This document shows positions 1 through 64,000 of a stretch of 64,000 nucleotides of DNA, piece after piece. Position 1 is the stretch's first letter; the number at the start of each line of letters is the position of its first letter. Under the pieces are notes generated by a model. The model was not told the DNA's origin. It saw only the letters and a list, made by a program, of their open reading frames with translations, and ran no database searches. Source of the DNA: an uncultured Candidatus Saccharibacteria bacterium (GTDB lineage Bacteria; Patescibacteriota; Saccharimonadia; Saccharimonadales; Saccharimonadaceae); the NCBI GenBank assembly GCA_946404545.1, contig CAMJDZ010000001.1, positions 62,001-126,000 of the forward strand. The letters are read 5' to 3'. Made by a program: the position numbers and the translations under genes.

Positions 1-157
1 GATGCAAAGTCTTTTTCTGTGCATCACCAAAAATATGCTGTAAAACTTTGGTCGTTGCGGTCTTATCGGCCAATTTATCGGTTGGTTTTTTCTCTTTCAC
101 TACCTTTTTCTTGGCAGGTTTTTCCACCCGTTTCTGTACTGACTTCCTCTCTTTCAT
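1..157 (-). CDS. secA: SecA preprotein translocase ATPase, N-terminal fragment (runs off window)
   Basis: Open frame from the ATG at 157 to the window edge, 52 residues visible. The first ~35 residues are a Lys-rich low-complexity extension; then comes VLQHIFGDAQKKTL, which resembles the start of SecA (helix before the DEAD motor). No motor motif is inside the window, so the call rests on this short match and on gene order: hpf directly followed by secA is a classic arrangement in many bacteria. SecA would drive export of the many signal-peptide proteins seen here. A TATACT -10 box ends 6 nt before the ATG, predicting a leaderless mRNA. Another Lys-rich protein is possible. Confidence 0.55.
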   Translation of the reverse strand, partial: MKERKSVQKRVEKPAKKKVVKEKKPTDKLADKTATTKVLQHIFGDAQKKTLH

Positions 158-163
158 CGTTCT

Positions 164-169
164 AGTATA
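164..169 (-). promoter_or_regulatory. Extended -10 box of secA, leaderless spacing
   Basis: TGC-TATACT on the minus strand, 6 nt before the ATG. A start site about 7 nt after the hexamer would coincide with the initiation codon. There is no Shine-Dalgarno sequence. Confidence 0.55.
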
Positions 170-178
170 GCACGGAGC

Positions 179-535
179 TTACTTCTTTAAGAAGCGCTTG
201 AGCAATCCTTTCTTGTCGTAGTTAGTTTTCTCAGTCTTAAAACGACGAATCTGGCCGTCAAGCTTGGCTTCGAGAATATCGATACCGGCGTAAACATTGG
301 ATGCCTGATCCTTTGCAGCGAGCACCTTGCCGCCTGGAATATCCATCGAGACGGAAATTTCGTACTTGTTGCCATGAGCGCGGTCAACTTCGGTAACAAC
401 AACCTTTACGACGACGTCTTTGCGGTTGTCGCGTGGAAGATGACGATCGAGCTTGCCAATGCGCTTAATAATATACTTGCGGAAACTTTCCTCAACTTTA
501 TAATTCGAGCCGCTAATATCAATATTTTCAATCAT
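179..535 (-). CDS. hpf: Ribosome hibernation promoting factor, short form
   Basis: 118 residues matching the HPF/RaiA (YfiA) family: beta-alpha-beta-beta-beta-alpha fold, N-terminal strand MIENIDISGSNY, conserved basic helix (YIIKRIGKLDRH) and KDQASNVYAGIDILEAKLDGQIRRFK. It binds the decoding centre of 30S subunits and silences ribosomes in starvation. This is the short form without the C-terminal dimerisation domain of long HPF, with a basic tail (KKGLLKRFLKK). The ATG at 535 directly follows the TAA of serS (536-538), so the two are co-transcribed. secA follows downstream with its own promoter. Confidence 0.9.
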   Translation of the reverse strand: MIENIDISGSNYKVEESFRKYIIKRIGKLDRHLPRDNRKDVVVKVVVTEVDRAHGNKYEISVSMDIPGGKVLAAKDQASNVYAGIDILEAKLDGQIRRFKTEKTNYDKKGLLKRFLKK

Positions 536-1837
536 TTAGATAGTCTCCTTTCCATCTAGATATTTTTGAAGAACCTTTGGCACGCGCACCGTCATGTCAG
601 GGTTCTGATAATTTTCAATGATTGCAATCATAATACGACCAAGCGCAAAAGCGGTTGCGTCGTTAGTATGAACGAGTTCAAGGTCACCATTGTCGCGGCG
701 AACGCGAGTCTGGAGACGGCGAGACTGATAATCGGTCATGTAATCGGCAGTGTGGGTCTCGCGATATTTACCCTGGCCAGGAAGCCAAACTTCCATATCA
801 ATGCCACGAGCATCTGGCTTACCAATATCAAACGTGCATTTGCGAATCACTCGATAAGGAAGTTCGAGCTGCTCGATGAGCCAGCGCTGAATTACAACAA
901 AGAGTTCGTGCTCGGCGCGGGAAGTTTCCTTCGTAGAGAAGCTTTCCATTTCGAGCTTGTCGAACTGATGCATACGAATGATGCCCTCCATATCTTTGCC
1001 GTAGGTACCGGCTTCCTGGCGGAAGCTAGTAGCGTAGCCGAGATAGCGGATTGGCATTTCTTTTTCTTCAAAAATTTCGCCAGCATGCATGGAGCCGAGA
1101 ACATGCTCAGCACTACCCTGAAGCCAGAGTTCCTCGCCTTCAATCTTGTAGCGATCTTCGCGTGGCTCGAGGCGATCCATTGCATCATACATCTCAGTAC
1201 GAAGCATGAGTGGTGGTAAAACAATCGTGAATGGCTTCTCGGAAACTTTGCCCTGGAGGCCAGCTTTTTCGATAATCTCCTTGATGACGGTTTCGCTCGA
1301 AAGGCTATTCATGACGAAGTTGACGATTGCCATCTGGAGCTTGACCATGTCGCCCTTGATGTAGGCGAAACGAGCACCAGCAACCTTGCTTGCGCGCTCC
1401 TTATCAATCCAACCACGGGCCTGACCGATTTCGTAATGATTCTTTGGGTCCTTGATATCTGGAATTTCACCACAAACTTCGGCGACCTGGTTGTCGTCTT
1501 CACTAAGACCGATTGGTACGTCGTCTTCGTAGACGTTTGGCACCTGTTTAAGCTTCGAGATGAAGTCAGCTTCAATCTCGGCGAGCTTTGGCTCTTTTTC
1601 GGCAAGCTGGGCCTTCAAAGCTTTGCCCTGCTCAATTAATTTCGGGTCTGGTTTGCCGCCCTTCATCTGGGCAGACACTTGATTGCGCTCCTGGCGGAGG
1701 GCATCAATTTCTCTTGATAGTTCCTTGCGAGAATCGTCGAGCTTCAAAATCTCGTCGAGATCAATCTCGTAGGCTTTGTTGCGGATTGCATCCTCGACTT
1801 TCTGACGATTCGCACGGATGTAATTAATGTCTAACAT
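536..1837 (-). CDS. serS: Seryl-tRNA synthetase
   Basis: 433 residues, normal length for bacterial SerRS. It charges tRNA-Ser (class II). The N-terminal ~110 residues form the antiparallel coiled coil that contacts the long variable arm. The catalytic core has motif 2 (FRQEAG...GIIRMHQFDKLEM) and motif 3 (ALGRIMIAIIENYQ). A TATACT -10 box (1847-1852, with TGT extension) lies 9 nt upstream of the ATG and there is no clear Shine-Dalgarno. hpf follows with no gap. Confidence 0.97.
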   Translation of the reverse strand: MLDINYIRANRQKVEDAIRNKAYEIDLDEILKLDDSRKELSREIDALRQERNQVSAQMKGGKPDPKLIEQGKALKAQLAEKEPKLAEIEADFISKLKQVPNVYEDDVPIGLSEDDNQVAEVCGEIPDIKDPKNHYEIGQARGWIDKERASKVAGARFAYIKGDMVKLQMAIVNFVMNSLSSETVIKEIIEKAGLQGKVSEKPFTIVLPPLMLRTEMYDAMDRLEPREDRYKIEGEELWLQGSAEHVLGSMHAGEIFEEKEMPIRYLGYATSFRQEAGTYGKDMEGIIRMHQFDKLEMESFSTKETSRAEHELFVVIQRWLIEQLELPYRVIRKCTFDIGKPDARGIDMEVWLPGQGKYRETHTADYMTDYQSRRLQTRVRRDNGDLELVHTNDATAFALGRIMIAIIENYQNPDMTVRVPKVLQKYLDGKETI

Positions 1838-1897
1838 ACTAGATATAGTATAACATATCTGTTCGGCTTTGGCGCGGTGTTACTCTCTTGCTTATGG

Positions 1898-1903
1898 TAA
1901 TAT
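1898..1903 (+). promoter_or_regulatory. Extended -10 box, leaderless spacing
   Basis: TGG-TAATAT followed by exactly 6 nt and ATG at 1910; no Shine-Dalgarno. Confidence 0.5.
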
Positions 1904-1909
1904 GAAAGT

Positions 1910-2254
1910 ATGTACAAAAAGCTCCGCGATTACACAAAATTTATCGAAAAAGCATCCGAAAACCCGACGCCGGAATTGGCCGCATGTCATCAGGCGATGC
2001 TCGCACAATTTCAGCACGAGAGACTAATCCATTTGCTAGTGACGCTATTCTTCGCGCTATTCATGATTATCTTTTTCGGGCTCTTCTGCTTCCTGTCGGT
2101 TGACGGTGGGCGCGGCGGAAATGTTTTGAATAATTGCGTCGGCGGCGTCACGGCGTTGCTACTCGTTGCGACTGTTTGCTACGCGATTCATTATTATCAC
2201 CTAGAAAACGGCGTCCAGAAACTCGAAGAAATCACCAAAAAACTCTATAAATAA
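1910..2254 (+). CDS. Small two-TM membrane protein of unknown function
   Basis: 114 residues. An amphipathic, charged N-terminal ~35 residues is followed by two hydrophobic segments (about 39-63 and 74-95) joined by a short Gly-rich turn (DGGRGGN), then a charged C-terminal helix (LEEITKKLYK). This predicts a helical hairpin in the membrane with both ends on the same side. No family recognised. It is a single-gene unit: a -10 box 6 nt upstream and a perfect palindromic terminator just after the TAA. Confidence 0.7.
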   Translation: MYKKLRDYTKFIEKASENPTPELAACHQAMLAQFQHERLIHLLVTLFFALFMIIFFGLFCFLSVDGGRGGNVLNNCVGGVTALLLVATVCYAIHYYHLENGVQKLEEITKKLYK

Positions 2255-2259
2255 CTTCA

Positions 2260-2293
2260 CTAAAAAGACCGCTTATAACGGCGGTCTTTTTAG
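2260..2293. terminator. Bidirectional intrinsic terminator
   Basis: Perfect 13-bp inverted repeat (CTAAAAAGACCGC / GCGGTCTTTTTAG) with an 8-nt loop and A/T tracts on both sides. It serves the convergent genes ending at 2254 and 2310. Confidence 0.9.
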
Positions 2294-2309
2294 CATTAGT
2301 TTCGTGGTA

Positions 2310-3953
2310 CTAATTCTTTTGTTTGCTTTGCTGGTAGATTTCGTCGCCGCTGAAGGTATAGTACACATTCTTGTCGTCATTCGAAATCATGAAGTAGTTC
2401 GAGCTGCTAACCGAAACACGACCTTCGTAGGAGCCGGCAACCTTGCGGCCATCAGCGCTAAGAAGATCAACCTTGTTGTCTTCCTTTTTGCCGAAGATTA
2501 ACTTTTCGTCTTTGTAGAAGTCGATAGATTTGTATTCGCCGGAAACTAGGACGCTACCGTCTTTGCCGAGCAAGTCAGCAGTCTTACCGGTGTAATCGTA
2601 GGCCGAATAGTATTCGCCGTGGCGAGCAATCGAGCTATATTTCTTGGATAATTCTTTACCGTCTTTGCTGATGAGGTAGTAGCGTTCGTTGCTATTTTCC
2701 TGTGATGGGTCATTTACGATGATGTTGCCGTTTTTGTCGACGCCGTTGAGCTCGCCATAAGTGACATCTTTGAGTTCGTAAACCTGATTACCGTCGAGGT
2801 CGTAGAGCGCGATGCGTTTGTTCTTGGTGTCGCGGACAAAGTAGGAATTGCCGGAAATAGTTGGCGCATAGGTACCGTCAATAGAAGCCTTTTCATTGCC
2901 GTCAACATAAACCTTGATCTTACCCTCTTTACTATCGAAGGCGGCGTAGTGGTTTTCGTCAAAGGCAACGTGATGGCTGCTGCCGTAGCTCACATCGATG
3001 TCGGAAACTTCGCCGTTGCGGATAAGGAAGGTGCCGTCATTGGTGCGGCAAGTCATATACTTGCGGTCATAACCATTTTTGCTCTCATCAATAAGAGAAA
3101 TCGTCTTGCACTTTTCGCCATACTCGGAAACCTTACCATTGTGGTAGGTTGCCCAGTTGCCGTCGCTGTATTTGCCATTTTCGCTGAATACGAAAGTTTT
3201 CAGATCTTTAGAAGCAGAGCTAAGCGTGTATGACGTATCGGATTCAATGTCTTTTTCGACTTTAAGAGTTTTGTTGTTGAGCAGGATGGTGTGGCCAGCA
3301 TAATGCATCGAGCCAGCGAGACGCTGATCGTAGCCCTCAAATCTTGGACGATCGGTGCTTTCGAAGGAAAGGATTTCATCGCCAAGCGCATTGAAAGTCT
3401 TGTACTGTGTTTCTTCAACAAGAACAGTCACGTATGGCATGTTGTAGCTATCAATGCAGTCGCTATAGCCAGAAATAACCTCGTCGCCGTTGCCCTTGAT
3501 GAGAACTTTCTGGTTATTAATCGTGACCTCGTAGAGACCGCCGCGCGTATTAATATCGTCGTACTGACCGAACTCAACCGTCACATCGCCATTATTATTA
3601 ATGATGCCGTACTTGTTGTCTTTGTTGCGAACGAGCGCATAGTTATTGACAAACTGGCTGACGGAATTGAAGATGAAGTCGGTTTTCTTGTCGCCGTTAT
3701 CCTTGAAGAGCGCATAGAGCGAAGTCGATGAGCTGGTCTCGCGAATAAAGAAAGCGTCCGTATCGTAGACTGTTTTATCTTTGTCTTTGTTGGCGTTAAT
3801 AATGCAGAGCACCAAGATAATAGCGCCAGCAATCAAGGCGACTGCTGCCGCGATGAAAATGATTGGTTTAATCTTAAATTTGCGTTTTGTTTTGGCCTTT
3901 TCTGGCTTTGCGACCTGGTCGACGACCGGTGCAACTGGCTGAGTCTGTTCCAT
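2310..3953 (-). CDS. Membrane-anchored WG-repeat-like protein
   Basis: 547 residues. A Pro-rich cytoplasmic N-terminus (1-18) and basic stretch (KTKRKFKIK) lead into one transmembrane helix (about 30-52, IIFIAAAVALIAGAIILVLCII), so it is type II with a ~490-residue external domain. That domain is built of short beta units such as KYGIINNNGDVTVEFGQYDDI, YALVRNKDNKYG and NKRIALYDLDGNQVYEL, typical of WG/KWG-repeat or propeller-like surface domains. A -10 TAAAAT (3981-3986) and a weak AGGA before the ATG give a ~20-nt leader. Ligand unknown. Confidence 0.65.
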   Translation of the reverse strand: MEQTQPVAPVVDQVAKPEKAKTKRKFKIKPIIFIAAAVALIAGAIILVLCIINANKDKDKTVYDTDAFFIRETSSSTSLYALFKDNGDKKTDFIFNSVSQFVNNYALVRNKDNKYGIINNNGDVTVEFGQYDDINTRGGLYEVTINNQKVLIKGNGDEVISGYSDCIDSYNMPYVTVLVEETQYKTFNALGDEILSFESTDRPRFEGYDQRLAGSMHYAGHTILLNNKTLKVEKDIESDTSYTLSSASKDLKTFVFSENGKYSDGNWATYHNGKVSEYGEKCKTISLIDESKNGYDRKYMTCRTNDGTFLIRNGEVSDIDVSYGSSHHVAFDENHYAAFDSKEGKIKVYVDGNEKASIDGTYAPTISGNSYFVRDTKNKRIALYDLDGNQVYELKDVTYGELNGVDKNGNIIVNDPSQENSNERYYLISKDGKELSKKYSSIARHGEYYSAYDYTGKTADLLGKDGSVLVSGEYKSIDFYKDEKLIFGKKEDNKVDLLSADGRKVAGSYEGRVSVSSSNYFMISNDDKNVYYTFSGDEIYQQSKQKN

Positions 3954-4048
3954 AAATAATCCTGCTTAATTAATAAGCTTATTTTACCACGAAATGCCCC
4001 CGCTCGCTCGCTCGCGTTTTTATGCTTTACTTGGGGCGAGATATCTGA

Positions 4049-4054
4049 TATAAT
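4049..4054 (+). promoter_or_regulatory. -10 box of the bL31 operon
   Basis: TATAAT, 11 nt before the ATG at 4066; predicted leader of only 4-5 nt. Confidence 0.5.
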
Positions 4055-4065
4055 TAGTCGTAATT

Positions 4066-4395
4066 ATGAAAAAATCAATTCAACCTAAAGATTACGACTT
4101 TGTGGTGTTTGCCGATGAGCAGGCAAAGTTTTCTTTTCTAACTCGCTCCACCGCGAAGTCCGAAGAAACCATCAAATGGACTGATGGCAAGGAATATCCA
4201 CTCGTAAAGGTTCAGATTTCTAGCGCATCTCATCCATTCTTCACGGGCGAAGAAAAGATCATCGATACCGAAGGTCGCGTCGACCGCTTCAAGGCTCGCG
4301 CCAAGAAGGCTGAGGCTCTCAAGGCTTCCCGCGGCAACAAAGTCGCCAAGGCTCAAAAAGAAGCTGCTAAAAAAGCTGCCAAGGCTGACAAGTAA
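4066..4395 (+). CDS. rpmE2: 50S ribosomal protein bL31 (zinc-free type) with basic tail
   Basis: 109 residues. Residues 1 to ~80 match bL31: [33 protein letters not shown] and DTEGRVDRF. It has no cysteine, so it is the zinc-independent (type B/C-) version. The last ~35 residues are an Ala/Lys-rich extension ([26 protein letters not shown]), unusually long and probably rRNA-binding. It is co-transcribed with a 36-residue basic peptide, and a strong terminator ends the unit. Confidence 0.93.
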
Positions 4396-4415
4396 TTTCG
4401 GAGGTTATAGATTAT

Positions 4416-4526
4416 ATGGCACGCAAAACTAAGGGTAAAGCTGTTCCAACTGCAAAGTTGAACCGCAACAACAACCACAAACACAGCGAAAAGCGCAAAC
4501 ATTTGAACTTGCGCAACGGTCGCTAA
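4416..4526 (+). CDS. 36-residue Arg/Lys/Asn/His-rich peptide co-transcribed with bL31
   Basis: Small ORF, MARKTKGKAVPTAKLNRN... ending HLNLRNGR, 36 residues with about one third Lys/Arg plus several His and Asn. GGAGG at 4400-4404 is well placed before the ATG, 20 nt after the bL31 stop, and a perfect terminator follows at once. Size, charge and context suggest a ribosome-associated or RNA-binding peptide. It does not look like bL36, bL34 or bTHX. No family recognised. Confidence 0.7.
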   Translation: MARKTKGKAVPTAKLNRNNNHKHSEKRKHLNLRNGR

Positions 4527-4556
4527 AAAATATCTCCCAAACGGGAGATATTTTTT
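4525..4556. terminator. Intrinsic terminator, bidirectional
   Basis: AAAAAATATCTCCC-aaac-GGGAGATATTTTTT, 14-bp stem with A and T tracts. It ends the bL31 operon (+) and the queH-HIT operon (-). Confidence 0.92.
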
Positions 4557-5049
4557 ATTCTGCGACACCGTGTTCTTTGAAGTAGTCGCGGACTTTTTCG
4601 ATTGCCGTAAGCACTTCTTGTCGCACCGCGTCATCTGCGTGCTCCTCGGCATACTGCATGATGTCGCGCAGATAGCTGACGCCCTTACCGAATTGCTCCG
4701 TCATCCAACCGTAATTCGGGAAAATCCAGATATGAAAATGCGACGAACGCTCTTCCTGAACGAGTGTAACCTCGGAAATGCCAAGCGACTTTAGTGCCCG
4801 CTCGGCTGCCGCAGCAACATCGATAATCTCGTGGCGCTCAGCGCTATTTAGCTCCGAAAGAGAACGAACGTGGCGCGAAACATTCACGACGAGGAAGCCC
4901 GGAATTGGCACCTCGGGATCGGCAGCGAGAACAGCAATGTTGCCCTTATAAATGACACCGCCAGGGACTGCCAGCTTGCCGCTCGCAATATCGCAGCCCA
5001 TACAATCAAAAACCATTTCGTTGCCCAAAAAGTCTGTTTCAGTCCTCAT
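4555..5049 (-). CDS. HIT (histidine triad) family nucleotide hydrolase/transferase
   Basis: 164 residues. It has an N-terminal Cys pair (CMGC) and the C-terminal half motif HFHIWIFP, a degenerate HxHxHxx triad in which later histidines are replaced. Strands such as NIAVLAADPEVPIPGFLVVNVSRHVRSLSEL match the HIT core. HIT enzymes hydrolyse or transfer nucleotides from AMP-lysine, Ap4A or similar; the substrate here is unknown. AAGGAG precedes the ATG and overlaps the end of queH (1-nt gap), so the pair is co-transcribed. Confidence 0.75.
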   Translation of the reverse strand: MRTETDFLGNEMVFDCMGCDIASGKLAVPGGVIYKGNIAVLAADPEVPIPGFLVVNVSRHVRSLSELNSAERHEIIDVAAAAERALKSLGISEVTLVQEERSSHFHIWIFPNYGWMTEQFGKGVSYLRDIMQYAEEHADDAVRQEVLTAIEKVRDYFKEHGVAE

Positions 5050-5050
5050 A

Positions 5051-5710
5051 TTATTCTCCTTTTAGTTTTTCTAGATAAACGATGTTGTCTACTTTGCGTT
5101 CTTCAATGATCTTGCGCACGTTGGCGTTGGTCGGCGAAATGCCCTGCTTTTTTAATGACTTCGCAATTTCGCGGCCGAGGCCAGATTCTTCTTCGGAATA
5201 AACGCAGCCGCAGTATTTCTGCATATAGAGACCGGCGGCGCGAGCTTCATCTTGGCCTTCGCGCCAACCTTCGCGGAAATCGCGGTACAAAAATTCGATG
5301 CCGTATTCTTTGGCCATTTTTTGCATGATTTGCGCAATCTTATCATGTTTCTGATAAATGCTATAAAGCAAAGTCGTCGTAATTGCGTCATAGCCGTTCG
5401 CTTTAGCGTATTCGAAAGCCTTGCGGAAGCGCTTCGGATAACAATAATCTTCGCAGCGCGTATTAAGTTTCGTCGGATCGACTTGACAAATAAACTCATC
5501 GAGGCCGTAAGCGTCCTCGACAACTAACTCAACTTGTTTTGTTGCAGCGTACTCTTTTAGGCAATCGCGACGCGCTTTGTATTCGGAATATGGATGGATA
5601 TTTGGGTTATACCAAAAAAGCGTCGGTTCAATGCCCTCGCCACGTAGACTTTTTATGCAATAAACACTACAAGGGGCGCAACAGGTATGCAATAAAAGTT
5701 TTTTATCCAT
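5051..5710 (-). CDS. queH: Epoxyqueuosine reductase QueH
   Basis: 219 residues, DUF208/QueH family, which reduces epoxyqueuosine to queuosine in tRNA. The N-terminal CCAPC (residues 10-14), the CEDYCYPKRF segment and the late Cys pair YCGCVYSEEES are the metal/FeS-ligand cysteines typical of QueH; REGWREGQDEAR is also conserved. No other queuosine gene is in the window, so precursor salvage is plausible. A TAAAAT -10 box (5717-5722) ends exactly 6 nt before the ATG: leaderless. Confidence 0.93.
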   Translation of the reverse strand: MDKKLLLHTCCAPCSVYCIKSLRGEGIEPTLFWYNPNIHPYSEYKARRDCLKEYAATKQVELVVEDAYGLDEFICQVDPTKLNTRCEDYCYPKRFRKAFEYAKANGYDAITTTLLYSIYQKHDKIAQIMQKMAKEYGIEFLYRDFREGWREGQDEARAAGLYMQKYCGCVYSEEESGLGREIAKSLKKQGISPTNANVRKIIEERKVDNIVYLEKLKGE

Positions 5711-5716
5711 AACTTC

Positions 5717-5722
5717 ATTTTA
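5717..5722 (-). promoter_or_regulatory. -10 box of queH, leaderless spacing
   Basis: TAAAAT on the minus strand, 6 nt to the ATG at 5710. Confidence 0.5.
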
Positions 5723-5757
5723 TCACGCGTTAATCTGTAAAATAACCGAATAAATAC

Positions 5758-5830
5758 TTGCAAATCAAAATTGCTTATGCTTTAATTTAGTTAAAGTAGG
5801 TCAAAATACACACGAAAACAGGAGAGGGAA
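5758..5830 (+). promoter_or_regulatory. Promoter and leader of the first LRR surface-protein gene
   Basis: -35 TTGCAA (5758-5763), 17-nt spacer, extended -10 TGC-TTTAAT (5781-5786), then a ~40-nt leader ending in AGGAGAGGG just before the ATG. The arrangement is repeated almost exactly at 11344-11416. Confidence 0.75.
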
Positions 5831-5871
5831 ATGTGTAAAAATAAACACGCAATAAATGGGTCTTTATTGCA
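5791..5871 (+). repeat. Leader and signal-peptide repeat, copy 1
   Basis: 81-bp block from TTAAAGTAGG through codon 14, identical to 11377-11457 except one base. It covers the 5' UTR, Shine-Dalgarno and first codons. Confidence 0.9.
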
Positions 5872-8800
5872 CGTAGCCGTATTTGGGGCGGCAGTTCTAG
5901 CAACAACATTATTTGGCGGCAGCGCTTTTGCTGCGCCAGTAACAGATACTGGCATAGTCGCCGGCGAAGACGACGTTCGTTGGGAGTATGAGCTCACGAC
6001 CGACGCGGACAACGCCGTAAACCCACAAGAACTTACAATTCGTTTTTATGACAAACCGGCAGACCTCAGCACGGTTACTATCCCCTCCCTTTCCTACCTC
6101 ATTAGTCACGTGACCGGCGCAACCAATAACCTCGACACTTATTTCTTGAAAGACGCCGATGTGTCCGCCCAAAACACAGCCTACGGCAGCGCGCACCCTC
6201 GCCGCACTCCTGAAGTAGCAACGACCGTTCTCGACATGACCGATACTTCCAAGATCCAGATTCGCGGCGTTAAACCAATCATCGACCCAGAAGTTGAAAC
6301 CGAACTCGTCTTCGGCCAAAATATGGTGATTGGTGATACTTTCGAAAAATACTCAAGACTATACGTTTATGAGACAGTTTCTTGGTATGCGACCAACAGT
6401 GGCGGCTACTGGAACATGAATAACGGCAGCGAACGCTTCCTAGACTTCACGACGATTCCAGGCTGGAACAATATGAGCCTCGACGAGCAAATTAATTACC
6501 AGGCGAAAGTCGAGGATTACGGCTGTATCGACGTCAAGAAATTGTCGACCGACTACGTTTCGGAACCTGGCAAATGTTACGCGCAGAGTAGTTCTACTAC
6601 ACCAGAGAACAAAATCTCTTTCTTTGGCGGCGCTTTCTCTGGTTACAAGCTCAAACTAACAAACTTCAAGGCAAGCAACTTTAATTATGTCGGCTATCAG
6701 ACCTTTAAAGATTCGACCTTCAATGAGGCTAATACCACAATCACGATTGATGGCAACTCGCTCAATGGCGGCTACATTTTCCAGAACACAAACGTTAAAA
6801 AGGCTATTATTAATACAGAAAGCTACGGCTCCGATATCTTCAATGGCTGTTCGCAGCTTACCGAGGTCGAAATCTCCGACAGCGTCACGAAGTTGAACAC
6901 TGGCGTCTTTGCGGGCACCGGTTTTACTTCTTTTGATTTCTCTACTACGAATATTAAGCGAATTGGCGCGCGCGCTTTCATGGGCGCACAGCTTACCGAA
7001 GTTAATTTCGACGGCATTGAACGCATCGATTACTCCGCTTTCCAGAATAACCATATTTCTGAAATCTATCTGCCAAAATCAATTAACTACCTCCAGTCTG
7101 CCCTCTTTTACAACAACCCAATAACGAAAGCGACTGTAGCTTATGATACACTCACGAGCGGCACGACCTTACCATTTTATGTCGTTCTTGATGGCTACAT
7201 GCATGGTTCTACTGATAGAAAATCCGCAGGTAACAGCCTTCAGGATTTGACGGTGCTTGCTCCATATGCAGCCAATGAACCAGTTAGCGCAACACACGTT
7301 ACGCACGACGATTATCGTTGGCACTACGACTCATCGACGCAGGAGCACGTGGACGAATGGAAGTCCCATGACGGTGGCACCTACGGCTGGGCAAACTTTA
7401 CTTATTATCAGAGGAAACATTTCTTCATTGACGGCAAAAAAGATGAACAACATCACTATGATTACGAATTCGAGGACGACTATGCTGATGTAGATAGCAA
7501 GAAAAACGTTATTGCCCCGCTCTACTTCTCGGACATTAATGGCCTTCAAAAAATTACGATTGGCGACGGTTATGAATATATTGGCGGCGCAGCATTCTGG
7601 AATCTTGCATATAATGGCTTCGGCAAAAACTGGAGCAATATGTATAGCTATGACGAGAATGGCCAGTATTGCTCCACGAGCTGGAATGGCACCGTTTGGT
7701 GTAACGAAGTTAAGTCGCGCCGAATCTCAGAGATTAGACTCCCGGAAAGCCTTAAAGGTGTCGGCAACTTGGCCTTTGAGGACATCTGGTACCCAGGTAT
7801 CAAACTGAATCTCCCAAGAAATCTCGAGTTTATTGGCATAGCAGCATTTAGAAAAGTCTGGAATTTAAATATTGATTTTGATTTGCCAAATATTAAATAT
7901 ATCGGCGATTATGCCTTCGAGTCGACAATGCTCAAGAACATTACGCTTAACGACAAGATTTACTACATTGGCGATCATGCCTTCTCCAACATCCCAACAA
8001 TTGAAGATATTACGATTAACTTCGATATCTTCGATCCAGACTTAATGATTGTCGACTTCAATGAAAACCTCTACAACTATTCTTACGGCGACGGCAATGA
8101 GATGTGGATATATGAAAATGGCCAGGCCACCCCTAGCGAAGCGGGCTTCAAAAAGAACCACCAGCGCTTTTTCAAACAACTCTTTGGCGAGTTCTATAGC
8201 ATGTGGTACGGAAATCAGACCGACATCGATCGTTGGGGCGTCAAACGTGACAAAAGCGAGATTAGCGGTAACTGGCATCAAAAATTCGACAAGATCACTT
8301 TCACCGACAAAGTCGTTCATGAGATGCCAGTCAAGGATGTAGTGGATGGTTATGTGGACAAAGCGAACACTTCCCATAACAGTCTTGGCGATAGTTGGGG
8401 CGCGAACTATGACGTCTTCTTCGGCTATATGATTGCGGACGAAATCGACCTTAGCGCTACTGCTTGGAAGGTTATTCCACGCAACTTCTTTAATCAGGCC
8501 AAAATTGGCAAAATTGATTTACCGGAAAACCTTGAAGTAATCGGCCATCACGCCTTCAGCTCCGTCGAGATGCAAGAAGAATTAATTATCCCAGATACGG
8601 TCAAGGTGATTGGCGATAAAGCCTTTGAATGCTGGCGCCTAACCAACGAATCTGGCGTAATTGATAACGCGGCAAATAATGGCTACACTATCAAAACCCC
8701 GATTATCACTAAGCTTCCTAGTTCGCTCGAGTACATTGGCTTCGAAGCCTTCTGGGGCGACGATAACCTAACGGCAGACTTGAACGCGCCAAACCTCAAG

Positions 8801-11293
8801 CACATCGGCACGCGCGCCTTCATGAATACCGGCGTTCGCGACGTATTAGTTCCAAGCGGCGTAACATCTCTCATGGAAGGTACTTTCGCAAGCGCACCAA
8901 ATCTTCGCAATGTTACAATAGACGCCGACCTCGGCAGCATCGCGGGAGTTGAAGATGACAGCGACCAGACTTTGCCGCAGCACTTTGTAGAGTGGGCAAA
9001 AAGCGAAGAACGCGCTTGGAGCGAAATCAACTCCAAGGACATCCAGATTTGTATTGGCATAGTTAAAGGCGAACTACCTTATGGCGATGACGTCGACGAT
9101 CCTTACTACTGCAGCGGCTATAACAAATACGAAAATGGTAGCCGCACCATGTACTTCACGGTTGGCGACAAGTTCGATACTTTCTATACAATCTTCAGTA
9201 AGAACATGCAGGCAAGAAGCGGCGAGTACACCGAAGATGGTCAGCTTACTTCTGGCGATACTTACGGCACACTCACTTTTGGTTCGCACGTGACGACTGA
9301 TATTACTAGCGAAATGGGTCTATTGTCTGGCCTAACTTTCGAAACAGTCGATTTTGGCAATGCTAAATTGAAGCAACTGTCAAAGAGCACCGATGCCTTC
9401 TACAAGTCCAAGATCGGCACGCTCATTCTCCCGCAAACCATCGAGACTATTAAATATGCAGACTTCATGAAGGCTGAGATTACGAACCCGGTCACCCTGC
9501 CGGCTTCGCTCCGCACCATCGATACCAGCGCCTTCCAGTGGGCAAAGGTCGGCGGCTTGGATATCAAGGAAGGTCTAACCGATATCAAGAATACCGCTTT
9601 CCTCTGGTCTGAAATCGGTGGAGAATTTAGCCTTCCTAACTCCCTCAGAACAATCGGCGACAATGCTTTCCAGTGGGGTAAGGGCAAGATTACAAACATG
9701 CTCCCAGAAGGTGTCCAGACGATTGGCACCGCAGCCTTCTTCGCAGCTGACTGGACAGACGATCTCGTAATCCCAAGCACCGTTACGCAAATCGGCTCGA
9801 GCGCATTCAATGCCGAAGGCGCAGATGTCGAATATAACAATGTCACGATTAAGCCAAGCCTCACTAACCAGAACGTAAGTGGTCAGCTCGTCCACCAGCT
9901 CCTCTGGAAAGTAAAGATTAACAATACGCTCAACGTTGAGTCAAACACGCTCGTTGGCTACGCCTCCGCAGATGTTGAAAACCGCCAGGAATTCTACAAT
10001 TTGAAGATGAAGAAAGTCGCGCTCAAGAATCTCCCGACGATCACCCGTGCCGCCTTCGACAAATGTAGCAACCTCGAAGAAGTCGACATGAGCCAGAACG
10101 CGAATATTCGTAACATTATGCGCAATGCCTTCGACGGCGACGAGAAACTTCATATCATCAAGTTCTCGCCATCCATCAAGAACGAAGAGGTTCTCATTGG
10201 CGAACGCGCCTTTGCTGGCACCGGCTTCGAAACGATGGGCGACAGCACTAAGGAATTTGACTTAACTGCCGCGAAGTTTGACGCGACTGACGGCGCAGCA
10301 TTTACCGAGATGCCAAATCTCCGCACGGTAGATATCCCACGCAACTTTAGCTTTGCGACTGTTCCAGTAGATACTTTCAAGAACGACCCAGAGCTCGCAG
10401 AGGTTACTGTCGACTACAAAGTCACCGTAATTGACGACGCGGCCTTCGCAAACGACACGAAGCTCAAGAAGATCTTCATCTGGGGTAACACAGTCGTCAA
10501 AGACGATACCTATGCAGGCTACGTCGAGCCAGATTGGTATGGCCACGGCGGCGATGATGACGCAGACAATGACGCTACAAGCGACACCGAATCCGCAAGC
10601 CGCACAATTCCGGGCCAAGCCGATATTTATGCTTACTCTGTTTCCCCAACTGAGGCCTATGCTTCCTACAGCCGCAACGCCTTCACTGGTACCTTCTATC
10701 CACTCGATGAGGTCCTTTACCTCACCTCCAACAAGCCGACGGTTCTCCTCAACGACGATGAAACCGACTTCGATAAATCCGACCTCATCGTCTACGGTCT
10801 CCGCCGTGATGGTGTCGTCCTCGAGTCTGATAGCTGGGCGGAATATGACGGCGTAGCCTTCGCTCGCAGTGCTCGTCCACTCACCTTCGAGAAGATGGCG
10901 GCAACCGTCGCAGAAAATCCAGACTTCGGTACTGTCTACGATACGCCAGTTCCACTCGCTGAACTAGACTTCGGCAATGAGAACTTCGCAGACATCGACT
11001 TCGCCATTGTTCCAGCACAGGACGATCCAGCAGTTCGCATCGTGAACATTGTCTACACGGATGGTTACACTGGTGGTGAGCCTGACACTGACATCGACCC
11101 ACGTCAGGAGCAGGAGCCAGAACCAGTCGAACCAACGCCAACTCCAGACCCAGAACCAGAAACGCCAGAAACTCCAGAGACGCCAAAGACCCATGATGAG
11201 CTCGGCCAGTACATTGCTCTCCTCGCTGGTAGCACCGCAGCTGGTCTTGGCCTGATTGGCTGGGGTGTACTATCGCGAAGAACTCGCAGATAA
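5831..11293 (+). CDS. Giant BspA-type leucine-rich-repeat surface protein, copy 1
   Basis: 1820 residues. Signal peptide ~1-35, ending SAFAA. The body is many BspA/LRR_5 units of the form 'I..G..AF......I.LP..L..IG..AF' (for example YIGDYAFESTMLKNITLNDKI), a fold used by bacterial adhesins. The C-terminal ~230 residues hold a conserved domain (SVSPTEAYASYSRNAF...), a Pro/Glu/Thr stalk, TPKTHDELGQ, one transmembrane helix and RRTRR: a sortase-like or membrane anchor without a canonical LPxTG. Copy 2 follows in tandem. Probable role is adhesion to the host or to other cells. Expected to be well expressed (good promoter, strong Shine-Dalgarno). Confidence 0.9.
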   Translation: MCKNKHAINGSLLHVAVFGAAVLATTLFGGSAFAAPVTDTGIVAGEDDVRWEYELTTDADNAVNPQELTIRFYDKPADLSTVTIPSLSYLISHVTGATNNLDTYFLKDADVSAQNTAYGSAHPRRTPEVATTVLDMTDTSKIQIRGVKPIIDPEVETELVFGQNMVIGDTFEKYSRLYVYETVSWYATNSGGYWNMNNGSERFLDFTTIPGWNNMSLDEQINYQAKVEDYGCIDVKKLSTDYVSEPGKCYAQSSSTTPENKISFFGGAFSGYKLKLTNFKASNFNYVGYQTFKDSTFNEANTTITIDGNSLNGGYIFQNTNVKKAIINTESYGSDIFNGCSQLTEVEISDSVTKLNTGVFAGTGFTSFDFSTTNIKRIGARAFMGAQLTEVNFDGIERIDYSAFQNNHISEIYLPKSINYLQSALFYNNPITKATVAYDTLTSGTTLPFYVVLDGYMHGSTDRKSAGNSLQDLTVLAPYAANEPVSATHVTHDDYRWHYDSSTQEHVDEWKSHDGGTYGWANFTYYQRKHFFIDGKKDEQHHYDYEFEDDYADVDSKKNVIAPLYFSDINGLQKITIGDGYEYIGGAAFWNLAYNGFGKNWSNMYSYDENGQYCSTSWNGTVWCNEVKSRRISEIRLPESLKGVGNLAFEDIWYPGIKLNLPRNLEFIGIAAFRKVWNLNIDFDLPNIKYIGDYAFESTMLKNITLNDKIYYIGDHAFSNIPTIEDITINFDIFDPDLMIVDFNENLYNYSYGDGNEMWIYENGQATPSEAGFKKNHQRFFKQLFGEFYSMWYGNQTDIDRWGVKRDKSEISGNWHQKFDKITFTDKVVHEMPVKDVVDGYVDKANTSHNSLGDSWGANYDVFFGYMIADEIDLSATAWKVIPRNFFNQAKIGKIDLPENLEVIGHHAFSSVEMQEELIIPDTVKVIGDKAFECWRLTNESGVIDNAANNGYTIKTPIITKLPSSLEYIGFEAFWGDDNLTADLNAPNLKHIGTRAFMNTGVRDVLVPSGVTSLMEGTFASAPNLRNVTIDADLGSIAGVEDDSDQTLPQHFVEWAKSEERAWSEINSKDIQICIGIVKGELPYGDDVDDPYYCSGYNKYENGSRTMYFTVGDKFDTFYTIFSKNMQARSGEYTEDGQLTSGDTYGTLTFGSHVTTDITSEMGLLSGLTFETVDFGNAKLKQLSKSTDAFYKSKIGTLILPQTIETIKYADFMKAEITNPVTLPASLRTIDTSAFQWAKVGGLDIKEGLTDIKNTAFLWSEIGGEFSLPNSLRTIGDNAFQWGKGKITNMLPEGVQTIGTAAFFAADWTDDLVIPSTVTQIGSSAFNAEGADVEYNNVTIKPSLTNQNVSGQLVHQLLWKVKINNTLNVESNTLVGYASADVENRQEFYNLKMKKVALKNLPTITRAAFDKCSNLEEVDMSQNANIRNIMRNAFDGDEKLHIIKFSPSIKNEEVLIGERAFAGTGFETMGDSTKEFDLTAAKFDATDGAAFTEMPNLRTVDIPRNFSFATVPVDTFKNDPELAEVTVDYKVTVIDDAAFANDTKLKKIFIWGNTVVKDDTYAGYVEPDWYGHGGDDDADNDATSDTESASRTIPGQADIYAYSVSPTEAYASYSRNAFTGTFYPLDEVLYLTSNKPTVLLNDDETDFDKSDLIVYGLRRDGVVLESDSWAEYDGVAFARSARPLTFEKMAATVAENPDFGTVYDTPVPLAELDFGNENFADIDFAIVPAQDDPAVRIVNIVYTDGYTGGEPDTDIDPRQEQEPEPVEPTPTPDPEPETPETPETPKTHDELGQYIALLAGSTAAGLGLIGWGVLSRRTRR
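10613..11270 (+). repeat. 3'-end repeat of the LRR gene pair, copy 1
   Basis: Codes for the C-terminal domain, stalk and TM anchor. Nearly identical in DNA to 16146-16800, much closer than the central LRR regions, which suggests recent duplication or gene conversion. Confidence 0.8.
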
Positions 11294-11307
11294 GATCAAG
11301 AAACATT

Positions 11308-11331
11308 AATCCGCCAAAATGGCGGATTTTT
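11308..11331 (+). terminator. Intrinsic terminator
   Basis: AATCCGCC-aaaat-GGCGGATTTTTG; 8-bp stem and T tract just after the first LRR gene. Confidence 0.85.
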
Positions 11332-11343
11332 GTTGTAAAATAC

Positions 11344-11416
11344 TTGCAATTATATTTTGCTTATGCTTTAATTGACTTAAAGTAGGTCAAAATACACACG
11401 AAAACAGGAGAGGGAA
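11344..11416 (+). promoter_or_regulatory. Promoter and leader of the second LRR gene
   Basis: TTGCAA (11344-11349), 17 nt, TGC-TTTAAT (11367-11372), then the same leader and AGGAGAGGG as copy 1. Confidence 0.75.
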
Positions 11417-11457
11417 ATGTGTAAAAATAAACACGCAATAAATGGGTCTTTGTTGCA
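11377..11457 (+). repeat. Leader and signal-peptide repeat, copy 2
   Basis: One mismatch in 81 bp against 5791-5871. Confidence 0.9.
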
Positions 11458-14400
11458 TTTTGTTGCCTTTGCGGCAGCAGTTTTTGTATCAACTTTAATT
11501 AGCGGCAATGCTTTTGCTGCTACTACAGATAAAGGTATTATTACCGATCCGGATACGAATATCCGTTGGGAATACGAACTGTACACCGATACGACCGATG
11601 TCGTAAACCCTCAAGAGCTTACGATTCGTTTCTATGACAAGCCAGCAGCCGAGACCACGGTTACTGTGCCATCTCTCTCCAGCCTCATCTCTCTTGTTCC
11701 AAATGCAGCCAATGACCTCGACACCTATTTCTTGAAAGACGCCGATACGGCTGCTCAAGATACGGCCTATAGCAGCGCCCATCCTCGTGTCGTCGCCGAG
11801 GCACCTACGACTGTCCTCGATATGACCAATACCTCGAAAATCCAGATTCGTGGCGTCAAACCAATCATTGACCCAGATATCGAAACCGAGCTTATCTTTG
11901 GCGAGAACATGGTGATTGGCGATACTTTCGAGAGATCGTCTCAGCTCTATGTTTATGATCGCGTCGAATGGTATGAGTCCACCTGGAGCAGTTGGTGGCG
12001 TACATACAATGGTCACTATATTACTTTGGATTTCGAAAGCCTCCCAGGCTGGAAGAGCAAAACGGTAGACGAGAAAATCAACTATAAGCCAACATATAGT
12101 GATTATGGCTGCGTAGACATTAACACTCTAGCCCACGATTTCACCCCAGAAGAGGGCGCATGCTATACCTATCAGTATGGCACCACAGTGTCGTCTACTC
12201 TGACTTTCCACGGCGGCGCGTTCTCTGGTTATCGTCTAAAGCTAACAAATTTCGAAGAGCAGAATTTCAACTATATTGGCTACCAGGCATTTAAGGACTC
12301 TATTCTTGATGACGATCATACAACCATGACGATTACGGGCGACGCTTTCGCTGGTGGTTTTATCTTCGAGGGTACGAATATTGAAAAGGCGATTATTAAT
12401 ACGAGCACCTACGGTACTGGTTTGTTCAAGAACTGCCAGAATTTAACTCAATTCGAGACTGCTGATAATATTGATTATCTCCATGATGATACTTTTGCTG
12501 GCACAAACTTCCCTGAGCTTGATTTCTCCCAGTACCACATTAAGCGCATTGGTGCGCGCGCATTTGAGGGCGCACAGGTTGCGAAAATCAACTTTACCGG
12601 CATCGAGCGCATCGACTACCGTGCGTTCAAAGACAACCATGTTACGGAACTTTATCTCCCTAAGTCGATAAACTACCTCCAGTCTGCGCTTTTCGAAAAC
12701 AATAATAGTATTACGAAGATAACTATCGCCTACGATACCTTATCGAGCGGTACGACTTTGCCGCTCTGGGTCGTTTTGCGCGGCGACCACTGGAACGACA
12801 AAAATGATCCGCTTGAAGAAGTTAACATTATCGCTCCATACGCAGCCAATGAACCAGTTAGCGCAACACATGTCACCTATGATGACTATCGCTGGGGCTT
12901 CAATACTCAAACGCAAGAGCATACTGGCGGCAGGCAGCCAAATAACTGGGGCATGAACTCATATGGTCTCTACGGCCATGCCAGCACCAGAATCAAGCCA
13001 GAAGAAGAAGAAATGACATGGAAATTCGAAACAGACTATGCTAATTACGATGCCTATAAAAATATCCTTGCTCCACTCTATTTTACGGACTATTGGAATA
13101 TTAAGAAGATTACAATTGGTGAAGGCTATGAATATATCGGTAGCTCAGCCTTCTATTACGATGCGCACCTTGGCATCAAGGGCTCATGGCCGCTAAACCA
13201 AAAGGCTAACGGTCTCTGTGATGGCACGGCACGCGAATACATTGATGGCAGATGGACTTGGGTTGATTATACGGACAGAAGATGCAGCCGAAATGGTAAC
13301 GCCGATGGCCGCTACATAGAAGAGATCAATCTCCCAGAGACTCTAAAGGGTGTCGGCAACCTCGCCTTCCAGGGCAGCTACGCACTGAACATGAAGGTGA
13401 ATCTCCCGCGTAGCCTCGAGTTCATTGGTGTTTCTGCCTTCCAGGAACTCTACCATATGAGCGGCGATTTTGATTTGCCGAACGTTAAATACATTGGCGA
13501 CTTCGCCTTTGCGGGTACGTCGCTTAGGGATGTTGCCATTCATGACACGGTCGTCTATTGGGGCAATAAAGCCTTCATCGACATCCCGACAATTAGAAAT
13601 ATTACTATCGACCTTGATCTCTTTAGTCCAGACAAGATTATTGGTTGGACTTGGGTCGCTAAAGAGGATTATAACGGCGTTGCTTATGATAACGGCGACC
13701 CTTGCCAAGGTCTCCAGTACTTCAGGATGCAATTTGGTCCGGAAGCGGGCAACTGGACTGAGGACGAAGAAAAGCTTGAACGTTGGGGCATTAGGCAAGA
13801 TTACACAACTAACGGCCTCTTCTACCGCTTTGGCAAAATCACCTTTACTGAAAAAGTCGTCGCCATGATGGATATGATGAGCCATAATTCCGACGGCACA
13901 TCCTCGAGTGACGTATTCTTCGGCGAAGTTGCCGCTGACGAGGTTGATATGGGCGCGATGACCGAATGGAAGATTCTTCCGCGCAAGTTCTTCACTCGCG
14001 GTAAATTTGGCAAAGTGACGCTCCCGCCAAATCTTGAAATCGTTGGCCATGACGCATTCAATAACACGATTCTCGAGCAAGAGCTCGTGCTTCCAGACTC
14101 GATTAAGGTTATCGGCACGAAAGCCTTTGAGTCATATAATCTTATCTCTCACCAGGATTCGGAATATATCTCTGGCGTTGGTAGATGGTATACGGATACA
14201 CCATACCAGACACCGGTTATTAAGAAACTCCCTGCTTCGCTCGAGTATGTCGGCTATGAAGCATTCTGGGGCGACCAAAACATGACGGCTGATCTCAATG
14301 CGCCGAATTTGAAGCACATCGGCCCAGGGGCATTTATGAATACCGGTATTCGCGACGTGCTTATTCCAAATGGCGTAACTGGTTTGCGCGAAGCAGCCTT

Positions 14401-16828
14401 TGCGGCGTCGCCGAATCTTCGCAATATTACAATTGATGCCGATTTGAATACTGCTTATACGACGGCCCCTGAACGTTATGGCACTGCAGGCTACACTCTT
14501 CCGAGCTATCTCATTGAGTGGGCTGGCAGCGAAAGCGATGCGCAGATTGAGGTTGATTCTGTTTATCTATCAAACGGCTGTAGCTATTATGACCAGCAAT
14601 TAGCGGCGGGCTACTATGAAACGCACCCGGAGAGTCTGCAATATGTATCGGCTTATTGCAAAGATAGTAAGCCGTTCGAGACGTTGTATACCGTCTTTAA
14701 TAAACAGGGATCACTCACTCATCGCACTGATAGTTTTGATCATGACCAAAATGTCGGTTTTGCCGTTAGAGAAGGCCAGGACACGGCCGGCGATACTTTT
14801 GGCACTCTCACTTTTGGCCCTCACGCTACGGCAGACATCACGACTAATATTGGCGCCTTCTCCTTCTTTGAATTCGAAGAGGTTGATCTCAGCCAGGCTG
14901 GCTGGACGAAGCTTACGGAGAGTACGGATGCTTTCTATAGCTCTAAGATTGGTACGATGATTCTTCCAAGCACAATCGAGACCGTCAACTATGCAAGCTT
15001 CATGAAGGCCGAAATCACTAACCCAATTACGATCCCGGCTTCTGTCAGAACCATCGATACTAGCGCCTTCCAGTGGGCAAAGATTGGTGGCCTCGACATC
15101 AAAGAGGGCCTCGAGACAATTAACGGCACTGCCTTCCTCTGGTCGACTATTAATGGCGAATTCTCCTTACCAAGCACGCTTAGAACCATTGGCGACAACT
15201 CCTTCATGGAAGTGACCGGTAGCGGCAAGATTACTAACATGCTCCCAGAGGGCGTCGAAACGGTTGGCCACGCAGCCTTCTACCAGTCAGATTTGGCGGA
15301 CAATCTCGTCATTCCAAGTACCGTCACAACTATTCGATCGTCGGCCTTTAACGCAAATAATGTCGATGTCCACTATGACAAGGTGACTATCAAACCTGAC
15401 CTCACCTATGAATCCGCGGCAGACCAGCTCGTCCACCAGATGTTCTGGAAGGTAGATTTCGATGAGCTCGTAGTCGAGTCCAATATGCTTGTCGGTCTCG
15501 ATAGATACGCTGATTCCACATACCATCAGGAGTTCTATAACTTGAAGATGGACAAGGTTACTATTACAAATCTGCCAAAGATTACCTACGGCGCCTTCGA
15601 TAAGTGTCATAACCTCGTCGAAGTAGATTTGAGTAAAGACGCTAACCTTGATGAAATTAAGACGGAAGCCTTCCTCGACGCCGAAAAACTTCACATTATC
15701 AAGTTCTCACCAGCGATTAAGAATAAGACCGTCACGCTCGGTCAGCGCATCCTCGTGAATACTGCCTTCGAAACTATGGGCGACAGCACCAAGGAATTCG
15801 ATCTCACAGCAGCGAAGTTTGTCACGCCACAATCCGTTACCTTCGCTTGGATGCCAAAACTTCGTACGGTCGACATTCCGAATGGCTTCAATAATAACGT
15901 GATTGAAATGGCAACCTTCTATAATGACCCAGAGCTCAAAGAAGTAACCGTTGGCTACAAGATTTCTCTCATCGACGAAGGCGCCTTTGCTAACGATACG
16001 AAGATTGAGAAGATCTTCATCTGGGGTAATACGGTCGTGAACGACTCCAGCCTCGACGGCTACGAAGCTCCAAGCTACTTCGGCCGCGGCGGCGATGGTG
16101 ACGATGTCGATCTTGGCGACGTCAACCCAGACACGCTCACGATTCCTGGCCAAGCCGACGTTTATGCCTACTCCGTCTCCCCAACTGAAGCCTACGCTTC
16201 CTACAGCCGCAACGCCTTCGCGGGTACCTTCTACCCGCTCGATGAGGTTCTCTATCTCACATCCAACAAGCCAACCGTGCTCCTCAATGATGATGAAACC
16301 GATTTCGATAAATCTGACCTCATCGTCTATGGTCTCCGCCGTGATGGTGTCGTCCTCGAATCGGATAGCTGGGCGGAATATGACGGCGTAGCCTATGCTC
16401 GCAGTGCTCGCCCACTCACCTTCGAGAAGATGGCAGCAACCATTGAAGCTGACCCAGCCTTTGGTACCGTCTACGATACGCCAGTTCCACTTGCTGAACT
16501 AGACTTTGGCAACGAGAACTTCGCAGACATCGACTTCGCCATTGTTCCAGCACAGGATGATCCGGCAGTTCGCATCGTGAACATTGTCTACACGGATGGT
16601 TATACTGGTGGCGAGCCAGACACCGACATCGACCCGCGTCAGGAGCAGGAGCCAGAACCAGTCGAACCAACGCCAACTCCAGACCCAGAAGAGCCTGAAA
16701 CTCCAGAAACGCCAGAGACGCCAAAGACCAATGACGATCTCGGCCAGTACATTGCTCTCCTCGCTGGTAGCACCGCAGCTGGTCTTGGCCTGATTGGCTG
16801 GAAAGTTCTCTCGCGCAGAAAGAGATAA
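11417..16828 (+). CDS. Giant BspA-type leucine-rich-repeat surface protein, copy 2
   Basis: 1803 residues, tandem paralogue of the preceding gene with the same order: signal peptide (ends AFAA), conserved N-terminal domain (NIRWEYEL..., GVKPIIDP), LRR_5/BspA repeats, conserved C-terminal domain, Pro/Glu/Thr stalk, TPKTNDDLGQ, one TM helix and a basic tail SRRKR. The first ~120 and last ~230 residues are close to copy 1, while the central repeats differ in sequence and in inserted loops. Each copy has its own promoter and terminator, so the copies can be expressed separately. Probable adhesin; the variable middle may set binding specificity (inference). Confidence 0.9.
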   Translation: MCKNKHAINGSLLHFVAFAAAVFVSTLISGNAFAATTDKGIITDPDTNIRWEYELYTDTTDVVNPQELTIRFYDKPAAETTVTVPSLSSLISLVPNAANDLDTYFLKDADTAAQDTAYSSAHPRVVAEAPTTVLDMTNTSKIQIRGVKPIIDPDIETELIFGENMVIGDTFERSSQLYVYDRVEWYESTWSSWWRTYNGHYITLDFESLPGWKSKTVDEKINYKPTYSDYGCVDINTLAHDFTPEEGACYTYQYGTTVSSTLTFHGGAFSGYRLKLTNFEEQNFNYIGYQAFKDSILDDDHTTMTITGDAFAGGFIFEGTNIEKAIINTSTYGTGLFKNCQNLTQFETADNIDYLHDDTFAGTNFPELDFSQYHIKRIGARAFEGAQVAKINFTGIERIDYRAFKDNHVTELYLPKSINYLQSALFENNNSITKITIAYDTLSSGTTLPLWVVLRGDHWNDKNDPLEEVNIIAPYAANEPVSATHVTYDDYRWGFNTQTQEHTGGRQPNNWGMNSYGLYGHASTRIKPEEEEMTWKFETDYANYDAYKNILAPLYFTDYWNIKKITIGEGYEYIGSSAFYYDAHLGIKGSWPLNQKANGLCDGTAREYIDGRWTWVDYTDRRCSRNGNADGRYIEEINLPETLKGVGNLAFQGSYALNMKVNLPRSLEFIGVSAFQELYHMSGDFDLPNVKYIGDFAFAGTSLRDVAIHDTVVYWGNKAFIDIPTIRNITIDLDLFSPDKIIGWTWVAKEDYNGVAYDNGDPCQGLQYFRMQFGPEAGNWTEDEEKLERWGIRQDYTTNGLFYRFGKITFTEKVVAMMDMMSHNSDGTSSSDVFFGEVAADEVDMGAMTEWKILPRKFFTRGKFGKVTLPPNLEIVGHDAFNNTILEQELVLPDSIKVIGTKAFESYNLISHQDSEYISGVGRWYTDTPYQTPVIKKLPASLEYVGYEAFWGDQNMTADLNAPNLKHIGPGAFMNTGIRDVLIPNGVTGLREAAFAASPNLRNITIDADLNTAYTTAPERYGTAGYTLPSYLIEWAGSESDAQIEVDSVYLSNGCSYYDQQLAAGYYETHPESLQYVSAYCKDSKPFETLYTVFNKQGSLTHRTDSFDHDQNVGFAVREGQDTAGDTFGTLTFGPHATADITTNIGAFSFFEFEEVDLSQAGWTKLTESTDAFYSSKIGTMILPSTIETVNYASFMKAEITNPITIPASVRTIDTSAFQWAKIGGLDIKEGLETINGTAFLWSTINGEFSLPSTLRTIGDNSFMEVTGSGKITNMLPEGVETVGHAAFYQSDLADNLVIPSTVTTIRSSAFNANNVDVHYDKVTIKPDLTYESAADQLVHQMFWKVDFDELVVESNMLVGLDRYADSTYHQEFYNLKMDKVTITNLPKITYGAFDKCHNLVEVDLSKDANLDEIKTEAFLDAEKLHIIKFSPAIKNKTVTLGQRILVNTAFETMGDSTKEFDLTAAKFVTPQSVTFAWMPKLRTVDIPNGFNNNVIEMATFYNDPELKEVTVGYKISLIDEGAFANDTKIEKIFIWGNTVVNDSSLDGYEAPSYFGRGGDGDDVDLGDVNPDTLTIPGQADVYAYSVSPTEAYASYSRNAFAGTFYPLDEVLYLTSNKPTVLLNDDETDFDKSDLIVYGLRRDGVVLESDSWAEYDGVAYARSARPLTFEKMAATIEADPAFGTVYDTPVPLAELDFGNENFADIDFAIVPAQDDPAVRIVNIVYTDGYTGGEPDTDIDPRQEQEPEPVEPTPTPDPEEPETPETPETPKTNDDLGQYIALLAGSTAAGLGLIGWKVLSRRKR
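16146..16800 (+). repeat. 3'-end repeat of the LRR gene pair, copy 2
   Basis: Counterpart of 10613-11270; changes are mostly scattered synonymous bases. Confidence 0.8.
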
Positions 16829-16840
16829 AACGCCAAATTT

Positions 16841-16868
16841 AAGACCACCTTTTGGGGTGGTCTTTTTG
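16841..16868 (+). terminator. Intrinsic terminator
   Basis: AAGACCACC / GGTGGTCTT stem followed by TTTTTG after the second LRR gene. Confidence 0.88.
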
Positions 16869-16875
16869 AGCGTGC

Positions 16876-16881
16876 TATAAT
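16876..16881 (+). promoter_or_regulatory. Extended -10 box of the glycan synthase operon
   Basis: TGC-TATAAT, 11 nt before the ATG at 16893; no Shine-Dalgarno, very short leader. Confidence 0.5.
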
Positions 16882-16892
16882 AAAAACATTGT

Positions 16893-18488
16893 ATGAAAAG
16901 TAGAGGTCAGAAAAAATACGAGAATCCGTTTAAGATTGTCGTTTACGTATTATCACTCCTAGCAACAATTGCTTACATCGTTTATCGTTTTGCGTTCACA
17001 ATGCCGTGGAATCTCTATGCGATTGATATTATTTTTGGCATTATCGTGATTTTCGTCGAGCTCGTCGAAGTGGTCGAGTTCGGAGTTTACTTCTGGCATA
17101 TTTTGCGTGTCAAAAAATACGTGCCGGAAACGCCAGAGATGAACAAGGCCAACTTCCCTGACGTCGACGTGTTTATCGCGACCTACAACGAAGGCGAGGA
17201 TGTGCTCGAAAAGACACTCGCAGCTTGCGCCAAGATGAAATATCCAGATATTCGCAAGGTTCATATTTATCTCTGCGATGACGGCAACCGTCCCGAGCTG
17301 AAAGAGCTGACCGACAAGTACGGCGCCAAGCTAATTACGCGCGAGCTAAACCGCTTCGCGAAGGCTGGCAACTACAACCATGCGCTTCGCGTCACCGATT
17401 CCCCATACATTGCGATTTTTGATGCCGACATGCGCCCGACTGCCGATTTCTTGATGAAGACGATTCCGTTCTTTAGCGAAGAAAAAATGGGCTTCGCGCA
17501 GACGCCGCAGAGTTTCAAAAACCCAGATATTTTCCAGGCCAAACTCAGCAGACATACGCCATTTGAGCAGGATTATTTCTATCACTACATTCAGATTGCG
17601 CGCAACCGCACGAACTCTGTGATTATGTGTGGTACCAACTGCGTGCTATCGCGCGAGGCGCTCAAGAAAGCCGGCGGCTTTGCGCAGGCGACGATTGCCG
17701 AAGACGTTGCGACTGGCATGTTGATGGAAGCCAAGGGCTACCGTGGTATTGCAATCGACGAAGTGCTCGCTTACGGCGAAAACATCAATAGCGTTGGCGC
17801 CTTCCTTACGCAGCGTTCGCGTTGGGGCCGCGGCTGTATTCAGACCGCTAAGGCCTACGGCATCTTCCGCATCAAAGGTTTGAAGCTCGGTCAAAAACTC
17901 GATTATTTCGTCGCGATTAATTACTGGTGCTTTGGTCTCAAACGCATGCTCTACATGCTCTTGCCATTGCTTTTTGCTTTCATTGGCGTCATCGCAATTC
18001 AGGGCGATTTGCTCGTATTCTCGATCATCTTCTTCACGCAGTACTTGCTGAAACGCTTCGTGATTGACTGGCTCGAGCGCGGCTACAAATCTTCGACTTG
18101 GTCTAAGATTTACGAAATTATCCAGGCGCCATACATGGCAATGGTAATTCTCGGCGAGCTCATCGGTATTTCGATCAAGAAGTTTAGCGTGACACCAAAG
18201 GGCGCCGCAAACAAAAAAGCCAAGCGCAGCATCAAGCTCCTGATTTGCCACTTGGTTTTGATTGGCCTGAATGCGGCCGGCATCGCCGTGGCAGTAATGC
18301 GCGGACAGGCAGGCAATATGAACCTTTATATTATTCCGATTGTTTGGATGGGCATTAATAGTTTCTATTTGCTCTTTGCATTACTCTTCGATATTCGCAA
18401 CAGCCGCAACTACAAGAATTTCAAGCCGAACGAAGTTAAAAATTACGGCATCAAATCTTATCTAGGTCTCTTTAAGAGGGGTGCATGA
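16893..18488 (+). CDS. BcsA-like processive glycosyltransferase (GT2)
   Basis: 531 residues. Two N-terminal TM helices, a cytoplasmic GT2 domain, then a C-terminal TM block. Synthase motifs are all visible: FIATYNEG, LCDDGNRPE (first Asp), FDADMRP (DxD), IAEDVATG (catalytic Asp of the TED-type motif) and QRSRWGRG (QxxRW). FSVTPKG after the TM block is also BcsA-like. It lacks the PilZ domain of true BcsA, and no bcsB is nearby, so c-di-GMP control is unlikely. Expected to polymerise and extrude a beta-glucan from UDP-glucose. Its TGA overlaps the ATG of the GH5 gene (ATGA). Confidence 0.88.
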   Translation: MKSRGQKKYENPFKIVVYVLSLLATIAYIVYRFAFTMPWNLYAIDIIFGIIVIFVELVEVVEFGVYFWHILRVKKYVPETPEMNKANFPDVDVFIATYNEGEDVLEKTLAACAKMKYPDIRKVHIYLCDDGNRPELKELTDKYGAKLITRELNRFAKAGNYNHALRVTDSPYIAIFDADMRPTADFLMKTIPFFSEEKMGFAQTPQSFKNPDIFQAKLSRHTPFEQDYFYHYIQIARNRTNSVIMCGTNCVLSREALKKAGGFAQATIAEDVATGMLMEAKGYRGIAIDEVLAYGENINSVGAFLTQRSRWGRGCIQTAKAYGIFRIKGLKLGQKLDYFVAINYWCFGLKRMLYMLLPLLFAFIGVIAIQGDLLVFSIIFFTQYLLKRFVIDWLERGYKSSTWSKIYEIIQAPYMAMVILGELIGISIKKFSVTPKGAANKKAKRSIKLLICHLVLIGLNAAGIAVAVMRGQAGNMNLYIIPIVWMGINSFYLLFALLFDIRNSRNYKNFKPNEVKNYGIKSYLGLFKRGA

Positions 18489-19510
18489 AAAAGAAAGTCA
18501 CCGCAATTGTCGCGGCGGCGATTCTCGTGTGTTTGGCGATAGGAGGCGTCGTGCTTTTTATGATTTTGAATCAACCGGACAGGAAAAGCGTTTCGTATAA
18601 TGGCCAGCTGCGCGTGGATGGCAATCGTATCGTCAATCAGCACAATGAAGAAGTCCAGCTTACCGGCATCAGCACGCACGGCATTCAGTGGTATGGCGAT
18701 TTATACAATGAGACGAGTATTGCCGAACTGAAGAATGAATTCGGGATTAATGTTTTTCGCATTGCAATGTATGTGAACCCGGGCGACAACGGCTATATTG
18801 CGAACCGTGGTCTCAAAGAAAAGGTGATAGAGTTGGTCGAAGCGGCAATCAAGCTCGATATGTATGCGATTATCGACTGGCATATTTTGAACGATAATAA
18901 TCCACAAACTTATGAGGCCGAAGCGCTCGAATTCTTCGGCGAGATGAGCGGAAAATACGGCGAGACACCGAATGTGATTTATGAGATTTGTAATGAGCCA
19001 AACGGCAGCGACGTTTCTTGGGGCGGCAACATTCGTCCATATGCTGAGAAACTCGTGGCAAAGATTCGCGAGCACGCCGAGAAGGCGATTGTGATTGTCG
19101 GTACGCCGAACTGGAGCAAAGCGATTGAGCAGGTCGATTCGAATCCGCTCGACGACAAAAACGTCGCTTACGCGCTACACTTTTATGCGGGTTCCGAGAA
19201 CGTCACTTTGCGCGACGAGATGGATCATTTCCGCAGTAAAAACCTAGCCTTGTTCGTCTCCGAATGCGGTTCGACTGACGCGAGTGGCCAGGGCGATTTG
19301 CATGAAGATAATTTCAAAGTCTGGATTGATTTCTTGAACAAAAACAAAATCAGCTGGGTGTTTTGGGCGTTCTCGAACAAGAACGAGGCGTCTTCGATTG
19401 TGACCGAAAAATACAAGCCGGGCGTCGCGGACGACGAGACCGGCTTGGAAAACTATTTGACTGAGAACGGTCGATTATTGAAGCGAACGCTTGTTCCGCC
19501 AGAAGATTAG
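18485..19510 (+). CDS. Membrane-anchored GH5 endoglucanase
   Basis: 341 residues. N-terminal signal anchor (~5-30) and then a GH5 (subfamily-2-like) barrel: LTGISTHGIQWYGD, FRIAMYVNPG, IDWHILNDN, the acid/base Glu in YEICNEPNG and the nucleophile Glu in FVSECGSTD. These enzymes cut beta-1,4-glucans. The 4-nt overlap with the synthase gene indicates translational coupling and a role in trimming or releasing the nascent glucan, as BcsZ or CMCax do in cellulose operons. Its 3' end overlaps the convergent gene by 3 nt, with no terminator between. Confidence 0.9.
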   Translation: MKKKVTAIVAAAILVCLAIGGVVLFMILNQPDRKSVSYNGQLRVDGNRIVNQHNEEVQLTGISTHGIQWYGDLYNETSIAELKNEFGINVFRIAMYVNPGDNGYIANRGLKEKVIELVEAAIKLDMYAIIDWHILNDNNPQTYEAEALEFFGEMSGKYGETPNVIYEICNEPNGSDVSWGGNIRPYAEKLVAKIREHAEKAIVIVGTPNWSKAIEQVDSNPLDDKNVAYALHFYAGSENVTLRDEMDHFRSKNLALFVSECGSTDASGQGDLHEDNFKVWIDFLNKNKISWVFWAFSNKNEASSIVTEKYKPGVADDETGLENYLTENGRLLKRTLVPPED

Positions 19511-19941
19511 GCGGCGTAGGCAACGTTGCGGGCGATTGCCTGCTCTTCGAGGCGTTCGGCGCGAAGAGCGTCATCGATAGCAGAGTTGACGGAGTGCTTG
19601 ACGCGGGCTTTTTCTTCGGCCTTTTTGCCGTCATTCCAGCGCTCGAGCGAGCCGACGAGGTAGCCGGTGATGCGGCGGAGGCGTTCAAACTGCGCGCCAA
19701 AGTATTGCTCGTGATCTTCGTAGTATTTCTTCGCGGCAGCTTCGTCGCCGGCAGCAATTAAGAGCTGCGTGCCGAGCTCGACGAGACGACTAACATGAAG
19801 ATTTTCGTACTCGTTGACGGTCTTGAGACCAGCCTCGATGGCGGCGTCAGAGACCTTTGCGTAATTGTTGAGAGATTTTTTAAAACGAGCCAAGTCGAAT
19901 GGAGTTTTGTCGCTTGGTTCAAAGTAGAGGATGTTTTTCAT
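19507..19941 (-). CDS. Stand-alone NrdD-type glycyl-radical domain protein (candidate spare radical subunit)
   Basis: 144 residues. Residues ~85-117 carry the C-terminal radical loop of class III ribonucleotide reductase: RRITGYLVGS, LERWNDGKK, ARVKH. Gly93 in TGYL matches the radical glycine (G681 of E. coli NrdD). Compared with the full NrdD at 62528-64000 it is identical over 26 residues from FERLRR onward, but the zinc-binding Cys pairs before the loop are missing and residues 1-84 are unrelated and helical. No active-site region is present, so it cannot be a reductase alone. By analogy with GrcA/YfiD for pyruvate formate-lyase it could restore an oxygen-cleaved NrdD. The promoter contains two NrdR boxes. 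Alternatives: NrdD regulator, or gene remnant (less likely given intact frame and operator). Confidence 0.8.
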   Translation of the reverse strand: MKNILYFEPSDKTPFDLARFKKSLNNYAKVSDAAIEAGLKTVNEYENLHVSRLVELGTQLLIAAGDEAAAKKYYEDHEQYFGAQFERLRRITGYLVGSLERWNDGKKAEEKARVKHSVNSAIDDALRAERLEEQAIARNVAYAA

Positions 19942-19947
19942 AATTTT

Positions 19948-19976
19948 AGTATAAGCGCTATATATAGCGTTGTCAA
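19948..19976 (-). promoter_or_regulatory. Promoter of the stand-alone glycyl-radical gene
   Basis: Minus strand: -35 TTGACA (19971-19976), 17-nt spacer, -10 TATACT (19948-19953), then 6 nt to the ATG: a near-consensus promoter with leaderless start. The spacer is filled by NrdR box 1. Confidence 0.8.
19955..19970. promoter_or_regulatory. NrdR box 1
   Basis: GCGCTATATATAGCGT with core CTATATATAG, fitting the known NrdR consensus acaCwAtATaTwGtgt. It lies exactly between -35 and -10, so NrdR binding would block RNA polymerase. Confidence 0.75.
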
Positions 19977-19986
19977 TAGCATTTTT

Positions 19987-20002
19987 GCGCTATATGTAGT
20001 GT
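19987..20002. promoter_or_regulatory. NrdR box 2
   Basis: GCGCTATATGTAGTGT, core CTATATGTAG. Its centre is 32 bp (three helical turns) from box 1, the paired arrangement known for NrdR operators. It lies just upstream of both divergent promoters. Confidence 0.75.
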
Positions 20003-20025
20003 TTTTCCACAATTTTGCGGTGGTG

Positions 20026-20031
20026 TATAAT
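20026..20031 (+). promoter_or_regulatory. -10 box of the zinc-ribbon gene, leaderless spacing
   Basis: TATAAT, then 6 nt to the ATG at 20038. NrdR box 2 lies directly upstream of its likely -35 region. Confidence 0.55.
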
Positions 20032-20037
20032 GAAGGT

Positions 20038-20397
20038 ATGAAAATTATCGAGAAAAAGTGCCCAAATTGTGGCGGAAACCTAGATTTTAAAGTCGGCGAA
20101 CGTGACGTGAAATGCGAAAGCTGCCGCCGTAAGTTTGCCGTTGAATACGATGCGGATATTTCCGATCTAAGCGAAAAGGCGATGGATATGCTCAAGGCAG
20201 CAGACGTCAGCTTGCGCCCAGTACGCCGCGTGTTTATCGTGTTTTTCTGCGCGTTCTTCTTGATTGTGGCAGTCGCAATTACTATGTCTGTAATCTCGAT
20301 GATTAATAGTCGCAACGAGTTCAACAAAAAGTACGAGCAGTCTCAGCAGGAATTCGAAAAGAACAAGCAGGAAATGCTAGAAAGTATAGGTATGTAG
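20038..20397 (+). CDS. Zinc-ribbon membrane protein
   Basis: 119 residues using the ATG at 20038, chosen because a TATAAT ends 6 nt upstream; the reading frame is open further 5' but that would cross the divergent promoter. It has an N-terminal zinc ribbon (CPNCGG...CESC), one TM helix (about 66-90, VFIVFFCAFFLIVAVAITMSVI) and a charged C-terminal coiled-coil tail. Function unknown. It is divergent from the glycyl-radical gene, sharing the region with NrdR boxes, and 1 nt upstream of a flavodoxin gene. Confidence 0.75.
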   Translation: MKIIEKKCPNCGGNLDFKVGERDVKCESCRRKFAVEYDADISDLSEKAMDMLKAADVSLRPVRRVFIVFFCAFFLIVAVAITMSVISMINSRNEFNKKYEQSQQEFEKNKQEMLESIGM

Positions 20398-20398
20398 T

Positions 20399-20875
20399 AT
20401 GGGAAAGACGATTATTGTTTATTATTCTGTTCAAGGCCATGTAAAGAAAATCGCCGAGAAGATTGCCGAGCTCAAGGGCGCGGATATTTTCGCAATCGAA
20501 GCGAAGCAGCCATATACTGAGGCGGATTTGAATTACATGGACGATGGTTCGCGCGCGACGAAGGAGTTTAATAATCCAGAGCTCCGCGATATCGAGCTCG
20601 TTTCGACTAAGGTGCCAGGCTGGGCAGATTACGATACCGTAATTCTCTGCTACCCAATCTGGTGGGCGATTGCCGCTTGGGGCACGAATTCCTTCGTGAA
20701 GGCCGTCGATTGGAACGGCAAGAAGGTTTTCCCGATTGCAATCTCGCATTCTTCGCCAGCGGGCGAGAGTGGCTATTTGCTCGAAGATGACGCCAATGGC
20801 GGCGAGTGGCAAGAAGCCGTACGCGTCTACCAGGATGCAACCGACGACGAGATCAAGTCGGCGATCGGGGCCTAG
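20399..20875 (+). CDS. Flavodoxin-family protein
   Basis: 158 residues. N-terminal FMN phosphate loop TIIVYYSVQGHVKKIAE and the later LCYPIWWAIAAWGTNSF segment match flavodoxin_4-type proteins. It is a likely FMN electron carrier or quinone/NAD(P)H-dependent oxidoreductase. It starts 1 nt after the zinc-ribbon stop and ends directly before the methyltransferase start. A flavodoxin near an NrdR-controlled region is suggestive because class III RNR activation by NrdG needs a reductant such as flavodoxin. That link is inference. Confidence 0.85.
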   Translation: MGKTIIVYYSVQGHVKKIAEKIAELKGADIFAIEAKQPYTEADLNYMDDGSRATKEFNNPELRDIELVSTKVPGWADYDTVILCYPIWWAIAAWGTNSFVKAVDWNGKKVFPIAISHSSPAGESGYLLEDDANGGEWQEAVRVYQDATDDEIKSAIGA

Positions 20876-21529
20876 ATGAGCGTCGAAAACGACAAAACCT
20901 TAGTCGTTTACGAAAAGATGGCGCAGGTTCATCTAGATAATTTAGCTGCGCATGATGCGAATGATCCGGAGCGCGCCCGCAAGAAACGCGAGAAACTAAC
21001 CGCCGATATTCGCGAGGCTTTTTCGAACCTGCCAGCTGGCGCGAAAATTCTCGAGATCGGCTCATGCAACGGCGTCAATGCGAGGGCGCTCGAGGAGCTC
21101 GGCTACGACGTGACAGCTTCCGATGTGGCGCCAGCCTTTATTGATACATGCAAGAAGCAAGGCCTAAAGACGATAAAGTTCAACGTGCTCAAAGATGAGT
21201 TCCCTACTGGTCTTAGCGGGATTTTGTGCTGGCGTGTGTTTGTGCATTTTACGCGCGAAGATATCGCCGAGGCACTAGCGCGAATTTACGCAGCGCTGCC
21301 GGCGGGCGGGCGTTTTATGTTCAATGTTATTGACCGGGCGACACACAATTGCGACAGCGAAATGAAAGATTCCAAGGGCGAGTATTTCCTGGGCGCCGAG
21401 CGCTACTACGCCTACTATACAGAGAAGGAGATGCTCGATTTGATTAACAAAACTGATTTCAAGATTGTAAAAGAATGGCATAAAACCGGCAGCTATAATG
21501 AGTGGCTCTGCTTTGTGTTGGAGAAATAA
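20876..21529 (+). CDS. Class I SAM-dependent methyltransferase
   Basis: 217 residues. Motif I is AKILEIGSCNGVNARAL, the acidic motif II is VTASDVAPAFIDTC, and a motif IV/post region is GILCWRVFVHF followed by LPAGGRFMFNVID. This is a Methyltransf_11/25-like fold; the substrate cannot be read from sequence. The ATG follows the flavodoxin TAG with no gap, and the TAA overlaps the next ATG, so it belongs to the 20038-22164 operon. Confidence 0.85.
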   Translation: MSVENDKTLVVYEKMAQVHLDNLAAHDANDPERARKKREKLTADIREAFSNLPAGAKILEIGSCNGVNARALEELGYDVTASDVAPAFIDTCKKQGLKTIKFNVLKDEFPTGLSGILCWRVFVHFTREDIAEALARIYAALPAGGRFMFNVIDRATHNCDSEMKDSKGEYFLGAERYYAYYTEKEMLDLINKTDFKIVKEWHKTGSYNEWLCFVLEK

Positions 21530-22164
21530 TGAAACGCGTTAGTCCGGAAATCCGAAAATATATCGAGTCGAAAATCTTGCCGCGCTACAACGAGATTGGC
21601 GGGCATACTGACGAGCATATTCAGTATGTGATTAATCGTAGTTTGCGTTTTATTGACCAGGCACCAGAGCTTAATGTCGATATGGCTTATGTAGTTGCAG
21701 CTTTTCACGATCTCGGCCGACTCGTCGACCAGGAAACGCATAATATTGAATCCGGAAAGATGATTCGCGCCGATAAGTTTTTAGCTAAGCACTTTTCACC
21801 GGAAGAAATCGAGATAATGGCACAAGCAGTTGAAGACCATCGCTCGTCGCTCGGACGTAAACCCCGCAGTCGTTATGGGGAATTAGTTTCTTCGGCCGAC
21901 CGCGACACGAGTTATGAAACGATGTTGAGCCGCGTTTACGATTACACTAGACACGTGAACCCGAAAATGACTGAGGACGAAGTAATCGAAGAAGCGCGTT
22001 TCCAGTTGCGCGATAAGTATTCGACTGACGGCTATGCACTGAAAACGATGTATTTTGACGACCCAGAGTTTGCTTCGACGACCGAGGCGGTAGAGCGAGC
22101 CACGCGCGACTTTGAAACTTTCGCAAAAATCATTCGCGAGCATAACGCGAAGCGCGGGATATAA
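21529..22164 (+). CDS. HD-domain phosphohydrolase
   Basis: 211 residues. The HD signature is H (GGHTDEHIQYV), HD in AAFHDLGRLVD and a later Asp in SSADRDTSYE, typical of HD metal-dependent phosphohydrolases related to the YedJ/uridylate-type group. The substrate may be a nucleotide. The start at 21529 overlaps the TAA of the methyltransferase gene (TAATG); an upstream in-frame ATG at 21502 lies within that gene and is less likely. The next gene has its own leaderless promoter just before this stop. Confidence 0.8.
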   Translation: MKRVSPEIRKYIESKILPRYNEIGGHTDEHIQYVINRSLRFIDQAPELNVDMAYVVAAFHDLGRLVDQETHNIESGKMIRADKFLAKHFSPEEIEIMAQAVEDHRSSLGRKPRSRYGELVSSADRDTSYETMLSRVYDYTRHVNPKMTEDEVIEEARFQLRDKYSTDGYALKTMYFDDPEFASTTEAVERATRDFETFAKIIREHNAKRGI

Positions 22165-22165
22165 T
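22160..22165 (+). promoter_or_regulatory. -10 box inside the HD gene 3' end, leaderless spacing
   Basis: TATAAT overlapping the stop region of the HD gene, 6 nt before the ATG at 22172. Confidence 0.55.
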
Positions 22166-22171
22166 AAAAAT

Positions 22172-23026
22172 ATGACAGAGTTTAGACCACGACCATATTG
22201 TCCGCGTTGCGGGGCAAGAATGCCCTATGTTCAGTATGGCCTACCGACGCCGGAAGCGCTCGAAGAGGCCGAGCATAGCGACGATATTATTCTAGGCGGA
22301 TGCATCGTCAGAGAAGACACGTACCACTGCACGAAGTGCGGCTTGGGGCTAGACGAAGATATGCGCGTCGTTTGGCCGGATCATTATATTGCAAGTAGCG
22401 ACATTATTTCTGCGCCGGGCGTTCAGGATAATGACGGCGTCATCGTGCTAACATCTTGTGGTTTTGATGCGGTTCGGGAAAAGAAATTCTACGCCGCTTA
22501 TTACATGGCAGCGGGCGATCCGAGGGGAAAGCGCGTCTTGTACGTTACGACGGCGGCCGATGGCGAGGATGGCGACAAGAGCTGGATGGGCGAAGAAGAG
22601 GTGAGAATGTACACGTTTGGCTTTAGGCCTGAGTCGATTACCGAGTACAAGATTGGCGACGAACTGAATGCCGACGACTTCGATGTGATGTACCTCATGG
22701 GCGGCAATTCTTATTACCTGCTCGACATGATTCGCAAACATAATTTCGATAAAGTGATTCGCAAATTTTTGGAGGACGGCAAGGTCGTGATTGGCTCGAG
22801 TGCCGGTAGCCAAGTGCTTGGCACGTCGGTGAAGGTTTCTGCCGACGAGAATAAAATCGGGATGACTGATTTTGAGGCGCTGGGGCTCGTGGATGCTCTG
22901 ATTATTCCGCACACGAACCGGAAGCAAGAGTTTGTTCGCGAGTGGCGCGAAAAGACCGACGAGAGAATTATTGCCCTCACCGACTACACCGGAATTATTG
23001 TAACGAATAAGGATTATAGGAAGTAA
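22172..23026 (+). CDS. Zinc ribbon fused to peptidase E-like (S51) domain
   Basis: 284 residues from the ATG at 22172, selected by the -10 box 6 nt upstream. Residues 1-65 contain CPRCG and CTKCG pairs, a treble-clef or ribbon zinc site. From ~85 on is a peptidase S51 (dipeptidase E/cyanophycinase-like) domain: VLTSCGF, KRVLYVTTAADG, YLMGGNSYYLL and the nucleophile Ser in IGSSAGSQVLG. S51 enzymes cleave N-terminal Asp-X dipeptides or cyanophycin. The zinc ribbon is not part of the standard family and may be a targeting module. A TfoX-like gene follows by 1 nt. Confidence 0.75.
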   Translation: MTEFRPRPYCPRCGARMPYVQYGLPTPEALEEAEHSDDIILGGCIVREDTYHCTKCGLGLDEDMRVVWPDHYIASSDIISAPGVQDNDGVIVLTSCGFDAVREKKFYAAYYMAAGDPRGKRVLYVTTAADGEDGDKSWMGEEEVRMYTFGFRPESITEYKIGDELNADDFDVMYLMGGNSYYLLDMIRKHNFDKVIRKFLEDGKVVIGSSAGSQVLGTSVKVSADENKIGMTDFEALGLVDALIIPHTNRKQEFVREWREKTDERIIALTDYTGIIVTNKDYRK

Positions 23027-23027
23027 G

Positions 23028-23318
23028 GTGGCGAGCACGAAAGAATTCCGGGACTATGTTTTAGAGCAGCTGCGCGGGCTGCCTGGGATTACTTGCCGGC
23101 CGATGATGGGCGAGTATTTGCTCTACCTAGACGGCGTGCTGTTTGGCGGAATTTATGACGATCGTTTGCTCGTGAAGAAGACTGAGACGAATGCTGAGTT
23201 TGAGATGACGGAAGAGATTCCGTATCCGACCGGGAAGCCAATGTATATGATTGCGGACGTGGACAATGCGGAGCGAGTGGTCGAGATTGTGAATGCGACG
23301 GTGGATGGGTTGAAATAA
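23028..23318 (+). CDS. TfoX N-terminal domain-like protein
   Basis: 96 residues, GTG start at 23028 preceded by GGAAG. The segment RPMMGEYLLYLDGVLFGGIYDDRLLVKKT is characteristic of the TfoX/Sxy N-terminal domain family. Stand-alone TfoX-N proteins are widespread, and their link to competence (Sxy) holds only in gamma-proteobacteria, so the role here is unknown. It probably shares a transcript with the S51 peptidase gene. Confidence 0.8.
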   Translation: MASTKEFRDYVLEQLRGLPGITCRPMMGEYLLYLDGVLFGGIYDDRLLVKKTETNAEFEMTEEIPYPTGKPMYMIADVDNAERVVEIVNATVDGLK

Positions 23319-23375
23319 CAGAGATATTGTCGTGGTTATGCTTTTTGTCTTTCGTTTTTCTGCTTCAATAGAAAA

Positions 23376-23885
23376 ATGAGTATTTTGCAAGATTATTCTA
23401 GCCATGAACGCATGCTCGGAGAACTGAAACTGAGAGCTATCGATTATTATACCCTTCATATCAGAACAGATTTAAGATATGACCAAATAGTTTATAGCCG
23501 CACCGAATTCGAGAAATTCGAGCAGTGGTATTATTCGGATTATCTATCGAACAGATGTTACAATCATAGTATGGAAGAAGTGAGCAAAGCAGTCGTAGAT
23601 TTCACGCGCGAGCGTGATTGGGATCAATTCCATTCTCCAGAAAACCTCGCTAAATCTATAGCCATAGAATCGGGCGAACTTCTCGAGTGCTTCCAATGGA
23701 ATTCCGATTTCGACAAAGACGAAGTCTGCAAAGAATTAGCCGATGTCGTCAATTATAGTATTCTTTTAGCCGACAAGCTCGATGTAAAACTCGAGGATAT
23801 TGTCATGAAAAAACTTGAGGAAAATCGTAAAAAATACCCAATAGATAAATCTAAAGGCAAAAGCACTAAGTATAACAAGCTATGA
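23376..23885 (+). CDS. MazG-like NTP pyrophosphohydrolase
   Basis: 169 residues from the ATG at 23376. Residues 66-169 form a complete MazG-like (RS21-C6/dCTPase type) all-alpha NTPase: DFTRERDWDQFHSPENL, SIAIESGELLECFQW and ELADVVNYSILLADKL with the metal-binding EExxE/ExxD carboxylates. The first 65 residues (Tyr-rich, HERMLGELKLRAIDYY...) are not part of the family. An internal ATG at 23571 has TACAAT ending 6 nt upstream and would give the usual ~104-residue enzyme, so it may be the true start. It hydrolyses NTPs or dNTPs to NMP plus PPi. The TGA overlaps the next ATG. Confidence 0.85.
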   Translation: MSILQDYSSHERMLGELKLRAIDYYTLHIRTDLRYDQIVYSRTEFEKFEQWYYSDYLSNRCYNHSMEEVSKAVVDFTRERDWDQFHSPENLAKSIAIESGELLECFQWNSDFDKDEVCKELADVVNYSILLADKLDVKLEDIVMKKLEENRKKYPIDKSKGKSTKYNKL

Positions 23886-25762
23886 TAGTATACCAAGACA
23901 CCAAGAAACAGTTTTTACTAGACGTTGATTTGAATCAAATCGTTAAGAAAATATACGACGAATATATCCCCCGCTTTGGCCATACTACCGACGCTCAGTT
24001 GAGAGCATGGCAAAACTCCATGCAGTATATGCGAGGCGTGCTTAATACCGACGAGATTCCCGCGGATGCCGGTGTTGCGATTGAGTATAATATTCAGCCT
24101 ACGTCAAAAAGAATCGATTTTCTCCTTTCCGGAAAAGACAGCGGCGGTAATATGTCTGCTATTATCGTCGAACTTAAGCAGTGGGACCATTGCGAAGTCG
24201 TTCGCGATGAAGATGGTATCGTCGAGACATATGTCGGCGGCGGAGAGCGCAAAGTCGCGCATCCATCATATCAAGCAATGAGCTATGCTCATCTTATCAA
24301 AGATTATAACGAGGCGGCACAGGAAGGACCAATTTATCTCTTCCCGTGCGCATTTTTACATAACTATAACATTACGCCGGAAGACCCAATTGTCGACCAG
24401 CAGTATGTAGACTACCTCGAAGAAGCCCCCGTATTCGGTTCTAATGATTTTGAAAAGTTGCGTAATTTCATAAAGAAGCATCTTTCCACCGGCGACAATG
24501 GCGATACGATTTTTAAAATCGAGTACGGCCGCATTCGCCCGTCAAAAATGCTCCAAGACTCTATCGTTCGCATGCTCCAGGGCAAAAAAGAATTCATCCT
24601 AATCGACACTCAAAAAATTGTTTACGAACATGCAAAGCGCATAGCTCAAAAGTCCGAGTTTGATAACAAGAAGCATGTGCTTATCGTTAAGGGCGGCCCA
24701 GGAACAGGAAAAACCGTTCTAGCTATCAACCTTCTTTCCGATTTCCTCAACGAAGATTTATCTGCGTTCTACGTAACTAAAAACCAAGCTCCACGTGCAG
24801 TCTTCAAACAGAAGTTAAAAGACGGCGGCTTTAAGAACGTGTTTATTGACACTTTATTCATGAGTTCAGGAAGTTTTATAGACTCGGCAACGAATGGCAT
24901 CGACGTTTTGCTTGTCGACGAATCTCATCGCCTCAACGAAAAATCTGGAATGTTCTCCAACAAGGGAGAAAACCAGACAAAAGAAATCATTAACGCAGCA
25001 AAGTTTTCCGTATTTTTTATCGACGAGGCGCAACGCGTCACCTTGAAGGATAAGGGAACAATTGCGGATATCAAGAAATTCGCCGACGAGCAAGATGCTA
25101 TAGTTGAGGAGATTGAGCTCGATAGCCAGTTCCGATGTAACGGTTCCGATGGATATCTTGCTTGGCTCGATAATTTGCTAGAGATACGCGAAACCGCAAA
25201 CGCCAACAGCCTAGAATACGATTACGATTTTCGCGTCTTCGACGACCCCAATGAATTATTTAGTGCCATCGTTAAGCGAAATGACAATAATAAGGCGCGC
25301 GTCGTGGCGGGATACTGTTGGGACTGGATAAAAGACGGCCAAAACAATTCGGATGTTTTCGATATCACTATGCCAGAGTACGGCTTCGCAAAGAGCTGGA
25401 ATCTCGGCAATACGGCAACTTGGGCAATTGACCCGAATTCTATCGAACAAATTGGCTGTATCCACACCTGCCAAGGCCTCGAATTCGATTACGTCGGCGT
25501 AATCATTGGCGACGATATGCGCTATGAGGATGGTCGAATTGTTACTGATTCAACGAAGCGTGCAAGAACGGACTCATCATTAAAGGGTCTGAAGGCATTG
25601 ATCGAAAAAGATCCCGATGAGGCGTTTGAGACCGCAGACAAAATTATTAAAAATACATACCGAACCCTAATGACGCGCGGCATGAAGGGATGCTATGTCT
25701 ACTGTACTGACAAAGCCCTAGCCGACTATCTAAAAGCCTGCCTTGCAAAACTAAATAAATAA
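23882..25762 (+). CDS. DUF2075-type nuclease-helicase (Schlafen group 3-like)
   Basis: 626 residues. The N-terminal ~200 residues look like a PD-(D/E)xK nuclease: RIDFLLSG...AIIVELKQWD. Then comes a superfamily-1-like helicase: Walker A KGGPGTGKT (about 263-271), Walker B LLVDESH and FFIDEAQ, SQFRCNG, and late motifs HTCQGLEFDYVGVI and YRTLMTRGMKGCYVY. This matches DUF2075/Schlafen group 3 proteins, which often occur near defence genes. It is translationally coupled to the MazG-like gene (ATGA). The pair could degrade nucleotides and nucleic acid during phage infection (inference). Confidence 0.85.
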   Translation: MIVYQDTKKQFLLDVDLNQIVKKIYDEYIPRFGHTTDAQLRAWQNSMQYMRGVLNTDEIPADAGVAIEYNIQPTSKRIDFLLSGKDSGGNMSAIIVELKQWDHCEVVRDEDGIVETYVGGGERKVAHPSYQAMSYAHLIKDYNEAAQEGPIYLFPCAFLHNYNITPEDPIVDQQYVDYLEEAPVFGSNDFEKLRNFIKKHLSTGDNGDTIFKIEYGRIRPSKMLQDSIVRMLQGKKEFILIDTQKIVYEHAKRIAQKSEFDNKKHVLIVKGGPGTGKTVLAINLLSDFLNEDLSAFYVTKNQAPRAVFKQKLKDGGFKNVFIDTLFMSSGSFIDSATNGIDVLLVDESHRLNEKSGMFSNKGENQTKEIINAAKFSVFFIDEAQRVTLKDKGTIADIKKFADEQDAIVEEIELDSQFRCNGSDGYLAWLDNLLEIRETANANSLEYDYDFRVFDDPNELFSAIVKRNDNNKARVVAGYCWDWIKDGQNNSDVFDITMPEYGFAKSWNLGNTATWAIDPNSIEQIGCIHTCQGLEFDYVGVIIGDDMRYEDGRIVTDSTKRARTDSSLKGLKALIEKDPDEAFETADKIIKNTYRTLMTRGMKGCYVYCTDKALADYLKACLAKLNK

Positions 25763-25765
25763 CTC

Positions 25766-25794
25766 TTGCTTTTGCTTTCGATCGATCATAAGAT
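25766..25794 (+). promoter_or_regulatory. Promoter of the DpnD/PcfM-like gene, leaderless spacing
   Basis: TTGCTT (25766-25771), 17 nt, TAAGAT (25789-25794), then 6 nt to the ATG at 25801. Confidence 0.55.
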
Positions 25795-25800
25795 CAGATC

Positions 25801-26007
25801 ATGAAAAAATATAGAGTTATCATAGAAGAAACGTGCGCAAAGGAATTTGACATAGTTGCGGACGACCCAGTCGCCGCATTAGATACTGCCGCTAAACAGT
25901 ACCAGGAAGGAGTCATTGCCTTAGAACCGGGCGAGCTACATTCGACCCAGGCATCCATTATATTTCCAACCGGCGGGCAGACGGAATGGACGGAACTCTG
26001 CCTATAG
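25801..26007 (+). CDS. DpnD/PcfM-like small protein
   Basis: 68 residues. KKYRVIIEETCAKEFDIVADDPVAALDTAAKQYQ has the beta-strand plus AxxAxxxA helix pattern of the DpnD/PcfM C-terminal family, small proteins named from a restriction locus (DpnD) and a conjugative plasmid (PcfM). LEPGELHSTQASI fits the following strand. Biochemical role unknown. It lies between the nuclease-helicase and a NERD protein, consistent with an accessory or defence locus. It has its own leaderless promoter. Confidence 0.65.
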   Translation: MKKYRVIIEETCAKEFDIVADDPVAALDTAAKQYQEGVIALEPGELHSTQASIIFPTGGQTEWTELCL

Positions 26008-26035
26008 TGATGGCATAGCGCCACATTAAAAAATG

Positions 26036-26041
26036 TATAAT
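26036..26041 (+). promoter_or_regulatory. -10 box of the NERD gene, leaderless spacing
   Basis: TATAAT, then 6 nt to the ATG at 26048. An earlier in-frame ATG at 26033 overlaps this box and is rejected. Confidence 0.55.
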
Positions 26042-26047
26042 ATATTT

Positions 26048-26824
26048 ATGTCGAGCGCGGAATTGGCGGTTATATTATTCTACACTTTCATTTTTCCGAT
26101 CTTATTGATAATAGCAGTCGCGGTAATCGCAGCAGTCGTCAAACGACTTTTTAAAGACGACGACACAAAGACTAACAATGAAAAAGAGCCACGCGATAAA
26201 ACACTCCCCACATTGCACGCGGATGAAAGCCAAGAGACTGTAAGGATTAAACCAGAGTCCATAGGAAAAGTTGGCGAAATGATTATTAAAACCGCGCTTG
26301 GTAAAAAATATCAGCTACCTAGCAAATACATCCTAAGTAATGTTTTAATACCAACAAAAGACGGAGGAACAACGGAAATCGATGTAATTGCGGTCACCTC
26401 GAGAGGCGTCCTTCTTTTCGAGTGTAAAAATTTAACAGGTTCACTATATGGCGATGCTAGGTCAAAAAAATGGATTCAATACGTTGGTAAGAAAAAATAT
26501 ACCTTCGCTAATCCTTTTCATCAAAACTACGGCCACCTCAAGGCACTCGAAACATTGCTCGGCGAGAAGTACAAAGATGTTCCTATATATTGCTTCTTCG
26601 TCCCGACAGAACGCGGTAAATGGCATTTCCGAAATCTCGATGAGACAGACTATGTCCTAGGCCGCAACATCTCGCTTCAAGACTTTATGCGTAAAACACC
26701 TGTTTCCGAAGCAGCTAATTCATCTGCCGGAACACTAGTAGAGTTTCTTGGTGGCTTTCAGGCTAGCGAATTCGCTATGGAGATGCATAAAAAATACGTC
26801 GCCACTAAACGCCGTTACCACTAA
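26048..26824 (+). CDS. Membrane-anchored NERD-domain nuclease-like protein
   Basis: 258 residues. An N-terminal TM helix (about 5-33) is followed by a charged linker and a NERD domain (about 75-190): GKVGEMIIKTAL, YILSNVLIPTKDGGTTEIDVIAV (Asp), GVLLFECKN (ExK). These are the PD-(D/E)xK-like residues of the nuclease-related domain, so it could cut or bind DNA at the membrane. The C-terminal ~60 residues are helical. The region is A+T richer than neighbours. A 37-codon ORF overlaps its stop (TAATG). Confidence 0.82.
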   Translation: MSSAELAVILFYTFIFPILLIIAVAVIAAVVKRLFKDDDTKTNNEKEPRDKTLPTLHADESQETVRIKPESIGKVGEMIIKTALGKKYQLPSKYILSNVLIPTKDGGTTEIDVIAVTSRGVLLFECKNLTGSLYGDARSKKWIQYVGKKKYTFANPFHQNYGHLKALETLLGEKYKDVPIYCFFVPTERGKWHFRNLDETDYVLGRNISLQDFMRKTPVSEAANSSAGTLVEFLGGFQASEFAMEMHKKYVATKRRYH

Positions 26825-26937
26825 TGGGGCGAGTAGACGTTGTTGCTCGGCTCTGCATGGTTGTGGACTGGTGTATTGATCACCCCGAATACGCGGCGAA
26901 AATAAAGGTTATACCTAAGAAAGACTTAAAACAATGA
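26824..26937 (+). CDS. Possible 37-residue ORF coupled to the NERD gene
   Basis: MGRVDVVARLCMVVDWCIDHPEYAAKIKVIPKKDLKQ in pieces: MGRVDVVARLCM, then VVDWCIDHPEYAAK and a basic end. The ATG overlaps the NERD stop (TAATG). No Shine-Dalgarno, no family recognised. It may be chance. Confidence 0.3.
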   Translation: MGRVDVVARLCMVVDWCIDHPEYAAKIKVIPKKDLKQ

Positions 26938-27004
26938 CAATGGAGAAAATAAAAGAAATACAATGTCATTGGTATAATTATAGTAAGTAAACAAAGGGCC
27001 TTTT

Positions 27005-27262
27005 ATGGAACAGACTATTTGCCAAAGCTGCGCAATGCCACTAACTTCAGAAGATATGTATTCTACTGAAAAAGACGGCAGTATCAATAAAGACTACTGT
27101 AAGTGGTGCTATAAAGATGGCGAATTCATAGATAAGGTTTCCATGGAAGAGTATATTGAAATGTGCTCTAAGTTTGGCGAACAGGCCGGTATGACTAATG
27201 AGCAAATGCGCGAGTATTGCACGAAGGTTTTTCCGACGCTGAAAAGGTGGAAGAAAGCGTAG
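27005..27262 (+). CDS. Putative zinc-ribbon protein
   Basis: 85 residues. CQSCAMPL near the N-terminus and DYCKWCYKDGEFI form the two Cys pairs of the 'putative zinc ribbon' family (PF12674-like), and VSMEEYIEMCSKF follows as in family members. Function unknown; related proteins are often annotated as transcription-associated. The leader carries a TATAAT about 30 nt upstream (GGTATAATTATAG) and no good Shine-Dalgarno. The next gene, a flavodoxin-like protein, is 44 nt downstream on the same strand. Confidence 0.75.
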   Translation: MEQTICQSCAMPLTSEDMYSTEKDGSINKDYCKWCYKDGEFIDKVSMEEYIEMCSKFGEQAGMTNEQMREYCTKVFPTLKRWKKA

Positions 27263-27306
27263 TATTATTGCGACCTAAGAACAGAGGATTTTGAAGTGTA
27301 AATATT

Positions 27307-27759
27307 ATGAAAATTTTAGTAACTTATAAAAGCAAAACTGGATTTACGAAAAAGTATGCAAGATGGATTGCCGAAGAACTAAACTGTGAGACAAAAGATA
27401 TAAAAAATGTTTCCTCTAAAGATGCCACAAAATACGATCTCGTGATTCATGGCGGGTGGATATTTGGTGGGGTAATTAGTGGGTACAATAAAATTAAAAG
27501 CTTCGCTCCAAAGCAATTAATCGTATTTGGTGTTGGTTTTACGCCGAAAGCCAAAGTAGACTTAAAGAAAATGGCCGAAGATAATAAACTAGGCGACACT
27601 CCACTATACTATTTTGAAGGTGGCACCAACCCGCCAAAAATGGGTTTTGTTGGCCGTAAAGTAGTTGAAATGGTCACCAAAGAGAAAGTAGCATATCAAG
27701 ACAACACAGACAGAAAAGCTACTGCAGAGTTACTGAAAGCGGTCAAAGCGGTTAAATAA
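27307..27759 (+). CDS. Flavodoxin domain protein
   Basis: 150 residues. The N-terminal ILVTYKSKTGFTKKYARWIAEEL is a flavodoxin_5-type FMN loop (family of HemG-like protoporphyrinogen oxidases and small flavodoxins), followed by YDLVIHGGWIFGGVISGYNKI and LIVFGVGF. It binds FMN; the electron partner is unknown, and no haem genes are nearby. Codons are A+T-rich compared with the conserved genes, and it sits beside the zinc-ribbon gene in the accessory segment. Confidence 0.82.
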   Translation: MKILVTYKSKTGFTKKYARWIAEELNCETKDIKNVSSKDATKYDLVIHGGWIFGGVISGYNKIKSFAPKQLIVFGVGFTPKAKVDLKKMAEDNKLGDTPLYYFEGGTNPPKMGFVGRKVVEMVTKEKVAYQDNTDRKATAELLKAVKAVK

Positions 27760-27760
27760 A

Positions 27761-27784
27761 AAAACACCGCCTCGCGGCGGGTTC
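27761..27784 (+). terminator. Weak hairpin after the flavodoxin gene
   Basis: CCGCC-tcg-cGGCGG stem with only a short T stretch; possible terminator. Confidence 0.4.
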
Positions 27785-27903
27785 AATATTTTCTTCATTT
27801 GGTTAAGGAGATGAACATTGAACCATAGCGCAAAGATAAAATACGTTTTTAAACCGGCCATAGACTATACGACTCTATGCTATGCTACTATTAGGAGAAA
27901 CCT

Positions 27904-28359
27904 ATGAATAACGAAAACACAGTGTGGACAACGTCAAATATAGTATCTTTTAGCTTGGCTTGTATAGTTCTAATTTCAATTCTTTCTTTCTGTTTCTATC
28001 GACTAATTAAAGAAATAAAAGAAAAGAACCATTTGAAAAAGACATCAGACGACAATGCCACTCTTATCAGTAATCACATGAAAAGATTCCAGATCGACGG
28101 ACCTAAACAGGAAACCTGGATTAAATTATCAAATCTATGTTTTGCGCTTCTAGATGATTATTGTAAAGACGAAAAAGAAGTTACCTGGATAATGAATGAA
28201 AAAGTCTGGCCTGTTATTGACGAAATGGCGTATCAAGATCAAAAGAAAGCCATCTCCGATTTAAAAATCCTCGGCGGGTCTTTGCAATCTCAAGTTTTTC
28301 CGTTCGAAAAAGAACAATGGCACAAGGATTATATTAAAGCAAAAAAATTCATGGTGTAA
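27904..28359 (+). CDS. Single-TM protein of unknown function
   Basis: 151 residues. One TM helix (about 12-35, NIVSFSLACIVLISILSFCFYRLI) is followed by a charged cytoplasmic helical domain with several Trp (WIKLSN, VTWIMNEKVWPVIDEM, EQWHKDYIKAKKFMV). AGGAG is 7 nt before the ATG, and an extended -10 (TGC-TACTAT) lies upstream. No family recognised. The DNA is A+T rich, like the preceding 2.5 kb, suggesting acquired DNA next to the tRNA-Lys gene. Confidence 0.65.
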   Translation: MNNENTVWTTSNIVSFSLACIVLISILSFCFYRLIKEIKEKNHLKKTSDDNATLISNHMKRFQIDGPKQETWIKLSNLCFALLDDYCKDEKEVTWIMNEKVWPVIDEMAYQDQKKAISDLKILGGSLQSQVFPFEKEQWHKDYIKAKKFMV

Positions 28360-28362
28360 TCA

Positions 28363-28392
28363 ACAAAAAAAGCCCACAGGCTTCTTTTATTT
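28363..28392. terminator. Intrinsic terminator
   Basis: AAGCC-caca-GGCTT with A tract before and TCTTTTATTTT after; serves the gene at 27904 (+) and possibly tRNA-Lys (-). Confidence 0.65.
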
Positions 28393-28395
28393 TCG

Positions 28396-28472
28396 TGGTG
28401 AGTCAGGTGGGACTTGAACCCACGACACTCTGCTTAAGAGGCAGATGCTCTAACCAGCTGAGCTACTGACCC
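28396..28472 (-). tRNA. tRNA-Lys (anticodon CTT)
   Basis: Complete cloverleaf: acceptor GGGTCAG/CTGACTC, D-arm GCTC/GAGC, anticodon stem TCTGC/GCAGA with loop CTCTTAA (CTT), T-arm GTGGG-TTCAAGT-CCCAC, discriminator A and encoded CCA. Confidence 0.95.
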
Positions 28473-28560
28473 ATACTCACCAAAATGTTAATGTCAGCGC
28501 TTCTTGCGCTCACATGGGATATTTTACCACCTTTCGCGAGAAAATACAACCCTAAAAGCG

Positions 28561-28596
28561 CAAAAAATAACCCCTGGCTCGAATGAGCCAGGGGCG
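28561..28596 (-). terminator. Intrinsic terminator of the GlcG/HbpS-like gene
   Basis: 10-bp perfect stem CCCCTGGCTC/GAGCCAGGGG; on the minus strand it is followed by TTATTTTTTG. Confidence 0.85.
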
Positions 28597-28602
28597 CAGA
28601 GT

Positions 28603-29205
28603 TTAGCCTTCGCTAGATTCCTGATAGCGATCGACTTCGCCGTTGACCTCGTCATACTTCTCCCAGAAATCTCTGGCGAGCATGAGAGACGGTCCCTTAT
28701 CGGTGATTTCGCGAATAACACCAAGCGCAGCCCAAGCTGCCGCTTCGTCCTGTTCCTGTTTCCCGCCGCTTACTGCAACAACGATTATGAAGTTGAGAAC
28801 GCCGCGGTGGCAACAACCACCACAACCGCCGCCAATAAGACGACCGATCGGGATACCAATGCCACCCTTCCAGTTGGTTATGCCTTCACCGACAAACTGC
28901 TCCGGAAGCGCACCTGACGTATACTTGTCGCGACCAGGATAAAGCTTCTCTGCTGTATAGTACTCAATTGACTTGAGCGTACCAGCAACCTTCGCTGCGA
29001 CGACGTCGGCGCAATCGCCGAGTTCCTTACCGTCCGCATCGCGGCCGATTGTATCGCCGCCCTCAACGACCGGTTCAACATAGCTTTCCTGCTCCTTGTT
29101 CGGATACGCAAAGGTCACGCCAATCGCGCCCTGCGTTATTTCCTGTTCCGCACAAGCCTTGCGCACTGCGTCTACGATCATAGCTACTATCTCTGAATGT
29201 TCCAT
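28603..29205 (-). CDS. GlcG/HbpS-like (DUF336) protein
   Basis: 200 residues. The C-terminal half has the pattern of the heme-degrading/GlcG/HbpS family: GGIGIPIG..., then FIIVVAVSGGKQEQDEAAAWAAL, matching the family's GAIGVSGxxxxQDxxxAxAG core. An unusual insert GGGCGGCCHRG sits between the strands and could bind metal or haem. No signal peptide. It is expressed from a consensus promoter (29256-29284) with a ~45-nt leader and GGAGGT at 29211-29216, and it has its own terminator: a monocistronic, strongly led unit unlike the leaderless neighbours. Ligand unknown. Confidence 0.6.
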   Translation of the reverse strand: MEHSEIVAMIVDAVRKACAEQEITQGAIGVTFAYPNKEQESYVEPVVEGGDTIGRDADGKELGDCADVVAAKVAGTLKSIEYYTAEKLYPGRDKYTSGALPEQFVGEGITNWKGGIGIPIGRLIGGGCGGCCHRGVLNFIIVVAVSGGKQEQDEAAAWAALGVIREITDKGPSLMLARDFWEKYDEVNGEVDRYQESSEG

Positions 29206-29255
29206 GCTCCACCTCCGAGCAAAAATAGATTTTATGCCTTAAGCATAATATATAC

Positions 29256-29284
29256 ATTATAGCACATATGCTTAAATTTGTCAA
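29256..29284 (-). promoter_or_regulatory. Consensus sigma70 promoter
   Basis: Minus strand TTGACA (29279-29284), 17 nt, TGC-TATAAT (29256-29261). The leader contains a short palindrome around TATGCTTAAGGCATA. Confidence 0.85.
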
Positions 29285-29293
29285 TAGGAGTAC

Positions 29294-29322
29294 TTGCCGG
29301 TGCGCCCCTATTTTCCTATAAT
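29294..29322 (+). promoter_or_regulatory. Promoter of the MBL hydrolase gene, leaderless spacing
   Basis: TTGCCG (29294-29299), 17 nt, TATAAT (29317-29322), 6 nt to the ATG at 29329. Confidence 0.6.
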
Positions 29323-29328
29323 ATCTGC

Positions 29329-29895
29329 ATGAAGATTGAATGGTTTGGACACGCTTGTTTCAAGATTAACGACTCACTAGTAATCGACCCATACAAGGAC
29401 GGCAGCGTACCGGGCTATGCCCCGCTCCGCCTCGAAGCTGACAAGGTCATTTGTTCGCACGAGCACGCCGATCACTCCGGGCGCGAAAACGTCACGCTTA
29501 GCGGCAATGACTGCGCGCTCGAAACTGAAACTGTCGCCAGCTGGCACGACGATCAGCAAGGGGCGCTGCGCGGTCCGAACAATATCACAATTGTGAGAGA
29601 CGGCGACGAAAAGCTCGTCCATCTCGGCGATCTCGGCCACTTCCCTGACGAAACCCAACTCGCAGCTATCAAAGACGCCGACTATTTACTAATCCCGGTC
29701 GGCGGCTACTATACAATCGACGGTGCGATGGCCGCAAAGATTTGTGAAGCCGCAAATCCAAAACATATCATCCCTATGCATTATCGTAACGGCGAGCGCG
29801 GTTACGACGTGCTTTCGACGCTCGACGCCTTTTTGACAGCAACAAAAAATACGCCCCTCGCGGAGCGCATCCTTAATTTGCAAATTCAAGCTTAG
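29329..29895 (+). CDS. Metallo-beta-lactamase-fold hydrolase (UlaG-like)
   Basis: 188 residues from the ATG at 29329 (selected by the -10 box 6 nt upstream). MBL motifs: CSHEHADHSG (HxHxDH), a later His/Asp in LGDLGHFPDE and PMHY near the C-terminus, plus the opening IEWFGHACFKI typical of the UlaG/YtkL 'L-ascorbate-6-P lactonase-like' group. It binds two metal ions; the substrate is unknown. Its last 23 nt overlap the end of the convergent gene at 29873. Confidence 0.87.
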   Translation: MKIEWFGHACFKINDSLVIDPYKDGSVPGYAPLRLEADKVICSHEHADHSGRENVTLSGNDCALETETVASWHDDQQGALRGPNNITIVRDGDEKLVHLGDLGHFPDETQLAAIKDADYLLIPVGGYYTIDGAMAAKICEAANPKHIIPMHYRNGERGYDVLSTLDAFLTATKNTPLAERILNLQIQA

Positions 29896-30421
29896 CGAAC
29901 AAGTCTAAGTCGACCGGACCGCTAATTTTTGCGTCCGCCGGATAATCTACCTGGATAAACAACTGCTTGCGATCGCCAGTACCATTGCGCAAAATCGCGT
30001 AGTTGATATTGTCGGTCGTGCCAATATAGTCCTCGTCGTCGAGCGTGAGGCGATAATCGATAATGCCCGCGTACTGGCCGAGGCTGGACAGCTCGAGCTT
30101 ATTCAAAATCGCATCAGCGTTGTCTGGATTCACGATATTAATCACAGCGGCGTAATGCTCGCCCTTGTTCAAACGAATCGTAAAATTGATTTCGTGTGGG
30201 CGGACCGTCTTGGCGCGCGCAAACACCGAAGAATCACTTTCCTGATATGACTCTGCATCGAAACCGGCGCGCTGCGTGAGACCAGCCGTGAGCGCGGAAG
30301 CATTCAGATCGCCCGTAAAGCGAACGTAGGCAGCGAAACCAATCACCATAAAAAGCATCGCGAAACTAAGCACAGCAACGACGGCATACTGGTATTGTTG
30401 GTTTCTCTTGTTTGTTTTCAT
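29873..30421 (-). CDS. Membrane-anchored surface protein, unknown family
   Basis: 182 residues. A basic N-terminus (KTNKRNQQYQ) and one TM helix (~13-33) precede an extracytoplasmic beta-rich domain: HEINFTIRLNKGEHYAAVINIVNPDNADAIL, IIDYRLTLDDEDYIG and RKQLFIQVDYPADA. The length and beta-sandwich pattern are loosely like TasA/camelysin-type proteins, but I cannot assign it. The 3' end overlaps the convergent MBL gene. It is divergent from the 30485 operon; a TGC-TAAACT -10 (with AGGT before the ATG) lies in the shared region. Confidence 0.6.
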   Translation of the reverse strand: MKTNKRNQQYQYAVVAVLSFAMLFMVIGFAAYVRFTGDLNASALTAGLTQRAGFDAESYQESDSSVFARAKTVRPHEINFTIRLNKGEHYAAVINIVNPDNADAILNKLELSSLGQYAGIIDYRLTLDDEDYIGTTDNINYAILRNGTGDRKQLFIQVDYPADAKISGPVDLDLFAKLEFAN

Positions 30422-30472
30422 AATTTACCTGTTTAGTTTAGCATAAACAGATTGAAAAATCAAGGTCTATGC

Positions 30473-30478
30473 TATAAT
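30473..30478 (+). promoter_or_regulatory. Extended -10 box of the membrane/Clp operon, leaderless spacing
   Basis: TATGC-TATAAT, 6 nt to the ATG at 30485. Confidence 0.6.
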
Positions 30479-30484
30479 AAAGCT

Positions 30485-30865
30485 ATGTTAGCCGTAAGCT
30501 TTTTGCAGTGGTGGTATTCTCGTGGTTGGGGCATCTATTTTCTCGGCTTTCGCGATCGCCTACGCAATACGGCCGACTTCTTTTCAATCGGCTTGTTGCT
30601 AAAAACTCTTTTCGAGCCGTTCCGCCAGATTTCTGCGAACGAACGCGCCGCAAACGGCGGCCTCGACGCAGCGTTGGTTGCCTTCTTTGACCGTTTGCTC
30701 TCGCGCGTGATTGGTTTCATCGTGCGCGTCGTCGTAATTATCGGCGGCATCGTCTGCCTCACCGGCACGCTCGTAATTGGTCTCATTATTTCCGTGCTCT
30801 GGCCACTCATTCCGCTCGCACCAGTCGCCGGTATTATTCTTTGCACGATGGGGGTAGCATTCTAA
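30485..30865 (+). CDS. Small membrane protein, partner of Clp-like AAA+ protein
   Basis: 126 residues from the ATG at 30485 (first codon after the extended -10). An amphipathic N-terminus (FLQWWYSRGWGIYFLGFRDRLRN) is followed by two TM helices (~73-97 and ~99-120), VIGFIVRVVVIIGGIVCLTGTLVIGL and VLWPLIPLAPVAGIILCTMG. No family recognised. The TAA overlaps the ATG of the AAA+ gene by one base, so they are translationally coupled and probably form one membrane complex. Confidence 0.7.
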   Translation: MLAVSFLQWWYSRGWGIYFLGFRDRLRNTADFFSIGLLLKTLFEPFRQISANERAANGGLDAALVAFFDRLLSRVIGFIVRVVVIIGGIVCLTGTLVIGLIISVLWPLIPLAPVAGIILCTMGVAF

Positions 30866-33258
30866 TGGCACAATATCATCCAAACAGCATGCGCGCCAAC
30901 GAAGCGCGCGCCGGTAAAGTCGCAAACTCAACACCAGTTAAAGCTTTGCTCGTGCTTGCGCTAGTCGCTTTGCTTGGTTTTGGCGGCGCCCTGCTCTTCG
31001 TACATCGCCCGCTCGGCTGGCTGCTCATCGGCTTTGCTTTCGTACCGCTCGAATTAATGCTTTGGACTAAATACGAATTAAAGATGGTGCCGACCGGCAA
31101 AAGCAACCGCGTCGATGATTTGCTCAGCAACGAATGTCTCGTCCACATGGGCAAGCATCCAACGCCGCAGCAAATCGCAAAGTGGTACGCCAACACCCGC
31201 AGCGGCAATTTCCTCGCCACGCGCTACAGCATCACGCCGCGCTTCATGGAGGCGATTACCGCCAACGCTCCGCAAGACATGGCGCCATTCTTCGATAAGG
31301 CAATTGAGATTCGCGAAAAGACTAATTCCGAAGTAATTTCCGGCGGCGTGCTCGCGGTTGCGATTATTGCCTGCCACCCAAATTGCGAGCAGATTCTCAA
31401 TTCAATGAAGCTCGAAATCGGTGACCTATACGACGGTCTCACTTGGTTTAACTATCTCAACGATCTCGTCAAAGGCACGAAGCAAAAACGCCACACCGGC
31501 GGCTTTGCGCGCGACTTGATGTTTGGTTATACGCCGCTTTTGCAGCGCTATGCGCAGAATATTTCTAGCCGCTTCGAAACGCGCGTCGGTCGCGACATGT
31601 CGATTGCTTTGCACCAGGAACAGACGCAGCAAATGATCGACGTCTTCTCAAAAGCCGGCCGTCAAAACGTCGCGCTCATCGGCCCAGAAGGTTGTGGTCG
31701 CGGCACGATCGTGAACGATTTCGCGAGCGAAATTATGGACGCCGATAACAAGATTTCTTCCCGCCTGAAATTCCGCCAGGTCTTCAAACTCGATGCCGGC
31801 GCGCTCATTAGCGCCGCTGCTGACCGCAGCCAACTCGAAATTTTGATGACGCGCATTCTCAACGAAGCGCGCCACGCCAAGAATGTTATTCTCTGGCTCG
31901 ACAACGCTCAGGTCTTCATGGAAGACGCGCCGGGCTCTGTCGATATTTCTAGCATTTTGTTGCCGGTCATCGAAGGCGGCAGCTTGCGCATTATTCTCAC
32001 ACTCGACGAACAGCGCTTCCTCGAAATTTCCGCACGCAAGAGCACGCTCGCAAACTTGCTCAACAAAATTATGATTGAGCCGGCCAGCGAAGCTGACACG
32101 ATGAAAGTGCTCCAAGACCGCGTGCCAATTTTCGAATACCAGAATGGCGTGGTTTATACGCACTGGGCGCTCAAGGAAGCTTACCGTTTATCCGAGCGCT
32201 ACGTGCACGATCTCGTGATGCCGGGCCGCGCAATCAACTTGCTTGAAACCGCCGCTGCCTATCCGATTCAGGAACGCTTCATCACGGATGCTTCCGTCCA
32301 AAAGGCGATTGAGCAGACCTATGGCGTGAAGATGCAGTCCACGCACACCGACGAAGACAAAGACAAGTTGCTCAACATGGAAGTGTTCATTCACCAGCGT
32401 TTGATTGGCCAAGACTCAGCCGTCCAAGCCGTGAGCGATGCTCTGCGCCGCGCCGCTGCTGGCGTACGCAACGAACAGCGTCCGATCGGCACCTTCCTCT
32501 TCCTCGGTCCTACGGGCGTAGGTAAAACCGAGCTCGCAAAGGCAATTTCCGATGTCTACTTCAAGGGCGAAGGCGAAATCGTACGCGTCGATTTGAACGA
32601 ATATGTTTCTGCCGACGACGTCCAGCGTTTGATTGCTGACGGCGCTACAAACGAGCTCAGCCTTACCGCGCAGGTTATGAAGCATCCATTCTCCGTGGTC
32701 TTGCTCGATGAGATTGAAAAGGCGCATCCGCTCGTGCTCACGACTTTGCTCCAGCTACTCGACGAAGGTATTTTGCGCGACGTCAACAACCGCGAAGTTA
32801 GCTTCCGCGATACGATTGTGGTCGCAACGAGCAACGCCGGCGCAAACAAGATTCGCGAATATATCGATGCTGGCGAAGACATGGTCACGATCAAGGAACA
32901 GCTCACGAACGAATTGATTTCGTCCGGCGAATTCAAGCCAGAGTTCCTCAACCGCTTCGACGAAATCTGCGTCTTCCAGCCACTCACGAAGGAATCGCTC
33001 TTCAGCATCGTCGATATTATTATTGCCGGCGTAAACAAGACGCTCGAACCACGCAAAATTAGCGTTTCTTTGAACGACGAAGCAAAGCAGCTCCTCGTCG
33101 AACGCGGCTACGATCCAAAGCTTGGTGCTCGCCCAATGCGTCGTATCGTTTCGAAGACCGTAGAAAATATCGTGGCACGCTCCGTGCTTAGCGGCGCAGC
33201 CGATAACGGCGCCCAAATTATTATCGACGCCGCGATGATTCAATCAGCTCTTAATTAA
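30865..33258 (+). CDS. Membrane-anchored ClpB/ClpC-like double AAA+ ATPase with degenerate D1
   Basis: 797 residues starting at the ATG overlapping the previous stop. Two TM helices (~25-45 and ~50-67) replace the usual Clp N-domain. D1 (~230-480) has a degenerate Walker A, GPEGCGRGT (Lys replaced by Arg, 273-281), and Walker B VILWLDNAQ without the catalytic Glu. D2 (~505-797) is intact: GPTGVGKTE (548-555), VVLLDEIEKAHP (611-622), sensor ATSNAGA, RFDEI and the Clp C-terminal small domain GYDPKLGARPMRRI. It is expected to unfold or remodel proteins at the membrane using D2 only. No ClpP gene is nearby. Confidence 0.85.
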   Translation: MAQYHPNSMRANEARAGKVANSTPVKALLVLALVALLGFGGALLFVHRPLGWLLIGFAFVPLELMLWTKYELKMVPTGKSNRVDDLLSNECLVHMGKHPTPQQIAKWYANTRSGNFLATRYSITPRFMEAITANAPQDMAPFFDKAIEIREKTNSEVISGGVLAVAIIACHPNCEQILNSMKLEIGDLYDGLTWFNYLNDLVKGTKQKRHTGGFARDLMFGYTPLLQRYAQNISSRFETRVGRDMSIALHQEQTQQMIDVFSKAGRQNVALIGPEGCGRGTIVNDFASEIMDADNKISSRLKFRQVFKLDAGALISAAADRSQLEILMTRILNEARHAKNVILWLDNAQVFMEDAPGSVDISSILLPVIEGGSLRIILTLDEQRFLEISARKSTLANLLNKIMIEPASEADTMKVLQDRVPIFEYQNGVVYTHWALKEAYRLSERYVHDLVMPGRAINLLETAAAYPIQERFITDASVQKAIEQTYGVKMQSTHTDEDKDKLLNMEVFIHQRLIGQDSAVQAVSDALRRAAAGVRNEQRPIGTFLFLGPTGVGKTELAKAISDVYFKGEGEIVRVDLNEYVSADDVQRLIADGATNELSLTAQVMKHPFSVVLLDEIEKAHPLVLTTLLQLLDEGILRDVNNREVSFRDTIVVATSNAGANKIREYIDAGEDMVTIKEQLTNELISSGEFKPEFLNRFDEICVFQPLTKESLFSIVDIIIAGVNKTLEPRKISVSLNDEAKQLLVERGYDPKLGARPMRRIVSKTVENIVARSVLSGAADNGAQIIIDAAMIQSALN

Positions 33259-35468
33259 ATGTTATCTTGGCGAATTGTTTCGATGATATTTTGATGCGAA
33301 ACTTGGCGCACTGAGTAGCGCATGATGACCGTGATTAATAACGCTACGGCAACGATTGCAATGAGGATTGGAATGAATGGAATTTCATAGCTGAGGCCAA
33401 TGCCGCCCTCGGAAAGCATGAGGTGGGTTGCGTAGGAAATCACGATACCGATTGGTAAACCAATCAGCAAGGCACGGACGCTGTAGAGAATACTCTCAAA
33501 GCGCACCATGCGGTTAAACTCATCGTCCGTCATACCGACCGACTTGAGCATTGCAAATTCTTTCGCGCGCAAAATCACGTTTGTAGAAATTGTATTAAAG
33601 ACATTCGTCACGCCAATGAGCGCCACAACGACAATGAAGCCGTACATAAAGATCGCGAGCAGCAACATGATGTTATTGATTTGTTTGAGCTGCGCCTTCA
33701 CGTCGACACCCATCATGATTCTGGTCCCGGCCGCTTCTTCGTATTCTTCTTCGCTAGCGTTGACGAGGTCGAGATATTTGTCTTTGAGCAGGCTGGTCAA
33801 ATAGTCCGAAATATCCTCGGAGCGGTCGCCCGGATTCATATAGAGCGACACATAATCTTCGGCCATAATTAATTTGTCGCGCTCGAAATAATCTTCCGAA
33901 GCAAAGAAGGATGGCTTCGAAAGTTCCGACGAACCCATCGGTTTTTTGTCCGTGACGGCAGCAATCGTAAACTCAGTATTCTTTGTGCCGGAATCATCAG
34001 CAAGGCGCATGACGACCGTTGCCCTGTCGCCAGCTTTCAAATCCGTCGCACGCTCAATCGTCTTGGCGCCGTTCGCATGATCGACCGCAATTGTATCGTC
34101 GAGAATAACCGCATGATCAAAGTCACTCGTTACGCCGACTGAACGCGCGTATTTTTCAAAGTATTCGCGCGAAAGCAAAGTCATGACGGCACCGTTCGTT
34201 GCACGTACGTCTTCATAGTAAACGAAGTCCTCAACGCCAAAGCGCGAGACTAAATCGCGGTATTGTTTTACGTCGCCATTCTGCACCATATAGTCAGCAC
34301 CAAAGTCCGGGAAATACATGTCGATAATGCGGTTGCCGTCGATAACGAAGCTCGACAAGCCGACAAATACCGCCACGCTCACGACGAGCGAAATCACAGT
34401 CGTGCGATACTTCTGGCGGCTACGTTTTAAATTCTTACTCGCAATCACACCGCCGACGCCAAAATAGCTCTGGATGAAGCGATTGGTTTTGAGCTTCTTG
34501 CTTTTAATCTTGATGTCCTGGCTGCTACGAATTGCTTCGATTGGCGAAAGACGGCTGGCGCGAATAGCAGCCGAAGCGGAAGCGAGCCAAACGATAACGA
34601 AGCCGAGCGCAGCGTCTGCAAGAATCGCCCAGAGCGGCACGTAGAGCGACAAAGAATATTCCGTAATGCCAAGTAACGAGTTCGTAATAATAAGCAAAAT
34701 AACCGCTGCGAGCGTACCAATCAAAAGACCGGCCGGAATCGCAAAGAGCCCGATAATAAAGGCTTCAAAAACCACCGAACGGCGAATCTGACGCGGCGTT
34801 GCACCAACGGAGCTAAGCACGCCAAATTCGCGCGTACGCTCAGTCGTCGAAATATTGAACGAATTACGAATCGTGAAGATGCTCGCGATGACCAAGACGC
34901 CAATAAAGACAATTGCGAGACAGGCCAGAATTGTCGAAGTGTTGTAGTCGATGTCGCCTTCATACGTGAGCAAGGAACTGTTGACGCGAATATTCGAATA
35001 AACACCTTCGTCGTTCAGCAAATAATCGATGTCTTTGCCGTAGCGTTCGTGACGTTTGATTTTGTCCGCGCGGAAGCGCACGTAAATCGTCCAGTTTTTG
35101 TCCGCTACGCGGTCAGCGTCAGACAACGAATCGACTCGCGTGTAGAGATTTTTTGGATACGGAGTCGACGAACCTTCGAGGAAGATATTGTCGAGACCAA
35201 ACTCAACTGGCTCGGAATAATAGTAGCTTTCGACGTTTGGGAAAGTTTCGACAATCGAGAGTTTGTCGCCTGGAACATTTTCGAATGCGTAATGGAAATC
35301 GCCGTAGGTATCGATTTGGTAATTCTTGAGCGCGTTGAAGGCACTGGTCGGAATCGCAATGACCGTAAAAATCAGTGCCGTCGAAAGCGCGACGCCAATC
35401 ATCGTGACGATGGAGCGCTTTTTATTGCGCTTCACGCTCGCAATTGTCAGCTTGCTGAGAATGCGCAT
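33255..35468 (-). CDS. ABC transporter permease with two FtsX domains
   Basis: 737 residues. An N-terminal TM (IVTMIGVALSTALIFTVIAIP), an external region, a first FtsX core (TTERTREFGVLSSVGATPRQIRRSVVFEAFIIGLFAIPAGLLIG), a second external domain (~390-600) and a second FtsX core (RAKEFAMLKSVGMTDDEFNRMVRFESILYSV). The duplicated form is typical of BceB/YtrF or MacB/LolCE-type mechanotransmission exporters for lipids, peptides or antibiotics. The gene begins 1 nt after the ATPase stop, and the lysozyme gene lies upstream. Its 3' end overlaps the convergent Clp gene by 4 nt. Confidence 0.9.
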   Translation of the reverse strand: MRILSKLTIASVKRNKKRSIVTMIGVALSTALIFTVIAIPTSAFNALKNYQIDTYGDFHYAFENVPGDKLSIVETFPNVESYYYSEPVEFGLDNIFLEGSSTPYPKNLYTRVDSLSDADRVADKNWTIYVRFRADKIKRHERYGKDIDYLLNDEGVYSNIRVNSSLLTYEGDIDYNTSTILACLAIVFIGVLVIASIFTIRNSFNISTTERTREFGVLSSVGATPRQIRRSVVFEAFIIGLFAIPAGLLIGTLAAVILLIITNSLLGITEYSLSLYVPLWAILADAALGFVIVWLASASAAIRASRLSPIEAIRSSQDIKIKSKKLKTNRFIQSYFGVGGVIASKNLKRSRQKYRTTVISLVVSVAVFVGLSSFVIDGNRIIDMYFPDFGADYMVQNGDVKQYRDLVSRFGVEDFVYYEDVRATNGAVMTLLSREYFEKYARSVGVTSDFDHAVILDDTIAVDHANGAKTIERATDLKAGDRATVVMRLADDSGTKNTEFTIAAVTDKKPMGSSELSKPSFFASEDYFERDKLIMAEDYVSLYMNPGDRSEDISDYLTSLLKDKYLDLVNASEEEYEEAAGTRIMMGVDVKAQLKQINNIMLLLAIFMYGFIVVVALIGVTNVFNTISTNVILRAKEFAMLKSVGMTDDEFNRMVRFESILYSVRALLIGLPIGIVISYATHLMLSEGGIGLSYEIPFIPILIAIVAVALLITVIMRYSVRQVSHQNIIETIRQDNI

Positions 35469-36155
35469 TTATTTTGCTCCCTTGTCGGAAACAATTTTGC
35501 CGTCAGCGAAAGTAATTACGCGGTCTGCTTGTTTAGCGATTTCGAGATCATGCGTTACGAGAATAATTGTCTGCTTGTATTTTTTGTTCGCGAGCTTCAG
35601 GAGCTTCACGATTTCAGCGCTCGACTTGGAATCAAGGTTGCCGGTCGGCTCATCGGCAAGAATCAAACTTGGGCGACCGAAAAGTGCGCGACCAATCGCG
35701 ACGCGTTGCTGCTGACCACCAGAAAGCTGGTTCGGCAAATGCGTTTCGCGGCCTTTAAGTCCGAGCGCATCTATAAGCTCGGCGAGATATTTTTCGTCAA
35801 CTTCTTTTTTATCCAAGTCAGTCGGGAGGCTAATGTTTTCGACGACGCTCAAAACTGGAATCAAATTATAGAACTGGTAAATAATACCGATTCTTTGACG
35901 GCGGAAAACAGCGAGCTTGTTGTCGTTGAGTTTACAAATGTCCTCGCCGGCAATTTCGATGCTGCCCTGCTTTTTATCCGGGCGATCGACGCCGCCAATC
36001 ATGTGCAGAAGCGTAGACTTGCCAGAACCGCTCGCGCCAATAATCGCAACAAATTCACCTTCCTTGACAGAGAAACTCACATTGTCCACAGCCTTCACGA
36101 GACTGTCGCCTTTGCCGTAAGTCTTGGTCAGATTTTTAACTTCGAGAATATTCAT
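35469..36155 (-). CDS. ABC transporter ATPase (LolD/MacB type)
   Basis: 228 residues. Walker A GASGSGKST, Q-loop IIYQFYNLIPVLSVVENI, signature LSGGQQQRVAIGRAL, Walker B LILADEPTGNLD and H-loop LVTHD. The YQFYNLIP...ENI and EPTGNLDS wording is characteristic of the LolD/MacB subfamily. It energises the FtsX permease next door. The ATG overlaps the GH25 stop by 4 nt, so lysozyme, ATPase and permease form one unit. Confidence 0.95.
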   Translation of the reverse strand: MNILEVKNLTKTYGKGDSLVKAVDNVSFSVKEGEFVAIIGASGSGKSTLLHMIGGVDRPDKKQGSIEIAGEDICKLNDNKLAVFRRQRIGIIYQFYNLIPVLSVVENISLPTDLDKKEVDEKYLAELIDALGLKGRETHLPNQLSGGQQQRVAIGRALFGRPSLILADEPTGNLDSKSSAEIVKLLKLANKKYKQTIILVTHDLEIAKQADRVITFADGKIVSDKGAK

Positions 36156-36916
36156 TTTGCCTCCGTTGCTTTTACTTTTAATTCATCTAGACTATGTTTG
36201 CGATTCAGGACATTTAGGTCGATGTACTTTTCGCCTCCGGAATATCCTTTGAGCTCGCCGCGGTCTTTGTATTGCCAAACCAGCCAATCGTCACCGTTTT
36301 CCCAGCTCGCCGGGTAATAGACGCTGCGAATCCAGCGCGGATAGTCCGCAAAGTCATCGCGGAGATATTTGTCATAGAAATCTTTCTGCGCATAAATAAT
36401 TGGCTTGACGCCATATTGCTCTTCGATGGTTTTATTGAAGGCTTTGAGCTCCGTGACGAGTTCGGTTTTGTCTGGCGTGGCAGTATTATCGCCGAGCTCG
36501 AGATCGACGGCCGGGATGAGGCGGCCCTCTAGGCTCTGGCCGACACTCGTAATGTAGTTGTAAGCCTGGCTTGTGCCGTCAACGACAAACGAGAAATAGT
36601 GATAAGCACCGGCCGGGATACCCGCCTCGGCGGCATTTTTCCAGTTCGGCTCGAAATAATTGTCGACGAACGAGCTACCTTCGGTTGCTTTGATATAAAT
36701 AAACTGGACATTCTGATCGGCAAGCTGCTGCATGTCGATATTGACCTGGTGGCCAGAGACATCAACGCCGCGTACGTCGGTTTCTTGCACGAACCAATCG
36801 TTGATAAAGATGGATTTATTGCGCACTAACAATGCAAAAAGTGCGGCACCACCAACCAACGCGACTGCGATAGTCGTGACGATTACCCCCGTGATGCCCC
36901 AGTTGTGATTTTTCAT
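36152..36916 (-). CDS. Membrane-anchored GH25 muramidase (lysozyme)
   Basis: 254 residues from the ATG at 36916; an upstream in-frame ORF extension would run through the tRNA gene and is rejected. TM anchor ~8-30, then a GH25 domain: GVDVSGHQVNIDM (catalytic Asp), FIYIKATEGSSFVDNYF, GAYHYFSF, LIPAVDLEL (Asp/Glu pair) and DWLVWQYKDRGEL. It cleaves peptidoglycan beta-1,4-MurNAc-GlcNAc bonds, for own-wall remodelling or attack on a host wall. It starts only 9 nt after the 3' end of tRNA-Arg(TCG), with no Shine-Dalgarno, so the tRNA and this operon probably share a transcript. Confidence 0.9.
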   Translation of the reverse strand: MKNHNWGITGVIVTTIAVALVGGAALFALLVRNKSIFINDWFVQETDVRGVDVSGHQVNIDMQQLADQNVQFIYIKATEGSSFVDNYFEPNWKNAAEAGIPAGAYHYFSFVVDGTSQAYNYITSVGQSLEGRLIPAVDLELGDNTATPDKTELVTELKAFNKTIEEQYGVKPIIYAQKDFYDKYLRDDFADYPRWIRSVYYPASWENGDDWLVWQYKDRGELKGYSGGEKYIDLNVLNRKHSLDELKVKATEAK

Positions 36917-36925
36917 AACAATAAA

Positions 36926-37002
36926 TGGTACGCCCGGCAGGGTTCGAACCTGCGACACCTGGTTCCGAAGACCAGTGCTCTAATCCACTGAGCTACGGGC
37001 GC
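36926..37002 (-). tRNA. tRNA-Arg (anticodon TCG)
   Basis: Acceptor GCGCCCG/CGGGCGT (one G-U), D-arm GCTC/GAGC, anticodon stem CTGGT/ACCAG with loop CTTCGGA, T-arm GCAGG-TTCGAAC-CTGCC, A plus encoded CCA. A TGC-TATAAT box (37012-37017) is 9 nt upstream. The GH25 operon follows 9 nt after CCA. Confidence 0.95.
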
Positions 37003-37153
37003 ATATCTATTATTATAGCACCCCTGGGCGGCAGGCATTAACGTAAGCAATATGCTTTGCGGACAAGATGTGCTACAATTTCCCTGATTCGGACATGCGA
37101 GCGTGTACGAATAGAATAACGGCATTCCGATGCCGGTTTTAGGAGGTGATTTT

Positions 37154-37387
37154 GTGACTCAATTGTTCAGTGTCGAAGACGCTTTTGTCTTAATGCACTG
37201 CGATGACACCGACAAGATTGCGCAGATGAGAGTGTTCAGCAAGGCAACCAAAGAGGCGCTCGAGAAGATCAATGTTTGTACAGTCTATGACTTCAAGAAG
37301 CTTGACCCCTCCGAGTTCAAAAAGCTCGACCTCTCCGACGAAGACCGCGCAAAAGCGGAAGCCGTCTATGCGTACCTTACGGCTTGA
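37154..37387 (+). CDS. 77-residue protein with possible helix-hairpin-helix fold
   Basis: GTG start at 37154, chosen for the perfect Shine-Dalgarno AGGAGGTGAT (37141-37150). The helical sequence FSKATKEALEKINVCTVYDFKKLDPSEFKKL resembles the helix-hairpin-helix pattern of RNA polymerase alpha-CTD-like modules ('ALxxxxIxTVxDLxxLxxxEL'), but the similarity is weak. Extended -10 TGC-TACAAT at 37074-37079 gives a ~65-nt leader; a terminator follows. Function unknown. An ATG at 37130 would bury the Shine-Dalgarno and is rejected. Confidence 0.7.
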   Translation: MTQLFSVEDAFVLMHCDDTDKIAQMRVFSKATKEALEKINVCTVYDFKKLDPSEFKKLDLSDEDRAKAEAVYAYLTA

Positions 37388-37401
37388 TTCACTTCACTCT
37401 G

Positions 37402-37433
37402 GGCCCTGCCAGGATACTGGCGGGGTCTTTTCT
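37402..37433 (+). terminator. Intrinsic terminator
   Basis: CCCTGCCAG-gata-CTGGCGGGG followed by TCTTTTCTC. Confidence 0.85.
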
Positions 37434-37444
37434 CTCTCTGATGG

Positions 37445-37450
37445 TATAAT
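37445..37450 (+). promoter_or_regulatory. -10 box of tRNA-Arg(CCG)-murB
   Basis: TATAAT, 8 nt before the first base of the tRNA. Confidence 0.6.
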
Positions 37451-37458
37451 ATATCTAT

Positions 37459-37534
37459 GCACCCGTAGCTCAGTGGATAGAGCACTGGTTTCCGGTACCA
37501 GGTGTCGTGGGTTCGACTCCCGCCGGGTGTACCA
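37459..37534 (+). tRNA. tRNA-Arg (anticodon CCG)
   Basis: Acceptor GCACCCG/CGGGTGT, D-arm GCTC/GAGC, anticodon stem CTGGT/ACCAG with loop TTCCGGT, T-arm with GTTCGACTC, encoded CCA. Related to the nearby tRNA-Arg(TCG). murB starts 11 nt downstream with no terminator between. Confidence 0.95.
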
Positions 37535-37545
37535 GAAAGGACAAA

Positions 37546-38562
37546 ATGAAAATACGAGAAAATGTACCCATTAGCAAACTCACAACGATGCGTCTTGGTG
37601 GCGCCGCACGTTATGTAGTTGAGGTCGAAAGCGAAGACGAGGTCAAAAAGGCCTGGGCTTTTGCTGCCGAAAAAGAGCTACCTGTATATATTCTTGGTAG
37701 CGGTAGTAATATTATCGGCCGCGACGGCGGTTTTAATGGCGTTATTCTCGTAAACAAAATCAAGGGCATGGGCATTGCCGTGCCTGAAGAAAATGGCATG
37801 ATTGATCTATATGCGAACAGCGGCGAGCTGCTCGACGATTTTGTCACGTATGGTACACAAATGGGTTTCTCCGGTATGGAAGCGCTCAGCGCGATTCCTG
37901 GTACAGTAGGAGCGGCACCGGTGCAAAACGTAGGCGCCTACGGTCAGGATATTTCCCAGACTTTGATTTCCGTGCGCGCCTATGACGATTTGCTCGAAGA
38001 GATTGTCGAGTTGCCAGTTTACGATTTGGACCTCGGCTATCGCCACAGTATTTTCAACAGCGGCGACGGCGTTGGACGCTATTTCATTACGCAGATTACC
38101 GTTCGCCTCGAACGCAAGACTTTGAAACCACCTTTCTATAATTCCCTACAGAAATATCTCGAAGACAACAAGATTACCGATTATTCCCCAGAGTCGATTC
38201 GCAAGGCCGTACGCGCCGTGCGCGAGTCGAAGTTGCCAGACCCGGCCGAGATTGCTTCGAGCGGCAGCTTTTTCAAGAACGTTTATTTGAAGACGCCAGA
38301 AGAGATTAAGGCAGCCGAAGGCCGCGGCATTCCAGTATGGGACGGCGGCAAGATTCCAGCCGGTTGGCTGATTGAGCATGCCGGCCTCAAAGGTCAGGTC
38401 TTCCATGGCATGCGCGTTTGCGAAAAGGCTTCCCTAGTTTTGATTAACGAAGATGCTCGCAGCTACGCCGATCTCGATGCAGCACGCAAAGAAATTATTG
38501 CGATTGTGCGCGCGAAATTTGGCTACACGCTCGAGCAAGAGCCAATGGAGTTGGGCGAGTGA
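37546..38562 (+). CDS. murB: UDP-N-acetylenolpyruvoylglucosamine reductase
   Basis: 338 residues from the ATG at 37546 (AGAAAGGA upstream); an in-frame start at 37507 lies inside the tRNA and is rejected. MurB reduces UDP-GlcNAc-enolpyruvate to UDP-MurNAc with FAD/NADPH. FAD-binding motifs: TTMRLGGAARY, YILGSGSNII and ALSAIPGTVGAAPVQNVGAYG; YRHSIFNSG; catalytic Ser region ASSGSFFKN; GWLIEHAGLKG; C-terminal Glu region LEQEPMELG. Transcribed directly behind tRNA-Arg(CCG). The TGA overlaps the folD GTG start. Confidence 0.96.
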   Translation: MKIRENVPISKLTTMRLGGAARYVVEVESEDEVKKAWAFAAEKELPVYILGSGSNIIGRDGGFNGVILVNKIKGMGIAVPEENGMIDLYANSGELLDDFVTYGTQMGFSGMEALSAIPGTVGAAPVQNVGAYGQDISQTLISVRAYDDLLEEIVELPVYDLDLGYRHSIFNSGDGVGRYFITQITVRLERKTLKPPFYNSLQKYLEDNKITDYSPESIRKAVRAVRESKLPDPAEIASSGSFFKNVYLKTPEEIKAAEGRGIPVWDGGKIPAGWLIEHAGLKGQVFHGMRVCEKASLVLINEDARSYADLDAARKEIIAIVRAKFGYTLEQEPMELGE

Positions 38563-39353
38563 AAGAATTAAACGGTCGCGAGCTTGCGGGCTATATTAAG
38601 GAGCGCCAGGCGCATCAGGTGCGTCATTTGCGCGCGCTCAAAAAATTCCCGAAGTTGGTGATTTTTTACGATAACGACAACCCGGTAATTTTGAAGTACA
38701 TTGCGCTCAAGGAACAGTATGGCGCGGATATTTTGATCGATGTCGAGACGCGCAAGATTAACGCGGCGAATGCTTCTGCCGAAGTGCGCGCAGCGGCTGA
38801 TGACCCAGCGGTTTCTGGCATTATCGTGCAGCTACCGCTCACAGAATGCGACATGGATATTTTGAATTTGATCCCGAACGAAAAGGACGTCGACGGCTTG
38901 CGCGGTGAGCGTGATACGGCGACCGCGATGGCGATTCATTGGCTTTTGACCGGCTACGGCGTCGAGCTGCCGAATTTGAAGCTTGCGATTGTTGGGCGCG
39001 GCAAGTTAGTTGGCGCACCACTACTCAAAATGTGGACCGAGAGCGGCTACGATGTGACGATTTTCCATCGTGGCGATGATTTGTCTCGCCTTAGTGATTA
39101 CGATGTGATTGTGACGGCAACCGGCGTGCCGGGGTTGATTACTTCTGCGCACTTGAAGCAGGGCGCGGTCGTGGTTGATGCTGGTACGGCAAGCGAGAAT
39201 GGCGTAATTAAGGGCGACATTTCCGACGAGGTGCGCGCCGAGCGTGACGATTTAACAATTACACCGAATATCGGCGGCGTTGGGCCACTGACGGTCGCGA
39301 TGCTATTTGAGAACGTAATCCGTTCCGCTTCGACTGGCACCGACGCTGAGTAA
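38559..39353 (+). CDS. folD: Methylenetetrahydrofolate dehydrogenase/cyclohydrolase
   Basis: 264 residues with a GTG start overlapping the murB stop by 4 nt. FolD interconverts 5,10-methylene-, methenyl- and 10-formyl-THF. Visible motifs: YIALKEQYGAD (YxxxK, catalytic Lys), SGIIVQLPL, IPNEKDVDGL, NAD(P) loop AIVGRGKLVGAPL, DVIVTATGVPG and TPNIGGVGPLTVAML. It is ~20 residues shorter than typical FolD and divergent around the substrate loop. Coupling with murB is a local arrangement rather than a pathway link. Confidence 0.93.
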   Translation: MKELNGRELAGYIKERQAHQVRHLRALKKFPKLVIFYDNDNPVILKYIALKEQYGADILIDVETRKINAANASAEVRAAADDPAVSGIIVQLPLTECDMDILNLIPNEKDVDGLRGERDTATAMAIHWLLTGYGVELPNLKLAIVGRGKLVGAPLLKMWTESGYDVTIFHRGDDLSRLSDYDVIVTATGVPGLITSAHLKQGAVVVDAGTASENGVIKGDISDEVRAERDDLTITPNIGGVGPLTVAMLFENVIRSASTGTDAE

Positions 39354-39383
39354 TTTGAATTTCTTTGCGGTTTTTCCGCCATC

Positions 39384-39412
39384 AAAATACCGCCCGGGTG
39401 GGCGGTATTTTT
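39384..39412. terminator. Bidirectional intrinsic terminator
   Basis: AAAATACCGCCC-gggt-GGGCGGTATTTTT between convergent folD and the VirB6-like gene. Confidence 0.92.
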
Positions 39413-39417
39413 AGTGT

Positions 39418-42400
39418 TTATTTCTGTGGCATGGCACTATTGTTCCGATTAATCGTTTCTTGCGCTTCTTGGCGTGCGCGAGGGCCAGAGCGCTGGTTAT
39501 CTAGCACTGCCTGAGCTCTCTGATTCGACTCATCCAAGCGTGCGCGAGGGCCCAAACCGGATACTTGTTGCGGAGCGGTAGTCTGCGCTGGAGCTGGAGC
39601 TGCTTGCTGCTGAGCTTGTGCAGCGGCTTGCTGCTGAGCTTGCTGAGTAGCGCCTTCAGAGTGCGTAATTTTTATGGCCTCCTGGCCATCTTTGCCAATT
39701 CTTTGTTCCATCCAGCCGCGCTTCTCGTAGTCGATATCAAGATTCTTGTTATCCAAAGCATCACGCAAGCGTTCCGACGAAACAAGATAATTGCCGGTTT
39801 CAGCATCGACTTGGTTGATTGCATCCTTGAGCGCGTCGCCACCTTGCGAGAAGAGACTGTTCTTATCGAGCTGAGTCTGAGTAACAAACTGAGCGTTCGT
39901 TCGCGCGATTTTATTGCCATCTTTGTCCTTCAACGCGCGAGTATCGTCCGCGGAGTTCATCCAATCGCTCATCGTCTGCAAATTATCGCCAGACCTGGTA
40001 GACATATCCTCCAAGTATTTCGAAACAAAGGCGTCTTTGTTCGATATCTTCTGAAGAAGATCGTTGCCATTTGAAGTTCCGTACTGCGAAAGCATCTTGA
40101 GGGCGTCCTTATTAACGTTACCCCCGCGAAGGGTTTTAGCCATCGCTTTTTGACCAGGACCAGCAGCCGCCAACTTGGTGGCAATAGCCTTTAGTCTTAG
40201 TTCCTCTTCGTCATTCTTCGTACCATTGGTCATAAGTCTAGCAAACTCAGCCTCGAGCTGTTCCTCTGTGCGATACCCATTATTAGCCAGTGAGGACATT
40301 GCTTCTTGGACGTCTAGCGACTGCATCTTTTCCTGGTTCGCAGTCGCAGCATTCTGGAAATGCATCATACCGGTTGCGCCCATCAGCCTACCAGCATTAG
40401 CTGCCTCAATACCCTCTCTAGATGCCGCGGCGCGGTTACGCGCAATCTGTGCCCTTCCGGCCTGCGAATGCGGGAGGCTATCCTGAAGCATTCCGCGGAG
40501 CGTGCGGCGCGTCGGGTTGCCATCCTTGTCAAACTTATAGCCAGAGCGGCGCATAGTGTTGCGGAACTGCTTCCTAGCCTCATGGTTGCCGCGGATATTC
40601 TTTGCCCACTGGCTACCGCCAATAGCGCTGCCGAGGCCCTTTGAAGCTCTGCCGGTGAGGTTTGAAGCGATAGTTGACACTGCGCCCATCGAAGACTTAA
40701 TAAGCTTCGGAATGAAGAAGATTGGCGCAATACTCACGATAGCAGCCGACAAGGTAATCCAGGTGCTACCGCTACTGGTTGTAACCAAAATGCGTCCGAC
40801 CAAATCACCACCATAAATCAATGCGCTACAAGCCGGGAAGGCGATCAAGAGGCCCTTGAATACCGTGAACCATTTATCGAAGAGCTTCTTCGTGTTCGGT
40901 AGCATGTAGGCGACGAATGCAAGCGGCGAAGCCACGACAAGCAACACGGCTGCGGCTTGGCGCATAGCGAGGATCGCAATGAGCGTGAAGAGCGAGATAG
41001 CAACACCGACTACTGCCATGAGGATAGGGATAATAATCGCCGTACCCTGCGAGAGGACCGCAAGGGTGCTAATTGCCGCGACAATTCCAATAACGACTAG
41101 CGTTAGCCCACCACCAGCCTCCATCATGTTCGGCTGCGTGCTAGCGCTCACGCCATCAATCGTGAGCGTTTCCGGAATCTGAATTTCCGAAGCAATCCCC
41201 TTGAAGATGCCCGCTACGCCGTAGCCGAGAATATTTGCGAGGTCGATTGCGAGCTGACAAATAATATACGAAAGGTTAATAAGAATCGCGCCGATGATAA
41301 GCTTTGGTAGAATCTTCTTGATGCCGTAGTTGTCGATACCGACACCAGTAAGCTGCGAGAAGATAATAATCAAGAATACAATCGCAAAGGCAATGTTGGC
41401 GATATTGCGGAACACGTTCCAGACAGTGTATGTTTCGCTGCCCTCGCCGCCGAAGAGCTTCGTATTAATCTGGAGAGCAGGTTCAACCCATCTTTCATAC
41501 TTGTCGATAATAAAGTCGGCGACGCCATCGATAATTGGACAGACTACCCAGCCGAGCGAGCCGGCATTATCGTAGCAGCTCGGCTCATGCTCGCCGGTGC
41601 TTCCTTCTTCACCGCCCGATGGATCTTCTGGGACAGTGCCAGAAGTCTGCTGGTTCGTGTCAATGAGATCAAGGTCAACAGTCATTGGACCAGTGTAGCT
41701 AGCTAGCCAGTCGGCAATGCCGGAGAAATCGACCATGTCCTTGAGATGGCCAAGCTCTTCTGCGCCAACATAGGTCTGACTAGATGTTGCACGGCGAATA
41801 CCAATTACAGAACGCTCAGGGTTGTTCACCTTGACATACACCTTCTCAATTTGACCCTTCTTATCACCATCAAGATTTAGGAGCTTTACTAGTCTATAGC
41901 CGTCAGTATTTAATGTCGTATCTTCTGGTAGCGGGTCGCCAACCAGGCCATAGAAATTACGAATGTAATTGCTATACAAAACCATCGTTTCGGCGCCGGA
42001 TAGCTGAAGCGTACTATAGGTAAGCGAGGTATCGCCTGTCAGGTATTTGAGAACGCTGGTACCAATATTGAAGTTCGTGTCGTCTGTGCGCAAGCTGAAT
42101 TGCCGCGTTTCCTCAGCCGTGCTAGTAATACCGCCATATATCGGTACACCGTCCTGATCATAATAGCTTGTCTGGATATAATAGTGGCTCACGCCGTTAG
42201 TGGATGGGACCTCAAATTCTCCTGCTTTTTCTATCAGTGTACTCATAAGGATATCTCTAATATCAGAGAACTTCGTTTGACCAACCGTATATTGCGCCGG
42301 CGCTACATCGTCGTCTTTACAGCTATCAGCCGTCCACCACGGGAATGGCGGAACGAACTCGCTCCCCTGGAGCGTAGCCGCGAGCGAGCCTTTGATACTA

Positions 42401-43230
42401 TAATTCCAATAAGTATTCATCGTTGCGCAGTCTAGCCTGACAATGCCCGGGGTAAGAGTCTCGAACTGAATAACCGTTTCGCCGTTATTGTAATCCAGAT
42501 TATTAGAGGTGCGGCGGGCATTTTCTGCAATAATGCCATCCATTTCGCTGCCATCCGATCCGTCATTGGTAATAGTAACGTTCGCGCATAGCGGCTGGCC
42601 AACATGCATAATGCCATACTGGCTACTCGTAGTATAGGCCTGCCATATTGGACCAAAAATGTTGCCAGTCGAAATCACCGCCGACATATAGTTTTTCAAA
42701 CCATCGCTACTACTCTCCGCCCAAATAATAAAGTCTTCCATGTAGTACGGGCGGAAGCATAGTTCCATTACATCCTCGGTCGTTGCAGGTGGCGCTTCGA
42801 AGCCCATACCGTTAGAGAACTGTTCACGTTCCTGGTTATTTGTACCAGTCGTAGACTTTGTGCCGCCACTAAGATACTTGACTGCGCCGACCAATTTAAG
42901 GTTAGTTTCTTCGCCCTCAATAAAGGTATAGGCATTGACGGCGCCCTCGTTCGATTTATCGTTGAAGTAGACCGGCGGCAGATGGACGGTGTAGAACGAT
43001 ACGCCCGTATTGAGACCGAACTCTCGCTCTGCAGATTGCTGCAACGTATACGAAACGCCACTCATAGATCCATCAGAATATAGATTATGAAGAGCCTGCA
43101 TAACGGCTTTTTGCATAATCGAGTACTTCGGAGCAGCAGCCTTTACGGTTTTTGGAGCAAGACACATAATGAGCGTCACTACGACGGCGCAGATTGGTAT
43201 AAGAATTGATAGAATCTTTTTCCTAGTCAT
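39418..43230 (-). CDS. VirB6/TrbL-like giant membrane protein (type IV secretion-related)
   Basis: 1270 residues. Signal peptide/TM ~5-32, then a large external domain (~33-590) without a recognised fold. A membrane block of about 6-8 helices (~600-850) is TrbL/VirB6-like: FRNIANIAFAIVFLIIIFSQLTG, LIIGAILINLSYIICQLAIDL, AMRQAAAVLLVVASPLAFVAYMLPNT, KWFTVFKGLLIAFPACSALIY. A long soluble C-terminus is Ala/Gln-rich (QQAAAQAQQQAAPAPAQ near the end). VirB6 lines the inner-membrane channel of T4SS. No other T4SS gene is in the window except the preceding partner. Starts 2 nt after the partner stop. Confidence 0.8.
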   Translation of the reverse strand: MTRKKILSILIPICAVVVTLIMCLAPKTVKAAAPKYSIMQKAVMQALHNLYSDGSMSGVSYTLQQSAEREFGLNTGVSFYTVHLPPVYFNDKSNEGAVNAYTFIEGEETNLKLVGAVKYLSGGTKSTTGTNNQEREQFSNGMGFEAPPATTEDVMELCFRPYYMEDFIIWAESSSDGLKNYMSAVISTGNIFGPIWQAYTTSSQYGIMHVGQPLCANVTITNDGSDGSEMDGIIAENARRTSNNLDYNNGETVIQFETLTPGIVRLDCATMNTYWNYSIKGSLAATLQGSEFVPPFPWWTADSCKDDDVAPAQYTVGQTKFSDIRDILMSTLIEKAGEFEVPSTNGVSHYYIQTSYYDQDGVPIYGGITSTAEETRQFSLRTDDTNFNIGTSVLKYLTGDTSLTYSTLQLSGAETMVLYSNYIRNFYGLVGDPLPEDTTLNTDGYRLVKLLNLDGDKKGQIEKVYVKVNNPERSVIGIRRATSSQTYVGAEELGHLKDMVDFSGIADWLASYTGPMTVDLDLIDTNQQTSGTVPEDPSGGEEGSTGEHEPSCYDNAGSLGWVVCPIIDGVADFIIDKYERWVEPALQINTKLFGGEGSETYTVWNVFRNIANIAFAIVFLIIIFSQLTGVGIDNYGIKKILPKLIIGAILINLSYIICQLAIDLANILGYGVAGIFKGIASEIQIPETLTIDGVSASTQPNMMEAGGGLTLVVIGIVAAISTLAVLSQGTAIIIPILMAVVGVAISLFTLIAILAMRQAAAVLLVVASPLAFVAYMLPNTKKLFDKWFTVFKGLLIAFPACSALIYGGDLVGRILVTTSSGSTWITLSAAIVSIAPIFFIPKLIKSSMGAVSTIASNLTGRASKGLGSAIGGSQWAKNIRGNHEARKQFRNTMRRSGYKFDKDGNPTRRTLRGMLQDSLPHSQAGRAQIARNRAAASREGIEAANAGRLMGATGMMHFQNAATANQEKMQSLDVQEAMSSLANNGYRTEEQLEAEFARLMTNGTKNDEEELRLKAIATKLAAAGPGQKAMAKTLRGGNVNKDALKMLSQYGTSNGNDLLQKISNKDAFVSKYLEDMSTRSGDNLQTMSDWMNSADDTRALKDKDGNKIARTNAQFVTQTQLDKNSLFSQGGDALKDAINQVDAETGNYLVSSERLRDALDNKNLDIDYEKRGWMEQRIGKDGQEAIKITHSEGATQQAQQQAAAQAQQQAAPAPAQTTAPQQVSGLGPRARLDESNQRAQAVLDNQRSGPRARQEAQETINRNNSAMPQK

Positions 43231-43231
43231 T

Positions 43232-44353
43232 TTATTTCAACTCCAAGTATTGAGGGGCGTTTGTTCGGATATAATTATATGCATCGCTCGCTAACCGCTC
43301 GCTTTTTTGCGTATAGGTACCAGCAAACGATATCGAATTCTTTAATAAGGTTGCGGTCTCGCCGGTAATGTTCTTTTGACAAGAATAGTCAATTGACCAG
43401 TTTACGAATTTACAGCCGTTATCCTTGTAAATATTCGCCTGGCTGGCGTATTCGAGAGCCGCTTTTACAAGCCATTCGCGGTATGACTTCCCCATTTCGC
43501 GTTCGTTCTCAACAGGAGAATATTCCGAATTAATATACTTCACTGCAGCTTCATAGCCGCCTTCGTAAAATACTTTTTGTGCCACAATCTGGAATGACAA
43601 TGGCCGTATCGACGCTACGTCTGAAGCGAAATAAATATAGCGTTGCATCGTGACGTAGAGCTCAGAGCTCTTAGCTTTGTCGTCGGCTACTGAATAATAG
43701 TCATTAAACGCCGCTTCGACTTTTTTGACGTACTCCGCATTCTTTTTATTGGCCATAAAATATGGCTCAACATCCGCAACCGCATCTTTTTTCGGCACAT
43801 TACTGGCGTCATCATTGCCGTAATAATACAAATTCATGAAGCGAGCAAGCTTATTTTGCGGCGACTCCGTACTGCCCTTGAGTAGCATTGCAATACCGAC
43901 ACCCGCAATAGCCAAAACAACGACTGCGAGGATGCCGATAATCAAAAATTTCTTCGTCTTGTTTTTCTTCTCGGCATCGGCGGCGTCCGCGAGAACGATG
44001 TCGCCAACGGCGTCATTGAAAAACTCTGGAGCGTTCGCAAAAGCCGGGGTTTGCGCAGCCTGCATGATTGGCGCAGCTGGCTGCTGGGATTTCTCTTTGA
44101 AACGGCGTGTGCCGAGACCGAAGCGCGGCTTCTTTTTGTCGACAGGATCACCGCCGGAAGTCACAATCGGTTTTTCTGGCGCGTCAGGCATCGAAGCAAT
44201 CGTCGTCGCGACCGCCGGGTCGGCAACCTTCGTAATATCTACCTGCTCTTCCGGCATCGGAACAGCTTCTTGCTTGGATGGCTCACCGCCAGAAATGTTC
44301 GGGGATGAAAAAATCGGACCATTAGGCATACCGGAATTCTCACCCTCATTCAT
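43232..44353 (-). CDS. Single-TM protein co-transcribed with the VirB6-like gene
   Basis: 373 residues from the ATG at 44353; an upstream in-frame start at 44404 is rejected because a TGC-TAAAAT -10 box ends 7 nt before this ATG. The N-terminal ~125 residues are cytoplasmic, disordered and Pro-rich (MPNGPIFSSPNISGG...). One TM (~130-155, FLIIGILAVVVLAIAGVGIAMLL) is followed by an external helical domain with four Cys (CKF, CQKN). No family recognised. Its stop is 1 nt before the VirB6-like ATG, so it probably works in the same envelope complex. Confidence 0.7.
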   Translation of the reverse strand: MNEGENSGMPNGPIFSSPNISGGEPSKQEAVPMPEEQVDITKVADPAVATTIASMPDAPEKPIVTSGGDPVDKKKPRFGLGTRRFKEKSQQPAAPIMQAAQTPAFANAPEFFNDAVGDIVLADAADAEKKNKTKKFLIIGILAVVVLAIAGVGIAMLLKGSTESPQNKLARFMNLYYYGNDDASNVPKKDAVADVEPYFMANKKNAEYVKKVEAAFNDYYSVADDKAKSSELYVTMQRYIYFASDVASIRPLSFQIVAQKVFYEGGYEAAVKYINSEYSPVENEREMGKSYREWLVKAALEYASQANIYKDNGCKFVNWSIDYSCQKNITGETATLLKNSISFAGTYTQKSERLASDAYNYIRTNAPQYLELK

Positions 44354-44360
44354 AAGTATT

Positions 44361-44366
44361 ATTTTA
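44361..44366 (-). promoter_or_regulatory. Extended -10 box of the VirB6-like operon
   Basis: TGC-TAAAAT on the minus strand, 7 nt to the ATG at 44353. Confidence 0.5.
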
Positions 44367-44392
44367 GCATAAGCAAAATCTGAAATGCAACA

Positions 44393-44430
44393 AAAATACC
44401 CCACCGAATTTTACTCCGATGGGGTATTTT
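44393..44430. terminator. Intrinsic terminator
   Basis: AAAATACCCC ... GGGGTATTTT with an inner CGG/CCG pairing; ends the DUF11 surface-protein gene (-). Confidence 0.85.
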
Positions 44431-44489
44431 GTTTCAGTTTCCCGTCGTTCTAAACGAGCTTGGGAAAGCTCTATCGATTGGCGGTCAAC

Positions 44490-46166
44490 TTAATTCAACT
44501 TTTTGCGGCTAACAATGTAGTAACCAGCTGCAGTTGCAACAGCGGCGGTACCAAAGATACCGGTTGCGATAGTAGTAGCACCAGTCTTTGGAAGGTCTGG
44601 GTCTTTGCAGATCTGGCCCTTCACAGAAACCTTAGCAGTGTCAGACTTTTCAGTCTTGCTATCGTTATTATATTTACCCTTAGCGACGTTCGTAAGGGTA
44701 GAATCGTAACAGTTATCCTTCAAAGAAGCATTAACCGTTGCGTAGAAGTAAACAGTAGCTTCCGTGCCCTTGGCATAGTCACCAATGTTGATACCATCAG
44801 CAGTTACAATACCATCACCGAGCTTCTTACCCTTGGTATTTTCAGCGTTGTAAAGGATAGTAGTACCCTTCTTGTAGCTCATACCTTGTGGAAGAATATC
44901 GCGGATTACAACGTTCTTGAGCGTGGTGTTACCAGTGTTCTTGAACTGAATGCGATAGCGAACCGTGTCGCCAGCCTTAGCAGTGACGTTTTCCAACCAT
45001 TCCTTACCACCATTCAACTGAACGGTCTTGTTAAGGGTGAAGTTATCTTCACAAACCTTACCATTGACGAGGACGTCAGCCGTATCTTCAACGGTCTTGG
45101 TCATCGTCTTTGCACTAGATTGCGCAATGTTGCGGAGAGTAGAGTTCTCACACTTGTCGGCAACAGCCTTGTCGACGGTAGCGTTGAAATAGATCCAAGC
45201 ACCAGCGGCAGGAGCGTAAGTACCGAGGTTGAGACCCTGTTCGGTCACGATACCATCGCTAACTGCGACACCCTTAGGGTTAGCAGTGTTAGCAACAGTC
45301 GTACTACCCTTGACATAAGTCAAGCCGGTAGGGAGAACATCGCGAACCGTGAAGTTCTCGAGGGTAGTGTTACCAGTGTTCTTAACGTGGATGCGGTAAC
45401 GGACGGTTTCGCCAGCTTTGGCAGTAACCTGTTCGCTCCAAGTATCGGTACCGAGGATTTTAACTTCCTTCTGGATCTCGATATTTGGGTTAGCAACCTT
45501 TTCGAACTGAGCCTTCACATGGAAGGTGAGGTAACCAGAGTATTCATTACAGCCAGGAATCTTACCATCCATCTGGTCGTAACCGAGGAGGTGACCCTTA
45601 GAAGTAAACAAATCGTTGCTATCGTTCAAACCATCAAGGCTAAACGTGCGGAGTTTACCGTCTTGGCTATAGTTGTAATACTTAGCAGAACCATCGACGT
45701 AAGCGAGGTTGAATTTTTCACCATTCTTCGAATTAAAGTGAGTTTCATCCCAAACAGTCGTTGGGTTTGCGTTAGAGGAATAAATCTTACCACTAACAGT
45801 GATCGAGCTTGCGGTATTCGTTGGAAGAATTACGTAAGCGCGAACGTTTTCGGCAATAAGACCGAGGTTCGATGCGGCGTTGTTGTGAACGTACATACGC
45901 ACAACATATTCCTTACCGTCCTCAACAGTCGTATTGTCGCTAAATTTATTATTGTGAGCGTTACCAGTATATTCAGAAGCAGCTACGAAATAGCGCTCAT
46001 CACCGATAACGTTATTAGTAATCGAGTTAAATGTAACGTAGTCAGCTGGGTTTTCCATCGTAAATGTCTTACGTTCTGGGCCCCAAGCATTGACTGCGAT
46101 AATGCCAGCAGCGGAGATTGCAGCAACGGCTGCAAGACCAATACCAGCCTTAGCGAGTTTCTTCAT
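44490..46166 (-). CDS. LPxTG surface protein with two DUF11 domains
   Basis: 558 residues. Signal peptide ~1-27, a ~200-residue N-terminal domain, then two DUF11 (CARDB-like) units each with 'TAKAGxTVRYRIxxKNTGNTTLxNxxxRDxLPxG' and a Cys pair (CEN..., CEDN; CYD..., CKD) that may form a disulfide. The C-terminus is a canonical sorting signal: LPKTG, hydrophobic helix, SRKKLN. It should be linked to the wall by sortase; none is in the window. AAAGGAAC precedes the ATG. A possible pilin-like or stalk protein. Confidence 0.9.
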   Translation of the reverse strand: MKKLAKAGIGLAAVAAISAAGIIAVNAWGPERKTFTMENPADYVTFNSITNNVIGDERYFVAASEYTGNAHNNKFSDNTTVEDGKEYVVRMYVHNNAASNLGLIAENVRAYVILPTNTASSITVSGKIYSSNANPTTVWDETHFNSKNGEKFNLAYVDGSAKYYNYSQDGKLRTFSLDGLNDSNDLFTSKGHLLGYDQMDGKIPGCNEYSGYLTFHVKAQFEKVANPNIEIQKEVKILGTDTWSEQVTAKAGETVRYRIHVKNTGNTTLENFTVRDVLPTGLTYVKGSTTVANTANPKGVAVSDGIVTEQGLNLGTYAPAAGAWIYFNATVDKAVADKCENSTLRNIAQSSAKTMTKTVEDTADVLVNGKVCEDNFTLNKTVQLNGGKEWLENVTAKAGDTVRYRIQFKNTGNTTLKNVVIRDILPQGMSYKKGTTILYNAENTKGKKLGDGIVTADGINIGDYAKGTEATVYFYATVNASLKDNCYDSTLTNVAKGKYNNDSKTEKSDTAKVSVKGQICKDPDLPKTGATTIATGIFGTAAVATAAGYYIVSRKKLN

Positions 46167-46289
46167 AAATAAATAGTTCCTTTCGTTGAAAAAATAATTT
46201 CTTAGAATGGATGAAAATGCTTTGTTAGCCGGATTGTTAAATTATCCGCTGCAAGTCAGATCGTTGCCGTACACAATCTTGGAAGTGGA

Positions 46290-46318
46290 GGGTCTCTCAA
46301 AACGAGAGGCCCCCACTA
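46290..46318 (-). terminator. Hairpin downstream of the Pro/Thr-rich gene
   Basis: GTGG-GGGTCTCTC-aaaac-GAGAGGCCC-CCAC type stem, strong but without a T tract; transcript end or stabiliser. Confidence 0.5.
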
Positions 46319-46343
46319 GCAAGGAACTGAAGATTTACAACAG

Positions 46344-47594
46344 TTATTCAGGCGCCTCTATGTCACCATAGTTGACGTCTGTACCAAGATTCGGCTCCGG
46401 AGTGGCAGGATTATTATTTGCCACATCGTCTACAGGCGCCCAATCACCACTCTGACTGTTGCCCGTTACCGGGGTCGGAGACGGAGCAGTAGTTGGAGTT
46501 GGCGGTGTAGTCGGTACCGGAGTCGGAGATGGCGCCGTAGTAGGCGAAGCTACAGGCGGATCCGGAGAAACATAACTAGTCGGACTAGTCGGCTCCGGAG
46601 TCTCAGTGGTGTCAGAATCGTTATTGATTCTGTCATCACTATAGAAATCGTCCGCTGCGTTCTGTTCTGACGGATCTGTAGAATCAGGGTTTATCCTGTT
46701 CTGCGGATCAACTGACGGTTCCTTCGGGGTCGTACTCGGTGTAGGAGTCGGCGTATCCGAGGGAGTCGGCGTCGGTGTGTCAGAAGGTGTCGGCGTAGGA
46801 GTCGTTGACGGTGGATCCCAACCGGGAACGTCAATCGGCTGATAGCCGCACTCGAGACGGAGCCTAACTTCTACGAAAGGTCCATCCTTCTCTGTTCTAA
46901 CGGAAAAGACGATACAATGACCATCTTCGCCATCAGTAACACCAACATATACGAGCGGTATGCCAAGGCCAAGTCCATCCTCGACCATGTACATTGCCGA
47001 CTCGTAGTCGCCAAGTTCCTCGATCCAGATTTCGGCATCCTCACTAAGGAGAATGTTCTTGGCTCTAGTGAAGCACCATTCCCAGTATTCGGGGTCCTTG
47101 AGGAACTCCATGTGGGCGTGGTCAGCTCTAGCGCCAACTTCCAGATCAACCTCACGATTCAAGATCGGAACAACGCCAGAAACGCCGTTCTGATCAAGGT
47201 AGAGGCAAATCGCTGCACAGAGTGCAGGGTCGTACATCATCCTGTACCAGAGATTACCGAGGTAATCGTCTGTACCGATAATGTACTCCAAAACAGTATC
47301 AACCTCTCCTCTTGCGATTGCCGCCTGAGCTTCTTCCCAGACGTTAGCGCCGAAATAGAAAGGTCTGTCCTTTTCCAACTGTGCGAAATAAACGACAGTG
47401 TGGAAAGGAATCATTTCCTCCGGGTCAACTTTATCCGGATCGATAGGATCCGGATCGATGACGTCGGCCTTAACGATTCCCCAGCCCGAAAGTGCTTTGA
47501 TTATCGGGCTGGTGAACGATGACGAGAGGAGCAGAACCACCGACAGCACAGCTGCCAGGATTCCGCACCATCTCCATCTGGCAGTGTTTCTCAT
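46344..47594 (-). CDS. Secreted or membrane-anchored protein with Thr/Pro-rich C-terminus
   Basis: 416 residues. Start at 47594 chosen because AGGAGG lies 8-13 nt upstream, inside the longer ORF. N-terminal TM/signal (~8-40), then a globular domain (~50-260; HTVVYFAQLEKDRPFYFGANVWEEAQAAI..., WIEELGDYESAMYMVEDG) without a recognised family. The last ~150 residues are TPTPSD-type repeats and Ser/Pro/Thr/Asn-rich, like a cell-wall-spanning stalk. No C-terminal anchor. It is the second gene of an operon with 47612. Confidence 0.75.
   Translation of the reverse strand: MRNTARWRWCGILAAVLSVVLLLSSSFTSPIIKALSGWGIVKADVIDPDPIDPDKVDPEEMIPFHTVVYFAQLEKDRPFYFGANVWEEAQAAIARGEVDTVLEYIIGTDDYLGNLWYRMMYDPALCAAICLYLDQNGVSGVVPILNREVDLEVGARADHAHMEFLKDPEYWEWCFTRAKNILLSEDAEIWIEELGDYESAMYMVEDGLGLGIPLVYVGVTDGEDGHCIVFSVRTEKDGPFVEVRLRLECGYQPIDVPGWDPPSTTPTPTPSDTPTPTPSDTPTPTPSTTPKEPSVDPQNRINPDSTDPSEQNAADDFYSDDRINNDSDTTETPEPTSPTSYVSPDPPVASPTTAPSPTPVPTTPPTPTTAPSPTPVTGNSQSGDWAPVDDVANNNPATPEPNLGTDVNYGDIEAPE
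46738..46812 (-). repeat. Tandem repeat coding TPTPSD units
   Basis: Short tandem repeats coding (TPTPSD)n; prone to length variation. Confidence 0.7.
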
Positions 47595-47611
47595 GGCTTT
47601 TTCTCCTCCTT

Positions 47612-48112
47612 TCATGAGTTGCTGCTGCGGTTCTTTTTCTTCCTACCATTCCATAACGATAAAAGGAACATCGCTCCAAGCCAAAAGGCGAAGAAAGCGA
47701 TGACTGCCTGAATTATGATCATGAACATAATAGGATGGCCAACAATGTCGCCGGTAATTGCGCCATTGCTACTGTCTCTGAGGACCTCAATGAGAGTCCA
47801 GCCAGATCCCAGCAATGCAGCCTTGAACTGCGCGATACCATAGCCGACTCCAGCGATGAGTCCGATGAGTATCGAACCGAGGAACTGTGCTAATGAGAGC
47901 GCCTTTCCGTTTGAGTTCTTCTCGATGCGGTCGCAGATGTCGTCTTTTGCTGAAGCGATATCGCCTCTGGTCTTTTCGTTGTCTTCGATTACGCGGTCAG
48001 CCGCGTACTTCATGCAGGTGATAGCCTTCTTGTTGCGCTTGTCAGCATCAAGAGTCATTTTGTTCATGTACTCAAGAGCCTCTTCCCTAGTTAATAATTC
48101 ATTCTGTGCCAT
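47612..48112 (-). CDS. Small membrane protein with coiled coil and two TM helices
   Basis: 166 residues from the ATG at 48112 (GGAGGTG just upstream). The N-terminal ~70 residues are charged and helical (REEALEYMNKMTLDADKRNKKA...). Two TM segments follow (~75-100, LAQFLGSILIGLIAGVGYGIAQF; ~128-155, PIMFMIIIQAVIAFFAFWLGAMFLL), and the tail is basic (GRKKKNRSSNS). No family recognised. The TGA is 18 nt before the next start, and AGGAGG for that gene overlaps this stop, so the pair is translationally linked. The leader is ~210 nt and structured. Confidence 0.75.
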   Translation of the reverse strand: MAQNELLTREEALEYMNKMTLDADKRNKKAITCMKYAADRVIEDNEKTRGDIASAKDDICDRIEKNSNGKALSLAQFLGSILIGLIAGVGYGIAQFKAALLGSGWTLIEVLRDSSNGAITGDIVGHPIMFMIIIQAVIAFFAFWLGAMFLLSLWNGRKKKNRSSNS

Positions 48113-48325
48113 ATGACACCTCCAAAAAATAAATGTAGGGTTTATGGCACCCCCGAGCCAGTTATATGTAAAACATCTCACTTTCCCCGGAGACGAAAAG
48201 GAAGGGGCACAACTCGCAAAAAAGGAGTATGTAAATCTTCCATTGCTACACTTATGTGCAGCAATGATCTGACTTGTTAACGTTGCGCCTCTTGTGGGCG
48301 GTTCCCCACCTCGCAATTAGCTGTT
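48113..48325 (-). promoter_or_regulatory. Long structured 5' UTR (possible cis-regulatory RNA)
   Basis: About 210 nt between the promoter and the ATG at 48112. Three clear stems: 48241-48266 (CATTGCT.CAC / GTG.AGCAATG), 48283-48316 (TTGCG/CGCAA enclosing GTGGG/CCCAC) and 48184-48207 (CCCC/GGGG). No known riboswitch class recognised. The region 48113-48435 contains no gene. Confidence 0.45.
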
Positions 48326-48328
48326 GTT

Positions 48329-48357
48329 ATTATATCAAACTTTTTGCATTTTGTCAA
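48329..48357 (-). promoter_or_regulatory. Consensus sigma70 promoter
   Basis: Minus strand TTGACA (48352-48357), 17 nt, TATAAT (48329-48334). Confidence 0.85.
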
Positions 48358-48419
48358 TACTATTATGCTATAATTTACTTTTTATGCTTATTATTTTATA
48401 CATAAGCGAAATAAGGTGA

Positions 48420-48425
48420 TATAAT
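48420..48425 (+). promoter_or_regulatory. -10 box of the 48436 gene
   Basis: TATAAT, 10 nt before the ATG at 48436; short leader. Confidence 0.45.
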
Positions 48426-48435
48426 CATTAGCAAG

Positions 48436-48870
48436 ATGGCTTTTAACTCAAAAATGATCCAGCGGCTAACAAAGGCTTCTACCTCTGATATGCAGCACAC
48501 AAGCAGCTACGCAAAAGCGCAGAATGCTGGTCATTTTGGGGCCGAAGGCGGTCAGACTTTTGCCGAGCGGCAGGCGATCGAATGGCAGCGAAAAATGGTC
48601 CAGGGATACAAGAACGCGCGGGTGGCCCAAGGGGTGAACCGGATACCGCGAGCGCGGACCTATGCCGAAGAGCTAGAAATACGCAAAAAAGCGCTCGAAA
48701 ACCGTCATTCCGCCAGAGAGAAAGACGAGATTGATGGGCGCGAGAGCCGATATCAGCGCTTTGGAAATAATGCGCAGCCAGACCAGATGACAGCACGGCA
48801 ACAGATGGCAGCACGGTTTGCCGCCCCGGCGCGACCGGCGCCAAAAACCGGCGGATTTGGAAGACATTAA
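48436..48870 (+). CDS. Basic, probably disordered protein of unknown function
   Basis: 144 residues rich in Arg, Gln, Ala and Lys, with helical charged segments (TYAEELEIRKKALENRHSAREKDE) and a C-terminal MTARQQMAARFAAPARPAPKTGGFGRH. No TM, Cys or family motif. Charge suggests nucleic-acid or protein-scaffold binding, but this is not supported further. Single-gene unit: own -10 box and a clear terminator. Confidence 0.65.
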   Translation: MAFNSKMIQRLTKASTSDMQHTSSYAKAQNAGHFGAEGGQTFAERQAIEWQRKMVQGYKNARVAQGVNRIPRARTYAEELEIRKKALENRHSAREKDEIDGRESRYQRFGNNAQPDQMTARQQMAARFAAPARPAPKTGGFGRH

Positions 48871-48897
48871 AAATGACCCCTGTTATGGGGTCGTTTT

Positions 48898-48899
<2 letters not shown>
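48871..48899. terminator. Bidirectional intrinsic terminator
   Basis: AATGACCCC-tgttat-GGGGTCGTTTTTT between the convergent genes 48436 and prfA. Confidence 0.9.
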
Positions 48900-49926
<1,027 letters not shown>

Positions 49927-49933
49927 ATCTGAT

Positions 49934-49939
49934 ATTTTA
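49934..49939 (-). promoter_or_regulatory. -10 box of prfA
   Basis: TAAAAT on the minus strand, 7 nt to the ATG at 49926. Confidence 0.45.
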
Positions 49940-50032
49940 ATAGATTTTTGGCCGTACGTCAAACAGTGCTCTACCCTTGATTTTCCCATAGTACTTATGC
50001 TATTCTAAAAGGGTACAAGGTCAAAAATAGAC

Positions 50033-51868
50033 ATGAATAAGGTCAAGGTATTCATCTTTGGACTTGCGTTGGCGCTTGCTGCAGGTGTTTTTGGCGCCAA
50101 TAATGTTAGTGCGGCAGCTGTTCAGATTAACGACGTTTCGGGGCTTGTCTCGGCGATGAGCAATGGCGGCGAAGCGATTTTGAACGCCGATATTACCCTC
50201 GACTACAACCGCGCAATCTCGAATCCATTCGTGCTTGATTTGAACGGCCATACGATTACGACCGGAGACAAAACAATTGTCGTGCGATCTGATTTTACTC
50301 TGAAAGATAGCGTCGGAACCGGCGCCGTGACTGGCAACGAAAGCTTTATTTTCATTATCGGCGACACCGGCTATACCGGTACAATGACGATGGAATCTGG
50401 TCTCGTTTCAGCAGAAGCAGACTATGGTATCGAGACTATAAACGGCGAGCTTATCTTGAATGGCGGTAAGATTTACGCGCCAGAATTTGCGGTTTATAAC
50501 TATGGCAAGTTTACGATTAACGGCGGTTTGGTTGAGGCTGCTTCGGTGGGACCAAGCGATCCAGCCGTCGGCAACCGAGCCGGTGGTGTTATCGAGTTGA
50601 ATGACGGTAAAGTTGTCGCGCTCGGCGCAGGCGTAGGTATTGCTAACTCTTTTGATTACGGCGACCACGGTGAAGGCACCGGCATCGGCAGTACTTTGAT
50701 AGTCAATGACGGCGAAATTAGCGCGATTGGCACCGGCGGTAGTGCTGTGACGGCTTATAAAAACTGCTCCGTAACTATCAATGGCGGTACTCTGATTTCT
50801 GATAGCACTGCATTAATTAGCAACGGTTCGATTAGTGGCAAAAGTGAGGGTACGAATGCAAAATTCACCATCACGGGCGGCGAAATTATTTCGAATAGCG
50901 GGCCAGCGATTTATGCGCCGCAGCCAAATGGCGAGACAACTATTTCCGGCGGCGTGCTGCACGGCCAGGACAGCGCGATCGAGATTCGCGCCGGTTCGGC
51001 GAATATTACGGGCGGTACTTTTATCTCTGACGCGACTACTTATGTCGTAAATAGCAACTCGAACGGTTCGACCACCAAGGGCGCCGCGGTCGCGATTGCG
51101 CAGCACAATACGATGCTACCGATTGAGGTGCACATCTGCGGCGGCCACTTCCGCGCCGTAGTGCCACTGAGCATCACGAACCCACAAGGTAACGACACAG
51201 AGGCAGTGGCGCAAGTGAGCGCAAGCATCGACCAGCCTTGCGGCGAATTGTATTTTGAATCCACGGGCGACAGCTCCGTCGTTTTTGAGAATGCCGGAAA
51301 TGTCATGATCCGCGGCGGTATCTTTGATTACAGTGTGGCGGATTACCTTGGCGAGGGATACGGTGAGCGTGCTACCGATGACGGCAGGCTCGAAGTGCTT
51401 CGCCAGTACAATCTCCGCACAGTCGCAAATAACGGTGGTGAATTGACGATTTCGCAAACGAAAGCCTTTGAAGGCGACACGATTAATGTCGACGCAGAGC
51501 CGGATTTGGCCTATGAAGTCAAACGCTTGGCGGCGGTCGGCGGATCTGGCACCGAGGCGCAGATTTCGAACGACGAATTCACGATGCCGGCCGAAAACGT
51601 GACAGTCGCGGCAACCTTTGGCTTCGTTTCGAGCCCGGCGCCAGCACCAGAGCCGATTCCAACGTGGGATGAGCCGGATGATGGCCCAGAGCAGGTCCCA
51701 GCGGCGGCTCGCAACAAGAAGGCGGCGGCGGTTGAGTACGAAGAAATCAACGAGAATGGCGGCATTGTCGTGCCGAATACTTCTGACGACCTGGCGATTT
51801 ACATCGTTACCCTGTTTATCAGTGGATTTGGCCTCACGATGGTCGTGCCAAAGCCTAGGAAAAACTAA
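50033..51868 (+). CDS. Anchored surface protein with beta-helix repeats
   Basis: 611 residues. Signal peptide ~1-28 (VSAAA). Residues ~60-440 consist of repeated units such as GELILNGGKIYAPEFAVYNYG, KFTINGGLVEA and NITGGTFISD, the pattern of right-handed parallel beta-helix (pectin-lyase-like) adhesins. Then a Bacterial-repeat-like domain (NGGELTISQTKAFEGDTINV...ENVTVAATF), a Pro/Glu stalk, VPNTSDD and a C-terminal TM with PKPRKN. VPNTS is a non-canonical LPxTG-like site. Extended -10 TGC-TATTCT upstream and an AAGG-containing leader. Likely adhesin. Confidence 0.85.
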   Translation: MNKVKVFIFGLALALAAGVFGANNVSAAAVQINDVSGLVSAMSNGGEAILNADITLDYNRAISNPFVLDLNGHTITTGDKTIVVRSDFTLKDSVGTGAVTGNESFIFIIGDTGYTGTMTMESGLVSAEADYGIETINGELILNGGKIYAPEFAVYNYGKFTINGGLVEAASVGPSDPAVGNRAGGVIELNDGKVVALGAGVGIANSFDYGDHGEGTGIGSTLIVNDGEISAIGTGGSAVTAYKNCSVTINGGTLISDSTALISNGSISGKSEGTNAKFTITGGEIISNSGPAIYAPQPNGETTISGGVLHGQDSAIEIRAGSANITGGTFISDATTYVVNSNSNGSTTKGAAVAIAQHNTMLPIEVHICGGHFRAVVPLSITNPQGNDTEAVAQVSASIDQPCGELYFESTGDSSVVFENAGNVMIRGGIFDYSVADYLGEGYGERATDDGRLEVLRQYNLRTVANNGGELTISQTKAFEGDTINVDAEPDLAYEVKRLAAVGGSGTEAQISNDEFTMPAENVTVAATFGFVSSPAPAPEPIPTWDEPDDGPEQVPAAARNKKAAAVEYEEINENGGIVVPNTSDDLAIYIVTLFISGFGLTMVVPKPRKN

Positions 51869-51878
51869 TCTTATCTGT

Positions 51879-51884
51879 TATAAT
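51879..51884 (+). promoter_or_regulatory. -10 box of tRNA-Val
   Basis: TATAAT 11 nt upstream of the tRNA. Confidence 0.5.
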
Positions 51885-51895
51885 TTGGAGCAGGC

Positions 51896-51972
51896 GGATC
51901 TTTAGCTCAGTTGGCTAGAGCGTACGATTCACATTCGTAAGGTCACTGGTTCGAGCCCAGTAAGATCCACCA
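51896..51972 (+). tRNA. tRNA-Val (anticodon CAC)
   Basis: Acceptor GGATCTT/AAGATCC, D-arm GCTC/GAGC, anticodon stem TACGA/TCGTA with loop TTCACAT, T-arm with GTTCGAG, A plus encoded CCA. Confidence 0.94.
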
Positions 51973-51982
51973 TTTTAGAATT

Positions 51983-52008
51983 AGAGTCCGTATTCGGCTC
52001 TTTTTTGT
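51983..52008 (+). terminator. Terminator after tRNA-Val
   Basis: AGAGTCCG-tatt-CGGCTCT followed by TTTTTTG. Confidence 0.8.
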
Positions 52009-52033
52009 TTTACAATGGTAGTAAGGAGAAATA

Positions 52034-52564
52034 ATGTTGCTGTATATTGCATGTGGCGAAAGCAATGATATTCCGGAAAAGTATCTCGACGATTGTCGCG
52101 ATGTTCTGGACTACTTGTTGACGGATAATGATCTGCTATTCGGTGCTTGCGACCGTGGGCTGATGGGGTGCGCCTACCGGAGTGCCTTGGCGCATGGCCG
52201 GGAAATACTCGGGGTCTGCCCAAAGATTTATGAGGGTGATTTTGCGAATTTGCAGTGCACTGAGGAAATAACGACTGATGGAATAGTCGAGAGTACTAAC
52301 CTGATGGTCGAAAAATGCGACGCACTAGTGGTGATTCCGGGCGGATTCGGCACATTGTATGAGTTCTTCCTGGCGATGCAAGGTATTATTTGCAAAGAGT
52401 TTAACAAGACAGTCGTCATCTATAACTCCTGCGGGTTTTATGATGAGATCTTAGGATATTTCAAAAAGATAGCAAAAGAGGGGTTCGTAAAAGAAGCTGT
52501 AATGAATTCTTTTGTCGTCGCCAATAATCTAGACGAGCTCAAGGCCGCATTCGGCAATGATTAG
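52034..52564 (+). CDS. LOG-family nucleotide 5'-monophosphate phosphoribohydrolase
   Basis: 176 residues. The Rossmann-like fold has the family signature PGGFGTLYEFF (PGGxGTxxE) and an upstream DRGLMGCAYRSALAHG region matching the GGxxGLMG segment in a divergent form. LOG (TIGR00730/YvdD) enzymes hydrolyse AMP or cytokinin nucleotides to base plus ribose 5-phosphate. AAGGAGA is placed 5 nt before the ATG. The terminator follows at 52631. Confidence 0.85.
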   Translation: MLLYIACGESNDIPEKYLDDCRDVLDYLLTDNDLLFGACDRGLMGCAYRSALAHGREILGVCPKIYEGDFANLQCTEEITTDGIVESTNLMVEKCDALVVIPGGFGTLYEFFLAMQGIICKEFNKTVVIYNSCGFYDEILGYFKKIAKEGFVKEAVMNSFVVANNLDELKAAFGND

Positions 52565-52630
52565 TGCCCTAAATTATCAAGAATATCGGCCTGAATAATG
52601 GTTCGAACTTCGCGAGCTAAGGCCCACCAA

Positions 52631-52660
52631 ATCAAGCCCGCGAGGGCTATTTTTATTTAT
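52631..52660. terminator. Intrinsic terminator
   Basis: AGCCC-gcga-GGGCT with TTTTTATTT downstream, between the convergent genes 52034 and 52657. Confidence 0.8.
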
Positions 52661-53307
52661 AAGACAATCCTGAAGTCTGCGTATTTGTCGGCAAACATAT
52701 CTTCGATTTTTTTGTTGGTTTTTTCGAGATACTTTTTCACTAGGTAGTAACCGAGAGAATAGCCCGCCCAACGTGGCAACTCGTCGTTGCCGTTGAAGAA
52801 TATAGCGCCGTAGTCGTAGATATCGGAATCTAATTGGTCGCGGAGCTTTGCGAGAATCTTTTCGTTTTCGTCATCGGTGCGTTCGAGGATTGTTTTAATA
52901 AAGACCGTTTTCTCTGTTCGGTTTTCTGCAAATTCAGCCTCCAGGCATGTCGCGATGCCCTCGCTGATGATAGCGTCAGACAGAGTGCTGGCCCACTCAT
53001 CGTTTTTACCCCAACGCGCAGCGTGGCAAATTTCGTGTGCCACCATTTCGGAAATCAGGACCTCTGTGGCTTTTTCTTCGTCGATAGCAAATTCAATGAA
53101 ATCGGAGGCCCTAGCGCGTCCGCCAACTCCGTCCTCCGGAATGACGATATCGGGTAGGCGATTGGTGACTAGCAGATCGATATCCCAATCAACTTTGAGC
53201 TTCGGAAATACGTATTTGTATGCCATTTTGACGGCGTTCGCAATCATTTCTTTACTGCCAGAAAGATTGCCGTTTGCCTCAGTTAACAACAGGTTTACTT
53301 TATTCAT
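52657..53307 (-). CDS. Putative zinc metalloprotease (DUF2268-like)
   Basis: 216 residues. HEICH (in MVAHEICHAARW) is the HExxH zinc motif and SEGIATCLEAEF supplies a downstream Glu ligand, as in DUF2268 predicted Zn-proteases. C-terminal GYSLGYYLVKKYLEK is also typical. No signal peptide, so cytoplasmic. A TATAAT (53316-53321, minus strand) ends 8 nt before the ATG, with no Shine-Dalgarno. Substrate unknown. Confidence 0.8.
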   Translation of the reverse strand: MNKVNLLLTEANGNLSGSKEMIANAVKMAYKYVFPKLKVDWDIDLLVTNRLPDIVIPEDGVGGRARASDFIEFAIDEEKATEVLISEMVAHEICHAARWGKNDEWASTLSDAIISEGIATCLEAEFAENRTEKTVFIKTILERTDDENEKILAKLRDQLDSDIYDYGAIFFNGNDELPRWAGYSLGYYLVKKYLEKTNKKIEDMFADKYADFRIVL

Positions 53308-53328
53308 TTGACTTTATTATAGCGCGTA

Positions 53329-53727
53329 CTATTTTTGTGCGCGGTATTTGTTGACGGCGTCGGCGAGAGCCTGATGGCCGAGAACAGAACAGTGGAATTT
53401 GTGTTTTGGGAGGTTGCCAAGATAATCATCAATGTCTTTGGCGGAGATTTTTACGGCTTCGTCGAGGGTTTTGCCCTTGGCGAGCTCCGACAGCGCAGAA
53501 GTCGAGGCGATGGCCGAGGCGCAGCCGTAGGTTTTCCAGCGGACGTCCTCGATTTTGTCGTCTTTGACCTTGATGTACATTTTCATCTGGTCACCGCAAA
53601 TTGGGTTACCAACGATGCCGACCGCGTCAAAATCGAACTGAGATTCGTCGCCAAACAAGAAATTGCGCGGGTTCATAAAGTGGTCCTTCACGGTGTCTGA
53701 GTAAATCCAATCTTGTCCTTCGTTCAT
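53329..53727 (-). CDS. iscU: Iron-sulfur cluster scaffold IscU/NifU-like
   Basis: 132 residues. The three scaffold Cys are visible: GNPICGD, KTYGCASAIASTSAL and HKFHCSVLGHQAL, with the Asp of CGDQ. This is the NifU_N/IscU/SufU fold. It builds Fe-S clusters using sulfur from IscS, encoded just upstream with a 4-nt overlap. Clients in this window would be NrdG (radical SAM) and QueH. An acidic N-terminal ~10 residues (MNEGQDWIYSD) precede the usual start. Confidence 0.94.
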   Translation of the reverse strand: MNEGQDWIYSDTVKDHFMNPRNFLFGDESQFDFDAVGIVGNPICGDQMKMYIKVKDDKIEDVRWKTYGCASAIASTSALSELAKGKTLDEAVKISAKDIDDYLGNLPKHKFHCSVLGHQALADAVNKYRAQK

Positions 53728-54797
53728 TTCGTCTTCCTTTCAATAGTGCTGATTTTTTGTAGGCGGTCGATAATCCCCGGTAAAACCGCCATAACTTTGT
53801 CGATGTCCTCCTCAGTATTATCGAGACCGAAGGAGAAACGAATCGACGAATGCGCCACTTCGGCGTCGCCGGTTTTTGCCATCAGAACATGGCTTGGCTT
53901 AATGTCACCAGAGGCGCAGGCGGAGCCAGTCGAGACAATGATGCCCTCGGCGTCGAGATAAAGCTGGATAGATTCGCCCTCGGCCGCCTCGAAAGAGGCG
54001 TTTAGGATGTTTGGAAGCGAATTTTTGAGATCGGTATTGAGGGAGCTACCCGGAATTTCCTCGAGAATGCGCCCAGCTAGTTTGTCGCGCAGGGCGCGGA
54101 TTTTTGTGTCGTAAATTTCCCAGGTTTTGCGATCGAGAAGATATTTGAGCGCGGCGCCAAAACCGATGATGCCGACCGTATTGTAGGTCGTGCCGCGGCG
54201 TTTTTTCTCTTGATTGCCGCCAATAATCAGGGGCTTGAACGGAACGCCATTCTTGACGTAGAGCGCGCCGACGCCAATCGGGCCGCCAATTTTGTGCGCG
54301 CTAAAGGTGGCATAATCTAGGTCGAGCGCTTTGACGTCGATTGGGAGTTTGCCAAGCACCTGCGTGAGGTCAGAATGGACGAAGCCGCCCTCTTTGTGAG
54401 CCTTTTTGACGACATCGGCAATCGGCAAAAACTCGCCGATTTCATTGTTCGCCAGCATATAGGAGTAGAGCGCGGGTTTTTCGTCGCCACCAAGCACGCG
54501 TGCAGCCTCGATGATTGAGTGGTGCTCGAGCGGCGATGTACAGATTTTATGCCCCTCGAAAGTGCGGATTACAGTGTTGTTCGATTCCGAAGCGCCAGAT
54601 GTAAAGATGATTTCGCCAGGATCAGCGTTGATGAGTTTCGCCAAAAGTTCGCGCGCTTCCTCAATCTTATTCATCGAGAGGTGGCCCGGAGTGTGGAGCG
54701 CCGAGGCGTTCGCAAAATACCGCTGCTCTGCTTCGCGCATAGCATCAATCACCTCAGGCAAAAGCGGACTGGTTGCCGCATAATCCAAATACACCAT
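53724..54797 (-). CDS. iscS: Cysteine desulfurase IscS/NifS
   Basis: 357 residues from the ATG at 54797; a GTG at 54815 overlaps the TATAAT box (54807-54812) and is rejected. PLP enzyme that takes sulfur from cysteine: LDYAATSPL start, SAHKIGGPIGVGAL (PLP Lys), GGNQEKKRRGTTYN (substrate Arg) and the sulfur-carrying Cys in GSACASGDIKPSHVL. Class I NifS/IscS type. The first gene of the iscS-iscU operon, with a near-leaderless start (9 nt). Confidence 0.95.
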   Translation of the reverse strand: MVYLDYAATSPLLPEVIDAMREAEQRYFANASALHTPGHLSMNKIEEARELLAKLINADPGEIIFTSGASESNNTVIRTFEGHKICTSPLEHHSIIEAARVLGGDEKPALYSYMLANNEIGEFLPIADVVKKAHKEGGFVHSDLTQVLGKLPIDVKALDLDYATFSAHKIGGPIGVGALYVKNGVPFKPLIIGGNQEKKRRGTTYNTVGIIGFGAALKYLLDRKTWEIYDTKIRALRDKLAGRILEEIPGSSLNTDLKNSLPNILNASFEAAEGESIQLYLDAEGIIVSTGSACASGDIKPSHVLMAKTGDAEVAHSSIRFSFGLDNTEEDIDKVMAVLPGIIDRLQKISTIERKTK

Positions 54798-54859
54798 CGT
54801 AATCTGATTATACACTGTTTAGCCCAAGCTATTAAAAAGGAGACTGCGAAAGTCTCCCG

Positions 54860-55345
54860 TCAGCAGTTTAGAGAGATGCCAGCTCTTAAATCAGCAAGGT
54901 TTATGTCTTCGTTTACCACGCGCCACATGTCAGTAGTTCTGTCGTAGGCTGCGCCGAAAATGGTTTCATAGTGATAACCGTCTTCGGTGTACGCAATACA
55001 CCAGCCCCTCCATGGCTTGCCCGCTTTTCCGGGTTCTTTCCGTTCCATAGCCGGCGGAAAGCTAACGTTGCAGCATTGAACATAATCCTCGTCTGGGTTC
55101 TTGTTCAGGTTCGATTTCCACGACCAGTGATCGGAAATCCTGAAGGAATGCCGAGGCTTGCTCGAGTATGAGATTTCCCCTTTTGTCCCGTTCGGAACTA
55201 AGTAGGCTGACTCATCAATGCCAGCCATCCAATTACTGGAATTAATGAGTTCATACTCTCTGAACTCTTCCACGAGTTTCGCCCATTGTTCTGAACATAG
55301 TTTTAACAATTCTCTTTCAGAAATAACATCATTTAGTCGGTTCAT
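54860..55345 (-). CDS. Protein of unknown function behind a structured leader
   Basis: 161 residues from the ATG at 55345, preceded by GGGAGGG. The N-terminal part is helical (ERELLKLCSEQWAKLVEEFREYE), followed by a Trp/Tyr-rich beta region (NSSNWMAGIDES, DHWSWKSNLNKN, KPWRGWCIAYTEDGYHYETIFGAAYD). Three Cys, no TM, no family recognised. It has a consensus promoter and a ~150-nt leader with two stem-loops, one covering the Shine-Dalgarno. Confidence 0.65.
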   Translation of the reverse strand: MNRLNDVISERELLKLCSEQWAKLVEEFREYELINSSNWMAGIDESAYLVPNGTKGEISYSSKPRHSFRISDHWSWKSNLNKNPDEDYVQCCNVSFPPAMERKEPGKAGKPWRGWCIAYTEDGYHYETIFGAAYDRTTDMWRVVNEDINLADLRAGISLNC

Positions 55346-55432
55346 TTTTATCCCTCCCGAAAGTATTGAAGGGCACTTATCCTGCACCCTATTTCGCCCG
55401 CTTGTCCCCGTAAGTGGAGCGGAATAGGATGC
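55346..55432 (-). promoter_or_regulatory. Leader with SD-sequestering hairpin and upstream stem-loop
   Basis: Minus-strand RNA: CCCUUC (55368-55373) can pair fully with GGAGGG of the Shine-Dalgarno (55352-55358), loop ~10 nt. Upstream, 55384-55432 forms a ~13-bp stem (GCACCCTATT.CGC / GCG.AATAGGATGC in + strand). Suggests translational control. Confidence 0.5.
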
Positions 55433-55499
55433 AAGAATGACAAAAACCCAAAATTTTTCTTAATTTACGTATAGTCAACGTAATTAACCATATAACTAT

Positions 55500-55528
55500 A
55501 TTTTACCATATATGCTTATATTTGTCAA
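55500..55528 (-). promoter_or_regulatory. Consensus sigma70 promoter
   Basis: Minus strand TTGACA (55523-55528), 17 nt, TAAAAT (55500-55505); about 150-nt leader. Confidence 0.8.
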
Positions 55529-55573
55529 TTATTCTTATGCTTAAGGTAACAGAGATAAAGTCAATGCGGGGCA

Positions 55574-55606
55574 TCAAAAACTCCCCGACATGTTGCCGGG
55601 GAGTAA
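55574..55606 (-). terminator. Intrinsic terminator of the HD-like gene
   Basis: ACTCCCCG...CGGGGAGT; on the minus strand followed by TTTTTGATGC. Shares 17 identical bases with 56536-56552. Confidence 0.85.
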
Positions 55607-55609
55607 TAA

Positions 55610-56449
55610 TTAGGAGTAGGAATGCTCGTAAATGAGGTGACCGCCTTTTTTGAGGTGTTCGTGGAAGCTGCACATTTTTTCCTCATCGAAGTCGGCGGCG
55701 TCCTTATTGCAGAACGAAAAAACATGGATTTGATCCATGGTATGGCTGGTGACCAGACTTTTCCCCCCAAGGAACGCCAGAAGTTCGGACCAGAATTTAT
55801 TCCTATAGTCTTCAACTTCTTTTGGGAACATATGCGCGTAGATGATGGCTACCATCTCCTTGTCGCTAATGCTAAATTGCTTTTTCTCCGGTATGGCCTC
55901 TTTTTTGCGCCTATTCCGCAACCAATGCCCCGCAATAAACGCCGAGACGGTTGCATGCTCAGGAAAACAAAGCTCGTCCTTGGCCTTTGTGGCGGCGGTA
56001 TATTTTTTACCGACGTCGTGGACGACCGCAAGATATACGCTCTCTTCGGGACGAAGCATAATATGCTCAGAATGTAAGCTCGCTACGAGACAGGCATGCT
56101 CCTTTGAATCCCACCAAGAACCTTTGGACCTTAGTTCTCCGACACGAGCGCATACCTTTTCGGTATCCTTCGGCACCGAAGCGTCGTCGACGAGCGGAAA
56201 GAAGAAAACATCATCCTTGCCATATACTCTATACTCGCCGTAGATGGCATCCACGAGGTCGTCTCCCTGCGAGAAGAATTCGCAAATTTCTAGAGCTGAC
56301 GACATATCCATCCGGCAAACTGTCTCAAGGGCTTCAACCCATTCGGCAGGCATTCCCTGTTTGGCGAGAAGATTAAAATCTCCTTCCCAGGCTTTTTCTA
56401 GTGGCATGTTTCTGAAATAATATCCGAAACTTTTCTGCTGTTTGGCCAT
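55610..56449 (-). CDS. HD-domain-like protein
   Basis: 279 residues. AVVHDVGKKYTAATKAK and EHATVSAFIAGHWL give the HD plus following His of an HD-type metal site; an earlier His (KEHACLVASLHSEH) may be the first ligand, and a later IIYAHMFPKE adds His. The order is consistent with HD phosphohydrolases, but motif spacing is loose. The N-terminal ~120 residues are family-specific. AGGAGG lies just before the ATG; consensus promoter at 56502-56530. Confidence 0.6.
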   Translation of the reverse strand: MAKQQKSFGYYFRNMPLEKAWEGDFNLLAKQGMPAEWVEALETVCRMDMSSALEICEFFSQGDDLVDAIYGEYRVYGKDDVFFFPLVDDASVPKDTEKVCARVGELRSKGSWWDSKEHACLVASLHSEHIMLRPEESVYLAVVHDVGKKYTAATKAKDELCFPEHATVSAFIAGHWLRNRRKKEAIPEKKQFSISDKEMVAIIYAHMFPKEVEDYRNKFWSELLAFLGGKSLVTSHTMDQIHVFSFCNKDAADFDEEKMCSFHEHLKKGGHLIYEHSYS

Positions 56450-56501
56450 TTCTTTTTCCTCCTATGATTGTAAAGATCGTGTATTAACTACATCTTGAAA
56501 T

Positions 56502-56530
56502 ATTATAGAATATGTGCGGTCAAATGTCAA
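56502..56530 (-). promoter_or_regulatory. Consensus sigma70 promoter
   Basis: Minus strand TTGACA (56525-56530), 17 nt, TATAAT (56502-56507); ~45-nt leader with AGGAGG. Confidence 0.85.
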
Positions 56531-56535
56531 GGGAT

Positions 56536-56569
56536 GCATCAAAAACTCCCCGCGTTGATGCGGGGAGTC
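56536..56569 (-). terminator. Intrinsic terminator of the 56574 gene
   Basis: ACTCCCCGC-gttgat-GCGGGGAGT; minus strand continues TTTTTGATGC, the same as at 55574-55606. Confidence 0.85.
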
Positions 56570-56573
56570 TCAA

Positions 56574-57179
56574 TCAATCCCTCTTTTTCCAAATCGGACG
56601 CCATTTGTCCGGGTGCATGAGGAGCCTCTGCTCGTCCGTAGGCGGATGCTTAATGTCGTAAACCGTCAGCGCCATAAAAGACGAGAACGAAACGAGGATT
56701 ATGATCCACTCGACGGGGCTCTTGCTAAAGTCCAAATCTTTGACGCACCAGAAAAGCTCTGGGAGGCCGCGCGAGGCCATAAGCCATGGGCAAATAAAAT
56801 AGCCGAAGAAGTCATGCGTAAGTTTCGTTGGGCTAGTACGCGAGCCGACCGCTTTGTAGCGACGAGCGTCCGGTATATGGACAGCCACCGCAATCACGGC
56901 ACAGAGGATACCGGTCGCGAGCCAATAGATGGGCTCGTTAACCTGAGTCCAGCCCACCGGATTCTTTGCATTCGCGCCGATAATTGCTACTATCGTCACG
57001 CCGAGAAAGAAATCGCCCGGGAAAAACATCCGCGATTGGCCTTTGCCGAGGTAAACCTTGCGCGATTCGAAAACCGCCGCCGAGAAGAACATCGAGCCTG
57101 GCCAAAACAGCCAGCATATCAGCAACAAAATAATTGGATTATAGGGTTTTGATAGATAGAATTCGGTTAAAAAAGACAT
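56574..57179 (-). CDS. Integral membrane protein, unknown function
   Basis: 201 residues from the ATG at 57179 (GGAGGTGG upstream). Four or five hydrophobic segments: NPIILLLICWLFWPGSMFF, FFLGVTIVAIIGA, PIYWLATGILCAVIAVAVHI, FFGYFICPWLMASRG, VEWIIILVSFSSFMALTVYD. Tail PPTDEQRLLMHPDKWRPIWKKRD. No family recognised. Same promoter/Shine-Dalgarno style and the same terminator element as the HD-like gene just downstream. Confidence 0.7.
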   Translation of the reverse strand: MSFLTEFYLSKPYNPIILLLICWLFWPGSMFFSAAVFESRKVYLGKGQSRMFFPGDFFLGVTIVAIIGANAKNPVGWTQVNEPIYWLATGILCAVIAVAVHIPDARRYKAVGSRTSPTKLTHDFFGYFICPWLMASRGLPELFWCVKDLDFSKSPVEWIIILVSFSSFMALTVYDIKHPPTDEQRLLMHPDKWRPIWKKRD

Positions 57180-57235
57180 AACTCCACCTCCTTTTAGCCG
57201 AAAACTGATTGAAAAGTGCTTTAACAACTGTTCAT

Positions 57236-57263
57236 ATTATAACACTTTTGGGGAGAATATCAA
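57236..57263 (-). promoter_or_regulatory. Sigma70 promoter
   Basis: Minus strand TTGATA (57258-57263), 16 nt, TATAAT (57236-57241). Confidence 0.7.
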
Positions 57264-57326
57264 CAGCAACCACGCAGCTCCGAATCTTAGGGCGAGGGTG
57301 TTTTCGGGAGCGATTTTCAGGTATAG

Positions 57327-57332
57327 TATAAT
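57327..57332 (+). promoter_or_regulatory. -10 box of the MBL gene, leaderless spacing
   Basis: TATAAT, 6 nt to the ATG at 57339. Confidence 0.6.
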
Positions 57333-57338
57333 ATCGAT

Positions 57339-58079
57339 ATGACAGACAAAGTTAAGATGCGGATTATTGGAAGCGGCGGCATTTTCGTCGCAGACGCAAG
57401 TGCGTCGACTCTTATTGATGATAGCATTTTGATTGATTGTGGAGCTGGCACTTTTAAGCAACTTCTCAGGCTAAATTGCGACGTTGGGAAAATTAGTACG
57501 ATCGTAATCACACATTTGCATGCAGACCATTTCATGGATGTGCCGTTCATGATGCTAGCGGCACGCAAAAACATCGACAATGGGCAGAAATTAACTATAT
57601 TTGTACCTGAAGGCGGCGTAAAAGCCACTCACGAAATTGCCAAATACATCTGGAATCCGGAAGATACCACAGAAAGTTGGTGGCCACAAAACGTTGAGGT
57701 GATTGAATACAAAAACGGCGAAAGCTTCACGGCGGACGGTGCCACGATAGAGCCCGTTAAAGTAGTTCACGGCAAAGTGAGGGCCAGCGGATTCATCGTC
57801 GAGAAAGCAGGAAAACGAATCGGCTTTTCTGGCGATAGTATCATGTGCGACGGCATTCAAAAAATCGTAGAAGCGTCAGACTGGGCAGTCCTAGACACTT
57901 CGTTCCCGAAATCCGGCAGTGCTATCCATATGGGGTTGGACGACATCTACGGGCTATGCGATACATATCCAGACAAGAAGATTATTGCCACACACATATT
58001 CGAGGAAACAAGGAAGATGATTCGCCGAGATATTCCAAATCTTATCGTTCCAAATGACGGCGATATCTTCGAGCTATAG
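57339..58079 (+). CDS. Metallo-beta-lactamase-fold hydrolase, RNase Z-like
   Basis: 246 residues. MRIIGSGGIFVADASASTLI start, ITHLHADHFMDVPFM (HxHxDH), Asp in GFSGDSIMCDG and His in IATHIFEE, in the spacing of the ElaC/RNase Z and related arylsulfatase-like MBL group. It could process tRNA 3' ends, although all tRNAs here encode CCA, or act on small molecules. Leaderless promoter. Its end overlaps the convergent TIM-barrel gene by 6 nt. Confidence 0.85.
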   Translation: MTDKVKMRIIGSGGIFVADASASTLIDDSILIDCGAGTFKQLLRLNCDVGKISTIVITHLHADHFMDVPFMMLAARKNIDNGQKLTIFVPEGGVKATHEIAKYIWNPEDTTESWWPQNVEVIEYKNGESFTADGATIEPVKVVHGKVRASGFIVEKAGKRIGFSGDSIMCDGIQKIVEASDWAVLDTSFPKSGSAIHMGLDDIYGLCDTYPDKKIIATHIFEETRKMIRRDIPNLIVPNDGDIFEL

Positions 58080-58850
58080 ATCTATTTCTTTCATCGATTG
58101 CAGATAATCGATGATTCTGTCTTTTATCGTTTCCCCGCGGCATTTATAGAGGTTGTACTCGAAAACTACGCTCTCGAGGCTATCGAGCTGCGACAAAACC
58201 TGCGCGGTGAGCGGAATATTTTTGTCGCCATCATAAAATGGCTGATGATCAATACCATCAACAGTGGTATGAATATGGGCGTTAATAATGGCATCTTTGA
58301 GGCGGATGCCGTCCGCGAAGTCCTCAAGCGCACTGGCGCCATCGGCAATGACGTGGCCGAGGTCATAAGTATAATCTAGGCCTGGAATGCCCTCTTGGAT
58401 ATGCGCAATTTCCCCCAGTTTGAGGCGGCGCTGATTAGTTTCCATGTCGTCATTAAGATTCTCGATGAGGATTTTGACGTTTGTGCCCCTAACGTGGTCG
58501 ACCGCCTGGCGGAAATATTCTTCTGTAAGACGTTGCGATTCCTCGATATCTGGGTCGTAAATCGGGTGGAGCGTGACTAGAATTTGCCCGATTTTATCGG
58601 CATAGCCGCTGAGCAAATCCAGAAAATGGCGCTGCTCAGCAATAGGAAGCTCGCTGTCGCCATGAATCTGTAAACGCAAAGGATAATTCCCTATAATATC
58701 GACTAGTCTTTCAAGATAATTGAGCTCGTACGGCTTGCGGTGGTCGACGGCCAACTCAAGACCGTCAGCATACTGCGCAATCAAATCCAAAAGCTCCTCC
58801 GGAGAGAGGCACATGAACTTGTAATTGGCGCTAATTATCTTTTTTACCAT
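58074..58850 (-). CDS. Sugar phosphate isomerase/epimerase-like TIM-barrel protein
   Basis: 258 residues from the ATG at 58850, picked over the GTG at 58853 because TAAGAT ends 6 nt upstream. AP-endonuclease-2/xylose isomerase-like barrel: LELAVDHRKP, LRLQIHGDSE, ILVTLHPIYD, VKILIENLNDD (metal Glu), DYTYDLGHVIAD (Asp/His), NAHIHTTVDG (His) and VVFEYNLYKC (Glu). The metal-binding residues are in the expected order. Substrate unknown; sugar epimerisation is the usual activity. Confidence 0.78.
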   Translation of the reverse strand: MVKKIISANYKFMCLSPEELLDLIAQYADGLELAVDHRKPYELNYLERLVDIIGNYPLRLQIHGDSELPIAEQRHFLDLLSGYADKIGQILVTLHPIYDPDIEESQRLTEEYFRQAVDHVRGTNVKILIENLNDDMETNQRRLKLGEIAHIQEGIPGLDYTYDLGHVIADGASALEDFADGIRLKDAIINAHIHTTVDGIDHQPFYDGDKNIPLTAQVLSQLDSLESVVFEYNLYKCRGETIKDRIIDYLQSMKEIDL

Positions 58851-58856
58851 CACTTT

Positions 58857-58862
58857 ATCTTA
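58857..58862 (-). promoter_or_regulatory. -10 box, leaderless spacing
   Basis: TAAGAT on the minus strand, 6 nt to the ATG at 58850. Confidence 0.45.
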
Positions 58863-58902
58863 ACACAGACCAACACTGTTTTCGCAATAAGTAGCTTTCA
58901 TG

Positions 58903-58908
58903 TATAAT
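58903..58908 (+). promoter_or_regulatory. -10 box of the small-protein cassette
   Basis: TATAAT about 44 nt before the first start at 58952; the leader ends in GAGGTGATAACC. Confidence 0.55.
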
Positions 58909-58951
58909 GGCCTTAGCTTTATAGCGTACTTTAGAGAAAGAGGTGATAACC

Positions 58952-59137
58952 ATGCCGATCAAGATAGTTCCATTGAATAGGTCGCCTGTATATAAGGTGG
59001 GCAAACTTGTGCCCTGCGGAAAAATTACACAGGCACAGCTCGCGAGCCTCGAGATTAATGCTCGGTCAAGGCTCGATCAGAATGCCGATCGGCGCGCTTA
59101 TGGCGCGCGTATTGCTGGCGAATACCGGACGAGATAG
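58952..59137 (+). CDS. Small paralogue A of a three-gene cassette
   Basis: 61 residues from the ATG at 58952 with GAGGTG upstream. Starts MPIKIVPLNRSPVYKVGKL; the C-terminal helix is LASLEINARSRLDQNADRRAYGARIAGEYRTR in pieces (LEINARSRLDQN, RRAYGARIAGEY). It shares 'MPIKxVxL...GKL...LExxxRxxxxQNxxRRAxGAxxAxxYxxR' with the gene at 59334 and the same C-terminal pattern with 59147. Unknown family; single Cys, no TM. Confidence 0.75.
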   Translation: MPIKIVPLNRSPVYKVGKLVPCGKITQAQLASLEINARSRLDQNADRRAYGARIAGEYRTR

Positions 59138-59146
59138 GAGGTTGCT

Positions 59147-59323
59147 ATGTCGGAATTGAAGAAATTACAGGTCTGCCCGTATCGACCACCGGTCAGCGTC
59201 GAGGTCATTCCCGACGAAAAAATGCGTCCACTTGAGGAGGCGATTCAACGCCACCTGGATTACAACGAAGCCAGAAGGGCAGCTGGCAGAGTTAAGGCCG
59301 GCGAATGGATAGCCGGAGCTTAA
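59147..59323 (+). CDS. Small paralogue B of the cassette
   Basis: 58 residues, TAGGAGG 6 nt before the ATG, 9 nt after paralogue A. The N-terminus differs (MSELKKLQVCPYRPPVSVEV), but the C-terminal helix LEEAIQRHLDYNEARRAAGRVKAGEWI keeps the LExxI-N-xxRRAxG-A-E pattern of A and C. Function unknown. Three different N-termini on a shared helix hint at partner-specific binding (inference). Confidence 0.72.
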   Translation: MSELKKLQVCPYRPPVSVEVIPDEKMRPLEEAIQRHLDYNEARRAAGRVKAGEWIAGA

Positions 59324-59333
59324 GGAGGTGACT

Positions 59334-59522
59334 ATGCCGATTAAAACCGTAGAGCTCAAGGCAAAGCCGATTGGTCGTCCGATAGGAAAGCTCAAGCTCG
59401 TAAAGAGAGTGCCGTCCTCCGCCCTTGTTGGGCTGGAAAACGACATTCGGCGCGTTTGCGAGCAGAACGAAAGGCGTCGGGCGCAAGGCGCGCTACTTGC
59501 CGAAAAATATATCTGCAGGTAG
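59334..59522 (+). CDS. Small paralogue C of the cassette
   Basis: 62 residues, AAGGAGGTG upstream of the ATG at 59334, 10 nt after paralogue B. MPIKTVELKAKPIGRPIGKLK start, then LVGLENDIRRVCEQN and RRRAQGALLAEKYICR. Closest to paralogue A. Very basic. A terminator follows, so the three genes form one small operon. Confidence 0.75.
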   Translation: MPIKTVELKAKPIGRPIGKLKLVKRVPSSALVGLENDIRRVCEQNERRRAQGALLAEKYICR

Positions 59523-59532
59523 CAAATCACCA

Positions 59533-59561
59533 AAGGGGTCCGTCATGGGCCCCTATTTTTG
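59533..59561 (+). terminator. Intrinsic terminator of the small-protein cassette
   Basis: AGGGGTCC-gtcat-GGGCCCCT followed by ATTTTTG. Confidence 0.85.
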
Positions 59562-59585
59562 TTGCCACGCCCCACCCAAACCGCT

Positions 59586-59591
59586 TATAAT
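59586..59591 (+). promoter_or_regulatory. -10 box of the 59598 gene, leaderless spacing
   Basis: TATAAT, 6 nt to the ATG at 59598. Confidence 0.6.
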
Positions 59592-59597
59592 TAAACT

Positions 59598-61226
59598 ATG
59601 AGTGAGTCTTTTCATGGCCGCCGCGAGGTTGCCGCTAATCAGTTCGAGAAAACCGCAGAGTTCAAGGCGCGTGAACGCCTAGCTGAAATCGGGGTTTTCC
59701 AGAAAGTTAGCGACCTAGATTTGTATCACGGACGCGCCGGCGACGGAAGCGATAACTGGGAAGTTCAGCCAGATTTTAATAATTCCGGCGACAACACGGG
59801 CAATTTAAACATTAACCAAAAGCCAGCTCTAAACACCGGTAGCTATGAAACGGCAAGGGATTTCTCAGAAGCAAGAGCACGCCGAAAAGGCGGGGTTGCT
59901 GAGGTCCATAAAATTGAATCCGCCGATCCCGATGCAATGATTATTGATTTATCTTCATTTTCGCGCCTAACGGCTAATGAAAGAGCAGAAGTCGACCAGT
60001 TAATGCAGTCAATTTCCCCTACCCCAATTACCGGCGCACCTCTGAGTTTTGAAGATCGCGACAGCATCAACAAAACAAGAGGTCCAGGCGCTTTCATGAA
60101 TCAATATGGCCTAATGTTTAAAAACGAAGTCAGCAGTATAGCTCAACAATACGGCATCAGGAGTAGAACTGTGGAGCATGTCGGTTCCGCTATCAATACG
60201 CATTCCCTGATTGGCCGCGGTTTCCTTAAGGAGATTTGCTACGCTTTTTCGGACGACGAGCCGTCTATTTATCTTAGAGATAACAAGAAAAACGAGCATG
60301 AGGTTCCGATTAACCACGAATATTTCACGAACTGGCTAAGGGCTAACCACGTAGTGGGCTGCAAGATGGGCGTGCATTCCGCGACGCTCGGAAAGAAGAT
60401 CGATAATTACCTGCTCTTTGATTTGGAAAAGATTAATACGCCGGAAAAAAATGAGCAGCTCAACAAAGAGCGCAATCGCCGCTTTGGTAGGGTGGCCCGC
60501 GCGATGGGCGAGAAGCTCCGAGATCGACGCACTGAAGTCGTTAAATTACTGACGGAAAACCTTTACGCAAAGCCAGAAGAAATCGTCGAGGCAGCAAAGA
60601 AAACGCCTGGGTTTGAGAAAATTTTCGATGAAGACGCGGGGAACTGGGAAGGCTATAAACTAGGCGAGCATACAGAGACTGTGCTGCGGCTTTTTGACGA
60701 TAATTACGCCGATGCGATGCCTGCTGATACCCTGCCAATTATGCGCTTGGCGCTACTGACGCACGATATTGGCAAAGGCGAGGCCGCAAAGAAGCACGAC
60801 AAGGGGCGTCAGGATCTCTATAATGTCGTATACGCCGAGAATTTCATGCGCCTAAATGGCGTCGACGAGGATACGCGCGGTTTAGTCACAGCAATGATTA
60901 GCCGGGGCAAAAACTTAATGTCCGATTACAAGCTGAAGGGCGACAAGGACCCACAGCTGAAGGATAAATTAGGGAAAGAAATTAATAGATTCTGCGCAGA
61001 CTGTTTGGAACAGTATTTAGGCATTGAGCCAGACGGCGCGACGGTGACCGGCATGAGAACTATGCTCGAGGTGTTGCAAACCTGCGACAGCGCCGCATAT
61101 ACCACGATGGGCGTGACGAGGTCCAAGAGAGGCAACGGCATCATTTCTTACCGAAATGCCGGCTCATTCAATGGTTCATTCCATCCATTCCACGGCTTTA
61201 CTGGTCGCCGGGTTCGGATGAAATAA
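59598..61226 (+). CDS. HD-domain protein with ADP-ribosyltransferase-like N-terminal segment
   Basis: 542 residues. The C-terminal half has an HD signature: LGEHTETVLRLF, LALLTHDIGKGEAAKKHDKGRQ, and Asp in QTCDSAAYTTMG, as in HD phosphohydrolases. The N-terminal ~110 residues contain LYHGRAGDG...PALNTGSYETARDFSEARA, which resembles the YHGT...T.S...A..FA.A layout of ADP-ribosyltransferase folds (weak). The middle (~190-300) is unassigned. Single-gene unit, leaderless. The HD call is firm; the ART idea is speculative. Confidence 0.7.
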   Translation: MSESFHGRREVAANQFEKTAEFKARERLAEIGVFQKVSDLDLYHGRAGDGSDNWEVQPDFNNSGDNTGNLNINQKPALNTGSYETARDFSEARARRKGGVAEVHKIESADPDAMIIDLSSFSRLTANERAEVDQLMQSISPTPITGAPLSFEDRDSINKTRGPGAFMNQYGLMFKNEVSSIAQQYGIRSRTVEHVGSAINTHSLIGRGFLKEICYAFSDDEPSIYLRDNKKNEHEVPINHEYFTNWLRANHVVGCKMGVHSATLGKKIDNYLLFDLEKINTPEKNEQLNKERNRRFGRVARAMGEKLRDRRTEVVKLLTENLYAKPEEIVEAAKKTPGFEKIFDEDAGNWEGYKLGEHTETVLRLFDDNYADAMPADTLPIMRLALLTHDIGKGEAAKKHDKGRQDLYNVVYAENFMRLNGVDEDTRGLVTAMISRGKNLMSDYKLKGDKDPQLKDKLGKEINRFCADCLEQYLGIEPDGATVTGMRTMLEVLQTCDSAAYTTMGVTRSKRGNGIISYRNAGSFNGSFHPFHGFTGRRVRMK

Positions 61227-61227
61227 A

Positions 61228-61908
61228 TTACTTTTTCTTTTCTAGGGGCAAAAGCCACCAGACTGCGAGGGAACCGACGAAATTGCCGAGGACGGCAATA
61301 AGAACCGACCAGTCCCAAGTTGCAGCAACGCCGAGCGTAATGATGTTGGCAATACAGTGCTGGAAGCCGCAGAAAATGAAGAGCGGCACGCCGAACAGAA
61401 TACCGAGCGGCGAGCCTTTGCGATAGATTGCAACCGCGAGATACATGATGGCGCCGCAGAGGATGGCGCGGATAAAGAAGCTCCAGGAAATGTCCCAGCT
61501 CGCGACTTTGGCACGGGCGGCTTCGACAATCGAAGCATCGCAGACGCTAAAGGCGAGGCCGATGAGCCAGCCGGCGAGTAGGTTGACCGCGAGAATCGTC
61601 AAAAGATGGAGCGGCTTGATCTTATCGCCAAACAAGAAGCCGCATTTCCCTGTAAATAAATTCGCGCCCATCACACAAACGCCGAGTAAACCGAAGGCGA
61701 ACAAAAATGGCCCAAGTGGCATGCCAAGCTTTAGCAGGGCATAGTTACCTAGGCCAATCAGTAGGCTCGCAGCGACAGATTTCTTGGCAATTTCCAGATA
61801 CGTAAGCGCTGGGGATTGCTCTTTTTTGACGACTTTTTTAGTCGTTTTCTTAACGGTGGATTTGGTTTTAGTTTTGGTTTTGGTGGATTTAGCCGCTTGG
61901 CGAGCCAT
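61228..61908 (-). CDS. Formate/nitrite transporter (FNT) family channel
   Basis: 226 residues. About 6 TM helices with FNT motifs: LGPFLFAFGLLGVCVMGANLFTGKCGFLFGD, GWLIGLAFSVCDASIVEAA, ILCGAIMYLAVAIYRKG, IFCGFQHCIANIITL (central His). Pentameric channel for formate, nitrite, lactate or similar anions. Class III RNR (next genes) uses formate as reductant, so formate supply or balance may be its role (inference). The N-terminal ~30 residues are Lys/Thr repeats (KSTKTKTKTKSTVKKTTKK), an odd extension. Located 10 nt after nrdG on the same strand. Confidence 0.9.
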   Translation of the reverse strand: MARQAAKSTKTKTKTKSTVKKTTKKVVKKEQSPALTYLEIAKKSVAASLLIGLGNYALLKLGMPLGPFLFAFGLLGVCVMGANLFTGKCGFLFGDKIKPLHLLTILAVNLLAGWLIGLAFSVCDASIVEAARAKVASWDISWSFFIRAILCGAIMYLAVAIYRKGSPLGILFGVPLFIFCGFQHCIANIITLGVAATWDWSVLIAVLGNFVGSLAVWWLLPLEKKK

Positions 61909-61918
61909 ATTGTTCTCC

Positions 61919-62527
61919 TTATTCTTCCGAAACTATTTCTCCACCCTTTAGATGTAAAATGCGCTGATTACGCGAACCGCGGAATTTCATCGTGAGGTCA
62001 CGCTGGCTGAGGATGAATGGGCCATCGATCAGGGCATCGAGCTCTTTGACGAATTCCCATTCAATGCCATCACGTGGGATGCGCTCGTAAACGAGGCCAG
62101 TGAAGGACCAAACGTTCCAGCCGAGTTCCTGATGACAAAACTTGGCGATTTCGAGCAAAGGACCACACTGAAGCATTGGTTCGCCGCCGCAGAAAGTAAT
62201 TCCCGACTGCCCTTTGAGCTTGCGGAGCTCGTCTTTGACTTTTTCGATAGTAACGGTGGCGCCGACAGATGGATCCTCGGTCCAAGTCTCCGGATTCTGG
62301 CAGCCAGGGCAGGCCTGACGGCAACCCTGGACCCAGAGTACGGCGCGGAGGCCTGGACCATTGACGATCGAATCGTGTTCGAGGTCGCCAGAAAGGCGGA
62401 TGTAGCCATCCGGGACGTCGAGTTGAGGACGGCAGAGCCAGGTTTGTGGCCTGCCCGTCCGTTCACCGTCCGCCGCTTTACGCGTGCGAGAGACGGTGTC
62501 CGGGTTCAAATCTTCGTTAGCGGGCAT
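61919..62527 (-). CDS. nrdG: Anaerobic ribonucleotide reductase activating protein
   Basis: 202 residues. Radical SAM enzyme that makes the glycyl radical on NrdD: CRQACPGCQNPETW (CxxxCxxC cluster), GITFCGGEPMLQ (GGE), VNGPGLRAVLWVQGC. The ~35 residues before DGYIRLSGD are extra (NEDLNPDTVSRTRK...). Its ATG follows the nrdD TAA with no gap. It needs an Fe-S cluster (iscS/iscU at 53 kb) and a reductant such as flavodoxin. The stand-alone glycyl-radical protein at 19507 would be its second substrate (inference). Confidence 0.95.
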   Translation of the reverse strand: MPANEDLNPDTVSRTRKAADGERTGRPQTWLCRPQLDVPDGYIRLSGDLEHDSIVNGPGLRAVLWVQGCRQACPGCQNPETWTEDPSVGATVTIEKVKDELRKLKGQSGITFCGGEPMLQCGPLLEIAKFCHQELGWNVWSFTGLVYERIPRDGIEWEFVKELDALIDGPFILSQRDLTMKFRGSRNQRILHLKGGEIVSEE

Positions 62528-64000
62528 TTAAGCCTTTCCGATAGCCTTCTTGGCAGAAGCTTTCTTAGCCTCGCGGGCGCACTTGGTCTTGAGATCGTAC
62601 TGGCCGACGGAAACGTTGTGTTTGACGCGGGCAGCTTCCTCAGCCTTCTTGCCATCGTTCCAGCGTTCGAGGGAACCGACGAGGTAGCCAGTGATGCGGC
62701 GGAGGCGTTCAAAGCCACATTCGCCATCGCATTCTTTACGGCCACAGTTTGGACAAGTATCGCCCTTGATGATACCAGAGAAGCCACAAACTGGATCGCG
62801 GTCGACTGGATGGTTGACGGAACCGTAACCGATGCCGGCTTCCTTCATATGGCGGATGACCGCCTCAAAGGCTTCGATATTTTCGGAAGGATCGCCGTCC
62901 ATTTCGATGTAGGTAATATGACCAGCGTTACAGAGGGCGTGATATGGCGCCTCAATGTCAATCTTCTCAAAGGCGGAAATTGGGTAGTAGACAGGAACGT
63001 GGAAGGAGTTGGTGTAGAAGTCGCGGTCCGTGACGCCCTTGATTTTACCGAATTCCTTGCGGTCCATCTTCGTGAAGCGGCCAGAAAGACCTTCGGCTGG
63101 GGTTGCGAGCAAGGAGTAGTTGAGGTGCATCTTCTTGGTTTCTTCATCGCAGAAGTCGCGCATGTGGCCGATAATGTCGAGACCGATTTCTTGAGCTTCG
63201 GCAGATTCGCCATGGTGCTTGCCAATCATTGCGACGAGCGTTTCGGCGAGGCCAATGAAGCCAATCGAAAGGGTACCGTGCTTGATGACGTCGCGGAGCT
63301 TGTCGTTTGGTTTGAGCTTCTCGCTACCAACCCAGTTGCCCTGGCCCATGAGGAATGGGAAGTTCTTGACCTTTTGGTTGCCCTGGAATTCAAAGCGCTG
63401 GTAAAGCTGATCGGCGCAGAGGCGAAGCTTTTCGTCGAGTTCATGATAGAAGCCGTCCCAATCTGGTTCTTTGCGCTCGCCGAGGCAGATACCGTGCTTG
63501 ATACCAATGCGGACGAGGTTCAAAGTGGTGAAGGAACAGTTACCGCGGCCAAAGACCTTACCGTCGGTTTCCTTGAAGCAGGAACCGAAGACGCGCGTGC
63601 GGCAGCCCATGGTTGCGAGCTCAGTGTTTGGATCACCTGGCTTGTAGTACTGAAGGTTGTATGGGGCGTCGAGGAAGCTGAAGTTCGGGAAGAGGCGCTT
63701 AGCGGAAACTTCCATGGAGCGCTTGAAGAGATCGTAGTTTGGATCCTCTGGGTTGTAGTTGATGCCTTCCTTGACCTTGAAAATCGAGATAGGGAAGATT
63801 GGCGTCTCATGATGACCAAGACCATTCATCGTAGCTTCGAGAAGCATCTTGGAGACGAGGCGGCCAGATTCGGTCGTATCGGTACCGAAGTTGATGCTCG
63901 TAAATGGAACCTGAGCACCTGCACGGCTGTGCATAGTGTTGAGGTTATGGACGAAGCCTTCCATGGCCTGGAGCGTCTGATGCTCCGTGTCTTCTTTAGC
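62528..64000 (-). CDS. nrdD: Anaerobic (class III) ribonucleoside-triphosphate reductase, C-terminal part
   Basis: Open to the window edge (490 codons visible; the ATG at 63964 is internal). Reduces NTPs to dNTPs using a glycyl radical and formate. Seen: MEGFVHNLNTMHSRAGAQVPF, RVFGSCFKETDG (active-site Cys region), FTTLNLVRIG, LSIGFIGLAETL, SVNHPVDRDPVCGFSG with the zinc Cys pairs CPNC and CDGEC, then the radical loop RRITGYLVGS...RWNDGKK and ARVKH. After RVKH there is an unusual ~28-residue Lys/Ala-rich tail. The loop DNA (62641-62713) matches 19617-19689 in about 65 of 73 positions by hand count. Confidence 0.97.
   Translation of the reverse strand, partial: AKEDTEHQTLQAMEGFVHNLNTMHSRAGAQVPFTSINFGTDTTESGRLVSKMLLEATMNGLGHHETPIFPISIFKVKEGINYNPEDPNYDLFKRSMEVSAKRLFPNFSFLDAPYNLQYYKPGDPNTELATMGCRTRVFGSCFKETDGKVFGRGNCSFTTLNLVRIGIKHGICLGERKEPDWDGFYHELDEKLRLCADQLYQRFEFQGNQKVKNFPFLMGQGNWVGSEKLKPNDKLRDVIKHGTLSIGFIGLAETLVAMIGKHHGESAEAQEIGLDIIGHMRDFCDEETKKMHLNYSLLATPAEGLSGRFTKMDRKEFGKIKGVTDRDFYTNSFHVPVYYPISAFEKIDIEAPYHALCNAGHITYIEMDGDPSENIEAFEAVIRHMKEAGIGYGSVNHPVDRDPVCGFSGIIKGDTCPNCGRKECDGECGFERLRRITGYLVGSLERWNDGKKAEEAARVKHNVSVGQYDLKTKCAREAKKASAKKAIGKA

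Follow-up and report, generated by a model that had tools for sequence, protein, structure and literature searches.

The window, as we call the whole 64,000-nt stretch of DNA analysed here, from a gut/rumen Saccharibacteria genome, contains a small gene for a 144-aa protein, read from the minus strand, and a zinc-ribbon/flavodoxin operon that diverges from it. On its other side the small gene adjoins 16893-19510, which encodes a membrane protein resembling glycosyltransferases and then a family-5 cellulase; only in the nearest relative does the cellulase keep this place beside the small gene. Upstream of the small gene, the minus strand reads in order: a palindrome (box 2), TTGACA, a second palindrome (box 1) within the 17-nt spacer (19954-19970), TATACT and the ATG at 19941. 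At the far end of the window are a gene for an nrdG-like activase and part of nrdD, a gene of 781 codons whose product contains an ATP-cone as well as a RRITGYLVGSLERWNDGKKAEE motif of its own. Coordinates are collected in Table 1.

Table 1. Features of the small-gene locus and of the nrdDG locus (positions counted from the first letter of the window)
Feature	Position	Strand	Description	Basis
NrdR box 1 (putative)	19955..19970		GCGCTATATATAGCGT; inside the -35/-10 spacer of the small-gene promoter	Read directly; conserved in 45/46 promoters
NrdR box 2 (putative)	19987..20002		GCGCTATATGTAGTGT; upstream of the -35 element	Read directly; centre 32 bp from that of box 1
-35 element	19971..19976	-	TTGACA; small-gene promoter	TTGAC kept in 45/46 promoters
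-10 element	19948..19953	-	TATACT; small-gene promoter	Predicted from sequence
Small gene	19507..19941	-	144-aa protein; N-terminus (about 1-80) predicted ATP-cone-like, C-terminus (84-116) NrdD-type glycyl-radical	
nrdG-like radical-SAM activase gene	61919..62527	-	Directly downstream of nrdD	ORF and sequence; named from a CxxxCxxC-type region and position only
nrdD, 3' part	62528..64000	-	Extends to contig position 126873, past the window end	

Direct reading of the letters agrees with the layout given in the initial annotation: two palindromes with centres 32 bp apart, one filling the spacer between TTGACA and TATACT and the other lying just upstream. Their cores are CTATATATAG and CTATATGTAG, and each box has 3 mismatches to the consensus ACACWATATATWGTGT. 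When the window is scanned with this consensus, allowing up to 3 mismatches, there are 3 matches and 0.31 are expected from shuffles; two of them are the box pair, and the third, with 3 mismatches, stands alone at 1836-1851. The two boxes are separated by a gap of 16 bp, inside the range of 14-17 bp that is bound best by four NrdRs; gaps of 14-17 or 24-27 bp correspond to integral helical turns between NrdR boxes (PMC12051234). The -10 element lies some 7 nt before the ATG, and the same distance is found at the divergent gene, whose ATG at 20038 follows a TATAAT (20026-20031) by 7 nt; thus, the mRNAs of the small gene and of the divergent zinc-ribbon gene are probably leaderless, and transcription of the former would be expected to start at or next to its ATG. 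Small genes of most relatives have a leader of 20-50 nt with a Shine-Dalgarno-like stretch.

The whole assembly (801 kb in 21 contigs, 94.6% complete) was searched for the strict paired pattern CYANATNTRG-N19-25-CYANATNTRG, with the reversed pattern as a control. The pattern occurs in exactly two places, the small-gene promoter and the nrdD promoter, and the reversed pattern in none. At nrdD the pair lies at C1:126931-126973 with a spacing of 33 bp, and the second box is placed differently: it is upstream of the spacer box at the small gene and downstream of it at nrdD. The same paired boxes are found in every one of the 26 nrdD promoters examined, and the genome has a single nrdR gene (C2:99629-100039), directly after ftsZ. 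Both observations are as the initial annotation anticipated, and its proposal that the palindromes are NrdR boxes, which tie the small gene to ribonucleotide reduction, is strengthened by them; the tie is given by the operator independently of the sequence of the small gene itself.

Relatives give the same picture; the genomes compared are mostly draft assemblies or metagenome bins, and their promoters are predicted. In a class-wide search the full-length small gene is confined to two genera (g1 and g27) of 129. Within the window's genus 26 of 37 genomes have it, and it was found at 46 public loci, of which almost all bear a Saccharibacteria label and many come from the guts of herbivores. A matrix trained on nrdD promoters alone scores 23.9 and 21.8 at the two boxes of the window; run on all 46 small-gene promoters (the window's included), it finds a pair with 31-33 bp spacing in 45 of them, the sole exception (L076) having no clear pair, and in 0 of 1240 Markov-randomised promoters. 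A box occupies the -35/-10 spacer, here 16-18 nt long, in 45/46. Each of the 37 genus genomes has at least one strict pair, and the reversed control finds none in 61 genomes. Where coordinates were compared by eye, a strict pair stands just upstream of the small gene, 17-120 bp from it, in 25 of the 26 genomes having the gene (the exception is G014), and exactly one strict pair is present in 10 of the 11 genus genomes without it. In two g27 genomes the pair is found at both the small gene and nrdD.

The boxes also appear at other genes. PF02867, which represents class I/II RNRs, has no match in the window's genome or in 34 of the 36 other congeners, so that a class I/II RNR can be rejected for this genome. 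The only congeners with a match, G002 and G013, have neither nrdD nor the small gene; they carry a PF02867 RNR large subunit, and a pair lies directly upstream of it. Of 20 loci with a canonical NrdR that were scanned, 14 have a looser pair before nrdR. Taken together, the pairs at the PF02867 RNR and before canonical nrdR show that the boxes go with RNR, whichever type it is. In most of the genus genomes examined (L162-L165, L182-L200), pyrG, the gene for CTP synthase, has a strong box some 126-134 bp before it, and a few of these genomes add a full second box; a pair is found upstream of pyrG in two other genera (G181 and G325; loci L242 and L247). From these sequences pyrG is likely a third NrdR target. 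A PyrG match was looked for in the window assembly and none was found. In a genome of another family with a PF02867 RNR (G037), a pair at L170 2598-2640 stands before a run of genes with cobalamin adenosyltransferase-like and dUTPase-like ORFs. The distribution of pairs, the controls and the co-occurrence with RNR genes together argue that the two palindromes of the window are, very probably, a functional NrdR operator; the small gene would thus belong to the NrdR regulon.

Two further elements were seen around the nrdD promoter. A third, single full box lies upstream of the nrdD pair (C1:127037-127050), 75 bp from the next box, and half-sites are found near it in relatives; this box might take part in looping, or in controlling the divergent gene together with a dUTPase-like ORF there. 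The second element is a different palindrome, TTGTAAAAATTACAA-like, in this genome TTGTANNNNNTACAA. The latter has 8 exact sites, one between the nrdD pair and the third box (C1:126991-127005) and some in a cluster at C14:9198-10052; with one mismatch allowed there are 31 sites, barely above the control of 25. In many relatives (L041-L064) a TTGTAAAAATTACAA-like palindrome stands just before box 2 of the small-gene promoter, and it is possibly the site of another regulator.

The small protein has two parts. Residues 84-116 match the glycyl-radical end of NrdD as a near copy (NRDD E 2.9e-7), and the radical Gly93, in RRITGYL, is invariant together with its surrounding motif in 37 orthologues. 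RRITGYLVGSLERWNDGKKAEE is common to the small protein and the NrdD of this genome; the parent of the stand-alone copy is the resident NrdD, not PFL. For residues 1-80 the predicted fold has pLDDT 81-89 (the glycyl-radical half of the model is of low confidence) and is that of an ATP-cone. Foldseek aligns these residues to the ATP-cones of NrdR and RNRs (E 5e-3), and against E. coli NrdR, VIA gives Z 10.9 with rmsd 1.9 A over 77 residues; every chain in structural ranks 1-39 comes from an RNR or NrdR, and a clear drop follows, later rows being unrelated folds with Z 4.0 or less. Sequence profiles do not confirm the assignment (hhalign against NrdD cones, probability 1.6%; PF03477, one weak match among 37 members, E 0.11), and its basis is therefore the predicted fold.

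By analogy with YfiD, we consider it fairly probable that the small protein is an ATP-cone-like plus glycyl-radical spare part for NrdD cleaved by oxygen. A protein of this composition could instead be a brake, with the ATP-cone-like half docking on NrdD/NrdG and the glycyl-radical half competing either for the activase or at the active site. The predicted ATP-cone fold speaks for this, as the domain usually regulates RNR, and the usual KRDG-type loop of an ATP-cone is not evident in the sequence, which suggests docking rather than dATP sensing. However, an invariant Gly93 and motif are as expected of a radical that is used, and YfiD provides a precedent for repair (PMC8683613); we regard a brake as a doubtful but serious alternative to the spare part. 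Because class III RNR is nearly always the only RNR detected in the genus, repair of oxygen damage could matter for these host-associated bacteria.

The initial annotation also suggested that the boxes may control the divergent zinc-ribbon/flavodoxin operon. Box 2 does end beside the expected -35 position of the divergent TATAAT, an arrangement that would suit such control. The boxes, however, persist in relatives that have other neighbours: among the 46 relatives the divergent neighbour is kept in place only in the closest (L040), so that a conserved divergent operon is rejected. Control in this direction thus finds no support in the comparison, and we think it unlikely.

NrdR is usually described as a zinc-ribbon repressor. 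The NrdR of this genome has N-terminus MSHLKIGESKVIESRESQDGTMIRRRRVSLDGKHRFTTYE, which contains zero cysteines: all four that bind zinc are absent. Both CxxC knuckles are gone: the first has been shortened by two residues, and a short turn, for example DGK or DGR, stands in place of the second. The ribbon cysteines are missing from 47 of the NrdRs read in the family, all 35 from the genus and 12 of 13 from its other genera; the exception (G236) is canonical. As this canonical protein belongs to the same family, the zinc ligands were probably lost within the family. NrdRs read from other families are nearly all canonical, and one is N-terminally truncated. Most other families of the Saccharibacteria order have a second, low-scoring NrdR-like paralogue, some copies with internal stop codons. 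Residues 8-148 of the NrdR in this genome, which take in the ATP-cone domain, align to solved NrdRs (E 1.1e-22), and its score of 118.9 bits is below the NCBIfam TIGR00244 cut-off of 124.65.

Streptomyces NrdR binds DNA through its zinc ribbon, with contacts from R12, D15, R17, R26-29 and R37 (PMC9110341); a variant without the zinc ligands could thus bind differently. It might even have lost DNA binding, with another transcription factor occupying the palindromes, and the four absent cysteines and the score under the NCBIfam cut-off would fit such a replacement. Mapped by alignment to 7p37, however, the contact positions of the variant are K/R, D/E, R, RRRR and R, a motif kept in 47/47. Mean identity within the genus is 97% in the ribbon segment and 79% in the ATP-cone, which indicates strong constraint on the ribbon; no other part of the protein is as conserved, the opposite of decay. 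The boxes, for their part, retain the NrdR consensus and the three-turn spacing, stay with RNR genes despite a change of RNR type, and stand before nrdR as well in loci whose NrdR bears zinc. We therefore hold a different factor to be very improbable, and infer that the NrdR here is a variant that binds ordinary boxes without zinc. A chance origin, in which AT-rich sequence at an ordinary promoter happens to match, might be suggested by the AT-rich cores and the isolated look-alike with 3 mismatches, but it is refuted by near-zero shuffle, reversed-pattern and Markov controls and by conservation of the pair throughout the genus and in two genomes from another genus.

A working model can be assembled from these parts, with tetramer binding, dATP/ATP sensing and repression taken from studies of NrdR in other bacteria. 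When dATP is plentiful, an NrdR tetramer would sit at both boxes, on a single face of the helix, introducing a kink in the DNA and masking the -35/-10 region, so that the small gene is switched off; nrdDG, which has its own box pair, would be repressed together with it. The small protein, once made, would substitute for the glycyl-radical end of NrdD that oxygen has cleaved, in the way that YfiD serves PFL. On balance, if only just, we favour the full combination: a zinc-ligand-free NrdR acting on classical boxes to co-regulate class III RNR, what would be its first ATP-cone-like/glycyl-radical spare part, and CTP synthase. A literature search, limited in extent and thus weak evidence, returned nothing relevant on NrdR in Saccharibacteria/Patescibacteria, on NrdR in connection with CTP synthase, or on the anaerobic RNR of Saccharibacteria.

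The operator resembles those of the NrdR regulons of S. coelicolor (nrdRJ, nrdAB) and E. coli (nrdHIEF, nrdDG, nrdAB) in its palindromes of about 16 bp with a CTATATATAG-like core (PMC9110341, PMC12176259), and in having boxes three helical turns apart that overlap the promoters of RNR genes. Unlike in those regulons, a pair here would also control a stand-alone ATP-cone/glycyl-radical gene and probably pyrG. The presumed repressor shares the ATP-cone, the RRRR motif, D/E15, R17 and R37 with NrdR as represented by TIGR00244 and by structures 7p37, 9fvr and 9fzf, and presumably does the same job, but the Saccharibacteria variant has no CxxC pair at all and scores below the NCBIfam cut-off; loss of the zinc cysteines explains why the curated model misses these proteins.

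The closest counterpart of the small protein is YfiD/GrcA (PMC8683613), likewise a small separate protein that duplicates the glycyl-radical C-terminus of a resident glycyl-radical enzyme. The two differ in that the parent here is class III RNR, in that the N-terminus is predicted to be ATP-cone-like and that of YfiD is disordered, and in that the small gene stands under NrdR boxes, whereas YfiD is reported to be constitutive. Only spare parts for PFL have been validated so far, with the suggestion that others may exist (PMC8683613); the small gene makes that suggestion testable beyond pyruvate formate-lyase.

A lineage that has lost the zinc cysteines and kept both the contacts and the operator would allow the role of zinc, in fold stability, to be separated from the reading of DNA. 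A parallel can be drawn with Topo_C_Rpt and Topo_C_ZnRpt of type IA topoisomerases, which are a zinc-ribbon-type DNA-binding module without and with cysteines (PMC9369019). Topo_C_Rpt is a tail repeat, whereas the cysteine-free module described here would be the sole DNA-binding domain of a repressor.

Follow-up and report, generated by a model that had tools for sequence, protein, structure and literature searches.

We asked whether three tandem small open reading frames in a 64,000-nucleotide stretch of DNA (the window) from an uncultured Candidatus Saccharibacteria bacterium are genuine genes, how they are related, and what their products might do. All three lie on the forward strand: gene A (58952..59137, 61 aa), gene B (59147..59323, 58 aa), and gene C (59334..59522, 62 aa), with 9 nt between A and B and 10 nt between B and C. 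These coordinates and lengths match exactly a preliminary description of the locus, which had reported three tandem frames of about 60 residues with gaps of 9 to 10 nt. The strong Shine-Dalgarno sequence that it had assigned to each frame was found ahead of all three ATG codons (GAGGTGA for A, AGGAGGT for B, and AAGGAGGTGA for C). Upstream of A, a consensus scan placed a promoter-like site, TTCGCA-16-TATAAT, at 58881..58908 on the forward strand (10 of 12 positions). The cassette is closed by an intrinsic terminator (59534..59561, forward strand), a stem at 59534-59554 followed by a T run; this structure, previously noted as clear, has a folding z of -3.1, and the figure is -3.3 for G008, the nearest relative of the window's own genome (G000), where the stem is retained despite an altered sequence.

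Two further candidate features were dropped: an antisense gene at 59165-59533 on the reverse strand, whose frame is broken in G008 (the spacer between B and C differs there by a 2-nt indel), and a conserved leader motif, which had 0 matches within the window. Downstream of the terminator, the window encodes a 542-aa protein with an HDIGK-type motif and without a Pfam match (59598-61226, forward strand). This HD-type gene has its own promoter-like site (59562-59591) and was found in 13 of the 45 genomes of the genus, G028 and G061 being those with two long copies. A link between it and the cassette was rejected, as the cassette appeared beside the copies of G000 and G008 only; this check covered a profile run on 33 loci and, for 10 of the 18 loci that matched, the frames on one side.

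The three proteins have in common M1, L8, P12, an LE pair, N44, R47-R48-A49, G51, and A55. The C-terminal pattern that they had been said to share held in part: each protein has LE, N..RRA.G, and the later A, but protein A carries A in place of the I of LExxI, and the last aromatic position holds Y, W, and Y in A, B, and C, respectively. MPIKxV was seen only in A and C, B having a different N-terminus, as described before. The observed local alignment score was reached by 0 of 5000 shuffled sequences for A-C, 0 of 5000 for B-C, and 1 of 5000 for A-B. With BLASTP, A and C were 39% identical and A and B were 38% identical over 34 residues, and no match was reported for B against C alone. When single members were held out, profiles run on 2136 frames recovered A (E-value 1.6e-7), B (8.1e-7), and two proteins of a second locus described below, D (5e-5) and F (8.9e-5), the best unrelated frame reaching 0.25 to 0.5. 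In the same frame set, a profile of C and its G008 copy alone recovered A (3.5e-9), protein E (2.5e-5), B (0.0017), and protein G (0.0071), all ranking above the best unrelated frame, which stood at 0.36. Judged by these sequence comparisons, A, B, and C are true paralogues, and the shuffle tests together with the recovery of held-out members support the tandem paralogy proposed earlier.

We next consider where the family occurs. Real carriers of the cassette numbered 4 among 394 genomes of the bacterial family (G000, G008, G499, and G508). A first profile, built from A, B, C, and the G008 copy of C, detected G508 in this set and did not report G499. A second one (six proteins), run on 174 genomes of the genus to which G508 and G499 belong, matched three, of which G508 and G499 were kept and G506 was set aside. 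The third (eight proteins, again on the 394 genomes) matched six; G000, G008, G499, and G508 were real, and the matches in G441 and G565 were set aside because they lay in longer or broken frames. Within the window's genus, 5 of 45 genomes matched at E-values up to 0.5; only G000 and G008 were real, the other three matches being weak (0.13 to 0.18). With the first profile, which is less sensitive and may miss divergent copies, 17 of 392 genomes sampled from the order and 3 of 379 sampled across the phylum matched, G000 being the only real carrier in each; the genus, family, order, and phylum samples overlap one another. Weak matches with in-frame stops or within longer frames were set aside, many of them, not all, after inspection by reading.

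In the GTDB-220 collection, 67 pattern matches led to a single locus, the G008 copy (JAFYZJ01, Candidatus Saccharibacteria bacterium RGIG7560, sampled from the omasum of a water buffalo). It carries part of B, plus C, on a contig that starts inside B, and its C is 89% identical to that of the window. G508 and G499 represent another genus of the same bacterial family and carry a two-gene cassette at a different locus. In G508 (L051), gene D (1307-1501) comes first and is overlapped by 10 nt by the last gene, E (1492-1680); in G499 (L059), gene F (1331-1501) and gene G (1501-1689) overlap by 1 nt. Such near-touching or overlapping genes (gaps of 9 and 10 nt, overlaps of 10 and 1 nt) suggest joint expression. 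Both two-gene units have Shine-Dalgarno sequences and, seen in the sequence, a 3' hairpin with a T-rich run, and TATAAT recurs, its spacing to the first ATG being close to that in the window.

Among the gene types, A pairs best with D, and C pairs best with E and is also similar to G; neither two-gene cassette has a gene that corresponds to B alone. In a shuffle test that covered proteins A to E and left out F and G, the pairings A-D, C-E, and B-E were strong (0 of 3000 shuffles each), and A-E, B-D, C-D, and D-E were weak (66, 53, 88, and 154 of 3000, respectively). D and F, which are 36% identical, recovered each other by profile (1.3e-4 and 1.5e-4). The order of gene types is the same in the homologous cassettes of both genera and, given that A pairs best with D and C with E, the split between first and last genes predates the two genera. 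The preliminary description had held that a failure to find protein-level conservation in related genomes would count against its claim; conservation was found in three other genomes. The family is lineage-restricted, without annotation, coding, and present in several species, and the cassette forms its own, self-contained unit of transcription for two or three such paralogous small proteins. Its coding status, paralogy, conservation in two genera, and possession of its own promoter-like site and terminator are established.

The surroundings of the cassette bear on whether it came from a phage or plasmid, as a remnant or as cargo. Its locus is not the same in the two genera, which would suit such an origin. 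We found no window counterparts of the G508/G499-locus neighbours that were tested. The neighbours in G508 and G499 are, however, ordinary genes of the chromosome, among them a Ham1-family gene and, by reading, truB, and no match to the cassette proteins appeared in 50,697 phage records, in six IMG/VR scans, or in PHROGs. Plasmids gave none for C and one for E (E-value 0.4), a chance match lying antisense in a Burkholderia AraC gene. The suggestion that the peptides are phage-derived is therefore not supported, and a phage or plasmid origin, already disfavoured, is highly improbable. In G508, the cassette is flanked by a DNA-alkylation repair gene and the Ham1-family gene. The former (L057 7627-8361) sits between an upstream small gene and the cassette and is absent from this position in G499; a relative lies near a Ham1-family gene in G358 (L065 319-996, by reading). 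Upstream of the cassette, G508 and G499 share a divergent protein (L057 7160-7594 and L059 845-1228; 65% identity), whose G499 copy has no Pfam match.

Searches of the eight members against Pfam, NCBIfam, PADLOC, and PHROGs gave nothing better than an E-value of 0.06, and the PDB gave nothing better than 0.4. We found no account of a tandem small-protein family in the open-access literature on small proteins of Saccharibacteria, CPR, and Patescibacteria. According to PMC10849945, Patescibacteria genomes hold about 62 novel families each, so a lack of matches is not rare in this phylum. Like the families described there, ours is unmatched, coding, and found in several species of a phylum rich in uncultivated members, but it adds paralogy within the cassette and an uneven rate of change.

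This uneven rate was evident between G508 and G499, where purifying selection acts on the last gene and the first gene evolves fast. The pN/pS was 0.17 for E/G (bootstrap 0.09-0.30) and 0.61 for D/F (bootstrap 0.44-0.85) from the same two genomes; both ratios are rough, since pS (0.67 and 0.70, respectively) is near saturation and slightly above that of local genes (0.04-0.63, two antisense frames left aside). Changed codons were non-synonymous and synonymous in a ratio of 36:11 for D/F versus 14:21 for E/G (P 0.001). For C in the window versus G008 (C/C8), pN/pS was 0.75, with an interval of 0.19-3.77, and the non-synonymous to synonymous count of changed codons was 7:4, against 13:32 in the HD-type gene (Fisher P 0.04). 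The last 39 codons of B differed from G008 by 2 synonymous and 0 non-synonymous changes, and flanking genes had pN/pS of 0.11 (HD) and 0.10 (Ham1). The contrast between a fast first and a slow last gene comes from the one pair G508/G499; the G008 contig, starting inside B, offers no A for comparison. In PMC10849945, families were accepted at a dN/dS below 0.5; by pN/pS, E/G falls under this value, but D/F and C/C8 do not. Substitution rates typical of non-coding sequence had been named in advance as a refutation; in the pair G508/G499, the rates instead show the last gene to be constrained by purifying selection.

These rates also bear on the idea that the genes are young or decaying, weakly constrained and duplicated in place without a settled function. 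The ratio for C/C8, the low identity of D and F, and the very narrow distribution would all suit it. It is at odds with the constraint on E/G, with homologous pairs kept across two genera with frames, Shine-Dalgarno sites, and hairpins intact, and with the position of the one 2-nt indel between G000 and G008, which falls in a spacer; we therefore judge it unlikely. We also dropped the idea that the cassette was imported into G508 or G499 as a diverged island. Set against the Ham1-family gene (L057 8853-9500, L063 7956-8603), with its pS of 0.13, the cassette did look like one, but most surrounding genes lie at 0.3-0.63, and there is thus no need to invoke a swap-in of the cassette. The low synonymous divergence of the Ham1-family gene possibly reflects recent exchange; that of the gene at L057 530-1189 is lower still (pS 0.04).

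AlphaFold models of C (4 alignment rows) and E (8 rows) each contained a single C-terminal helix of 34 residues (28-61), with block mean pLDDT of 93-96 at its centre, a low-confidence N-terminal tail (pLDDT 57-67), and pTM of 0.41 and 0.42. A lone helix is a frequent outcome with short alignments. A ribbon-helix-helix fold, with an N-terminal strand followed by two helices, does not agree with these two models, which lack a strand, and no Pfam match pointed to it. A hydrophobic stripe, M31-L34-V38-C/L42, runs across the family. For the C/E/G type, 81 of 5000 column shuffles equalled the helical periodicity observed; amphipathic periodicity was weak when the seven proteins were taken together (320 of 5000), and neither A, B, and C (2288 of 5000) nor A, D, and F (3000 of 5000) showed it.

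Basic helical peptides could bind RNA or the ribosome, as a lineage-specific accessory factor like small ribosomal proteins. A, C, the G008 copy of C, and D are strongly basic (pI 10.2-10.6), but B, F, and G have a pI of only 7.7-7.9. One sub-threshold relative in a longer frame (G441, E-value 0.005), which we take to be bS20-like, has resemblance in a short basic stretch with QRRRA-like residues. This is a single weak match, however; none of the eight members matched bS20, bS21, or another ribosomal family profile in Pfam or NCBIfam at E-values up to 10, and occurrence in 4 of 394 genomes is unlike that of a ribosomal part. Such a role is unlikely.

A toxin-antitoxin-like or immunity module, pairing a paralogue that harms or blocks something with one that neutralises it, would account for an autonomous two- or three-gene unit of patchy occurrence with overlapping genes and a fast first gene, and type II toxin-antitoxin operons are similarly small, compact, and autonomous. 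The cassette departs from them in that its partners are paralogues, an unusual arrangement for toxin-antitoxin systems, and carry no known domain of this kind: in Pfam, NCBIfam, and PADLOC, the best match of the eight members in a search for such families was DUF6033 (E-value 0.08). An operator repeat is also lacking, with 0 inverted repeats of at least 6 nt in the window promoter region (58860-58955). In G499, an AGGGGT/ACCCCT inverted repeat spans the -10 element, and G508 has only short palindromes. The earlier opinion that this is not a typical toxin-antitoxin pair agrees with these findings, and we hold this explanation to be improbable as well.

Small tandem paralogues without a leader, several of them strongly basic, also bring to mind the multi-peptide leaderless bacteriocins, effectors that would be released against neighbouring cells. 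In PMC11580447, the prototype aureocin A53 is described as highly cationic, with five Trp, and as served by ABC-transporter-like machinery. The cassette proteins, by contrast, are hydrophilic (GRAVY negative in 8 of 8 members, -0.39 to -0.65) and have 0 to 2 Trp each, with none in 6 of 8; Pfam scans of seven window neighbours found no ABC transporter. In G508, two genes that by reading encode an ABC ATPase and a permease are more than 5 kb away from the cassette. We regard a bacteriocin-like role as very unlikely.

Our tentative preference is that the proteins are co-expressed subunits of a small hetero-oligomer, in which a variable protein joins a conserved one at the core. In favour of this stand the paralogy, the kept gene order, the rate contrast, the modelled helix, and the hydrophobic stripe; the low pTM and the weak or absent amphipathic periodicity count against it. 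The paralogues would be packed together through their C-terminal helix (residues 28-61), with the last-gene protein (C type) as the constrained core. The first-gene protein (A type) might then be the variable partner, tracking a changing target, either protein or nucleic acid, that its loose N-terminal tail would contact. B may be a later extra copy in the window's genus or may have been lost from the other genus. The small adaptor or regulator role proposed earlier is a possibility. Whether the cassette is an undescribed Saccharibacteria module, in which the constrained core is made along with a paralogue that diverges fast as it tracks a changing target, for instance a molecule of a host or phage, is more doubtful.

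Little is known of the biology of this phylum, to which the family adds a coding, multi-species, unannotated group of small proteins whose cassette order has persisted in two genera. The small size of the unit makes tests with synthetic or co-expressed proteins feasible. The most interesting part is the uneven rate of the paired genes: should this hold, the first gene may mark a changing outside pressure on these minimal genomes.
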